From Synechococcus sp. AG-670-A05 (lineage in GTDB: Bacteria > Cyanobacteriota > Cyanobacteriia > PCC-6307 > Cyanobiaceae), in contig QCSJ01000007.1 of NCBI GenBank assembly GCA_003211535.1, forward strand, positions 1 to 43,402: a stretch of 43,402 bases of DNA, read 5' to 3'. Shown in pieces: positions 1 to 43,402 of this stretch. The position numbers and the translations under genes are program-made. How positions within the stretch are numbered: the stretch's first letter is position 1; each line of letters opens with the position of its first letter. Under the pieces are notes generated by a model. That model saw only the letters and a program-made list of their open reading frames with translations, was not told the DNA's origin and made no database searches.

Positions 1-965
1 AAGGAGGAAAGGTAATAGTTCCTCCATTTACATGGAGTTCAGACATTTCATCAGTGTATTGGATGGGATTCGAGCTTGAATTTATAGATATTAAAATGGA
101 AACTTTAGCGATAGATGGTGATCTCTTGAAATCAAAGATTAAATCTGATAAAAACATCAGGGCAGTATTCCTTACTCATGCACAAGGTATTAATGGATTA
201 ACAAAAGAAATTTATGAATGCTGCAAAGAACACAATGTAATTTTGATCGAGGATGTGTGCGAGTCCCATGGTGTTCAAGTTGATCAATTAACTAAAGCAG
301 GTGCAAAAGGAGATTTATCATGCTTCTCTTATTACTATGCCCACCATATGAGTACGATTGAGGGTGGAATGATTTGCACCAATGACGAGAAAATTTATGA
401 ATATATAAGAATGCTCAGGGGACATGGAATGTTGAGAGAAGCACGGGGTGCGCAGATTAAATTGCAGTATGAACAGCAATATCCAGATCTTAATCCGATG
501 TTTATATTCACAACACCTGGCTTTAATGTAAGAAACAACGAAATAGGTGCGATTATAGGATTATCGCAATTAAAAAGATTAGATCAGATGATTGTAAGAC
601 GCAATGAAAACTTCCAATATTTTTTGCGGAGACTGCCTAATTGGGCATTCAAAGATTTCAACCTTGAAGGCCAGAGTAATTATGCATTAAACGTAATACT
701 TAAGGAGCCTAACGCAGACCTAATGATTAAACTGGAGAAAGCATTAGAAATGAATGAAATAGAATATAGACGAGGAAGTGCAGGTGGTGGCAATCAATTA
801 AGACAACCTTACATACGGAATATGGAAAAATTTAAATACATAGATTGCAAGAAGTTTGCTCCTATCACTGATCACATTCATTTTTATGGGCTTTATCTTG
901 GAAACTATCCCGATCTTCAGATAAGCGATATCGATGAAATTTTACAGGTGATTAATAGCATCTAA
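1..965 (+). CDS. DegT/DnrJ/EryC1/StrS-fold sugar enzyme with His in place of the PLP lysine (5' partial)
   Basis: The gene enters from the left edge; the frame is open from base 3 and gives 320 residues. It has the fold-type-I sugar aminotransferase pattern: the cofactor-ring Asp region EDVCESHG (about residues 83-90), then FSYYYAHHMSTIEGG, then a GFNVRNNEIGA segment (the usual 'G.N.R..e..A' motif). In ordinary family members a lysine before the GEGG-like turn forms the Schiff base with PLP. Here that position is His (codon 342-344), followed by a second His. The same substitution is known in the PMP-dependent 3-dehydratases ColD and RfbH/E1, which remove the sugar C3 hydroxyl instead of transaminating. 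I see no [2Fe-2S] cysteine set, which favours a ColD-like over an E1-like enzyme. It is followed directly by the nucleotidyltransferase gene. The family is secure; the 3-deoxygenation role is inferred. Confidence 0.85.
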   Translation, partial: GGKVIVPPFTWSSDISSVYWMGFELEFIDIKMETLAIDGDLLKSKIKSDKNIRAVFLTHAQGINGLTKEIYECCKEHNVILIEDVCESHGVQVDQLTKAGAKGDLSCFSYYYAHHMSTIEGGMICTNDEKIYEYIRMLRGHGMLREARGAQIKLQYEQQYPDLNPMFIFTTPGFNVRNNEIGAIIGLSQLKRLDQMIVRRNENFQYFLRRLPNWAFKDFNLEGQSNYALNVILKEPNADLMIKLEKALEMNEIEYRRGSAGGGNQLRQPYIRNMEKFKYIDCKKFAPITDHIHFYGLYLGNYPDLQISDIDEILQVINSI

Positions 966-966
966 T

Positions 967-1677
967 ATGGGTCATAAATTGAACGTTATTATCCTTGCTG
1001 GTGGACAAGGATCAAGACTTAAAGGCATCCTCGGAAAAACGCCAAAAATTATGGCAAAAATTATGGATAAACCTTTTATTGAATATTTAGTAGAATGGTT
1101 AAAATCAAAATTACAGGAGATACCAATAGATATATATCTTGCGACAGGAATAGGTCATGACATTATCAATGAATACGTCAAAAAAAATGATACAAATTTA
1201 ATACTTATCCAAGAATATGAACAATTAGGTACTTTAGGAGCAGCAGCCAATTGTGTAATGCATACAGCCAAAGAAAATTCATTATATTTAGTTTTAAATG
1301 GTGACACACTTTTTGACGCAGACTTAAATATTGCCTTCAAAGTATTTTTAAAAACTCAAGAGTCACCGCTTGTAGTGGTCAAAAAAGAGCATAATAATCA
1401 ACGCTTTGGTGGTTATATTATCAAAGATAATATTTTGATAAAAGATTTAGTCAAAACAGACTATATCTCAATGGGTGCGGTTTTTACTAGAGGCATTGAC
1501 TTAGTTAGAGCAGATAAAAATGCTTCAATGCAGGAATCAATACGAATGATGGATACTCATTTCATACAGCAATTGTGCTGCAAAGCATTTATATTAGACG
1601 ATTCAACAAGATTTATAGATATTGGAGTACCCGAAAGCTATAATATTGCTCAATTATATATTCCAAAAGAGTTTTAG
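967..1677 (+). CDS. Sugar-1-phosphate nucleotidyltransferase (heptose/hexose-1-P guanylyltransferase-like)
   Basis: A 236-residue protein with the GT-A-like nucleotidyltransferase signature: LAGGQGSRL (about residues 10-18), then TPKIM with the substrate-side lysine, PFIEYL near 36-41, and the metal-binding GD at 112-113 in LNGDTLFDADL. Enzymes of this type join a sugar 1-phosphate to an NTP to give an activated NDP-sugar in the cytosol. The short length and the AGGxGxRL...PKxM...PFxEYL spacing resemble HddC, the D-glycero-alpha-D-manno-heptose-1-phosphate guanylyltransferase. A GmhB-like phosphatase gene 1.2 kb downstream fits that reading. The start ATG follows the previous stop by one base, and the stop abuts the next ATG, so this is an operon. 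The nucleotide and sugar specificity are inferred. Confidence 0.85.
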   Translation: MGHKLNVIILAGGQGSRLKGILGKTPKIMAKIMDKPFIEYLVEWLKSKLQEIPIDIYLATGIGHDIINEYVKKNDTNLILIQEYEQLGTLGAAANCVMHTAKENSLYLVLNGDTLFDADLNIAFKVFLKTQESPLVVVKKEHNNQRFGGYIIKDNILIKDLVKTDYISMGAVFTRGIDLVRADKNASMQESIRMMDTHFIQQLCCKAFILDDSTRFIDIGVPESYNIAQLYIPKEF

Positions 1678-2592
1678 ATGAGAGTAGCAGTAATTGGATC
1701 GCGTGGTTTGGTTGGAGATGCATTATGTCGCAACCTTCAAGAAGACATTATTGAAATAAATAGAGACAACTGTAATATACTTGATACCAAACATTTGAGA
1801 GACTTCCTGTACCGGGAAAAGATAGATGTCGCAATAAATTGTGCTGCTTGTGTTGGGGGTATTCATTTAAATAGAAAAAGACCATACACAATGTTTAGAT
1901 TAAATTTAGAACTTAACCAAAGTGTACTTAACGCATGTATTAGATCAGATACTAACAAATTAGTGCAATTTTGTAGTAATTGTGCTTATCCACGAGAAGC
2001 CATTCAACCATACAAAGAAATTGATTTATTTAATGGACAGTCTGCTAATACAAATCAAGGTTATGCTGCGGCAAAAATAGCTGGATTGCAGGCTGGTATA
2101 GCGGCTCATAGCGAATATGGTATTGATGTATATCATCCTATACCATGTTCATTATTTGGATATAGGGATAATTATAATATAAATAACTCACATTTCGTGG
2201 CAGCCGCGATAAGGAAAATCCATGAAGCTGTTAAATACCGAGAATCAAGTATTTTGTTTTGGGGAACAGGTAAACCATGCAGGGAAATATTATTTGCCGA
2301 TGAGCTAGCTAATGCTATAAAAAAAATATTAGAGGCCAATTTAGCGAATGAACCTGTAAATATAGCTACAGGAATTGATACTCCTATTATTAAAATAATT
2401 GAGATAATAAGTACAATCGCTGGTTACAAGGGGGAGATTAGGTGGGACAAGAGTAAGCCAGATGGTGCACTCCATAAATTACTAAACAATACTAAAATGA
2501 AAGAACTAAACTGGGAGCCTCAAAAAAACCTTGAAGAGAGCCTTAGGAAAACATTCGTACATTATCAAAAGGGGATGGATATTAGATTATAA
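1678..2592 (+). CDS. GDP-L-fucose synthase/ColC-like NAD(P)-dependent sugar epimerase-reductase
   Basis: A 304-residue extended short-chain dehydrogenase. The N-terminal dinucleotide motif is IGSRGLVG (6-13). Residues that match the GDP-L-fucose synthase (Fcl/WcaG) active site are visible: Ser100 and Cys102 in FCSNCAYP, Tyr129 and Lys133 in YAAAK, and His172 in NNSHFV. In that family Cys and His perform epimerisation at C3/C5 and the Tyr/Lys pair reduces the 4-keto group. ColC of GDP-colitose synthesis is a relative that works after ColD, so the pairing with the upstream His-for-Lys enzyme is suggestive. The ATG directly abuts the previous stop. The subfamily is well supported; the true substrate is unknown. 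Confidence 0.85.
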   Translation: MRVAVIGSRGLVGDALCRNLQEDIIEINRDNCNILDTKHLRDFLYREKIDVAINCAACVGGIHLNRKRPYTMFRLNLELNQSVLNACIRSDTNKLVQFCSNCAYPREAIQPYKEIDLFNGQSANTNQGYAAAKIAGLQAGIAAHSEYGIDVYHPIPCSLFGYRDNYNINNSHFVAAAIRKIHEAVKYRESSILFWGTGKPCREILFADELANAIKKILEANLANEPVNIATGIDTPIIKIIEIISTIAGYKGEIRWDKSKPDGALHKLLNNTKMKELNWEPQKNLEESLRKTFVHYQKGMDIRL

Positions 2593-2877
2593 AGACCATT
2601 ATTAATAGCTCGAATATCGTAGTTACTACAATCTTGTTGATAAAGAAACTTACATATGATTTTTAGAACCCACAGTTTAAAATTAAAACAATATTCTATT
2701 TTAGAGGTTAGAGACTAGGCTTAAATCACCCATCCGTACTTACCGTCATACTACTTAAAAGATTTTGCATAAAAAATCATTATACCTCAATCAATATGAG
2801 AACTATCTAGAGCATATGCATAATGTGCAATAAAATATGGCTAACATTAACTGTCGCATCAGGAACCAAGCTTGAAA

Positions 2878-3372
2878 ATGAAATGCTTTCTGGATAGAGA
2901 CGGAATTTTTAATTACGATGATGGGTATGTAGGAACAATAGAAAGATTTCGATGGTATGAAAATATATTTATAATTCTCAGTATTCTTAAAAGCAAGGGT
3001 TGTAGTTCATTTATTGTAATTACAAATCAATCCGGAATAGGCAGAGGCTACTACTCGGAGGATTCTTTTGTCAAATTATCAAAGTGGATGTGCGATGTAG
3101 TAGAACAAAAGGTAGGCATAAAACTTAAAATAGTTTACTGTCCTCACAAACCAGAAGATAACTGCAAGTGCAGAAAACCAAAGACTGGAATGTTTGAACA
3201 CTTTATTATTGATCAGACTGACATAATGATCGGAGACAAGAGTACAGATATGCTAGCCGCAAAAAAAGCCGGCATTAAGAATCGTTGGTTAATATCTACG
3301 GTAGAAACTAAATATTATTCTGAAAAGTTTGCAAGCCACGATGAATTAATACAAATGCTTGAGCTGTGGTAA
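2878..3372 (+). CDS. HAD-superfamily heptose-bisphosphate phosphatase-like (GmhB/HisB-N type)
   Basis: A 164-residue HAD phosphatase. Motif I is FLDRDG with nucleophile Asp6 and acid/base Asp8, motif II lies in VITNQSGIGRG (47-57), and motif IV is IGDKSTD (118-124). A zinc loop is present: Cys88, His90, Cys96 and Cys98, followed by RKPKTGM. This zinc loop marks the GmhB/HisB-N group, which removes a phosphate from D,D-heptose 1,7-bisphosphate or histidinol phosphate. Beside an HddC-like gene the heptose role is more likely. I chose ATG 2878 because it puts the FLDRDG motif at the usual place; a TTG two codons earlier is possible. The 285-bp gap before it is AT-rich and shows no gene; it may carry its own promoter. 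Confidence 0.85.
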   Translation: MKCFLDRDGIFNYDDGYVGTIERFRWYENIFIILSILKSKGCSSFIVITNQSGIGRGYYSEDSFVKLSKWMCDVVEQKVGIKLKIVYCPHKPEDNCKCRKPKTGMFEHFIIDQTDIMIGDKSTDMLAAKKAGIKNRWLISTVETKYYSEKFASHDELIQMLELW

Positions 3373-3395
3373 AATTATGGTGAGCTTATTCATGA

Positions 3396-3989
3396 ATGGA
3401 CAAAAAATCATTATTTGCGTTTGAAAAGAAAGTAGCTGATACTTTCAACTCGGCAAAAATTAAAGCGCCAGTCCATCTACATGGAAACAACGAAGATCAA
3501 CTTATTGAAGTATTTAAAAAAATTAAAGCTGTAGATTGGGTTTTCTCATCATGGCGTTCTCACTATCATTGCCTGTTAAAAGGTGTGCCAGAAGACATAC
3601 TAATGAATGATATTAAAAATGGCAAAAGTATTACTTTAATGTATCCAGACTATAGAGTCTATACAAGCGCGATTGTGGGTGGAATTGTACCAATTGCACT
3701 TGGAACAGCGATGGCAATAAAGAATGACAGCAAAAATGAGTCCGTATATCTTTTCATGGGTGAAATGACTAGTGAGACCGGTGCGGCCTATGAAGCCCAT
3801 AAATACGCTGTAAATCATGACTTGCCAATTACATTTATAATTGAAGACAACAAAAAATCAGTTTGTACAGATACCTATTCAACATGGAAAGTCGATGAGT
3901 TGTCGTTGAAAGGAAAACCTAAGGTGATATACTACGACTATCAACTTCCATGGCCGCATGCAGGCGCTGGAGTAAGAGTTCAATTCTGA
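3396..3989 (+). CDS. Truncated thiamine-diphosphate enzyme, PDH-E1-alpha-like (PP domain)
   Basis: 197 residues matching the 2-oxoacid dehydrogenase E1 alpha subunit. RSHYH...KGVPEDIL (about 54-69) corresponds to the E1 alpha 'RSHahaLakGvp' segment, and AIVGGIVPIALGTAMA (about 92-107) to the IVG...P...G.A.A helix. The ThDP/Mg motif is present but changed: the usual GDG is G-E-M at 122-124, followed 28 residues later by Asn152 in EDN. The spacing is exactly that of E1 alpha, with Glu replacing the metal-binding Asp. Normal E1 alpha chains are near 330 residues or more; this one stops shortly after the cofactor motif and lacks the C-terminal third. The next gene supplies the Pyr domain. It likely binds ThDP at a two-subunit interface. 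No E2/E3 genes are nearby, so a decarboxylating carboligase or lyase is more likely than a dehydrogenase complex (inference). Confidence 0.8.
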   Translation: MDKKSLFAFEKKVADTFNSAKIKAPVHLHGNNEDQLIEVFKKIKAVDWVFSSWRSHYHCLLKGVPEDILMNDIKNGKSITLMYPDYRVYTSAIVGGIVPIALGTAMAIKNDSKNESVYLFMGEMTSETGAAYEAHKYAVNHDLPITFIIEDNKKSVCTDTYSTWKVDELSLKGKPKVIYYDYQLPWPHAGAGVRVQF

Positions 3990-3998
3990 AATATTATC

Positions 3999-4535
3999 AT
4001 GTCTTATTTTGATGAACTTAAAACTGCAATGCAGTATCTTGGAGAGCAGACTGATACTATTTTTATAGGTCAAGCTGTATCAGTACCTGGTACAGCAATG
4101 TTCAATACGCTTAAAGAAGTAAATCCTAACAAGAGGATTGAACTGCCTGTATTTGAAGATACACAAATGGGAATAGCATTGGGAATGGCACTAACAGGCA
4201 AAAAAGTGATTTCTGTCTACCCAAGATGGAATTTTCTTTTGTGTGCTACCAACCAATTAGTGAACCATGTCGACAAATTTCCAATCATGAGCGAGTATAA
4301 AGTTACACCTGGGCTTATTATAAGGACAGGTGTTGGATCAGAGCGCCCACTTTTTCCTGGGCATCAACATATTGGAAATTTTAGCGATGCATTTAGACAG
4401 ATGCTTACAACTATTGAAATAATTGAACTTCAGGAGCCGGAAGATATTATTCCTTCATATCAATATGCATACAATCGATCAGATGGAAAATCCACACTTC
4501 TAGTTGAATTTGGTGACTTCTACAATGAAAAATAA
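3999..4535 (+). CDS. Truncated thiamine-diphosphate enzyme, PDH-E1-beta/transketolase Pyr-domain-like
   Basis: 178 residues corresponding to only the N-terminal Pyr domain of E1 beta/transketolase. LPVFEDTQMGIALGMALTGK (49-68) matches the E1 beta segment containing the catalytic glutamate that activates the ThDP aminopyrimidine (Glu53 here). NQLVNH and the LIIRTGVGS...HQHIGN stretch match later E1 beta landmarks. The usual C-terminal transketolase domain (about 120-150 residues) is missing. The gene begins 9 bases after the PP-domain gene and surely forms one enzyme with it. The arrangement recalls small split ThDP enzymes such as ComD/ComE. The PDH-E1-like AviB1/AviB2 pair, implicated in adding a two-carbon branch to a sugar, is another precedent (recalled). 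The substrate is unknown. Confidence 0.8.
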   Translation: MSYFDELKTAMQYLGEQTDTIFIGQAVSVPGTAMFNTLKEVNPNKRIELPVFEDTQMGIALGMALTGKKVISVYPRWNFLLCATNQLVNHVDKFPIMSEYKVTPGLIIRTGVGSERPLFPGHQHIGNFSDAFRQMLTTIEIIELQEPEDIIPSYQYAYNRSDGKSTLLVEFGDFYNEK

Positions 4536-6057
4536 AATCACTATGAATATCGATTGTCTACTTATCAACCCTGATTCTTCACTCAAAGCATATCAAGGGC
4601 TAAGTGGCAAGTTTTCCGCAATCGAGCCACCTACATGGGCACTTTTATTAGCGGAGAGTTGTAGATCAAGAGGATTTAGTGTCAGAATTCTAGACTGTTG
4701 TGCAGAACATTTAAGCCTTAAAGAATCAGTTGATCGAATCCAAAAACTGAGCCCGAGAGTCGCATTGTTTGTTGTATATGGACAAAATCCTAATGCTGGT
4801 ACAACTAGCATGATAGGAGCAACTGAATTAGCGGAAGCAGTCAAGCGTAGGATCCCTACTCAACATATAGCTTTTGTTGGATCACATGTTTCAGCAATAC
4901 CTAAAGATGTCATAGAGCTGTCGTATGTAGATACGATTCTGCTAAACGAAGGGGTGTATGCATTGCACAACCTTTTAAATTCTAACCTGAGCGATGAGCT
5001 AAGTTTAATTAAAGGAATCGCTTGGAAATCAGACACACAAATAATAGTCAACATGCCTGAAAGAATCGTTCCCCAAGAACGAATGGACATGGATCTGCCT
5101 GGATATGCATGGGATTTACTTCCATATGAAAAAGAGCCGCTTGATCTGTATCGATCGCATGTTTGGCACGGCAACTTTAACGAAAACATGAGGTCACCTT
5201 ATGCAGCAATATACACGAGTCTTGGCTGTGTTTATGGTTGTGAATTTTGTATGATAAATATAGTCAATAGAACAGATAATGGGGAAGAAATAAGCTCTGG
5301 TGATAGTAGGATTATGAGATTTTGGAGTATTGAATGGGTTTTAGATGTTCTTCAAACTTTAAATGAATTAGGTGTCAGTACTATTAGGCTTTCAGATGAA
5401 ATGTTTCTTCTAAATCACAGGTATTACGTCCCCATATGTGAAGGAATAATTGAAAGAGGATTAAAATTACACATGTGGGCTTATTCACGTGTGGATACAG
5501 TAAGAGAAGGTTTACTTGAATTAATATCAAAGGCTGGAATTAATTGGCTTGCACTTGGAATCGAGGCTGGCAGTCAGTCCGTAAGAAAAGAGATATCTAA
5601 AGGTTCTTTCAAAGATGTGAATGTCAGAGAAATCGTAGATCTTATACGGTCGTATGAAATAAATATCATTGCCAATTATATTGTTGGTTTTCCAGATGAT
5701 AACTACGCGTCAATGACATCAACACTAAATTTAGCCTTAGAATTAAATACCGAAATGATAAACGTATATCCTTGTCAAGCACTCCCTGGTTCACCACTTC
5801 ATGTCCGCGCTAAAAAAGAAAATTGGGATATTCCAACAAAATATGAAGAATACGCCTTTTTAGCATATGAGACAAAGCCACTCCCAACTAAGTACCTAAA
5901 GAATTCACAAGTATTAGCCTTTAGAGACTATTTTTGGAAAGTATATTTTACAAACCCGGCATATCTCGAGCTTGTAGAAAAGAAATTTGGAGAAAAACAA
6001 CGATTAAATGTAGAAGAGATGTCCTCCTTTAATCTCAAACGAAAACTACTTCAGTAA
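4525..6057 (+). CDS. Cobalamin-binding radical SAM protein (class B type)
   Basis: A 510-residue protein. The N-terminal part (about 1-180) looks like a B12-binding Rossmann domain: DCLLINPD at the start, PPTWALLLAESCRSRG, and a GSHVSAIPKD segment. The radical SAM domain follows, with the canonical CxxxCxxC at Cys235, Cys239 and Cys242 (bases 5227-5250). Downstream are LGIEAGSQSVRKEISKG and NYIVGFPDDN, both typical of this family. Such enzymes often methylate unreactive carbons or phosphorus using methylcobalamin, or rearrange carbon skeletons. The chosen ATG (4525) overlaps the previous gene by 11 bp and has GGTGA upstream; ATG 4543 is an alternative. The position inside a sugar cluster suggests C-methylation of a sugar (inference). 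Confidence 0.87.
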   Translation: MKNKITMNIDCLLINPDSSLKAYQGLSGKFSAIEPPTWALLLAESCRSRGFSVRILDCCAEHLSLKESVDRIQKLSPRVALFVVYGQNPNAGTTSMIGATELAEAVKRRIPTQHIAFVGSHVSAIPKDVIELSYVDTILLNEGVYALHNLLNSNLSDELSLIKGIAWKSDTQIIVNMPERIVPQERMDMDLPGYAWDLLPYEKEPLDLYRSHVWHGNFNENMRSPYAAIYTSLGCVYGCEFCMINIVNRTDNGEEISSGDSRIMRFWSIEWVLDVLQTLNELGVSTIRLSDEMFLLNHRYYVPICEGIIERGLKLHMWAYSRVDTVREGLLELISKAGINWLALGIEAGSQSVRKEISKGSFKDVNVREIVDLIRSYEINIIANYIVGFPDDNYASMTSTLNLALELNTEMINVYPCQALPGSPLHVRAKKENWDIPTKYEEYAFLAYETKPLPTKYLKNSQVLAFRDYFWKVYFTNPAYLELVEKKFGEKQRLNVEEMSSFNLKRKLLQ

Positions 6058-6099
6058 GAGCTACATGTTGTAAACTTTAAGTCTTTCAAACACAAAAAC

Positions 6100-7032
6100 A
6101 TGGCAACGATTCTCGTCACAGGTGGAGCAGGCTATATCGGTTCAATATTAATCCCAAAACTGCTCATTGATGGGCATAAAGTAATCAGTGTTGACAACCT
6201 TATGTATGAACCAACAAGTTTGCTTATTCCTGCTCTACACCCTAACTGTGAAATAATTATTGGTGATGCAAGAGATCGTGAATTGATGAAACCACTAATC
6301 GAAAAATCAGACGTAATTATCCCATTGGCTTGTCTTACAGGTGCGCCATTATGCAACAAAGATAAAAGTGCTGCCATCGGTGTAAATCGTGATGCTGTAG
6401 TTATGTGCTCCGAACTAAGCACATCTAATCAACTCATCATTTATCCCTGTACTAACAGTGGTTATGGAGTCGGTCAAGATGGAATCTATTGTGATGAAAC
6501 AACCCCACTTAATCCTATTTCTTTATATGGCAGAGTAAAGGTAGAAGCAGAAAAAGCTTTATTAGACAAAGGTAATGCTATCACATTCAGATTGGCCACA
6601 GTATTTGGGGTAAGCCCCCGACCTCGATTAGACCTTTTAGTAAATGATTTTACATATAGGGCATTTTTTGATAGAGCAGTAATTTTATTTGAAGCCGATT
6701 TCAAGCGTAACTATCTTCATATTGACGACGCAGCAGATGGTTTCCGCTTTGCTATTCAACGCCCTGAGTTAGCCGGTAATTGCTTTAATTTGGGTTACAG
6801 TGAGGCTAATCTCTCTAAACGTGAATTATGTATCTTGATCCAAAAACAACTACCAAGATTTGTATATTTAATTTCAGAAATAGGTGAAGATATTGACAAG
6901 AGAAATTATATTATCAGCAATAATAAAATTGAAGGGGAGGGATTCAAGGCCAAAAGAAGCGTGGATTTAGGGATAAAAGAACTTATTAAAGCATTGCCAC
7001 TCCTCAAAAGAAATCAATTTGCCAACATCTAA
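6100..7032 (+). CDS. NAD-dependent nucleotide-sugar epimerase/dehydratase (extended SDR)
   Basis: A 310-residue extended SDR with the coenzyme motif TGGAGYIG near the N-terminus and a catalytic Tyr-x3-Lys in LYGRVKVEAEK. The nearby YPCTNSGYG supplies the usual Ser/Thr. The substrate-binding half contains FGVSPRPRLDLLVNDF and RNYLHIDDAADG, both common in nucleotide-sugar epimerases and 4,6-dehydratases. It is the last gene of the AT-rich block; about 117 bp of AT-rich sequence separate it from the convergent thiC. It could supply the 4-keto intermediate needed by the first gene of the window, or epimerise the finished sugar; sequence alone does not decide. Confidence 0.85.
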   Translation: MATILVTGGAGYIGSILIPKLLIDGHKVISVDNLMYEPTSLLIPALHPNCEIIIGDARDRELMKPLIEKSDVIIPLACLTGAPLCNKDKSAAIGVNRDAVVMCSELSTSNQLIIYPCTNSGYGVGQDGIYCDETTPLNPISLYGRVKVEAEKALLDKGNAITFRLATVFGVSPRPRLDLLVNDFTYRAFFDRAVILFEADFKRNYLHIDDAADGFRFAIQRPELAGNCFNLGYSEANLSKRELCILIQKQLPRFVYLISEIGEDIDKRNYIISNNKIEGEGFKAKRSVDLGIKELIKALPLLKRNQFANI

Positions 7033-7149
7033 CCTACAGATCAGTTTAAATCTTTCAACCTTTTAGTATAATAAATTTTATATGATATCAGCATTTAATT
7101 ACTTGTTTTATTCCAAGCAAATTTTTTAAACCTATTTGCACCTAAAGCA

Positions 7150-8553
7150 TCAATCAGCCTTGTCAAGCCTGAGAGATGAGAAATCGGCGGCACCCGATTT
7201 AGCAGCTAAAACCTTCTCAATACCCTCGAGATCTTTATCAGTAATTTTAGTCTGCATGGGGCAATGCTTTGGTCCACACATTGAGCAGAATTCTGCTTGC
7301 TTATAAATATCAGCAGGAAGAGTTTCATCATGATATTCCTTGGCCCTCTCCGGGTCTAACGATAATTCAAACTGCTTGTTCCAATCAAAGTTATAACGGG
7401 CACGGCTGAGTTCATCATCACGATCCCGGGCACCGGGGCGGTGACGTGCAATGTCTGCGGCATGGGCGGCAATTTTATATGCAATCAATCCTTCTCGCAC
7501 ATCCTCTGAATTCGGAAGCCCAAGGTGCTCCTTCGGAGTGACGTAACAGAGCATTGCTGTGCCATGCCACCCGGCCATCGCAGCACCGATCGCCGAAGTG
7601 ATGTGGTCGTAACCGGGAGCTATATCAGTAACTAGAGGACCCAACACATAGAAGGGCGCTTCACTACACTCCTCCATCTGCTTCTTCACGTTGAATTCAA
7701 TCTGATCGAGAGGCACGTGACCAGGTCCTTCGACCATCACCTGCACGTCATGCTTCCAGGCACGTCGTGTAAGTTCACCTAAAGTGTGAAGTTCAGCCAG
7801 CTGAGCTGCATCGGAGGCATCGTGCTGGCAGCCAGGGCGCAGTGAATCTCCCAGGGAGAAAGTGCAATCGTAACGCTTGAAGATTTCGCAAATGTCGTCA
7901 AAACGCGTGTAAAGGGGGTTTTGACGGTGGTGGAAGAGCATCCACTGGGCCAGAATGCCCCCACCTCTACTCACAATGCCAGTGATCCTACCCTTCACCT
8001 TGGGAAGGTGCTCAATCAGCAGGCCAGCGTGAATCGTTTGGTAATCAACCCCCTGCTGGCAATGCTTTTCGATGATGTGGAGAAAGTCATCCTCATCGAG
8101 CTTCTCGATCGAGCCGTGCACACTCTCCAGAGCCTGATAAACAGGCACCGTGCCGATAGGCACCGGTGAGGAACCGATTATGGCCGTACGGACCTCATCG
8201 AGGTTGACGCCACCAGTGGAAAGATCCATCACCGTATCAGCCCCGTACTTGACGGCCAGCTTCAACTTCTTCACCTCCTCGGCTGCATCCGAAGCGTTAG
8301 GCGATGCGCCGATATTGGCATTCACTTTGCACCTGCTGGCTATACCGATCGCCATCGGCTCCAGATTGGCGTGATTGATATTGGCCGGAATGACCATGCG
8401 GCCCCGGGCCACCTCCTCCATGATTAGCGATTCCGGTAGGTTCTCTCGCTTGGCCACATGGGCCATCTCCTCTGTGATGCCCCCCTGACGGGCGTAATGC
8501 ATCTGAGAGACATTCGCTTGGCCCTTGCGAGTTTCAACCCAGGTAGCGCGCAT
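7150..8553 (-). CDS. thiC: Phosphomethylpyrimidine synthase ThiC
   Basis: A 467-residue ThiC. It converts aminoimidazole ribotide into hydroxymethylpyrimidine phosphate, the pyrimidine half of thiamine, using a [4Fe-4S] cluster and S-adenosylmethionine. The C-terminal cluster motif CSMCGPKHC (Cys423, Cys426, Cys431; CX2CX4C) is intact, and long conserved stretches such as [16 protein letters not shown] and [10 protein letters not shown] are present. The length equals that of short ThiC forms without the plant/proteobacterial N-terminal extension. It starts with ATG, and a TPP riboswitch lies in its leader, so expression should fall when thiamine diphosphate is plentiful. It is convergent with the sugar cluster and divergent from a methyltransferase gene. 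Confidence 0.97.
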
Positions 8554-8609
8554 GGTCTAAAAAGCAACGATTAGACCAGAGGTCGACTAATCAGCCGCAG
8601 ATCACGCTC

Positions 8610-8704
8610 TAGCACTTCCCTACGCCGGAATAACCCGGGATCAGGTTCGGAGGGTGTGATCTCAGTCCGAGACATGGTTGAAGACCCGGACACCCCTAGT
8701 GACT
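8610..8704 (-). promoter_or_regulatory. TPP (THI-box) riboswitch in the thiC leader
   Basis: Read on the minus strand, the leader contains ACTAGGGGTGTCC, then GGACTGAGATCACACCC, then GAACCTGATCCCGGGTTA and TCCGGCGTAGGGA. These are the core parts of the thiamine-diphosphate aptamer, including CUGAGA and ACCUGAUC. The closing P1 stem is formed by CACT near 8699 and AGTG near 8613. The distance to the thiC ATG is about 57 bases, enough for an expression platform that hides the ribosome site or forms a terminator; I did not resolve which. Confidence 0.95.
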
Positions 8705-8798
8705 TTCAAACGCTAGCAAGCGTCTCGCAAGTGGGGTATCAAGCAGTGAAACAAAGGATCTGAGAAAATCCTGACTGTAATCCTGGAACCAAATAGCT

Positions 8799-9506
8799 GT
8801 GCTCCGCCTCAATGCCTCATCGCTCAGCCGAGCCTTCGGGCAACAACTGCTGGATGAAGGTGCCCACCTGAAACCCGTCTTCGAACAGCAGCTTCTGCCA
8901 GTGATCAGCGCGCGCCTGCTCGATCCCAGCCTTCAACGCAGCAATTCGGGCAGCATTGGCTTGGGCAGCGCCCTAAGTCTATTTCTGGCTTCCCACCGTA
9001 GAGCTCCCAAGTTGATTGCCGAGGTGGGTACCTATATCGGCAACAGTGCCGCTGCCATGGGTTGTGGTGCCGGGGTGGCCCAACAAGCCGTTCAGCTAAT
9101 TACCTGCGACATGAATCCCTGCACCCAACTACCGTTTAAAGGGTTGAACTTGCCGGAGGGGAGCAAAGCCCAAGTCGTGCAAGGGACTAGCACCAACATG
9201 TTCGAGTTCCTCACCTCCAAAGGAGCCAAAATCGACATGCTCCATATTGACGGTCGTCTGATGAAAAATGACCTCAAGTTGTTGAGCCAACTTCTTAATC
9301 CAGACACATTGATAGCTCTTGACGACTGCGAGGGAGATGAGAAGGGGCACATGAACTTAGATCTCCTCAGGCGCACCGGGCTTATTCAAAACTACGTCTA
9401 CGTGGAACCCTTCCCGAGGGAACTCTTCCATCGTTGGGGATTGGAAACACGCTCTGTCACAGGATTCCTGTTACCTCAGATTTCGATCAATTTCACCAGA
9501 CAATGA
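8799..9506 (+). CDS. Class I SAM-dependent methyltransferase (Methyltransf_24-like)
   Basis: A 235-residue protein with a Rossmann methyltransferase signature: LIAEVGTYIGNSAAAM (about 72-87) is motif I binding S-adenosylmethionine, ITCDMNP carries the acidic residue after strand 2, and IDMLHIDG followed by LIALDDCEGDEKGH (about 170-185) resembles the metal-dependent O-methyltransferase-like Methyltransf_24 family. The only start that gives the full N-terminus is GTG at 8799. It lies divergent from thiC and ends 8 bases before the convergent HEAT-repeat gene. The substrate is not predictable. It is GC-rich like its core neighbours. Confidence 0.75.
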   Translation: MLRLNASSLSRAFGQQLLDEGAHLKPVFEQQLLPVISARLLDPSLQRSNSGSIGLGSALSLFLASHRRAPKLIAEVGTYIGNSAAAMGCGAGVAQQAVQLITCDMNPCTQLPFKGLNLPEGSKAQVVQGTSTNMFEFLTSKGAKIDMLHIDGRLMKNDLKLLSQLLNPDTLIALDDCEGDEKGHMNLDLLRRTGLIQNYVYVEPFPRELFHRWGLETRSVTGFLLPQISINFTRQ

Positions 9507-9514
9507 GGGAAGGC

Positions 9515-10129
9515 TCAGTCCCGCTGCAACCCGTTCAGCACCGCGGCCACCACTCGATGATCGCTGTCTTGCTGCAGTGGTTGCAACAAGCCTCTGGCCT
9601 GCACCGCGATGGGGTCGGTGCCCCCCTCCCGAACGATCCGACTGAGGATTTCAGCTCCACTCACCCGCACCGTTCCATCGGCATTGGCAATGGCCATGGT
9701 CGCCAACTCCAGCAACCAATCCAGTTCAATATCGGGCTGTTCCGCCAGGGCGGAGAGGATGCTGCAGCGCACCAACCAGGCGGCATCGGCTTCAAAGGCC
9801 GAACGCAGCAAAGGCCAAGCCCGCTCGACCCCGTAGCTTGCCAAAGCATTGGCTGCCTCAGCCCGAACATTAGGGTCTTCATCGGCTGTGATCAACGCAC
9901 TCAGTACGTTCCAACCCTGCTCGGTTCGCTTATAACCCAGTCCGCTGCAACTCAAGGAGCGCACTAGAAAGGGCTTTTGCTGCGTCCCCAGCACCAGCAA
10001 CGGCACCGCCTCAGCGTCCGAAAAATGGCGGAGCTGTGTGATCGCTGGCATCGCCTTCACCGGATCCCCACTGGCAATGGCCTGACGCACCGCCTCAAGA
10101 TCAGGACTTTGCGGATCGGTCTCACTCAT
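9515..10129 (-). CDS. HEAT-repeat protein (PBS lyase/NblB-like repeats)
   Basis: 204 residues built from alpha-helical HEAT-like repeats: units such as DPNVRAEAANALASYG and AWLVRCSILSALAEQP recur about every 30 residues between residues 60 and 190. In cyanobacteria such repeats occur in phycobilin lyases and NblB-type proteins, but also in general scaffold proteins, so I do not assign lyase activity. The ATG at 10129 is preferred; the frame stays open further upstream but would overlap the neighbouring gene. The start overlaps the stop of the small membrane-protein gene by 8 bp, which suggests translational coupling within a leftward operon starting at ruvB. Confidence 0.75.
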   Translation of the reverse strand: MSETDPQSPDLEAVRQAIASGDPVKAMPAITQLRHFSDAEAVPLLVLGTQQKPFLVRSLSCSGLGYKRTEQGWNVLSALITADEDPNVRAEAANALASYGVERAWPLLRSAFEADAAWLVRCSILSALAEQPDIELDWLLELATMAIANADGTVRVSGAEILSRIVREGGTDPIAVQARGLLQPLQQDSDHRVVAAVLNGLQRD

Positions 10130-10352
10130 GGGTTGCTGGCGGGGTGCGCGACTGTTGAAGATCTGCCAACAGCCTGGCGCGGCTTCGTTGCCGACCGAGA
10201 GCACTGCTGATGATCAGTCCCGATCCCACTAACACGGCAGGCAGCACCTGCACTCTGTCCTTGCCCTGACGCTGCTGGGTTGACAACAGGGCAAGCAGGA
10301 TCAGCATCGGTGCCCCGAGGGAAACCCAGATCACCGCGCGATATTGGTTCAT
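10122..10352 (-). CDS. Small two-helix membrane protein of unknown function
   Basis: 76 residues. One hydrophobic segment runs over about residues 7-23 (WVSLGAPMLILLALLS) and a second over about 36-51 (VLPAVLVGSGLIISSAL), with a basic, Arg-rich tail. This predicts a small inner-membrane hairpin. It resembles the small cyanobacterial proteins grouped as DUF3188 (recalled, unverified). The ATG overlaps the stop of the amidohydrolase gene as ATGA, which fixes the start, and the 3' end overlaps the HEAT-repeat gene. No function can be given. Confidence 0.7.
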   Translation of the reverse strand: MNQYRAVIWVSLGAPMLILLALLSTQQRQGKDRVQVLPAVLVGSGLIISSALGRQRSRARLLADLQQSRTPPATHE

Positions 10353-11530
10353 GCAGATGTGTTTTCCGTGATCCACGCCAGCAAGGTGGCCGTTAGAACC
10401 GCAATGCCAACACCGAGGGCGTCTTCCTCCAGCGCAAAAGCTCCGTTATGTAGCGGCGCACACCCATCAGGCCCAGCCACCCCCAGCCGCACCATCATTC
10501 CTGGCACGTCCCGAAGCAACTCAGCAAAGTCTTCGGCCCCCAGGGAGGGTTGCTCGATCGGCAACACCTTGTCGCGGCCCAGACACTTCACCGCACAGCG
10601 TTCCAGCAAGGTGGTGAGCTGCGGGTCGTTGTGCACCGGTGGCGCAATGGAGCGGTAGTTCACCACTGCCGTGCCGCCTCCACTGGCACAGATCCCCTGC
10701 ACCATCTCATCAATCCAGGCCGGCAGCTGAGCGTGTTGCTGCACATCCAGACAGCGCACCGTGCCCAGCAAGCGCACTTGATCGGCAATCACGTTGAAGG
10801 CACGACCTCCCTCCACCTTGCCGAAACTGATCACCACCGGCTGTAACGCATCCAAACGACGGGCGATTGTCTGCTGTAGCTCCGTGATCACCCGGGCTGC
10901 CAGCCAAACAGCATCCACCGACTGATGGGGACGAGCACCATGGCCACTCTGCCCCTGAACGAAGATCTCCAGCTCGCCAGCTGCCGCAGTGAGACAGCCC
11001 CGCCGGATCCCCACCGTGCCCACCGGCAGGTTGGGTAACACATGCATGCCAAACAACGCGTCGAGGCCTTCCACCGCCCCCGCGTCCCGCATCCACACCG
11101 CCCCCTGGGCCAACTCTTCGGCTGGTTGAAACAGCAAGCGCACCCTGGCACCCAAACAAGGCTCCTGGGCCAGTAACCGCGCAACCCCCAGACCTGTGCA
11201 AGTGTGCAGATCATGGCCGCAGGCATGCATCAGCCCCTGACGGGTGGAGGCATAGGTCAGCCCGGTGCGCTCCTCCACCGGCAGAGCGTCCATATCCAAC
11301 CGAAGCCCCACCGTGGGGCCTCGATCAGGCCCTAATTCGGCCACCACGCCAGTGCGGCCAACTCCCTCACGGACACACCAACCCAGCTTACGCAGTTCGC
11401 CGGCGACCAGGGCGGCGGTCTGGTGTTCCTCGCCGCTGAGTTCAGGGTGGGCATGCAGATGCCGGCGCAGCTCCAGCAGCTCAGGCAGTTCACTGCTGAG
11501 TCGATCGAAAAGGGACGCCGCTTGGGTCAT
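10349..11530 (-). CDS. M20-family amidohydrolase/aminoacylase
   Basis: A 393-residue metallohydrolase of the M20D type (hippurate hydrolase, N-acyl-L-amino acid or IAA-amino acid amidohydrolase). Metal-binding features are visible: RLDMDALP (Asp79), MHACGHDLHT (Cys104, His106), QPAEE (Glu138/139), GMHVLPNLP (His163), and a final His in PLHNGAF near the C-terminus. The central dimerisation domain is indicated by GQSGHGARPHQSVD. It hydrolyses an amide bond of an N-acyl amino acid in the cytosol; the acyl donor is unknown. It sits between a TPR gene (one-base gap) and a small membrane-protein gene (ATGA overlap). Confidence 0.9.
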   Translation of the reverse strand: MTQAASLFDRLSSELPELLELRRHLHAHPELSGEEHQTAALVAGELRKLGWCVREGVGRTGVVAELGPDRGPTVGLRLDMDALPVEERTGLTYASTRQGLMHACGHDLHTCTGLGVARLLAQEPCLGARVRLLFQPAEELAQGAVWMRDAGAVEGLDALFGMHVLPNLPVGTVGIRRGCLTAAAGELEIFVQGQSGHGARPHQSVDAVWLAARVITELQQTIARRLDALQPVVISFGKVEGGRAFNVIADQVRLLGTVRCLDVQQHAQLPAWIDEMVQGICASGGGTAVVNYRSIAPPVHNDPQLTTLLERCAVKCLGRDKVLPIEQPSLGAEDFAELLRDVPGMMVRLGVAGPDGCAPLHNGAFALEEDALGVGIAVLTATLLAWITENTSA

Positions 11531-11531
11531 C

Positions 11532-12296
11532 TCAAGACGCCTCCAAGGCCAGGAACGTCATCAGATCCGCCGTCGGCTGCGGTGGCCAGCGGCGCACCTG
11601 CTGCAGCCAGTCTGCCTGGCGGTAACGCTGATCCAGCCCCGCCGCAGCGGCCCAGTGGCTTTCGGCTTCACCTCTCGATCCAGAGCGCCAGAGCAGGCCG
11701 CTGAGGGCCGCCCGAGCATCAGCAAATAAGGGATAGCGACGGATCAGTTTGCGCAATTCCGCCTCCGCCCAATCTAGATCTCCCGCTTGCCAAGCCGCCA
11801 GTGCCTCGCTGGAGCGGGCCATGGCGAAGCCGGGGCGGGCGAGGGCTGCTTGGCCGTAGAGCACCCGTGCTTCAGGCCAGTCCCCTTGCGAGCCGCGCAC
11901 ATTGGCCAGGTTGTAGAGGGCTGAGGCGTCCTGCGGATCGCGCTCCAGTATCCAGATATAGTCGTCCGCTGCAGCGGACCAGTCCTGAAGCGCCTCCTCT
12001 GCCGTGCCCCGGTTCAGATGCGGGTCGATTTCCTCTGGCGCCAGAGCAATAGAGGCGCTCTGGTCTTTGATCGCTCCTGGAAGATCCCCAAGGGCAAGAC
12101 GAACATTGCCGCGGTTGCTCAGAGCAGCTGCATCCTTGGGGACCTGCTCCAGAAAGCGGTCCCAGAGGGGCAACGCTTCCACAAAATTCCCTTCACGGCT
12201 TGCCATTAGAGCCTGTTCGTAGAGCCCCTGCAGCTCAAGGGCATGCGCCGGAAGCACCATCAGCAGACTCAGCAACAGCACTAAAAGCCGGTTCAT
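11532..12296 (-). CDS. Secreted TPR-repeat protein
   Basis: 254 residues. The N-terminus is a signal peptide (hydrophobic stretch about 3-17, ending PAHALE), predicting export to the periplasm or thylakoid lumen. The body contains several tetratricopeptide repeats, with recognisable units such as [20 protein letters not shown] and [20 protein letters not shown] spaced by 34 residues. TPRs act as protein-protein adaptors; no catalytic motif is seen. The start ATG overlaps the ruvB stop by 4 bp, so the two are translated together. The partner is unknown. Confidence 0.85.
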
Positions 12297-13339
12297 GCCG
12301 CCTTCGCCAGATGACTGCGGGCCGCATCCGTAACCATCCGGCCGCGGGGGGTGCGCATCAGCAACCCCTGCTGCAGCAAAAACGGCTCCACCACGGTCTC
12401 CAAAGTGACGGGGTCATCGCCAAGGGCCGCAGCCAGAGTCTCCAGGCCCACCGGGCCGCCACCGTGATGCTCGATCAGCAGTTGCAACAAGCGCCGATCG
12501 CTGGCATCGAGGCCGCGATGGTCGACCCGGTGCAGGCTCAGGGCCTCTCCCACCAGGGCCTGATCAATGGCACTACCGCCACCGCCGCGGACGCTGGCCA
12601 CATCCCGCACCCGGCGCAGCAACCGGTTGGCAATCCGGGGCGTGCCGCGACAGGAGGCCGCAATGCTGCTGAGGGCCTCCGGCGTAAGTGTCAAACCTAT
12701 CAGCCCAGCAGTCCGCTCAACGATCGCTTTCAGATCGTCCAGGCCGTAGAACTCAAGCCGCTGGATCAGTCCGAACCGATCCCGTAGAGGGGAGCTCAGC
12801 GATCCCGCGCGGGTAGTGGCCCCCACCAGGGTGAAGGGCGGCAAGTCGAGGGACCGGGTCCGCGCCGTGGTGCCCTTGCCAACGGCGAGATCGAGGCGAC
12901 GGTCTTCCATTGCTGGGTAGAGCAACTCCTCCGCCACCCGACTCAGGCGATGAATCTCATCAATGAACAGCAGGTCGCGGGGCTGCAGGTTGACCAACAG
13001 ACCAACGATGTCGCGCGGGCGTTCCAGGGCCGGTGCACTGGTGACCTTGCACTGCACTCCCATCTCTTCGGCCAAGACCATGGCCATGGTGGTTTTGCCC
13101 AAGCCCGGCGGACCGTAAAACAGCACATGATCAAGGGCATCCCCGCGACCCAGCGCCGCTTCTACCGCAATTCCCAGCACTTGCTTGAGCTCGGTCTGAC
13201 CGATGTAGTCGTCCAGGCACTGGGGCCGAAGCTTGTCTTCTGGACGGGTCACCACATCTTCAAGGGCCGGCTGAGGGTCCACCAGCGCTTCAGAGCGGCT
13301 TGGTGGCTTGCGACCGGAGCTAGAGGAGACAATCGCCAT
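12293..13339 (-). CDS. ruvB: Holliday junction branch migration ATPase RuvB
   Basis: A 348-residue AAA+ helicase motor of the RuvAB complex that drives Holliday-junction branch migration during recombination. Walker A is GPPGLGKTT (76-84), Walker B lies in [10 protein letters not shown], sensor 1 in [20 protein letters not shown], and the winged-helix C-terminus in [15 protein letters not shown]. The start is ATG 13339 (MAIVSSSSG); the frame is open further upstream but that part would run into the divergent smpB and is not RuvB-like. The gap to smpB is 50 bp and must hold both promoters. Confidence 0.97.
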
Positions 13340-13389
13340 ATGGGCAGGGTACCCAGACCTGGATAGGGTCGGAAGACGCAGCGGCAGCC

Positions 13390-13890
13390 ATGGCCAAAGG
13401 AGGAGCGAAAAAAGCAGCCAAAGCCGCAGCACGGACCGCTGCCAATCGAATGCTGGCGGACAACCGTCAGGCCCGGCACCAATACGAGATCCTTGAAACC
13501 CTGGAAACCGGAATCGAACTAGTGGGCACCGAGGTGAAATCGATCCGCAACGGCAAAGCCAACCTGCGCGATGGCTTCTGCCTGATCCGCAATGGGGAAC
13601 TGCAGTTGCACAACGTGCATATCTCACTCCACACCCACGCCAGCACCTACTTCAACCACGACCCACTGCGCACCCGCAAACTACTGGCCCATCGCCGTGA
13701 GATCGACAAGCTGAGCGGTTTGGTGGACCACAAAGGGCTCACGCTGATCCCCCTCAACATTCACCTCAAGGGGTCCTGGATCAAACTCACCATCGGATTG
13801 GGAAAAGGCCGCAAGCTGCATGACAAACGAGCTGCTGAGAAGGAGAAGCAATCGAAGAAAGAAGTTAAAGCCGCCCTTGCTCGCTATTAA
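13390..13890 (+). CDS. smpB: SsrA (tmRNA)-binding protein SmpB
   Basis: A 166-residue SmpB, the partner of tmRNA in rescuing stalled ribosomes. The family core is clear: [38 protein letters not shown], and a C-terminal basic tail with [13 protein letters not shown] that enters the ribosomal mRNA channel. The N-terminus adds an Ala/Lys-rich stretch (about residues 2-20), slightly longer than many bacterial SmpB. ATG 13390 is preceded only by the 50-bp gap shared with ruvB. I did not recognise ssrA itself in the window. Confidence 0.97.
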
Positions 13891-13904
13891 AAGAAGTCAA
13901 TTTA

Positions 13905-15005
13905 ATGCCGAATCAACAACCAACAGCCATCATTCTCACCCCATATCTGGGATTGCACAAGGAAGTGTCCCAGGAAATTTTAAGTGGCAGGACTTCAACC
14001 GCTTCAGATAAATTGCAGGCAAAACCACTAATTGAAAGCCTAATCAGGCTGGGATATAAAACAAGAGCTCTATCATTAAACAAAAACTTCCAATTAATTG
14101 ACTTTGAAGAGCTCCGCCATCCGGAAATCTGCTTTGTGAGCAAATTACGCAGCCATCCGACAGAAGATGAAAATTTATACGCAATGTTTCATCAGTCTTG
14201 CATCCTAAACTTAAAGCGTAATGGCACGAAAATAGCAGTTCTCTATTCGGACAATTTAGCCGGCAAGGATACACCTGATGGAGAACTCTATAAAAATGTT
14301 TTGTTTTTAAGTGACGCGATCATTTCGCCAAGCCCTATTCTGATCGATCATGCCAAGAAATGGACATCACCGAAGGCATTGACAGCAGTCATCAAGGATC
14401 CATGCCTAATTCCTGAAAGACCATTTATACATCTTTCACCGAACGACATCTGTCATGTGCTGTGGTTTGGCAACAATAGCAACATTAAATATCTCCGTTC
14501 CACTCTCTCTCCCCTGCTCGTCAACTCGCCAAAGCAGCAAAAATATCAGCTTACATTTTTAGCCACGGCTAAGGGGCTAAAAGATATTGGTTCAATTTTA
14601 TCAGAAATAAATGTCTTACCCAGCTGGAACTTCAGGTTAATCGAGTGGAAATACAACAATCAGCCGAAGCAATTGACCGATGAACTTTCTGCAGCTCACA
14701 TCACTTTTATCCCTTCAGATCCGTCCGATCCTAATAAAAGTGGTGTCTCACACAACCGTTTAACAGATTCGATTCAGTCAGGCTGCATTGCTGTCGCAAG
14801 TCCCATGAATTCATATCTGGAACTCGCCAAAGTAAGCTTGCTTGGTGACGATCTATCTCAACTGTTTAACAATGCAGTTATCGAATACAATAGACTTTGT
14901 CAAAAATATACTTCATTACGCCAGGCATGTCTAAGACCTTTTCAGCCTCAAGAAAACTACGACGCCTGGAAAAAAATTATTAGCGCAATACAACAGATGG
15001 CTTGA
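13905..15005 (+). CDS. Glycosyltransferase-like protein (GT-B fold), AT-rich
   Basis: A 366-residue protein without transmembrane segments or signal peptide. It has GT-B-like features: an N-terminal segment with LIESLIRLGYKTRALSL, ISPSPILIDHAKKW in the middle, VLWFGNNSNIKYL at the start of a second Rossmann half, and near the end FIPSDPSDPNKSGVSHNRL and AVASPMNSYLE, resembling the donor-binding region of retaining glycosyltransferases. I did not see a clear GT4 E-x7-E motif, so the family is tentative. Base composition is clearly more AT-rich than smpB and the following gene, and it begins 14 bp after smpB. It looks like a recently inserted surface-sugar gene. Confidence 0.6.
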   Translation: MPNQQPTAIILTPYLGLHKEVSQEILSGRTSTASDKLQAKPLIESLIRLGYKTRALSLNKNFQLIDFEELRHPEICFVSKLRSHPTEDENLYAMFHQSCILNLKRNGTKIAVLYSDNLAGKDTPDGELYKNVLFLSDAIISPSPILIDHAKKWTSPKALTAVIKDPCLIPERPFIHLSPNDICHVLWFGNNSNIKYLRSTLSPLLVNSPKQQKYQLTFLATAKGLKDIGSILSEINVLPSWNFRLIEWKYNNQPKQLTDELSAAHITFIPSDPSDPNKSGVSHNRLTDSIQSGCIAVASPMNSYLELAKVSLLGDDLSQLFNNAVIEYNRLCQKYTSLRQACLRPFQPQENYDAWKKIISAIQQMA

Positions 15006-15046
15006 AATTTTTGACAATTTATTGCTATCTAGATTTTTTCTATTTC

Positions 15047-16000
15047 CTAAATCGCGTTCGTCGTATTTCCGCCTACTTGCAAAGAAAAAATTAATCTCCC
15101 GGAAGCCACACCATCGTTCGTCAACAGCAGCTTCAAAGGCGAAGAAAAGCCTGATTCAAGCCTAATAGCCCTCAGAGGACCACGTTTTTCAAGCAATGTT
15201 CCGTCAGCTCTAAACAACGACATTTGCATCAATGGCGTTCCATCAAGAGCCAGCGAAAGATTCTGCTGGGGTGGAACAGACAATGCCACCACTATTGAGC
15301 TCTTCGCCGGCATCCGTAGAAAACGATTCACCACCTCACCGGACTGTGCTTCGACAGTTTTAACTTGAAGATCATCCAACGTACGCATCGCCTTAGCGAT
15401 CCAGAACTGTAGGAACGGTTCGTTCGGCGAAGCACCCAACAACCGTTCCAGCACCAAGGGGTGGATGCCCTGATCGGTGAGCCGACGCGATGACCTACGC
15501 CAGTCAGAGTCGCTTAACGAGCCAAGCCGCGCTCGTAGCGAGGGGGGTAGCTGTTCCACCCGTGCCAGCAAGTCTTGTGCCAGATCGGCCCAGGTCCGCC
15601 GCAACCCGGTGTCCTCCAGCGCATCGGAAGGGAGACGCCCTGATCGGTCCGGATGCTGCTTCAGGAACGTGCTGTCCACAAACATGAGGAACCAGGTCCG
15701 ATCCACCTGGAGGGCCCGCAGACGGCTCAACAGCAGCTCGCGTTGCTGAAGAGCACTCTTTGATGGAACACTGCCGCGGAAGGTCCGTTCAGAACGGGAT
15801 GCCGTTAAGCGCTGAACACGATCATCGCGAGACAGCGCGAACCATCCGATAACCGTGCCAACAACCGTTGAAAGCACCAGCGCAAAGACCACAGGAACAA
15901 GCCCCCCTTCGGACCGTTGGTCCCGTTTTTCAGCGCGTGTCAACTGCCGTTGGTCTGCCGGCATCTCCTTCTTTGCCCCCTCAAGACCAATCTCGCCCAT
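15047..16000 (-). CDS. Membrane-anchored protein of unknown function
   Basis: 317 residues. A polar, charged N-terminus (about 1-33) is followed by one transmembrane helix (about 34-55, LVPVVFALVLSTVVGTVIGW) and a large extracytoplasmic part. The external region has a helical section with many Arg/Leu residues (about 80-200) and a beta-rich C-terminus containing SSIVVALSVPPQQNLSLALD that could be a beta-sandwich domain. I do not recognise the family. It is divergent from egtB with a 111-bp gap and has the GC-rich composition of the core genome. Confidence 0.75.
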   Translation of the reverse strand: MGEIGLEGAKKEMPADQRQLTRAEKRDQRSEGGLVPVVFALVLSTVVGTVIGWFALSRDDRVQRLTASRSERTFRGSVPSKSALQQRELLLSRLRALQVDRTWFLMFVDSTFLKQHPDRSGRLPSDALEDTGLRRTWADLAQDLLARVEQLPPSLRARLGSLSDSDWRRSSRRLTDQGIHPLVLERLLGASPNEPFLQFWIAKAMRTLDDLQVKTVEAQSGEVVNRFLRMPAKSSIVVALSVPPQQNLSLALDGTPLMQMSLFRADGTLLEKRGPLRAIRLESGFSSPLKLLLTNDGVASGRLIFSLQVGGNTTNAI

Positions 16001-16111
16001 TCAAGACACATCGACTGAGCACCACCAAACCAATCTGTTGGCATAGGAGCAGGTGATCCACAAACGCAATCGGGCCTCTAGCGTCCGCCCAAGATCAGCC
16101 TGAGAGCAATT

Positions 16112-17260
16112 GTGCTGCTAGACGAGCTGCGAGAAGTACGGCGCCGCAGCGAAGCGCTGATCGCCCCGCTGGAACCGGAAGATCTGATGCTTCAGGGGAT
16201 GGCCGATGCCAGTCCACCCAAGTGGCATCTGGGGCACACCACCTGGTTTTTCGACACCTTTGTGCTTCAACCCCACACCGAAGGGTTTGAGGCCTGCGAT
16301 CCGCTTTGGAGCTATCAGTTCAACTCCTATTACGAAGCCGTTGGCGCACGCCACCCCAGGCCGCAACGGGGCTTGCTCAGTCGCCCAGCCATCCATGAGG
16401 TGCTGGCTTGGCGCCAAAAAGTGGATGAAGGGCTCGAAGACCTCCTCCAGAATCCACCTCCAGAGGTGACTTCCCTGGTTGAGCTGGGGCTAAACCACGA
16501 ACAACAGCACCAGGAGCTGCTGTTGATGGATGTTCTTGATGGTTTCCACCGCCAGCCCTTGGAGCCGGCCTACAGCGCACACGCCGAGCTGACGGTGCAG
16601 GTTGGGCCCGAGGACTGGCTCCCCTGCACCGGCGGCTTGACGGAGATTGGCCATACCGGCGAAGGCTTTCATTTCGACAACGAGGTGCCACGTCACCGAG
16701 TGTGGCTGGAGCCATTCGAACTAAGCAGCAGCCTGGTGAGCAATACCGCCTTCGCCGAATTCATTGCCGACGGTGGCTATGAACGCGCCGAGCTCTGGAT
16801 GAGTGAAGGCTGGGCCCTGGTCCAGCAAAACCACTGGCAAGCACCGCGCTACTGGCGAGGGGATGACGAGGAGTTCACCCTTGCGGGCCGCCGCCAACGC
16901 GACCCGCAAGCACCGGTCCGACATCTGAGCTGGTTTGAAGCAGATGCCTACGCCCGCTGGTGCGGCGCCCGCTTACCCAACGAAGCAGAATGGGAACATG
17001 CCTGCGGCCTGCACGGTAATGCCCTCCAACACGCCAACAGGGTTCTCTGGCAGTGGACCTCCAGCGCTTACAGCCCTTATCCAGGCTTCCGTCCCGCGGC
17101 AGGGGCGATCGGTGAATACAACGGCAAATTCATGAGTTCCCAGATGGTGCTGCGGGGCAGCAGCTGGCTCACACCCGTGGGGCACGAGCGGACCAGCTAC
17201 AGGAATTTTTTTCCTCCGTCGAGCCGCTGGATGGCCGCTGGACTTCGTTTGGCCCGATGA
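16112..17260 (+). CDS. egtB: Ergothioneine biosynthesis sulfoxide synthase EgtB-like
   Basis: 382 residues. The N-terminal DinB-like domain supplies an iron-binding three-His set: His42 in HLGHTTWF, and His129 and His133 in NHEQQHQE. The C-terminal half is a formylglycine-generating-enzyme-like domain (from about 160), ending in LRGSSWLTP, RTSYRNFF and GLRLAR. EgtB joins hercynine to a cysteine-type thiol with oxygen; which thiol (gamma-glutamylcysteine or cysteine) is not clear from sequence. The start is GTG 16112. It overlaps egtD by ATGA, which strongly supports the ergothioneine assignment. Confidence 0.92.
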   Translation: MLLDELREVRRRSEALIAPLEPEDLMLQGMADASPPKWHLGHTTWFFDTFVLQPHTEGFEACDPLWSYQFNSYYEAVGARHPRPQRGLLSRPAIHEVLAWRQKVDEGLEDLLQNPPPEVTSLVELGLNHEQQHQELLLMDVLDGFHRQPLEPAYSAHAELTVQVGPEDWLPCTGGLTEIGHTGEGFHFDNEVPRHRVWLEPFELSSSLVSNTAFAEFIADGGYERAELWMSEGWALVQQNHWQAPRYWRGDDEEFTLAGRRQRDPQAPVRHLSWFEADAYARWCGARLPNEAEWEHACGLHGNALQHANRVLWQWTSSAYSPYPGFRPAAGAIGEYNGKFMSSQMVLRGSSWLTPVGHERTSYRNFFPPSSRWMAAGLRLAR

Positions 17261-18210
17261 GCATCACTCTGCTCAACCTCTACCCAACCCCAGCGGACCT
17301 GCAACGCCTGGTGCTGGACGGCATGCGACGCAGCCCACGCCAGCTACCAGCATGGATGCTTTACGACGCTGAAGGGTCGCGGTTGTTTGAGGAGATCTGC
17401 CGACAACCTGAATACACCCTTACCCGACGGGAAATCACTCTGCTGGAGCAAAACGCCGCAGCGATTGCCGCCGCCACAGGGCCCGGGCTCGTAGTGGAAT
17501 TCGGCATTGGCAGCGCCCGCAAAGTTGACGCTCTACTTAGAGCCCTTGGCAGCAGCGTCTTCGCAGCACTGGACATCAGTGTCAGCGCCCTCGAGGATGC
17601 CCTTAGCGGTCTAGCCAATCAGCATCCCAGCATCGCCATGATGGGCATTTGCTGTGATCACACCCAGCTGGAGCAATTACCGCAGCATCCTGCCCTCGAT
17701 GGGCAACCGTGCATCGGCTTCTTCCCCGGCAGCTCACTGGGCAACTTCACACCACAGGAAGCTGTGCAATTCCTCGCCAATGCCCGCAAGCTGCTCCGCG
17801 GAGGACCGTTACTGCTCGGCCTTGATCAACCCCGCGATCCAGCCCAGCTGAAGGCCGCCTACGACGATGCGGCTGGAGTCTCAGCCGCTTTCGCCCGCAA
17901 CCTGCTGACGCGGCTCAACCGTGACCTCGATGGCGATGCCAATCCTGAGCACTTTCGCTACAGGGCCAGTTGGCAAGTGCACGAGCAGCGGATCGAAATG
18001 GCCCTCGTAAGCACTCGAGATCAGACCGTGCGATTAGCCGGTGATGCCTGGTTCTTTCGCGACGGCGAAGCCTGGATCACCGAATACAGCGTGAAGTACA
18101 GCCCCACCTCCGCCGCCGAGCTGGCCCAGCGTGCCGGCTGGAGGATCCAGCAACGCTGGCATGACGATGAGGATCATCTTTCGATGCATCTGCTGCAGCC
18201 GGCAGACTGA
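17257..18210 (+). CDS. egtD: L-histidine N-alpha-methyltransferase EgtD
   Basis: A 317-residue SAM-dependent methyltransferase that trimethylates histidine to hercynine, the first step of ergothioneine synthesis. YDAEGSRLFEEICRQPEYTL (about 36-55) and VVEFGIGSARKVDALL (about 79-94, motif I) are family hallmarks. FFPGSSLGNFTPQEA and the C-terminal EYSVKYSPTSAAELAQRAGW are also typical. The ATG overlaps the egtB stop by 4 bp. The product is handed to EgtB. No egtC- or egtE-like gene is visible nearby. Confidence 0.95.
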   Translation: MSITLLNLYPTPADLQRLVLDGMRRSPRQLPAWMLYDAEGSRLFEEICRQPEYTLTRREITLLEQNAAAIAAATGPGLVVEFGIGSARKVDALLRALGSSVFAALDISVSALEDALSGLANQHPSIAMMGICCDHTQLEQLPQHPALDGQPCIGFFPGSSLGNFTPQEAVQFLANARKLLRGGPLLLGLDQPRDPAQLKAAYDDAAGVSAAFARNLLTRLNRDLDGDANPEHFRYRASWQVHEQRIEMALVSTRDQTVRLAGDAWFFRDGEAWITEYSVKYSPTSAAELAQRAGWRIQQRWHDDEDHLSMHLLQPAD

Positions 18211-18229
18211 GTAAAATTACATTGGTACG

Positions 18230-18466
18230 ATGAAAATCGAGGAACGGCGTCGAGCGATTAAAAATCAGCGCGAACAGCTGATCCAGGAGCTGGAGGCTGT
18301 GTACCTAGCCGCGTTTGATCGCCTCGGAGGCCTGGAGGGAGAAGTCGGCGAGGTTAAAGCGGCCCAGTTGACCCAGATGATCCTCAACTCGAAGACTGCA
18401 GCGATCGAACCCCTGCAGATCGAGATTGAGAAACCGGTGATCACAACTCCTGGGAACAACCCGTGA
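18230..18466 (+). CDS. Small protein of the ergothioneine operon
   Basis: 78 residues, charged and largely helical: KIEERRRAIKNQREQLIQEL predicts an N-terminal coiled coil, followed by a less ordered tail ending in Pro and Asn. It begins 19 bp after egtD, and its TGA overlaps the next GTG start, so it belongs to the egt operon. I recall small cyanobacterial proteins beside egtB/egtD being annotated as hercynine metabolism proteins; that would fit but is unverified. No catalytic motif is seen. Confidence 0.7.
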   Translation: MKIEERRRAIKNQREQLIQELEAVYLAAFDRLGGLEGEVGEVKAAQLTQMILNSKTAAIEPLQIEIEKPVITTPGNNP

Positions 18467-18939
18467 GCAATTGGCTGGAGCAACTGGAACGGGAGCTGGA
18501 TCAACGCCTGTCTGCCTTTCTAAGCCAGAACCCCGTCCAAGAGCAGTTGTTCAGGCAGCAGCAGCAATTCGACCGGGCTCGTTCACTGCAACGCCAACGG
18601 CAGCAGTTGCGACAGGAGGCGGAGGAGCTGCGAGAACAGCTGCTGGCACTGGCCGCTGACGTCCGCGCCTGGGCTGAACGCACGAAACGGGCCCAACTCG
18701 CCGAGGAACATGAGCTCAGCCGACGGGCTGAACAACATCTCAACGTGCTGATGGACCAGGGACGCACCCTGTGGAAGGACCTGGCCGACCTAGGTCGACG
18801 TTTCAAGGAAGTGGATCAGCAACTCAGTGATCTGAGCAGTCAGACACCCAGTGGAGGTTCAACCCTCGAACGGGACTGGGCGCTCTTCGAAGCCCAACAG
18901 GAACTGGAGCAGCTGCGTCGTGAGGCTGGTCTGGGCTGA
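18463..18939 (+). CDS. Coiled-coil protein of the ergothioneine operon
   Basis: 158 residues, dominated by a Gln/Arg/Leu/Glu-rich heptad pattern from about residue 25 to 105 (for example LFRQQQQFDRARSLQRQRQQ), predicting a long coiled coil. No membrane segment or enzyme motif is present. The GTG start overlaps the previous stop (GTGA), indicating coupled translation with the 78-residue protein and hence with egtB/egtD. It could form a complex with its small neighbour; the role is unknown. It ends one base before the convergent small gene at 18941. Confidence 0.7.
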   Translation: MSNWLEQLERELDQRLSAFLSQNPVQEQLFRQQQQFDRARSLQRQRQQLRQEAEELREQLLALAADVRAWAERTKRAQLAEEHELSRRAEQHLNVLMDQGRTLWKDLADLGRRFKEVDQQLSDLSSQTPSGGSTLERDWALFEAQQELEQLRREAGLG

Positions 18940-18940
18940 C

Positions 18941-19204
18941 TCAGGCCTTTGGAGCAGGAGGCTCGAGGCTGACACCCTCGGGCGGAGGCGTGGGATCTGG
19001 ATCGGCAATCAGCATGTGCTGGAGCACGATTTCAGGACGTTCGCTGTCGCGCCAACGAATCCGGTAAGCGGGCATCTTGGTGCCACGACTGGTGGTCTGC
19101 TCCACCGGTTCCATCACCCAACCCCGGCGGGAACGGCCCTGGGGGTTGCGCTTGACCACCGCATCGGCGTGCTTGAAGCGGAACCCAACGCGCTCTCCAC
19201 TCAT
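18941..19204 (-). CDS. Small basic protein of unknown function downstream of lysS
   Basis: 87 residues. The N-terminal two-thirds is basic and probably beta-rich (ERVGFRFKHADAVVKRNPQG, then YRIRWRDSERPEIVLQHML), compatible with an SH3/KOW-like small barrel; the tail is Pro/Glu-rich (DPDPTPPPEG). I do not recognise a named family. The first in-frame ATG is at 19204; a TTG nine codons earlier, adjacent to the lysS stop, is possible. It lies 27 bp downstream of lysS on the same strand and is probably co-transcribed. Confidence 0.65.
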   Translation of the reverse strand: MSGERVGFRFKHADAVVKRNPQGRSRRGWVMEPVEQTTSRGTKMPAYRIRWRDSERPEIVLQHMLIADPDPTPPPEGVSLEPPAPKA

Positions 19205-19231
19205 GGGATACGAACCATGCCACTGAGTCAA

Positions 19232-20740
19232 TTATCCCATTGCGGGTGCATCCTTTGCCCTTGACTCCGGCCGCAAGAGCGGGAAGGCGATCACATCGCG
19301 AATCGACGGGCTGTCGGTCAGCAGCATCACCAAACGATCGATACCGATGCCAAGACCACCGGTGGGGGGCATACCCACCTCCAGAGCCGTGACAAAGTCT
19401 TCATCCAACCCCTGTGCCTCCAGATCCCCAGCGGCCTTGCGGGCCTGCTGGGCCTCCAGGCGCTGCCGCTGATCCACCGGGTCTGTCAGCTCACTGAAAG
19501 CATTGGCATGCTCACGGCCCACGATGAACAGCTCAAACCGTTCAACCAGGCCGGGTTTGCTGCGGTGCGGGCGAGCCAGCGGTGAAATCTCCACCGGGTA
19601 ATCGGTCACAAAGGTGGGCTGGATCAAAGTTGTTTCCACCGCCTGCTCGAAGGCCTCGTTGAGCAAGCGCCCCACGGAATCCGCCAGCTCGGGCGCGTCT
19701 AGGCCCTTGGCAGCCATCGCCGCCGCGGCCTCCTCTCGGCTGGCGAAGCTGCGGAAATCGAGCCCGGTGGCCTCCTCCACCAACTCATGCATGGTGGCCC
19801 GGCGCCAGGCCGGGCTGAAATCAATGTCGGTGCCCTGATACGAGATCTGGCTGCTGCCACACACCTCCTGGCAGACGGCGCTGATCATCTGCTCGGTGAG
19901 CTCCATCATGCCGATGTAATCGGAATAGGCCTGGTAAATCTCCACCGAGGTGAATTCCGGGTTGTGACGGGTGCTGACCCCTTCGTTGCGAAAAATCCGG
20001 CCCAGCTCGTACACCCGCTCGAAGCCTCCTACCACCAGACGCTTGAGATGCAATTCGGTGGCGATGCGCAGAGTGAGGGGGAGGTCAAGGGCGTTGTGGT
20101 GGGTTTCGAAGGGTCGAGCATCAGCACCACCGGGCTCGCTTTGAAGCACGGGCGTCTCGATCTCGAGGAAGTCCCGTTGATCCAGCCAGCGGCGGATTCC
20201 ACTCACCAGCCGCGCCCGGCGGCGAAAGGTCTCCCGGGTGTCAGGCGACACGATGAGGTCGAGGTAGCGCTGGCGATAGCGCTTCTCCACATCGGCCAGA
20301 CCATGCCACTTGTCCGGCAACTGTTGCAGCGACTTGGTGAGCATGCGCCAATCGCTCACCTTCACCGACAGTTCACCGCGATCGGTGCGGCGCAGGATGC
20401 CGCTCACCCCAAGCCAGTCACCGCCATCGACCAGACCGGTGATCTGCTTGAACCAACCCTCCTGCTGCGCCTCCAGACCAGCCTTCTCCAGAAACAGCTG
20501 AATGGTGCCGGTCTCATCCGCCAGGGTGAAGAAGGCAAGTTTGCCCATCACTCGCCGCGTCATCACCCGACCGGCGACGGACACCATCACGGCACGCTCC
20601 TCACCATTGGGGAGATCGGCATGAGCCAACTGCAAGGCAGCCATGCGATGTGTCGGATTAAAGCTGAGGGCATAGGGTTCATGTCCCAGATCAGCCAGTG
20701 CCCGTGCCTTCTCCAGACGGGTGTCGCGCGGCTCAAACAC
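19232..20740 (-). CDS. lysS: Lysyl-tRNA synthetase, class II (LysS)
   Basis: A 502-residue class II synthetase that charges tRNA-Lys. The N-terminal OB-fold anticodon-binding domain covers about 52-150 ([20 protein letters not shown]). Motif 1 lies around [10 protein letters not shown], motif 2 is [20 protein letters not shown], and motif 3 is [12 protein letters not shown] followed by FPLLRPE. The start is GTG 20740, giving an N-terminus ([13 protein letters not shown]) that lines up with the usual LysS start. It precedes the small basic protein gene and is 44 bp downstream of rpaB on the same strand. Confidence 0.97.
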
Positions 20741-20784
20741 AGCAGACTTGGCAATCGGGCGCCATCCTGCCCGCTCGAGGGGAT

Positions 20785-21546
20785 TTAAGCCGTCGCCGCC
20801 GCTTCTCCCACACGCTGGGAGCAGTAACCGATGCCCCTGACGGTGAGAATCAGCTCGGGATTGCGTGGATCGGGCTCCAATTTGCCCCGAAGACGTGCAA
20901 CATAAACATCTACCACCCGCAGATCAGCAGCCCGGCGGGGTGGATAACCCCAGAGCTGTTCAAGAATTTCAGCACGGGGAACCACCTGGCCGGGATCACG
21001 GAATAACAATTCCAGCAGACTGAACTCGGTATAGGTGAGGTTGATCCGTTCCGCACCGCGGCTGACCTGCCGGCGATTAGTGTCAACTACCAACTCGCCC
21101 AGCCGCATCACGCCCTGACCAGTTGGCAACTCACGACTATCGACTTCAGCAGCGCCACGACCGACACGTCGGAGAATAGTGGCAATGCGTGCTTCGAGCT
21201 CCTTGGGGCTGAATGGCTTTGGTAGATAGTCATCGGCTCCCAGATCTAATCCGGCCACCTTCTCCGATATGGCATCTACGGCGGAGAGGAAAATAATCGG
21301 TACACATGATTCGGCCCTCAACCTCCTACAAACGGCGAAACCATCCAGCTTCGGCAGCATCACGTCGAGGACTACAAGATCCGGCGATTCGCTGTGGAAG
21401 AACTCAAGCGCCTGCTCACCGTCTTCAGCACAAAGCACGCGATAGCCAGACAGTTGCAGTCGCATTACGAGAACACGGCGTACAGCTGCTTCATCGTCAA
21501 CGACGAGAATCGTGGCTTTTTGCTGGCTCAGGAGGTCACCAGACAT
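20785..21546 (-). CDS. rpaB: OmpR-family response regulator, RpaB-type
   Basis: 253 residues. A receiver domain (about 11-130) contains the acidic pocket VVDDE, phosphoacceptor Asp61 in [12 protein letters not shown], and the conserved Lys in [14 protein letters not shown] winged-helix DNA-binding domain follows (about 150-245), with [39 protein letters not shown] and the final RGIGY. The [10 protein letters not shown] linker and the C-terminal wording match RpaB/Ycf27, the essential regulator of high-light-responsive genes in cyanobacteria. ATG 21546 is preferred to the adjacent TTG. The 110-bp leader shows no clear HLR1 repeat to my eye. Confidence 0.85.
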
Positions 21547-21656
21547 CAACCTGGGCTTAACGAGTTGAAACGATACCGTTCAATACGGACGAATCGAGCA
21601 GAAAGTGCTTCTGACGCCATCGCTTTACCGATTCTCTTAATAAACTGCGCCTTCTG

Positions 21657-22946
21657 TCACGGCCAGCGAGCCCGGGAATAGCGATTCCATTCATCGGCGG
21701 CTTCCCCCAGTGCCGTATCGCTGTCCAGCTGCCGCAGCATCGCGCGCTGCAAGTAAGTACATACGATGTTTTGCAGTCGCTTGATCCCCGGGAGAGCGGG
21801 CACCAGGACCCTCGCCTGTTCAAGAGTCTGAGCGGAGAGCAGGCGGGCCTGGCGAATCTGATGTCCCTGCTCGGTGGTGGGTTGCTCCTGCTCGAGAGAA
21901 GAGCGCACCACCGCCAGAGACTCAAGGGAGGAGGGCAACACCCGGGCCTGTTGCGCAAAACGGGTTTGGTTGGCGGCATCGGTGAGGAACAAGGCCAGGT
22001 CTAGGGCCTCCTGGGCGCGAACGCTTTGCTTGGGCACCGCCAGGGTCATCAGGGCCACATTGGCCGTGCCATCGGGTCCGACCAGGGGCGGATGCGGTTC
22101 CGTTGCGGCGGCAATGCCCGGTGCATTCACCTGAATGCTGCGCAGAAACTCCGCGCCGGTAGCCGCCATGGCGAGATCACCACTCTGGAAGAGCTCGATC
22201 GCCCGGCGCTGGCCCTGACTCACCACCTCCCGTGGCAAAAGTCCCTCCCGGTACAGATTCGTCCAGAAGCGAAAGGCCTCACGACCGGCTTGACTGTCAA
22301 AAGCCGCCCGGTGCTTGCCATCCAAAAGGGTTACACCCATCTGCACAAAAGACTCCAGCAACTCAGCTGAGTCATCCGGAACAGTCGTGATGAAGAGTCC
22401 GTAGCGACCGGTTCGCTCGCGGATCTGGCGGGCAAAATCGGGAACTTGCTCCCAACGGGTAGGGGGCTGATCTATACCCGCACGATCCATCAAGCGACGA
22501 TTCACCAGACTGAGGCGAACCGTGAGATACCAGGGGATCGCAATTTGCCCGGCATCTGCATCCCAACAGGCCTCCCAAGCCGGTGGAATGTAACGGTTAA
22601 CGGCACGCGGGGGCAGGAGAGGCGTCAGATCCATCAGCCCCCCCTTACTGGCGAGGTTGGCGGCAAACGGTGGGTTGAGATTCACCAGATCGGGTGCTGT
22701 CCTTGCATAGACCGCCGCCAGCAGCTTTCGCTCGACTGATCCCCAGGGAAGGTCAATCCAGCGCACCACGGCGGCGGGGTGACGCTGTCGCCAATCCCCC
22801 AGCACGTCGGCGAAATAATCATTGAATTTGGGAGCCAGTTGCAGAGTCCAGAGCTCCAGGGACCGCGCACGCGACTGAGGTCGTCCGCAGGAAGCCAGCC
22901 CTGCCGCAATGGACCCGATCAGCAACTGCCGACGGCTGAGTCTCAT
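21657..22946 (-). CDS. ABC-transporter solute-binding lipoprotein (family 1, sugar type)
   Basis: A 429-residue extracellular solute-binding protein. The N-terminus MRLSRRQLLIGSIAAGLASC has an Arg-Arg pair, a hydrophobic core and a lipobox (L-A-S-C), so the mature protein is a lipid-anchored periplasmic protein. The body matches family 1 sugar-binding proteins: APDLVNLNPPFAANLASKGG, WYLTVRLSLVNRRLMDRAG and LFQSGDLAMAATGAEFLR. No permease or ATPase gene lies nearby, so it would depend on distant components or serve as a sensor. ATG 22946 overlaps the mreD stop as ATGA; a longer reading upstream would overlap mreD in another frame. Confidence 0.88.
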   Translation of the reverse strand: MRLSRRQLLIGSIAAGLASCGRPQSRARSLELWTLQLAPKFNDYFADVLGDWRQRHPAAVVRWIDLPWGSVERKLLAAVYARTAPDLVNLNPPFAANLASKGGLMDLTPLLPPRAVNRYIPPAWEACWDADAGQIAIPWYLTVRLSLVNRRLMDRAGIDQPPTRWEQVPDFARQIRERTGRYGLFITTVPDDSAELLESFVQMGVTLLDGKHRAAFDSQAGREAFRFWTNLYREGLLPREVVSQGQRRAIELFQSGDLAMAATGAEFLRSIQVNAPGIAAATEPHPPLVGPDGTANVALMTLAVPKQSVRAQEALDLALFLTDAANQTRFAQQARVLPSSLESLAVVRSSLEQEQPTTEQGHQIRQARLLSAQTLEQARVLVPALPGIKRLQNIVCTYLQRAMLRQLDSDTALGEAADEWNRYSRARWP

Positions 22947-23452
22947 TTCGACGGCATTCGACGCCAGAGAAGCAACTGCAGGGACGCCAGCATGGGCGTG
23001 AGCAGTCCGGTGATCAGAGCTTGACACCAGATGGTGTGCCAACCCCAACCCTGCATTTCTAGCGCCAGCGGCCAGCCGAAACGAATATGCAGTTGAGCGA
23101 GCAGCGTGATGCCCAGCAGCATCGAACCCAGCCAGGCCAACAAACCAAGATTGAGGCTGCGCTGGATCGGCTGGGCACGACTCCCCAGTCGCCCCCACCA
23201 CCAACCGAGCAGCACAAGCGCCGGAATCTGACTCGAACCCGACAAGTGCAAGCCATCCATTACCAGTCCCACCGCTAGGCCGGACAAGGCTCCAGAGACC
23301 GGACCATCCGCCAAGGCCCAGGGCAATAGCCAGATCACGGGCCACGCTGGTGGAACACCATCAAGACCCAACCAAGGGGGCGTGGCGAGGGTGGCCATCG
23401 GCACCATCAGACTTGAGGCAATGCACATCGGCCGTTGGTACAAGCGAGCCAT
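22943..23452 (-). CDS. mreD: Rod-shape-determining protein MreD-like
   Basis: A 169-residue, highly hydrophobic protein with about five membrane helices (for example WPVIWLLPWALADGPVSGAL and LGLLAWLGSMLLGITLLAQL). MreD proteins are poorly conserved, so the name rests mainly on the topology and on the order mreB-mreC-mreD. It begins two bases before the mreC stop is passed, and its own stop overlaps the lipoprotein start. It is part of the membrane complex that links MreB filaments to peptidoglycan synthesis. Confidence 0.8.
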   Translation of the reverse strand: MARLYQRPMCIASSLMVPMATLATPPWLGLDGVPPAWPVIWLLPWALADGPVSGALSGLAVGLVMDGLHLSGSSQIPALVLLGWWWGRLGSRAQPIQRSLNLGLLAWLGSMLLGITLLAQLHIRFGWPLALEMQGWGWHTIWCQALITGLLTPMLASLQLLLWRRMPSK

Positions 23453-23454
23453 GG

Positions 23455-24201
23455 TCAGCGCGTCATGACCTGCACCCAGTCGATGGCCTCTGGCGAGGCA
23501 ATCAGCTGCACCACAGCGGCCGTGGCCGGCGCCGCCTGCTCATTCACGGCCTGGACCACCCCCACTGGCAAGTTGGGTGGCAGCAGAGTGCTGGCTGGAG
23601 ACGTACTGACTAGGTCACCAGGGCGCACATCCAGATCACGATCGATGAAGCGCAGCTGAGGCCGACTGGACCCCATACCCACCAACAGGCCATGACTGCG
23701 GGAGCGCGGCAGCCAAACGCCGATCTCATGTCCCGGAGCGGTAAGCAATTTCACCCGCGCGGTGGCTGGGGTCGTGCTGGACACCCGTCCCAGCAGTCCC
23801 CCCGGGCCGAGCACAGCATCGTTTACCGCAATGCCCTGAAGAGCCCCCTTGCCTAGGTCCAGTAGCTGCCACCATCCGCGGGGACGTCTGGCGATCACTG
23901 CCGCCGACACCAGACCGACCTGAGACCCACGCTGCTGCAAGCTCAGAAGGCCACGCAGACGTTGGTTATCTCTCTCCAGCAATTTCAGCCTGGATGTCTG
24001 TTGAACATCGTTGGCTGAAACAATCCACTCCCGCTGCGCTGGACCAGGCCAGAACGGTCGACTGATCAAGGCATAAGCATCGGTGAACCCGGCACCCTTG
24101 CTAAATCTCACCAAAACCAAGCCTGCCAAGAGCAGAAGCAAAGGTGTCAACTGACCAAGTCCGCGCCAGCGACTGTTCCCAGGCCGCAGAAATGGAGCCA
24201 T
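23455..24201 (-). CDS. mreC: Rod-shape-determining protein MreC
   Basis: 248 residues: a short cytosolic basic N-terminus, one transmembrane helix (about 17-32, LTPLLLLLAGLVLVRF), a coiled coil (about 65-90, TSRLKLLERDNQRLRGLLSL), and a periplasmic beta-rich domain with LLDLGKGALQGIAVNDAVLG, GLLGRVSS and VRPGDLVSTS, typical of MreC. It connects MreB inside with the cell-wall synthases outside. The gene lies 4 bp from mreB and 2 bp from mreD on the same strand. Confidence 0.93.
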   Translation of the reverse strand: MAPFLRPGNSRWRGLGQLTPLLLLLAGLVLVRFSKGAGFTDAYALISRPFWPGPAQREWIVSANDVQQTSRLKLLERDNQRLRGLLSLQQRGSQVGLVSAAVIARRPRGWWQLLDLGKGALQGIAVNDAVLGPGGLLGRVSSTTPATARVKLLTAPGHEIGVWLPRSRSHGLLVGMGSSRPQLRFIDRDLDVRPGDLVSTSPASTLLPPNLPVGVVQAVNEQAAPATAAVVQLIASPEAIDWVQVMTR

Positions 24202-24205
24202 CGAC

Positions 24206-25264
24206 TTAGACGCCGGCGGGTGATCGGATGAATTCCGGCGTGTCTACGACACGTTGAAAACGCTTCCAGTCCTCCAGCACCTGACCACAGCCGTTGACAA
24301 CGCACAGCAGAGGATCTTCAGCAATGTGAACAAAAATGCCGGTCTCGTGGCTGATCAGATCGCTGATGCCACGAACAAGGGCTCCGCCACCGGCAAGCAT
24401 GATACCGCGATCGACTATGTCAGCTGCCAATTCGGGGGGAGTGCGCTCCAACGTGCCTTTTACCGCTTCGACAATCACGTTGAGAGGCTCAGCGATCGCT
24501 TCCCGTAGGTCGCCTGCTTTCAAATTGATGGTGCGGGGAAGACCGGAGAGAAGGTGCAAGCCACGCACATCCATCGACTCCTGGTCGAAGGCGTCATCTG
24601 GGAATGCAGAACCGATGCGGATCTTGATGTCTTCAGCGGTGCGTTCACCCACCACCATGTTGTGGACCTTCTTGAGATACACCCCGATCGAATCACTGAT
24701 CTCGTCACCGGCGACCCGCACGGATTGACTCAGCACAGTGCCACCGAGACTCAACACCGCCACTTCGGTGGTGCCACCGCCGATGTCCACGATCATCGTA
24801 CCGACGGGTTCGGTCACCGGCAGACCGGCACCAATGGCAGCCGCTACTGGTTCATCGATGAGGTGCACCTCACGGGCACCGGCCATGCCGGCTTCGCGCA
24901 CAGCGCGTCGCTCGACGCCGGTTACGCCACTGGGGATTCCGACGACCAGACGAGGCGCCATAATTCCTCTTCCTTCATTACCTTTGGTGATGAACGTCTT
25001 GAGCATCTGCTCAGCAGCATCGAAGTCAGCTATTACACCGTCTCGTAAAGGACGCACGGCGCGAATATTCCCAGGTGTCCTGCCCAGCATCAACTTCGCC
25101 TCATCACCAACCGCGAGGGGTGTCCCGCGCTCAACATCCAGCGCCACCACGGACGGCTCTTGCAGCACGATGCCTTTGCCTGACACGTAGATCAGAGTGT
25201 TGGCAGTGCCAAGGTCGATGCCGATGTCGCGAGACAGCTGGAAACGACGAAACAGCACGGCCAC
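24206..25264 (-). CDS. mreB: Actin-like cell-shape protein MreB
   Basis: A 352-residue bacterial actin. ATP-binding elements are clear: phosphate 1 loop DIGIDLGTANTL (about 13-24), phosphate 2 DIGGGTTEVAV (about 165), and the adenosine region MLAGGGALVRG (about 291-301). The N-terminal RRFQLSRDIG provides the amphipathic membrane contact. It polymerises along the inner membrane to organise elongation of the wall. The start is GTG 25264, or the GTG two codons later. It is divergent from ssb, with about 134 bp between them for both promoters. Confidence 0.97.
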   Translation of the reverse strand: MAVLFRRFQLSRDIGIDLGTANTLIYVSGKGIVLQEPSVVALDVERGTPLAVGDEAKLMLGRTPGNIRAVRPLRDGVIADFDAAEQMLKTFITKGNEGRGIMAPRLVVGIPSGVTGVERRAVREAGMAGAREVHLIDEPVAAAIGAGLPVTEPVGTMIVDIGGGTTEVAVLSLGGTVLSQSVRVAGDEISDSIGVYLKKVHNMVVGERTAEDIKIRIGSAFPDDAFDQESMDVRGLHLLSGLPRTINLKAGDLREAIAEPLNVIVEAVKGTLERTPPELAADIVDRGIMLAGGGALVRGISDLISHETGIFVHIAEDPLLCVVNGCGQVLEDWKRFQRVVDTPEFIRSPAGV

Positions 25265-25398
25265 ATGACCTCAGTTCGGCGAATCATAGATGTGAAAAAA
25301 GGTCCTGTTGTTACTTCCGGCGGTCGGGGTGGAACTCCTTAAAAGCAGCCACAGAAACCTTGGCCCATCATTGAAACCATCACCAGGAAATGAATCCC

Positions 25399-25776
25399 AT
25401 GGGAGTGAATTCCGTCACCCTTGTCGGTCGGGCCGGCCGCGACCCTGAAGTGCGTTATTTCGAATCCGGGAGCATGGTGGCCAACCTCACCATGGCTGTG
25501 AACCGCCGCAGCCGAGACGACGAGCCGGACTGGTTCAACCTCGAAATCTGGGGAAAACAAGCTCAAGTAGCCGCTGACTACGTCAAAAAAGGCTCCCTGC
25601 TGGGCATCATCGGCAGCGTCAAGCTCGACCGCTGGACCGACCGCAACAGCGGTGAAGAGCGCACCAAACCTGTGGTCCGTGTCGACCGGCTCGAACTGCT
25701 GGGCTCCAAACGCGACAACCAGGATGCCGCCAGCAGCTTTGGTGGACAGGCCTCGGACGAAGAAATCCCCTTCTGA
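25399..25776 (+). CDS. ssb: Single-stranded DNA-binding protein
   Basis: A 125-residue SSB with one OB fold: VNSVTLVGRAGRDPEVRYFE, then NLTMAVNRRSRDDEPDWFNL. The C-terminal acidic tip is present (DEEIPF), the docking site for replication and repair partners. ATG 25399 is preferred over ATG 25390: the AGGA at 25385-25388 is spaced correctly for 25399 but only one base from 25390. The Gly/Gln linker between fold and tip is shorter than in E. coli. Confidence 0.93.
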   Translation: MGVNSVTLVGRAGRDPEVRYFESGSMVANLTMAVNRRSRDDEPDWFNLEIWGKQAQVAADYVKKGSLLGIIGSVKLDRWTDRNSGEERTKPVVRVDRLELLGSKRDNQDAASSFGGQASDEEIPF

Positions 25777-25797
25777 ATTAACGATTGACGCTGGCGT

Positions 25798-26457
25798 TCA
25801 GTCCGAGGACTGACGCCGGCGCCAGACCCGCAGACCCAGCCAGGTAGCACCAGCCAACACAGCCATCACCAACAGCACCTTCACGGCTTTGGAGACCGGG
25901 TCGATCCAGAGTTCGACATTGGTGTAGCCCTCGCCGAGCACCATCCCGGCCACGGTGAGAAACACAGTCCAGATCAGGCTGCCAGCTGTTGTCCAGAGCA
26001 GAAATGGTGCCATCGGCATCATTTCAATGCCAGCTGGAACGGAGATCAATGTTCGGATGCCGGGGATCAGTCGGCCCCAGAACACCAGGGCGGTGCCATA
26101 TCGACTGAACCAACGACGGCTGCGCGACAGCTCCCCAGGGCTGATGCCGATCCAGCGTCCGTGGTTTTCAAGCCATTGCTCGATCCGCTCTTCGTTGATC
26201 AGCCGACCAATCCCGTACCAAGGCTGAGCACCCAGCACAGTGCCCATCAGTCCGGCCAGTACAACGGGCAGCAGATCCAGCTGACCCTGCTGAACGAAGA
26301 AGCCCCCCAAGGGCATTATCAGTTCGGACGGGATCGGCGGGAACAGGTTCTCAAGAAACATCGCCGCGAAGATGGCGGTGTAGCCGAGCCATTGGTTGGC
26401 CTCCACCGCCTGGCCGATCAGCTCTGGCAGCTGAGTTATCACATTAGGAAACCCCAT
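25798..26457 (-). CDS. DedA-family (SNARE-associated) membrane protein
   Basis: 219 residues with several membrane helices. The DedA core is clear: FLENLFPPIPSELIMPLGGF near residue 34, GTVLGAQPWYGIGRLI, and RFSRYGT...GRLIPGIRTLISVPAG with the conserved arginines. DedA proteins act in lipid flipping or transport, membrane potential and drug resistance; the exact substrate is unknown. I prefer ATG 26457 (MGFPNVI); ATG 26502 would add a non-conserved 15-residue leader. The preferred start lies in the 3' arm of an inverted repeat between ahcY and dedA. Confidence 0.85.
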   Translation of the reverse strand: MGFPNVITQLPELIGQAVEANQWLGYTAIFAAMFLENLFPPIPSELIMPLGGFFVQQGQLDLLPVVLAGLMGTVLGAQPWYGIGRLINEERIEQWLENHGRWIGISPGELSRSRRWFSRYGTALVFWGRLIPGIRTLISVPAGIEMMPMAPFLLWTTAGSLIWTVFLTVAGMVLGEGYTNVELWIDPVSKAVKVLLVMAVLAGATWLGLRVWRRRQSSD

Positions 26458-26493
26458 GGAGCCTGCGCTGGTTGGCGCAAGTCTTCCATGGGG
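26453..26493 (-). repeat. Inverted repeat between ahcY and dedA, covering the dedA start
   Basis: CCCCATGGA (26453-26461) is mirrored by TCCATGGGG (26485-26493), a perfect 9-bp stem. Inside it TGCGC and GCGCA form a second 5-bp stem. On the minus strand the transcript would fold into a two-storey hairpin followed by UUUCC. It sits 24 bases after the ahcY stop and contains the preferred dedA ATG, so it could be a weak terminator or a translation block. Confidence 0.6.
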
Positions 26494-26517
26494 CTGAATC
26501 ATCAACCTGAGGGTGAA

Positions 26518-27948
<1,431 letters not shown>

Positions 27949-27970
27949 GATTTAGTGCTCCCTGGGAAAC

Positions 27971-28468
27971 GTGGAGGTGAATCTCTGCAGAGATACCGAG
28001 GCTTCGGACTCGCTTGATGCGGACTTTACACAGTGTGTCTGGGAGCTTGAGACCCTTGAGACGACCCAACGGCTGGGGCAGCACCTAGCGAGGCAGCTGC
28101 CAAGGGGCAGCATCCTGCTTTTGAAAGGACAACTGGGAGCAGGCAAAACCTCAATTGTGCAGGGCTTAGCCGAGAGCTGCGGCATCACCGAACCGATCAC
28201 CAGTCCTACCTTCGCCCTGGCCCAGCACTACCCGGACGGAAATCCGCCCCTCGTGCATCTGGATCTATACCGACTCGAAGCACCCGGATCAGCGGATGAG
28301 CTGTTCTTACAGGAAGAGGAGGAGGCACGCGCCCTGGGGGCCCTAATGGCCGTCGAGTGGCCGGAGCGGCTGGGGCTCGAGCTGCCGGACGCCTGGCAAC
28401 TGGAGCTCCATCACGCCGGTGAAGGCCGCCGAGCTCAGCTTAATTGTCCCAGAAACGCTTCTACCTGA
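27971..28468 (+). CDS. tsaE: tRNA threonylcarbamoyladenosine biosynthesis ATPase TsaE
   Basis: A 165-residue P-loop protein. Walker A is GQLGAGKTS (53-61), followed by ITSPTFALAQHY and HLDLYRL, both typical of TsaE, and MAVEWPERLG near the end. TsaE drives the TsaB/TsaD cycle that makes t6A37 on ANN-decoding tRNAs. The start is GTG 27971 or GTG 27977; I see no in-frame ATG before Walker A. The 3' end overlaps the convergent sugar-kinase gene by 34 bp. Confidence 0.9.
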   Translation: MEVNLCRDTEASDSLDADFTQCVWELETLETTQRLGQHLARQLPRGSILLLKGQLGAGKTSIVQGLAESCGITEPITSPTFALAQHYPDGNPPLVHLDLYRLEAPGSADELFLQEEEEARALGALMAVEWPERLGLELPDAWQLELHHAGEGRRAQLNCPRNAST

Positions 28469-29406
28469 GCTTCCGTGGGTTGTGGATCAATCCCGCCGGC
28501 ACCGGCACAGACCAGGGCACCGCAGGCAGCCGCAAATCGAATTCGTTCTACTGGCGCCGCCTTGCGGCGATGCAACAACCCGGCAGTGAAAGCATCGCCG
28601 GCGCCGGTGGTATCAACCACATCGGATGGTTGGAAAGCTGGCTGAACACCGGCTTGATCGCCAAGGCACCAACGCACCGGAGCAGCACCATCAGTGATGA
28701 CGACATCAGGCCGCTGAAGTAAACCCCGCTGAATCTCACCAGGATCGCCGGTGTTGAAGAACCAAATCGCCTCCTCGCGGGACACCTTGATCAGGGTTGC
28801 TTGCTCAAGCAGCGGTCGGATGAGCTCGATGGCAGCCGTGGACGGTCCTGACGTGGGGTCGGCCTCGGGATCCCAGAACGTGGGGCGCCAGTTCACATCC
28901 AAGGCAATCGACAATCGTTGCTGGCGGGCCTGTTCCAAGGCGACCTTCAGAGTCGACGCCGATGCCGCAGTTGCCATCGGAATGGTGCCAACCAACAACC
29001 AGCGGGTTTCCCGCGGGAGGCTGATGGGAGCCAATGCCTGGTCAGCGAATCCCTGGCCTCGATTACCAACAAACCCCTGAAACTGGCGCTCCCCCTCATG
29101 GCTGCGACGCACCAGTACGATTCGCGAAGGTCGATCTGGATCTAGCTGCAGAGCGGACCTCTGGACGCCGCGCTGCTCAAAAAGACGGACGAACTGCTTG
29201 CCAATCAGGTCATCACCCAGGCGGCCGAAAAACAACACCGGTGTACCCAGGCGGGCCAGACCACAGGCCACATTGGCTGGCGCTCCGCCCAGCCGGTCGT
29301 CAACCGGCCGATCGACCTCCGGGTCGCCACCAAGTGGACCCAGACGATCCACCAGAGCTTCACCCAGGCAGACGACCGTTTGAGCGGAGGAAGCGAGTGT
29401 CCTCAT
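28435..29406 (-). CDS. PfkB-family carbohydrate kinase (fructokinase-like)
   Basis: A 323-residue ribokinase-fold kinase. The N-terminal signature lies in LGGAPANVACGLARLG, and the C-terminal PfkB signature is DTTGAGDAFTAG (265-276), with catalytic Asp271. It phosphorylates a sugar or nucleoside with ATP. The opening CLGEALVDRLGP and the CGALVCAGAGG tail are fructokinase-like. Its ATG overlaps the upstream sulfotransferase stop (ATGA), so it is the last gene of the mutY operon, and its 3' end overlaps tsaE by 34 bp. Confidence 0.9.
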   Translation of the reverse strand: MRTLASSAQTVVCLGEALVDRLGPLGGDPEVDRPVDDRLGGAPANVACGLARLGTPVLFFGRLGDDLIGKQFVRLFEQRGVQRSALQLDPDRPSRIVLVRRSHEGERQFQGFVGNRGQGFADQALAPISLPRETRWLLVGTIPMATAASASTLKVALEQARQQRLSIALDVNWRPTFWDPEADPTSGPSTAAIELIRPLLEQATLIKVSREEAIWFFNTGDPGEIQRGLLQRPDVVITDGAAPVRWCLGDQAGVQPAFQPSDVVDTTGAGDAFTAGLLHRRKAAPVERIRFAAACGALVCAGAGGIDPQPTEAQVEAFLGQLS

Positions 29407-30251
29407 GTCGATGCATCACGCGTTAGTCGGCACCAAAAAGAACCATTGAGCTCATGATCCAACGCATCCAATTCATTGGAATATTTCACTCGAAAAGAAT
29501 CAAGATTCTGCCGGCGTTGCCGGACCCGATCACTTACATCCAGCAACATCGTGATTAACTCTTGTCGCTCATTTGCAACAACAACGCCTTCCTTGCAGAG
29601 CCGATTAACCTCTCTTGCGAGGAGAACAACAGCACCATCCAACGATCGACGAGGATTTAAGCCTTCAGGCTTTGGAGGCTCGACCAGGCCATCCAAAGGA
29701 TGCTCCAAGGATCCATATTTAAAAATAGCCATCAGCAGATCCTGCAGCAGATTAGTGCTTGAGTAGCGCACCCAGTGAACATCACAACAAGCTTGATTAA
29801 GCTGCTCCTCGAGGTATTGATAACGATATACTTGCCCTCGCCGAGCATGTTCAGGGTGGCGATCACGTGCTGATTGCTCATCCAAAAACTCCTCATAGCT
29901 AGATGTGCGCATGACATGACCCTTGAGATTCTGAAGATAAAGACTGGGGTAAATCTCACGCAACGGTCTTGCAACAAGAATTGCCTTCGGCATTGCTGGA
30001 GCGATTTCCAACGCCGATCTCAGTCGCTCTGGAGAGACCCGGCAGAGACATTCGTGCGATAGAAGCAATAATTCAGGCCAGCCTTGCATTTCTTCGCTCC
30101 GCATTACTGCCTGAAGATCATCCAGCTCCTTCAGGCGTAACCAACGGAAACGAATCCCGCATTGATGCAATGCGTCCCGATTACAGGCCAAAAGATCCTG
30201 GAATGCAGTCGATCCAGTCTTCATCGGACCAGCATGAAGAATTAACTTCAT
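29403..30251 (-). CDS. Sulfotransferase-like protein
   Basis: A 282-residue protein beginning with a 5'-phosphosulfate-binding-loop-like HAGPMKTGSTAFQ (6-18). Lys11, Thr12, Ser14 and Thr15 fit the P-loop that binds PAPS. ILVARPLREIYPSLYLQ (about 90-106) resembles the 3'-phosphate-binding Arg...Ser segment. There is no transmembrane helix. Such proteins transfer sulfate from PAPS to a carbohydrate or another small acceptor. The gene is fused by ATGA overlaps to mutY upstream and to the sugar kinase downstream, an unusual partnership. The acceptor is unknown. Confidence 0.75.
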   Translation of the reverse strand: MKLILHAGPMKTGSTAFQDLLACNRDALHQCGIRFRWLRLKELDDLQAVMRSEEMQGWPELLLLSHECLCRVSPERLRSALEIAPAMPKAILVARPLREIYPSLYLQNLKGHVMRTSSYEEFLDEQSARDRHPEHARRGQVYRYQYLEEQLNQACCDVHWVRYSSTNLLQDLLMAIFKYGSLEHPLDGLVEPPKPEGLNPRRSLDGAVVLLAREVNRLCKEGVVVANERQELITMLLDVSDRVRQRRQNLDSFRVKYSNELDALDHELNGSFWCRLTRDAST

Positions 30252-31396
30252 GACTGAGCGAGCAAAGCCTCAATGATCCGTGCATTGGCGGCAGGAAAAG
30301 GGAAATCGGTCAGTTGCTCTGGCAGCACCCAGCGCAGCTGCTGGCTGGCCAAGGGCTGCGGATCACCAGACACCCACTCACAGCAATGCACCACAAACCG
30401 CAGCTTCTTATGGCTGTAAGAGTGATCAACGGTGATCAATTTCTCTTTCACCTTCACTGCAATCCCTAACTCCTCCTGCAACTCCCGAGCAATGCAGTCC
30501 TCAATCGACTCACCAGGCTCCTGCTTGCCGCCGGGGAACTCCCACATTCCACCAAGGAGACCCTCCTCCAGTCGCTGGTCAATCAACACCTCGCCAACAG
30601 CGTTGAAGACAACGCCAACACCGATGACCTGGAACGGCAGGGGCTTGGGGGCATCCGTCATCGGCCAGCGGCTCGGGTCGCCGGCAGCGTAGGCAGCGCA
30701 TGAACCATGCCAAGGGCACGCACCACACGCCGGATGGCGTGGGGTGCAGACCGTGGCACCCAGATCCATCAGCGCCTGGTTGAAATCCCGCGGTCGGACC
30801 GCATCCAGCAGGGCTTCACTCCAACTCCAGAACAGGGCCTGATCACGGGCTGGGGGGCGTGGATGCGCCTGAAGCCTGGCCAATACACGCTTGACGTTGC
30901 CATCCAGGATTGGCAACGGAGTATTGAAGGCACTAGAGAGGATGCTGCCAGCCGTCGTGCGACCGATCCCAGGCAAAGCGATCCAACCCTCCACTGTTCG
31001 AGGCCAGGGGCGACCGACAAGCAACTGAGCCGCCTCATGCAGCCGACGGGCACGGGAGTAGTAGCCCAGGCCCTGCCATTGCAGCCGCACCTGTTCCAGC
31101 GATGACGCGGCCAGGTCGTCCACTGTCGGGAGCACGGTCATCCAGCGCTGCCAGTAGGGCCCTACCACCGCCAGCTGGGTTTGCTGAAGCATCACCTCGG
31201 CAATCCAGATGCCATAAGGATCAAGGTCCTGATCCGGGGCAGGCGGCTCACCATTCGGCAACGTCTTCCAGGGAATCCCGGCGCGGCGGTGCTCATCCCA
31301 CCAGGCCAGCAAGGACGCGGCCGTGACGGACGCCTGCGCCAGATCAACCTCGCCATGAACCCTTGCAGTGTGATCTGAAATTGAATCAGTCAACAA
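30248..31396 (-). CDS. mutY: A/G-specific adenine DNA glycosylase MutY with NUDIX-like C-terminus
   Basis: A 382-residue repair glycosylase that removes adenine opposite 8-oxoguanine. The helix-hairpin-helix LPGIGRTTAGSI, catalytic Glu in EVMLQQTQ, and the [4Fe-4S] set CX6CX2CX5C (CTPRHPACGACPWHGSC) are all present. The C-terminal domain carries a complete NUDIX box, GGKQEPGESIEDCIARELQE...G, where many MutY proteins have lost it. The start is TTG 31396 or 31393, the only choice that keeps the full N-terminus. It leads the mutY - sulfotransferase - sugar-kinase operon. Confidence 0.95.
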   Translation of the reverse strand: MLTDSISDHTARVHGEVDLAQASVTAASLLAWWDEHRRAGIPWKTLPNGEPPAPDQDLDPYGIWIAEVMLQQTQLAVVGPYWQRWMTVLPTVDDLAASSLEQVRLQWQGLGYYSRARRLHEAAQLLVGRPWPRTVEGWIALPGIGRTTAGSILSSAFNTPLPILDGNVKRVLARLQAHPRPPARDQALFWSWSEALLDAVRPRDFNQALMDLGATVCTPRHPACGACPWHGSCAAYAAGDPSRWPMTDAPKPLPFQVIGVGVVFNAVGEVLIDQRLEEGLLGGMWEFPGGKQEPGESIEDCIARELQEELGIAVKVKEKLITVDHSYSHKKLRFVVHCCEWVSGDPQPLASQQLRWVLPEQLTDFPFPAANARIIEALLAQS

Positions 31397-31434
31397 TCAG
31401 CACGCGATGGACAGACCTGCACTGCAACAGAGAC

Positions 31435-31980
31435 GTGAAGCGTCGATTTGAAGCGCCGATCTGGAAGTTCCGGTTGATCACGCTGGTGCCGGTGTTTATG
31501 AGCCTGCTGGGCAGTATCAGTTGTTTCGCGATTGGTACTTAAGCCGAACTCAGCTTGTGGAGCAAGATGCTGCAGGGCAGCTTCACCCACAACAGCAGCG
31601 CGTTGCAAATCGGGAAGGTTGTCGGTAAGATTGACTCTTACCCGATCAGCTTCGCCCTGCTGATCTTCGGCTGCGGCGTCTGCGAGCTGGTGGTCTCCGA
31701 CATCAACCTACGCCAGCAGGTGAAGTCAGAACTGCGAGGCAATCTGCTCAACATTGACTCCCTTGACAGCCACAAACAAAAGCTCACGAAAGTGATCATC
31801 GTGGCCCTGATCGTGATCGCGTTCAAGCTAATAGTGAGCTTGGACGTGAACACCGTGAGCGATCGCCTGGAATTCTGTGGCGGCGTGCTGATGCTCGCCT
31901 TAAGCTCCTGGCTCATCAGCCGCAGCAGCCCACTGATCAGCACCGTTCACTCGCCAGTATGTACCGGCGCAACGAGTTAA
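31435..31980 (+). pseudogene. YqhA/UPF0114-family membrane protein interrupted by an in-frame stop
   Basis: From GTG 31435 the frame gives KRRFEAPIWKFRLITLVPVF...SCFAIGT and then TAA at 31540-31542. The same frame continues with AELSLWSKMLQGSF and runs to 31980. The joined product reads as one YqhA-like membrane protein, including LLIFGCGVCELVVSDI and the KQKLTKVIIVALIVIAFK helix. Both halves are in one frame, so the break is a single nonsense codon rather than a frameshift; a base-call error is the main alternative. The 3' end overlaps the start of the hydrolase gene. It is divergent from mutY. Confidence 0.75.
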
Positions 31981-32885
31981 GAGTGAGCCCAAACAACAAT
32001 TTCTGGAGCTGGAACGAACACACGATTGGCTGGAGCCTGATGGGTGATGCCAATGCTGAAGAAGCGGTGCTGATGATCCATGGCTTCGGGGCCAACACCA
32101 ACCACTGGCGTTTCAACCAGCCAGTGCTAGCAGAGCACGTTCCCACCTATGCCGTTGATCTACTGGGCTTCGGGCGCAGTGATCAGCCACGAGCTCGATT
32201 GAAGGAGGAACCACCTTCAGCGAACGCCGTACACTACTGCTTCGACCTGTGGGGCCAGCAGGTGGCCGACTTCTGCCGCGAGGTGATCAATCGACCGGTG
32301 CGACTCGTGGGCAATTCCATCGGCGGGGTTGTCGCCCTCCGAGCAGCGCAACTGCTGGGCGAGCAATGCCATTGCGTGGTGCTGATCAACTGCGCCCAAC
32401 GGCTAATGGATGACAAGCAGCTAGCAACACAGTCGGCATGGATGACCTGGATCCGGCCGCTACTCAAAACGATGGTGCGTCAGCGCTGGCTCAGCACAGC
32501 TCTGTTCCGCAATGCAGCCCGACCTGTCGTGATCCGAAGCATTCTCAAACAAGCCTATCCCAGCGGCGCCAACATTGATAATGCCCTGGTGGATCTGCTT
32601 TACCAACCGACCCAACGCGACGGTTCAGCGGAGGCTTTCCGTGGGTTCATCAACTTATTCGATGACCACCTAGCACCGGATTTAATGCACAACCTTTCGG
32701 TACCCGTGCATCTGATCTGGGGAGAGAAAGATCCTTGGGAACCCCTTACTGAAGCGCATCGATGGTTCAATTTAATTGCGTGCGTACGATCGATACATAC
32801 GGTCCCAGGTGCCGGCCATTGTCCACACGATGAAGATCCAGAAACAACAAACGCATACATTCTAAGGATATTAGCCACTATCTAA
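31959..32885 (+). CDS. Alpha/beta-fold hydrolase
   Basis: A 308-residue hydrolase. The oxyanion-hole region is MIHGFGANTNHW (39-50), the nucleophile elbow GNSIGG places Ser120, and the acid and base are Asp258 in WGEKDPWEP and His287 in GAGHCPHDE. The set is complete, so the enzyme should be active. Cyanobacterial relatives of this type include esterases and haloalkane dehalogenase-like enzymes; the substrate is unknown. Start ATG 31959 overlaps the tail of the YqhA-like pseudogene by 22 bp; GTG 31983 is an alternative that would nearly avoid this. Confidence 0.88.
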   Translation: MYRRNELRVSPNNNFWSWNEHTIGWSLMGDANAEEAVLMIHGFGANTNHWRFNQPVLAEHVPTYAVDLLGFGRSDQPRARLKEEPPSANAVHYCFDLWGQQVADFCREVINRPVRLVGNSIGGVVALRAAQLLGEQCHCVVLINCAQRLMDDKQLATQSAWMTWIRPLLKTMVRQRWLSTALFRNAARPVVIRSILKQAYPSGANIDNALVDLLYQPTQRDGSAEAFRGFINLFDDHLAPDLMHNLSVPVHLIWGEKDPWEPLTEAHRWFNLIACVRSIHTVPGAGHCPHDEDPETTNAYILRILATI

Positions 32886-33087
32886 CATATCGCTCAAATC
32901 TTTATCGACTATTTAGACATCCCCTAGCACTGTAATTAATATACAACCATACAGGACAAGCTTGTGGAGTGCAAAAATAAATTAACTCAGTTAACCGACT
33001 AGATACATGTTCAAAAATGCCCAAAAAGCCATAGCACACTTTAACCTCGCTATATGGTAAAATATTAAAACATTTTATGTTCTTAAC

Positions 33088-33771
33088 ATGACCTACGCTC
33101 AATCCTCAAAAGAATTGCACAAATTAAATGCGGATTACGGGAATGCAAGCGCATATAGAAATCCATCCTCAATGAAATACTACCTTAATATACCAAAATC
33201 CATTCAATCAATACTTAACTTATCATCGATAACTAGAATATTAGACTACGGCACTGGAAAAGGTGGCTTAGTCGAGGAAATTAGATCTTGTCTGCCCGAA
33301 GCAATTGATATTCAGGGGTATGACCCGGGAGTACAAGAATACTATGATCTTCCGGATGGCCAATTCGATTTAATTACATGTATTGATGTCTTGGAACATA
33401 TCGACCGAGGCTCAATATATTCAACATTTCAACAAATCAAAGACAAATCAAAGGGGTTCGTATTTTTCGCTATTGACTTAATTCCTGCTAAAAAAGAGCT
33501 GCTAGACGGCAGAAATGCTCATATCACTCTTGCACCATCAGACTGGTGGTGCCAACAACTCAAGCAACACTTTCGAATGGTCACACTCTTCGACCAAGGA
33601 TGGTTAGAAGATGGGACAATTTATCCAATTCAGCTGTTCGGGTGCGCCACTAATCATCTTCACTTCTTACCATCAATGAGCAAATTCATTGAATCGACAG
33701 GTATCGCCAGCACTAGATGGGAGTATGACCCGAAGTCACGAGGCTTTAAGATTAAAGCTCTACAGCCGTAA
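33088..33771 (+). CDS. Class I SAM-dependent methyltransferase, AT-rich
   Basis: A 227-residue protein. SAM motif I is ILDYGTGKGGL (50-60), the acidic strand-2 residue is in IQGYDPG, and LITCIDVLEHI is motif post-II. Beyond the fold no substrate clue is visible. The gene is notably AT-rich, lies between an AT-rich 200-bp leader and a long AT-rich region without genes, and does not share an operon with the core genes around it. It looks horizontally acquired, perhaps part of a former surface-sugar block. Confidence 0.8.
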   Translation: MTYAQSSKELHKLNADYGNASAYRNPSSMKYYLNIPKSIQSILNLSSITRILDYGTGKGGLVEEIRSCLPEAIDIQGYDPGVQEYYDLPDGQFDLITCIDVLEHIDRGSIYSTFQQIKDKSKGFVFFAIDLIPAKKELLDGRNAHITLAPSDWWCQQLKQHFRMVTLFDQGWLEDGTIYPIQLFGCATNHLHFLPSMSKFIESTGIASTRWEYDPKSRGFKIKALQP

Positions 33772-34543
33772 ATTGATAGATAAATCATCACAAGTCTCTA
33801 AAGCATACTTTTAGATATTTCTCGTAAAGTTAAATATATAATTCAATTGTGACAAAACTCAAATCGCTTAAGCATATTTATATACCTATAGAGCCGACTA
33901 GCGTAGAGTGCGTTAATGCGCAAATAATGTCAATTCTTAGACACCCTTCTACAAGAAAGTCATAAGTTCATCGAGACTTTTGAAGCTTAAGATCATCTTT
34001 AAAGGGTAACTTTCAATTGATATGTCTAAAGAAATCTTGCAGAAAAAGAGGACTATAATCTATCCTGTGCAGTAAATAAAAGGCCTTCCGCCAAATCACT
34101 ACTAAAAGATTGCTGTCTTAATAATACCCAATGAAGAGCAAATTAGCAAATTAATAATCCAAGCAGATATCAAATCTTATTGGAGATTCTAGCAATCAGT
34201 CGGCCCAAAGATCTAATACTTTATAAAGATTTCTTCCTAGAGCTGCCGTTTTAAGAAATTAATTGCACCGTTTCAACTCTAAATCAACTGACTTAATTAG
34301 AAAAATTTTCGAGCATAAATTGGCCATCTAAAATTGAAGGAGAATTCAGAATAAATCAACAATATTAAAATTTAAGGAGGAAAAAATCTTTTTCAAGCAA
34401 ATTTATAAAGTTAAGCTATTATGATACAAAGGTCTGGATGTACAGATAAGGCTTGAACGAATTATTTAATGTCCTAAGAAATTCGGACCAATTGAAATTG
34501 ACGGCCCGCAATTAAGCATAAACTGTTGAAGACTCGCGTTAGT
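33772..34543. other. AT-rich region without a convincing gene
   Basis: No frame on either strand codes for more than a few dozen residues. Items seen: a 38-residue reading frame from GTG 33849 to TAA 33965, with KHIYIPIEPTS at its start; a perfect AAGGAGG at 34374-34380; and AAGGAG at 34337-34342, neither followed by a proper start codon. This fits decayed surface-polysaccharide genes, but a non-coding RNA is not excluded. No tRNA or terminator was recognised. Confidence 0.6.
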
Positions 34544-35560
34544 TCAGCTGGCAACATAAGCCTCAACCTGATCGCTGACCCGGCGCAGGCCAGCCAGCCC
34601 GTCGCGCTCGAGATTGCGCACGCGATCACGACTCATGCCGAGGATGCGGCCGATACCTGTCAGGCTCATCGGATCTTCACCATCCATGCCGTAACGCATT
34701 CGTAGTACTTGCTCCTGAAGATGGGGCAACTGGCCTAGCAGGCTGCGCAGATCACCCTTCATGCAGTCCTCTTCCACATGGTCGCTAGGAAGATCACCGT
34801 CACCAGCCAGAAGTTCCAGAAGCTCCGTGTCGTCGCCATCGCCCACCTTCATCTCCAGACTCACAGGCTGCCGGGCGCGACACATTAGATCTTTAACGTC
34901 GTCTTCGGGCAAATCAACGAAATCGGCAAGCTCGCTGACAGTAGGGGTACGACCCAACTCCTGGCTAAGCTCCCGTTGTCCTTTCTTGAGCTTGTTCAAC
35001 ATCTCAGTGATGTGAATTGGCAGGCGGATGGTGCGGCTCTTCTCCGCGATTGCACGGGTGATGCCCTGACGGATCCACCAATAGGCATAGGTAGAAAACT
35101 TGTAACCACGGGTGGGATCGAATTTCTCTACACCCCGGACAAGTCCAATTGTTCCTTCCTGAATCAGGTCCAGGAGCTCCATATTGCGCTTGGTGTACTT
35201 CTTTGCAACACTCACCACCAGGCGCAGGTTGGCCGCCACCATTCTCTCCTTGGCGCGACGGCCATGTTGAAGCTTGCGCTTCAGCTGAAGCGAGGTCAGG
35301 CCAGAAGCCTTGGCCAGCTTGTCGGCTGAAGGCTTGTCGCCATCACGACTTTCAAGTTCAGTCTGAAGCGCCTCGATGTCCATCAGATCCTGAACCTGAC
35401 GGCCAAGGGTGATCTCCTGTTCGTGGGTCAACAAAGGCACACGACCGATGTCTCGCAGGTAAGAGCGCACTAGATCCACGTCGACACTGACACTTCGGGC
35501 CGCAGTTGCAGGTTTTGAAGCAGTCGCAGGTTTTGAAGCAGTCGCAGCTGTAGGAGCCAT
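34544..35560 (-). CDS. Sigma-70 family RNA polymerase sigma factor (group 2, cyanobacterial)
   Basis: 338 residues. Region 1.2 (DLVRSYLRDIGRVPLLT), region 2 (NLRLVVSVAKKYTKRNMELL, DLIQEGTIGLVRGVEKFDP, YAYWWIRQGITRAI), region 3 (RLPIHITEMLNKLKKGQREL) and region 4 (GIGRILGMSRDRVRNLERDG) are all present. The long acidic region 1.1 of the housekeeping factor is missing, so this is a group-2 (non-essential) sigma. The N-terminal 22 residues are Ala/Thr/Lys/Pro-rich and contain a duplicated ASKPAT unit. It lies downstream of mgtE on the same strand with a 52-bp gap. Confidence 0.93.
   Translation of the reverse strand: MAPTAATASKPATASKPATAARSVSVDVDLVRSYLRDIGRVPLLTHEQEITLGRQVQDLMDIEALQTELESRDGDKPSADKLAKASGLTSLQLKRKLQHGRRAKERMVAANLRLVVSVAKKYTKRNMELLDLIQEGTIGLVRGVEKFDPTRGYKFSTYAYWWIRQGITRAIAEKSRTIRLPIHITEMLNKLKKGQRELSQELGRTPTVSELADFVDLPEDDVKDLMCRARQPVSLEMKVGDGDDTELLELLAGDGDLPSDHVEEDCMKGDLRSLLGQLPHLQEQVLRMRYGMDGEDPMSLTGIGRILGMSRDRVRNLERDGLAGLRRVSDQVEAYVAS
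35509..35544. repeat. Tandem 18-bp repeat (2 copies) in the sigma gene 5' end
   Basis: The unit CAGGTTTTGAAGCAGTCG occurs twice in direct succession (35509-35526 and 35527-35544). It encodes two copies of ASKPAT in the flexible N-terminus of the sigma factor. Being a multiple of three, copy-number change would not shift the frame. Confidence 0.85.
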
Positions 35561-35612
35561 GGAGCTTCTTGTAGTTATATGAAGCGTACTCCTAAGAAAC
35601 GTAAACGAGCTC

Positions 35613-37073
35613 TCAGGAAGGGAGGGCTAGAGCGATTTGGGTAGAAATACCTGTGGCAGTGAGCAGCTGCGGAAGGTTCACCAACAGCCATTCGGCTGTT
35701 TTGAGATAGATAAGAGTCCCGGCCACATCCGTACAGGTGGTGATGAACGGAGTGGACATCAACGCCGGGTCTAGCCCCATCCGATCGAACAGCAACGGGA
35801 AGGCCGCACCGGCGGAGGCCGCCAGGGTTGTGATCGCTAGCAGACTCATCCCCACGGACAGGCCCACCAGGGGGCTTTCACCGCGCCACCAGGCGAAGGG
35901 CACCACAAGAATCATCATCAGAATTCCCAGAAGGGCTCCGGCCATCGCCTCACGGGCCACAGCCCTCAACGGTCCAAGGGCGCTGATGCTCTGGGTGCTA
36001 AGGCCGCGGATCACCACGGTGGAGCTCTGGGCCCCCACGTTTCCCCCCGTGCCCCCCAGCAAGGGAATGAAAGCCGCCAGCAGCACCACCTTCTGGAGCA
36101 CCTCCTCATTGGCAGCGATCACCTCGGAAGTGAAAAAGCTGGCAACTACCAACACCACCAGCCACACCACGCGACGGCGGGCCACGGTGAACAGATTGCT
36201 GCTGAAGTAATCGTCCTCATCGCCAGCCTGAACAGCGCCGGCGGCATAAAGATCACGGGTGGCCTCCTGCTCGATCACATCGATGACGTCATCGACGGTG
36301 ACGATCCCCACCAGCCGCTGCTCCAGATCCACCACGGGAACCGCCAGGAAGTCGTAACGCTGGATCGTGCGGGCCACCTTCTCTTGGTCGGTGTTGGTGC
36401 GAACGCTGAGCACTTCCTCTGTCATCACATCGCGAATCAGGGTTTGGGGATCAGCGGTCACCAGGTCCCGCAAGGACAGGATGCCAGTGAGCCGGCGCTG
36501 GGTATCGGTGACGTAAAGGGAATAAATGGTTTCGGTGTCACGGGCACGCCGACGCACAATGTCGAGGGCATCCAGAGCAGTTTGCCGCTCCTTCAGGGCG
36601 ATGTATTCGGTCGTCATGAGACGACCGGCTGTTTCAGCCTCGTACCCAAGCAGCTCCGCCGTAACCTTGCGTTCCTCCGGACTGAGCTGATCCAGCAGCT
36701 GACGGACCACCTTGGCCGGCAGCTCTTCAAACAACCGAGCCCGATCATCGGGAGACATCTCCTCCATCACCTCCTGCATCTCGCCGGAGCGGAGCAGGCT
36801 CAGCAGGTTCTGCTGGGTGACAGTGTCGAGGTACTCGTAAACGCTAATGGCCTCGTCCTTGCTAAGAAGACGAAAGGCAATGGCCTGAAGGTTCTGAGGG
36901 AGATTGCCGATCGCTTCTGCTACATCCACCGGCTGCACCGGCTCCAGCAACAGCTTGACAGCGTCGTAGTTACCGACGCTGAGCATTGCCTCAAGTTGCC
37001 GACTCACCACCTCGGCAAGCAGGTGATGCTCCACGTTGACGCCCACGATCGACTGCCCGGTTCCCTCCGTCAT
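35613..37073 (-). CDS. mgtE: Magnesium transporter MgtE
   Basis: A 486-residue Mg2+ channel/transporter of the inner membrane. The N-terminal superhelical domain covers about 20-150 (EEMSPDDRARLFEELPAKVV), a CBS pair about 155-275 (RLMTTEYIALKE and VGIVTVDDVIDVIEQE), and five membrane helices from about 305 to the end, with PLLGGTGGNVGAQSSTVVIRG and TDVAGTLIYL. Mg2+ binding in the N/CBS domains closes the pore when the cell is replete. ATG 37073 is preferred to the preceding GTG. It is divergent from the peroxidase gene with a 45-bp gap. Confidence 0.95.
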   Translation of the reverse strand: MTEGTGQSIVGVNVEHHLLAEVVSRQLEAMLSVGNYDAVKLLLEPVQPVDVAEAIGNLPQNLQAIAFRLLSKDEAISVYEYLDTVTQQNLLSLLRSGEMQEVMEEMSPDDRARLFEELPAKVVRQLLDQLSPEERKVTAELLGYEAETAGRLMTTEYIALKERQTALDALDIVRRRARDTETIYSLYVTDTQRRLTGILSLRDLVTADPQTLIRDVMTEEVLSVRTNTDQEKVARTIQRYDFLAVPVVDLEQRLVGIVTVDDVIDVIEQEATRDLYAAGAVQAGDEDDYFSSNLFTVARRRVVWLVVLVVASFFTSEVIAANEEVLQKVVLLAAFIPLLGGTGGNVGAQSSTVVIRGLSTQSISALGPLRAVAREAMAGALLGILMMILVVPFAWWRGESPLVGLSVGMSLLAITTLAASAGAAFPLLFDRMGLDPALMSTPFITTCTDVAGTLIYLKTAEWLLVNLPQLLTATGISTQIALALPS

Positions 37074-37118
37074 CACTCACCAGCCGGCGCCCAAGTGTAT
37101 GGCCGTCACAGCCGGTTA

Positions 37119-37619
37119 ATGTCGCGGCAACGTCCCTCTAAATCCAAGGTGATCAACGTCAGCACCGTGACCGTTACCAGCCCCGACGGCAGCAGCAAAT
37201 CCCTGGGTGACTACTCCGGCAAGGTGCTGCTGATCGTGAATGTGGCCAGCCGCTGCGGTTTCACCAAGCAGTACGCCGGCCTGCAAGCCCTCAACGCGGC
37301 CTATGCCGACAAGGGACTTGCGGTGCTCGGCTTCCCCTGCAACGACTTCGGTGCTCAGGAGCCCGGCAGCCTGGATGAAATCAAGAGCTTCTGCTCCACC
37401 ACCTACGGCGCCGACTTCGAGTTATTCGACAAGGTGCACGCCATGGGCAGCACCACCGAGCCTTACACCACCCTCAACCGGATGGAGCCAGCCGGTGATG
37501 TGGCCTGGAACTTCGAAAAATTCCTGGTGGGCAAGGACGGCTCCGTGATCGCCCGATTCAAGAGCGGTGTGGACCCCGACGAACTCAAGGCTCCGATCGA
37601 GGCTGCTCTAGCTGCTTGA
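37119..37619 (+). CDS. Glutathione peroxidase-family thiol peroxidase
   Basis: 166 residues of the GPx fold. The catalytic tetrad is visible: Cys46 in NVASRCGFT (Cys rather than Sec), Gln80 in FGAQEPG, Trp130 in AWNFEKF and the following Asn. It reduces hydrogen or lipid peroxides, probably with thioredoxin or NADPH as source in cyanobacteria, an inference. ATG 37119 gives a slightly long N-terminus; GTG 37149 is an alternative. The 3' end overlaps the convergent crcB gene by 35 bp. Confidence 0.9.
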   Translation: MSRQRPSKSKVINVSTVTVTSPDGSSKSLGDYSGKVLLIVNVASRCGFTKQYAGLQALNAAYADKGLAVLGFPCNDFGAQEPGSLDEIKSFCSTTYGADFELFDKVHAMGSTTEPYTTLNRMEPAGDVAWNFEKFLVGKDGSVIARFKSGVDPDELKAPIEAALAA

Positions 37620-37983
37620 GCCATCGGCCCAAGCTCAACCCCAGGGAAGCGCCCCCAAGTCCGAGACCAAGGGTGAGGCCGAGAAAACCGACCGCCTCAC
37701 CCCAGTTACCTGCGGCCAAATCCCTGGCCACCGTCAGCATCCAGCCGCTGAAGGTGGTGAATGATCCACAGAAGCCGACGCCAAGCAGCAGCTGACGCCG
37801 TGGAGCGGAGGGCAGGCCGGCCAGCAGGCCCAACAGGACAGCTCCCAGAACATTAACTAGAAGGTTCTGATCCTCCAGTTGCAGGGCCACCTGCCAGCGG
37901 AGCAGGGCTCCGGGCACCGCCCCAAGCGCCACCAACAGCAGTTCGTTAAGTTCGCTCCGCAGCGATGAAGACCACTCAGCCAT
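37585..37983 (-). CDS. crcB: Fluoride channel CrcB/Fluc (second copy)
   Basis: 132 residues, four predicted membrane helices. Fluc landmarks are seen: [13 protein letters not shown], a helix-breaking Asn in [12 protein letters not shown], and [13 protein letters not shown] (the GxxGxxTTFS signature with the Thr/Ser/Phe pore residues). Fluc proteins are dual-topology dimers that expel fluoride. ATG 37983 overlaps the stop of the upstream crcB by 8 bp, suggesting that the two form a heterodimer. The 3' end overlaps the peroxidase gene. Confidence 0.9.
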
Positions 37984-38356
37984 AGGCCCCCAGGCCGTAG
38001 CCAGTCGCGGCAGCCAGCACACCCGCCACGATTGAGATCAGTGCCAGGCCTGAAGCGGCCAGCACGTGGCCAGCTCGTAGCTCATTCAGCAACTCCACTG
38101 CAAACGTGGAAAACGTGCTGAGGCTGCCGAAAAAGCCCACACCCATCAACAATGCGATGCCGTGGCTGGTCGAACAACTCTCCTGCGATACCAGCACAAG
38201 GCCGAGGGCAAACGAAGCGATCACGTTCACAGTGAAGGTGCCCCAGTGCTTCTTGGGCACAATAAGTTCGACGTGGTTTATGGCCTTCAATCGCAGCCAG
38301 GCACCAGGGATCGCCCCCAGGCCAACCAACAAGGCTTCAGGCGCGGATCCATCCAC
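37976..38356 (-). CDS. crcB: Fluoride channel CrcB/Fluc (first copy)
   Basis: 126 residues with four predicted helices. [15 protein letters not shown] at the N-terminus, Asn in [12 protein letters not shown] and [18 protein letters not shown] (the signature, with S-T-F-S) match Fluc. GTG 38356 puts the first helix at the usual distance from the N-terminus; ATG 38404 would add 16 residues and lengthen the overlap with the SH3 gene. It is coupled to the next crcB by an 8-bp overlap. Confidence 0.85.
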
Positions 38357-38641
38357 GGCGCTGCTCACCAGCCAGGGTCTGCACCTGCAGCCAGTCCTGC
38401 CCATCGGAGCCAGACCAACGGCGCAGCAGACGCAACGACGTCCCCATCGGCAAGGTCCGCAGTCGCGGCGCCACCGCCAGTGGGCTCACCTGAAACGGCG
38501 CCTCAGCGTTGAGATGCAACGGACCACTGCCCCTGCGTCGACGCAGCTGGGGCTGACGGCTGTAACCGCCACCAGCCGGAAGAGCTGCAGGCGCCATCAA
38601 CGCCACCCCTAGCAGCCAACTCCAGCGCAACACAGGACCCA

Positions 38642-38642
<1 letters not shown>
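38337..38642 (-). CDS. Secreted small SH3-domain protein
   Basis: 101 residues. A signal peptide (about 1-23, ending ALPAGG) is followed by an Arg-rich linker and a bacterial SH3-like domain (about 50-101, [15 protein letters not shown] and [10 protein letters not shown]...RRGWIRA). Such domains often bind cell-wall peptides. Its ATG overlaps the gyrB stop (TGATG), so it is translated after gyrB, and its 3' end overlaps crcB. Confidence 0.75.
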
Positions 38643-40684
<2,042 letters not shown>

Positions 40685-40763
40685 CTACCACCGGCTGTCT
40701 ACAGAGGCATCCAGAGGCCTCTCAAGCGCCATTCCATCCTGGGGTGCAACCCCCGCTCGATTG

Positions 40764-41663
40764 TTGACGCAGCCGGAACCTTTAGTGATCACTCTGCTGG
40801 GACCCACCGCCAGCGGCAAAACAGCCCTGTCCCTGGAGATCGCCGAACGGCTGAACCTGCCTGTGATCAACGTGGACTCAAGGCAGCTGTACCGAGAGAT
40901 GAGCGTTGGCACAGCCAAGCCGACGGCGGAGCAGCAGGCCCGGGTGCCGCACCATTTGCTGGATCTGCGCAACCCCGATCAGCCGATCACCCTGCAGGAA
41001 TTTCAGGCGGAGGCCGAACCCTGCATCGCCCGTGAGTTGGAGCAGCGGGGCGTGGCCCTACTGGTGGGAGGCAGCGGGTTGTACCTGAAGGCCCTCACCA
41101 GCGGCCTCAAACCACCGGCTGTGCCTCCGCAGGCGCAGTTGCGTGAGCAACTGCGCCGCCTAGGTCAGGCAATCTGTCATCCCCTACTGCTGCAGGCCGA
41201 TCCGGACGCGGCAGAAAAAATTGCCCCCGCGGATGCCGTGCGCACCCAACGGGCCCTGGAGGTGCTGTATGCCACCGGTCGGCCGATAAGCAGCCAGGCC
41301 ACCGCGGCACCGCCGCCCTGGCGGGTGTTGGAACTGGGGCTGGATCCGGCCAACCTGCGCCAACGCATTCAGCAGCGCACCGACCAGCTCTATGCCGATG
41401 GATTGGTGCAGGAAACCCGGCAACTGGCGGAGCGCTACGGCACTGATCTGCCGCTGTTGCAGACCATCGGCTACGGAGAAGCCCTGCAGCTGATCCAGGG
41501 GGCGATGAGCCCAGCGAAGGCGAACCGGATCACCACCCAGCGCACCCGCCAGTTCGCAAAGCGACAGCGCACTTGGTTCCGCCGTCAGCACCAACCCCAC
41601 TGGCTGGAGCCGGCTACAGAACTTGATCAGGCGATGACGTTGATCGAGCAGCAACTAAGGTAA
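40764..41663 (+). CDS. miaA: tRNA dimethylallyltransferase MiaA
   Basis: 299 residues that attach dimethylallyl to A37 of tRNAs reading UNN codons. The P-loop is [12 protein letters not shown] (11-22), [17 protein letters not shown] carries the catalytic Asp/Ser/Gln, and [17 protein letters not shown] the C-terminal RNA-binding part. I chose TTG 40764 (TQPEPLVIT follows) because it gives the usual distance to the P-loop; an upstream GTG (40644) would add 40 non-conserved residues. The stop precedes infC by 56 bp. Confidence 0.92.
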
Positions 41664-41671
41664 AGGATGTA

Positions 41672-41686
41672 GATGTTGTGAACATC
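41672..41686 (+). promoter_or_regulatory. Small perfect hairpin in the infC leader
   Basis: GATGTT, loop GTG, AACATC: a perfect 6-bp stem ending 33 bp before the infC ATG and beginning 8 bp after the miaA stop. No U-tract follows, so it is not a typical terminator. It may be chance or part of an infC leader structure. Confidence 0.3.
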
Positions 41687-41719
41687 GAGTTGTCTGCACC
41701 TATCACTGTCTCCGCCTGA

Positions 41720-42373
41720 ATGCCCCCACGCCCCCGTTTTGACCGTCGTGCTCCTGTTCGGGAGCTGCCCAACATCAACGACCGGATCAGCTACCCCCAG
41801 TTGCGGGTTGTCGACTCAGATGGCAGTCAGCTCGGGGTGATCAGCAGGGAGGAGGCCCTGGATGTGGCCAAGGATCGCGAACTAGACCTCGTGCTGGTGA
41901 GCGAAAAGGCAGACCCACCTGTCTGCCGGATCATGGACTACGGCAAGTTCAAGTTCGAGCAAGAAAAGAAAGCCAAGGAAGCCAAGAAGAAGTCGCACCA
42001 GACCGAAGTCAAGGAGGTCAAGATGCGCTATAAGATCGACCAGCACGATTACGACGTACGAATCGGCCAGGCCGTACGGTTTCTCAAGGCCGGGGACAAG
42101 GTCAAATGTACGGTGATATTTCGCGGCCGGGAGATTCAGCACACGGCCCTGGCAGAAACCTTGCTGCGGCGGATGGCCAAGGACCTGGAGGAGAAGGCGG
42201 AGATCCAGCAGGCTCCCAAGCGGGAGGGCCGCAACATGATCATGTTCCTCACCCCGCGCAAAACGCCCCTGGTGAAAAAAGAGGAGAAAGTGGCAGGACC
42301 AACCAAGGCGGTCCGTACTATCCCGGCACCTCCACGGCCCACAGCCGCCAAAGTGGCCGCTAGGCAGGGGTGA
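41720..42373 (+). CDS. infC: Translation initiation factor IF-3
   Basis: 217 residues. The N-domain ([19 protein letters not shown], about 17-35) and linker ([19 protein letters not shown]) lead to the C-domain with [18 protein letters not shown] and [19 protein letters not shown]-3 binds the 30S subunit and keeps initiation faithful. The tail after about residue 190 is an extra basic, Pro/Ala-rich extension ([20 protein letters not shown]). The start here is a plain ATG, not the rare AUU of enteric infC. Confidence 0.97.
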
Positions 42374-42383
42374 TCCATCAAGA

Positions 42384-42400
42384 ACCCACTATCCGTGGGT
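42384..42400 (+). terminator. Weak hairpin after infC
   Basis: ACCCAC, loop TATCC, GTGGGT forms a 6-bp stem 11 bases after the infC stop and 13 bases before the next ATG. There is no T-tract, so termination here is doubtful; it may tune the ribosome site of the glycosyltransferase gene. Confidence 0.3.
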
Positions 42401-42412
42401 GGCGAAAACAAG

Positions 42413-43402
42413 ATGGACGCTGAAGCAAAGCAATCACAACTGGGCCTACCCCTTACTTTGTTAATGGCCCGGGATGGTTTTCAGGTTGACCCTCGTCATC
42501 CCCGGGGTCGTCAATCAGCGGGGGCATCTTTCCTCGATGCCTATCTCAACTATTCCGGCAACAGCCGCCACAGCCTGGTAATTCCCAGCAAGGCTGAAGG
42601 CGAGTGGTTCCACAGCCAGGCCAGTGCGGTTCACGCTCATGCCCATACGGAAGCCGTGAGCCTGGATCAATGGGGGAATGCAGCCAGCAGCACCGGCGCG
42701 TTTCATCTGCCGGACCCAGGCATCAACCACTGGGCATGGAAGCGCATGCCCTGGGGTGATGGTGCTTTCTCACTGATTGGGATCGTCCACACCCTCTGCA
42801 GTTACCACGTTCAAAACGCTCTCGGGCAGTACACCAGCGCCCCCGTGAGGCCCTGGGATGCCCTGATCTGCACCTCCCAGGCTGCCCGCTCCGTGGTGGA
42901 AGGCTTTCTGGAGCGCCAAGAAGCCTGGCTGCGACGCCGCAACGAGGCCTACCGGTTCGAGAGGCCCCAACTCCCTGTGATCCCCCTGGGAATCCACACG
43001 CATAGCTGGGCACCACCGGTGGACAAGGCCGCGGCTTGCAGGAAGGCCCGTGCCCAACTCGGCATTCGGCCAGAGGCCCAAGTAGTGCTGCTGGCCGGTC
43101 GGCTTGACCTGCTGACCAAGTTCCAACCAGCACCGTTGTTGCAAAGCCTGGCGGCTTTGCAACAAACAGAGCATCCCGAGCTGGAGCTTCTGGTGTACGG
43201 AGAGGCACCCAGTGCCGAGATGCTGGATTTATGGAAAGAGACATGCTTAGAGCTCGCCCCCTCCCTGAGCATTCACTGGATCCCTGGCCGAGCTCTTGAA
43301 CTGGCTGGGCCGGTGCGCTGGGCTGCCGATATTTTTGTGAGCCTGTCGGACAACACCCAGGAAACCTTCGGTATTACACCACTGGAAGCGATGGCAGCAG
43401 AA
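42413..43402 (+). CDS. GT-B (GT4-like) glycosyltransferase, 3' partial
   Basis: The frame is open from ATG 42413 to the right edge without a stop, 330 codons. Early residues LTLLMARDGFQVDPRHPRGR and YLNYSGNSRHSLVIP, a mid segment WDALICTSQAARSVVEGFLE, then LPVIPLGIHT and VVLLAGRLDLLTKFQP mark the start of the C-terminal Rossmann half, and NTQETFGITPLEAMAAE at the edge is the E-x7-E donor-sugar site of retaining GT4 transferases. It follows infC by 39 bp. The acceptor is unknown; the composition is core-like rather than AT-rich. Confidence 0.85.
   Translation, partial: MDAEAKQSQLGLPLTLLMARDGFQVDPRHPRGRQSAGASFLDAYLNYSGNSRHSLVIPSKAEGEWFHSQASAVHAHAHTEAVSLDQWGNAASSTGAFHLPDPGINHWAWKRMPWGDGAFSLIGIVHTLCSYHVQNALGQYTSAPVRPWDALICTSQAARSVVEGFLERQEAWLRRRNEAYRFERPQLPVIPLGIHTHSWAPPVDKAAACRKARAQLGIRPEAQVVLLAGRLDLLTKFQPAPLLQSLAALQQTEHPELELLVYGEAPSAEMLDLWKETCLELAPSLSIHWIPGRALELAGPVRWAADIFVSLSDNTQETFGITPLEAMAAE

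Follow-up and report, generated by a model that had tools for sequence, protein, structure and literature searches.

The eight genes that open a 43,402-nucleotide stretch of Synechococcus sp. AG-670-A05 DNA (hereafter, the window) probably direct the synthesis of a GDP-activated 3-deoxy heptose carrying a carbon branch at C4. We give this reading a probability of roughly 0.6, a figure that excludes the role of the radical SAM protein g7. The gene families, the intact catalytic residues, the conserved neighbourhood and the swappable ThDP and kinase types described below are all observed in the sequences.

Layout and genomic setting of the block

ORF calling over the whole window filled positions 3–7,032 with eight forward-strand frames. 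Because the window opens at base 1 of contig QCSJ01000007.1, everything to the left of the block is missing and g1, which lacks a start codon and is open at the contig start, is truncated. The features are as follows:

3..965, + strand: g1, predicted PMP-type (His-for-Lys) sugar 3-dehydratase, ColD-like, 5′ end truncated (PF01041; ColD, 2gms)
967..1677, + strand: g2, HddC-like sugar-1-phosphate nucleotidyltransferase, probably a guanylyltransferase (best NCBIfam model HddC)
1678..2592, + strand: g3, Fcl/ColC-like epimerase/reductase (GDPFucSynFcl, 1e6u, residues)
2872..3372, + strand: g4, GmhB-like HAD phosphatase (heptose 1,7-bisphosphate 7-phosphatase; NCBIfam GmhB-type models)
3396..3989, + strand: g5, mini E1-alpha, putative ThDP-binding half of a split carboligase (E1_dh, ThDP motif)
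3999..4535, + strand: g6, mini E1-beta, putative pyrimidine-binding half (Transket_pyr, PDH E1-beta profile, Glu53)
4525..6057, + strand: g7, radical SAM protein with an N-terminal B12-binding-type domain, overlapping g6 by 11 bases
6100..7032, + strand: g8, SDR near 6vo6 (match over residues 4–309)
7150..8553, - strand: thiC, core gene bordering the island, same-genus insertion site (ThiC equivalog)

For g7, the ORF tool placed the start at TTG 4504; reading by eye, we prefer ATG 4525. The genes g3 and g4 are about 280 bases apart. The family calls of the original prediction were matched by Pfam and NCBIfam profiles, with none of the eight block genes reaching an NCBIfam equivalog cut-off.

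The GC content of the block is 0.32–0.39, against 0.47–0.66 over 7–14 kb. The adjoining thiC passes its equivalog model (712.7 bits, cut-off 410). On the 3′ side of thiC in seven same-genus genomes, a transketolase-like ORF (identified by eye) follows directly in five, two small extra genes come first in one, and the last has AT-rich DNA extending for 14 kb or more. Most plausibly, the block is what remains of the right side of an island for surface glycans. A chimeric contig behind the GC step is disfavoured by the relative that carries an AT-rich island at the same side of thiC, a comparison made between genomes rather than reads.

Predicted heptose activation, C4 oxidation and 3-deoxygenation

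The product of g8 matches 6vo6 over residues 4–309 with an E-value of 2.6e−99, the next solved chain being found at 7e−16. We take 6vo6 to be C. jejuni Cj1427, the GDP-D-glycero-D-manno-heptose C4-dehydrogenase. With full-length similarity far above that to other SDRs, g8 looks like a Cj1427-type GDP-heptose C4-dehydrogenase. This gene carried no name in the original prediction. Cj1427 has been described, in the accessible part of the literature, as acting on GDP-heptose with a tightly bound NADH that is recycled through alpha-ketoglutarate.

The original prediction also called g1 a DegT-family enzyme in which His replaces the catalytic Lys, and alignment with ColD (2gms), its nearest solved protein (E-value = 5e−36; PF01041, 158.9 bits), places a His at exactly that position. 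In the corresponding column 137 of 152 family members have His, 14 have Lys and one has a gap. By this residue, g1 is a candidate PMP-dependent sugar 3-dehydratase of the ColD/RfbH type.

The parallel drawn with GDP-manno-heptose activation held at the level of the best models and fell short of equivalog assignment: HddC is the top NCBIfam model for g2 (98.9 bits, cut-off 300), and g4 matches three GmhB models below their cut-offs (139.1/178, 125.3/149.6 and 121.1/250 bits) while passing two general HAD subfamily-domain models. A search of the window's own genome (83% complete) returned no HddA, which, with no positive control alongside, shows little. Taken together, the similarity of g8 to 6vo6, the His-type g1 and the HddC-like and GmhB-like genes point to GDP-3-deoxy-4-keto-heptose. 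The available text of PMC10680097 describes the formation of GDP-D-glycero-3-deoxy-4-keto-heptose in vitro by Cj1427 together with a PLP C3-dehydratase.

Finally, g3 is a relative of GDP-fucose synthase rather than an equivalog (GDPFucSynFcl, 263.8 bits, cut-off 500), Fcl being its nearest neighbour among solved proteins (1e6u, E-value = 7e−58). It retains the Ser-Tyr-Lys triad and the Cys/His epimerase pair (S100, C102, Y129, K133 and H172), residues whose roles in GDP-fucose synthase are covered in the accessible part of PMC7949155. A C4-reductase such as g3 is not obviously needed if the ThDP enzyme uses up the C4 ketone.

A conserved neighbourhood in bacteria and phages

Relatives of the radical SAM gene numbered 121 in viral and at least 451 in cellular sequences; the best 80 from each set served as anchors for the loci, which leaves more divergent relatives outside the sample. 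Duplicates (L003, L007–L009, L132 and L186) were removed, no radical SAM ORF was picked in L159 and L179, and 77 of the 80 cellular loci were left. Counts refer to the 96 loci flanked on each side by 6 kb or more (58 viral and 38 cellular), 61 of the 157 loci being shorter on one side. IMG/VR contigs were counted as viral, with hallmark genes read by eye only in L012/L013 and L299, and some single-cell or metagenome contigs in the cellular set may be viral. Two contigs occur under two anchors each (L092/L303 and L067/L357), and L012 and L084 are one and the same contig.

In these best-80 sets, a ThDP carboligase was present within 10 kb of the radical SAM gene in 94 of 96 loci (in L095, L111 and L114, on GC-rich contigs, detected by tblastn and absent from the ORF picks; in L041 represented by a 30-residue ALS fragment at the locus edge). 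A 3-dehydratase was nearby in 81 loci, with 15 lacking a match, and a C4-dehydrogenase in 74, with 22 lacking one; radical SAM, carboligase, 3-dehydratase and C4-dehydrogenase were all together in 68. Thinning of near copies left 61 loci, 59 with ThDP, 48 with the 3-dehydratase, 46 with the C4-dehydrogenase and 41 with all together. Heptose-kinase-like genes accompanied the radical SAM gene in 75 of the 96. Among 171 viral loci, 45 had only an HddA-like kinase, 49 only an HldE-like one, none had both and 77 had neither. In TMED198, g4–g8 are syntenic at 55–77% identity. Prochlorococcus MIT 9107 is a further carrier, with radical SAM and mini-ThDP genes. The surroundings of the radical SAM gene are thus conserved, with ThDP and kinase types that replace one another.

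The neighbourhood search, proposed together with the original prediction, was therefore positive, and its counts bear out the proposal of a 3-deoxygenating, carbon-branching nucleotide-sugar pathway as a unit. They also overturn the remark that such parts are rarely seen together, since the full set is routinely found in one place. That the cassette is unique to the window is ruled out by the many loci with the same gene set. Pure chance is rejected on the basis of control loci anchored on a glycosyltransferase, where the radical SAM gene was found in 0 of 80. Counting against the specificity of the association, ThDP genes were present in 13 of 42 of these controls and 3-dehydratase-like genes in 18 of 42. 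The 13 kb filter removed 38 of 80 loci in the control set, 22 of 80 in the Cj1427-anchored set and 9 of 80 in the viral radical SAM set.

A tblastn search with the radical SAM protein against 50,697 annotated phages gave no match at E-value 1e−20. Many phages encode an HldE-type kinase with a cytidylyltransferase-like gene, so that the nucleotide there may not be GDP.

Possible role of the radical SAM protein

The CxxxCxxC cluster motif is present in all 157 radical SAM relatives, and g7 has a B12-binding-type domain (Pfam). The original prediction considered B12-dependent transfer of a methyl group, and a cobalamin-dependent C-methyltransferase acting on the sugar, the rest being as in the preferred reading, is a possible though doubtful assignment; this grading covers the role of g7 only, and a methyltransferase is compatible with a branched heptose. 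Among the matches listed, however, g7 comes nearest in both fold and profile to AprD4 (17% identity), whose diol dehydratase activity targets an aminoglycoside sugar. The NCBIfam AprD4 model scores 61.8 bits (cut-off 500), a resemblance of fold only, and neither partner nor substrate is that of AprD4.

A methyltransferase role is further weakened by carriers that lack markers of B12 use. The MetH B12 domain, MCM and CobS were each found in 0 of 23 Pelagibacteraceae carrier genomes (mostly partial), drawn from 26 Pelagibacter(aceae) loci among the radical SAM matches listed. The B12-binding family was matched in all 23, mostly in frames of 500–690 residues, presumably the radical SAM proteins, along with weak matches near 360 residues. 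We lean towards a putative AprD4-like diol dehydration at C6/C7, ahead of C-methylation or epimerisation.

Interchangeable ThDP carboligases

The g5 product (197 residues) matches E1_dh (52.9 bits, Pfam), and all 96 relatives retain both Gly and Asn in the ThDP motif. The second motif position is Asp in 80, Glu in 14 and Gly in two, and g5, with G-E-M, falls in the Glu group. The g6 product (178 residues) is PDH E1-beta in profile comparison. Its only domain match is Transket_pyr (23.8 bits, under the cut-off of 27), the C-terminal transketolase_C domain being absent, which makes it a shortened form of E1-beta; its Glu53 is kept in 98 of 98 relatives. By motif and catalytic Glu, the pair fits an E1-type ThDP enzyme, a putative activity.

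Near the radical SAM gene, the carboligase slot is occupied by four architectures, namely, the mini-E1 pair, a full-length E1 pair, a split transketolase and a YerE/ALS-type enzyme. The full-length pair was recognised as the fourth from the reading of locus L299, whose spacing is shared by six Cj1427-anchored loci without a ThDP match (L310, L313, L331, L333, L341 and L363). On a quick radical SAM tree (LG+G4, SH-aLRT; 95 of 153 sequences, 15 of the 95 without a single ThDP label), the ThDP type switches at least 20 times, although clustering of the labels exceeds that in each of 200 shuffles. The architectures match the branched-sugar carboligase classes given in the accessible part of a 2025 review, i.e. 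YerE-like, alpha-keto acid dehydrogenase type and split transketolase (PMC12247030).

The mini-ThDP pair also occurs without the radical SAM gene in L096, L097, L101 and L102. There it lies between an SDR nearest to dTDP-glucose 4,6-dehydratase and an RmlD/Fcl-like reductase, in clusters that also hold a His-type dehydratase, which in L096 passes the RfbH cut-off (NCBIfam). The gene content of these loci suggests a yersiniose-like logic. Among 386 genomes of the phylum, 194 passed E-value 1e−20 with the mini-E1 query, and the listed matches besides the window (6e−31 or weaker) are open frames of 313–688 residues, unlike the mini form of g5. In the 50,697 annotated phages, the ThDP-alpha query found eight records, including S-SM2 and P-TIM68; there, alpha and beta are fused and adjoin heptose genes. 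In 12 of 58 Cj1427-anchored viral loci ThDP is present without a 3-dehydratase or radical SAM match, which suggests that the carboligase does not strictly depend on 3-deoxygenation.

These observations bear on an unlikely alternative, a GDP-3-deoxy-heptose route without branching. In such a case, g3 would reduce C4 to give a linear 3-deoxy-heptose, and the ThDP and radical SAM enzymes would serve a second product, e.g. the supply of sedoheptulose-7-phosphate, which transketolases make, or of another precursor. Consistent with it, all Fcl reductase/epimerase residues are intact in g3, and C4-reductases yielded linear GDP-3-deoxy-heptoses in vitro (PMC10680097, accessible part). Yet the slot also holds, through repeated swaps, E1-type and ALS-type enzymes, which are not expected to yield sedoheptulose-7-phosphate; its classes correspond to carboligases known or proposed to branch sugars, as given in the same part of the review (PMC12247030), and the mini-ThDP pair recurs in a second, dideoxy-sugar-like context.

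Proposed pathway

For the branched GDP-heptose, the order of steps, the substrates of g2, g3 and g5–g7 and the product are those that we infer. Sedoheptulose-7-phosphate would be isomerised (GmhA type) and phosphorylated (HddA or HldE type), after which dephosphorylation by g4 and guanylylation by g2 would give GDP-D-glycero-D-manno-heptose. Following oxidation at C4 by g8, g1 would yield GDP-3-deoxy-4-keto-heptose by PMP-based loss of the C3 hydroxyl. To the C4 ketone, g5/g6 as the mini-E1 pair would then join a two-carbon acyl unit whose likely donor is pyruvate, with epimerisation and/or reduction by g3 and one radical edit by g7. Keeping the 6,7-diol for g7 would explain the use of a C4-dehydrogenase in place of a 4,6-dehydratase.

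The original prediction left the choice between a hexose and a heptose. A hexose product is quite unlikely: here g1 and g3, nearest among solved proteins to ColD and Fcl, respectively, would act on GDP-4-keto-6-deoxy-mannose as in colitose synthesis, and g2, g4 and g8 would serve another sugar. However, the 4-keto group of the block is likely introduced by g8, which resembles 6vo6 far more than any other solved SDR. The predicted colitose parallel is thus not supported at the 4-keto step, where g8 looks like a C4-dehydrogenase and not a 4,6-dehydratase, and no GDP-mannose 4,6-dehydratase equivalog was found in the block (Pfam, NCBIfam). In relatives, a C4-dehydrogenase and heptose-kinase-like genes are near the radical SAM gene in 74/96 and 75/96 best-80 loci, and together with the HddC-like and GmhB-like genes they favour a heptose. 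A coincidental gathering of unrelated sugar genes in a hypervariable region is very improbable: islands mix genes, and insertions occur next to thiC elsewhere in the genus, but distantly related lineages, viral as well as cellular, share the set, and the radical SAM gene is absent from the 80 glycosyltransferase-anchored loci.

Relation to known systems and implications

In its accessible descriptions, capsular GDP-heptose modification in C. jejuni comprises GmhA/HddA/GmhB/HddC, Cj1427, a C3-dehydratase, C3/C5-epimerases and C4-reductases. The block shares with it GDP-heptose activation genes, a Cj1427-like C4-dehydrogenase, a PMP/PLP C3-dehydratase and an Fcl-like reductase. By those descriptions, natural 3-deoxygenation there follows a 4,6-dehydratase, Cj1427 and a C3-dehydratase having been paired in vitro, and the ThDP carboligase and radical SAM protein have no counterpart. 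In yersiniose A and erwiniose synthesis, as far as the accessible sources go, a ThDP enzyme (YerE, ErwE) likewise places an acyl unit on a 3-deoxy-4-keto nucleotide sugar; the acceptor is a CDP-hexose and the enzyme of decarboxylase type, whereas the block has a predicted GDP-heptose, a mini-E1 pair and a radical SAM protein. For actinobacterial antibiotics (aldgamycin and kibdelomycin; proposed for everninomicin), the sources describe in part E1-alpha/E1-beta-type proteins that add a C2 branch to a keto sugar. Compared by description only, the window pair differs in being short and in belonging to an aquatic surface-glycan cluster. The His-type 3-dehydratase and Fcl-like epimerase/reductase recall the colitose pair ColD/ColC, and to our knowledge that pathway includes neither a carboligase nor a radical SAM enzyme. 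The ColD-type enzymes of E. coli O55 and Y. pseudotuberculosis IVA are described, in the accessible part of the literature, as using GDP-6-deoxy-4-keto-mannose.

We found no description of the pathway in the open-access literature. If correct, the reading would place a heptose pathway in marine Synechococcus. According to the accessible part of PMC4515613, the LPS of the marine strains examined (WH8102 and CC9311) contains no heptose, which is reported in some other cyanobacteria, e.g. Spirulina. It would also extend branched deoxy-heptose chemistry to Pelagibacteraceae, marine picocyanobacteria, Omnitrophota, Nitrospira and many aquatic phages, give predicted functions to the radical SAM family, the mini-E1 proteins and phage genes labelled 'transketolase central region', and provide a natural home for the pairing of Cj1427 with a C3-dehydratase, carried out in vitro with the C. 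jejuni enzymes. Exchange of one carboligase type for another suggests a simple rule by which the branch diversifies as hosts and phages compete over surfaces.

More tentatively still, phages and aquatic bacteria might share a modular route in which GDP-heptose undergoes C4 oxidation, 3-deoxygenation, acyl branching via four swappable carboligases that determine the branch, and cobalamin-independent C6–C7 diol dehydration of the g7 type, leading to 3,6- or 3,7-dideoxy-4-C-branched heptoses that hosts and phages would use to rewrite the cell surface or the virion. Some of the carrier phages are, as judged by eye, T4-like.

Gene content and genomic setting of the block

ORF calling in the window places eight genes, all on the forward strand, in the block at positions 3-7032, with the following assignments from Pfam and NCBIfam:

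3-965, +, g1, DegT family
967-1677, +, g2, nucleotidyltransferase
1678-2592, +, g3, Fcl-like SDR
2872-3372, +, g4, GmhB-like HAD phosphatase
3396-3989 and 3999-4535, +, g5 and g6, E1-alpha-like and E1-beta-like proteins (the mini-E1 pair)
4525-6057, +, g7, radical SAM protein with a B12-binding-type domain
6100-7032, +, g8, SDR

None of the eight reaches an NCBIfam equivalog cut-off, so they are best regarded as relatives rather than certified members of these families. The source assembly comprises 2.0 Mb in 142 contigs and is 83% complete. Because the window opens at base 1 of its contig, g1 lacks its start and any upstream genes are unseen. GC content is 0.32-0.39 in the block and 0.47 past it, climbing to 0.66. 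Away from the block, a patch with GC of 0.41 holds a 366-residue ORF (13905-15005) without a Pfam or NCBIfam match, and a second AT-rich patch (33001-35000, GC 0.38-0.44) lies amid the GC-rich part of the contig.

The block is followed by thiC (7150-8553, reverse strand). In seven genomes of the same genus, the 3' side of thiC carries a transketolase-like ORF directly (five genomes) or after two extra genes (one), or an AT-rich stretch of 14 kb or more (the remaining one); this differing content indicates that thiC borders an insertion site. The AT-rich island of at least 14 kb 3' of thiC at locus L382 (genome G162) contains a DJ-1/PfpI-like gene that shares 37% identity with one from phage operon L299. 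A separate contig of the window's assembly, C65, encodes GmhA-like (103 bits) and HldE-like (190.8 bits) proteins, both under their cut-offs, which could provide the first steps of the pathway.

Catalytic residues

Residues 4-309 of g8 match PDB chain 6vo6 with E-value = 2.6e-99 (next chain, 7e-16), a link that the original prediction had missed. The entry is titled only 'putative sugar-nucleotide epimerase/dehydratease'; we take it to be Cj1427 of C. jejuni, a name with which no paper in the open-access library searched connects the code. In vitro, Cj1427 together with the HS:5 C3-dehydratase yields GDP-D-glycero-3-deoxy-4-keto-heptose (PMC10680097, in excerpt). Judged by similarity, enzymes of both kinds are present in the window, g8 being Cj1427-like and g1 C3-dehydratase-like. 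The latter aligns with ColD (E-value = 5e-36) and has His at the catalytic Lys column, a substitution shared by 137 of the 152 ColD-family members, the others having Lys (14) or a gap (one). In the residue alignment, g3 keeps the Ser, Tyr and Lys as well as the Cys/His pair, to which reduction and epimerisation roles are ascribed in GDP-fucose synthase (PMC7949155, in excerpt). The ThDP motif of mini-alpha proteins has Gly and Asn in 96/96, its second residue being Asp in 80, Glu in 14 (the window and 13 others) and Gly in two; the mini-beta Glu is present in 98/98 and the radical SAM Cys triad in 157/157 proteins. Alignments thus indicate intact catalytic residues in the 3-dehydratase, mini-E1 and radical SAM families.

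Conservation of the neighbourhood of the radical SAM gene

Among 201 genomes of the same family, g7 as a query retrieved three at E ≤1e-60, namely the window, G040 and G057. The G057 contig, also found in IMG/VR (L084) and resembling a T4-type cyanophage on reading by eye, encodes radical SAM, PanB-like, ALS-type ThDP, HldE-type kinase, Cj1427-like SDR and His-type DegT proteins. A viral scan with the radical SAM alignment gave 121 relatives, the best 80 of which were used, and a ThDP-alpha query added eight loci; a scan of 84,980 cellular species genomes gave at least 451, of which the best 80 were likewise used. Carriers among these 80 include Prochlorococcus marinus MIT 9107, bacterium TMED198, Chlorobiaceae, Nitrospira, Pseudomonas, Omnitrophota and many Pelagibacteraceae. 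TMED198 keeps the order g4-g5-g6-g7-g8 with identities of 55, 71, 73, 70 and 77%, g4 being truncated at the contig end. At L041 (6939-9863) and likewise in its near copies L042-L044, the radical SAM ORF (974 residues at L041) has the domain fused to something else.

Neighbourhoods were counted in the radical SAM loci flanked by 6 kb or more on each side, 58 viral and 38 cellular, drawn from these best-80 sets. A ThDP carboligase is encoded within 10 kb in 57/58 viral and 37/38 cellular loci (L041 counted through an edge fragment; exceptions L085 and L125), a 3-dehydratase occurs in 49/58 and 32/38, a Cj1427-like gene in 44/58 and 30/38, and all four genes together in 40/58 and 28/38. After thinning of near copies at 80% identity to 30 viral and 31 cellular loci, ThDP remains in 29/30 and 30/31, and the full set in 20/30 and 21/31.

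Heptose-kinase-like genes accompany the radical SAM gene in 43/58 viral and 32/38 cellular loci, HddA-like and HldE-like together in none. Three anchors together yielded 171 viral loci 13 kb or longer; of these, 45 have only the HddA-like kinase, 49 only the HldE-like one, none both and 77 neither (Fisher p 1.6e-8, optimistic because near copies are included and two contigs were counted twice). For the GHMP kinase of Pseudomonas gingeri and the nucleotidyltransferase of Nitrospira, the best NCBIfam models are HddA and HddC, respectively, both under cut-off. A small conserved protein of ~135 residues without a Pfam match (L050, 5085-5489, and relatives) occurs in 41 of 94 clustered, mostly viral loci, all 41 viral; cellular loci were outside this clustering.

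Exchangeable carboligases

Four architectures occupy the carboligase slot: a mini-E1 or full-length E1 pair, a split transketolase, and ALS/YerE-like enzymes. Exactly one type is present in 88 of 96 loci, two or three in six and none in two. Mapped onto a tree of 95 radical SAM sequences, carboligase type switches 20 times or more, against a mean of 28.8 for shuffled labels; the labels are therefore clustered as well. Well-supported branches by themselves require 10 changes for mini-E1, nine for transketolase, three for ALS and four for E1. The same classes appear in a review of ThDP enzymes forming tertiary alcohols (PMC12247030, in excerpt), where the sugar-branching enzymes are YerE-like decarboxylases, the alpha-keto acid dehydrogenase type, which gives C2 branches, and split transketolases, proposed for miharamycin; its main text contains none of the terms heptose, radical, GDP or phage. 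ErwE is described there as preferring longer, hydroxy-functionalised donors, e.g. 4-hydroxy-2-oxobutanoate. A PanB-like hydroxymethyltransferase, present in six loci (five contigs) that all have ALS-type genes, could supply hydroxylated 2-oxo acid donors of this kind. PanB-like ketopantoate hydroxymethyltransferases in phage loci with an ALS/YerE-type ThDP gene lie at L012 (17672-18493) and L081 (7183-8160).

Predicted product

The LPS of Synechococcus WH8102 and CC9311 is reported to be free of heptose (PMC4515613, in excerpt), and for this reason the predicted sugar may sit in the O-antigen or exopolysaccharide of this lineage instead. We found no description of the gene set among the papers listed in searches of the open-access literature. 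PMC7029224 reports radical SAM cassettes in the host-recognition cluster of pelagimyophages and counts rfaE with the LPS genes; the portion covered here gives no pathway for them. Branched deoxy nucleotide sugars are known; here they would be built on a predicted GDP-heptose, and with a conserved radical SAM enzyme.

Control anchors and mini-ThDP genes in other settings

As a control, a glycosyltransferase family taken from the neighbourhoods analysed above served as an anchor (80 loci listed of at least 80 matches, 42 of them 13 kb or longer). None of the 80 loci listed contained the radical SAM gene. ThDP genes occur in 13 of the 42, namely in 10/18 with and 3/24 without a 3-dehydratase (p 0.006). 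Among the matches listed for a Cj1427 anchor, 12 of 58 viral loci have ThDP without a radical SAM or 3-dehydratase match, which weakens a strict ThDP/3-dehydratase link; where radical SAM is present in such listed loci, so is the 3-dehydratase (31/31).

Mini-ThDP also has a context independent of radical SAM loci. Four clusters without radical SAM (L096, L097, L101, L102) have the pair flanked by an SDR on one side and an RmlD/Fcl-like reductase on the other, and each also contains a His-type dehydratase. The SDRs of L096, L101 and L102 are nearest to dTDP-glucose 4,6-dehydratase (296-302 bits, under the cut-off of 365), and the L096 dehydratase clears the RfbH cut-off (452.7 vs 423). L098 has the dehydratase, mini-ThDP pair and reductase without the dTDP-glucose 4,6-dehydratase-like SDR.

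Cyanophages S-SM2 (L104, 15974-17182) and P-TIM68 (L105, 15983-17191) encode a fused mini E1-alpha/beta of ~400 residues, annotated 'transketolase central region', which adjoins genes for zinc alcohol dehydrogenase, phosphoheptose isomerase, kinase and nucleotidyltransferase; this cluster is a cousin of the set in the window without the g7-type radical SAM. A further genome of the window's family (L187, G034:C1 near 172288) encodes a Cj1427-like SDR (173 bits) and, immediately after it, a fused E1-type protein of 685 residues.
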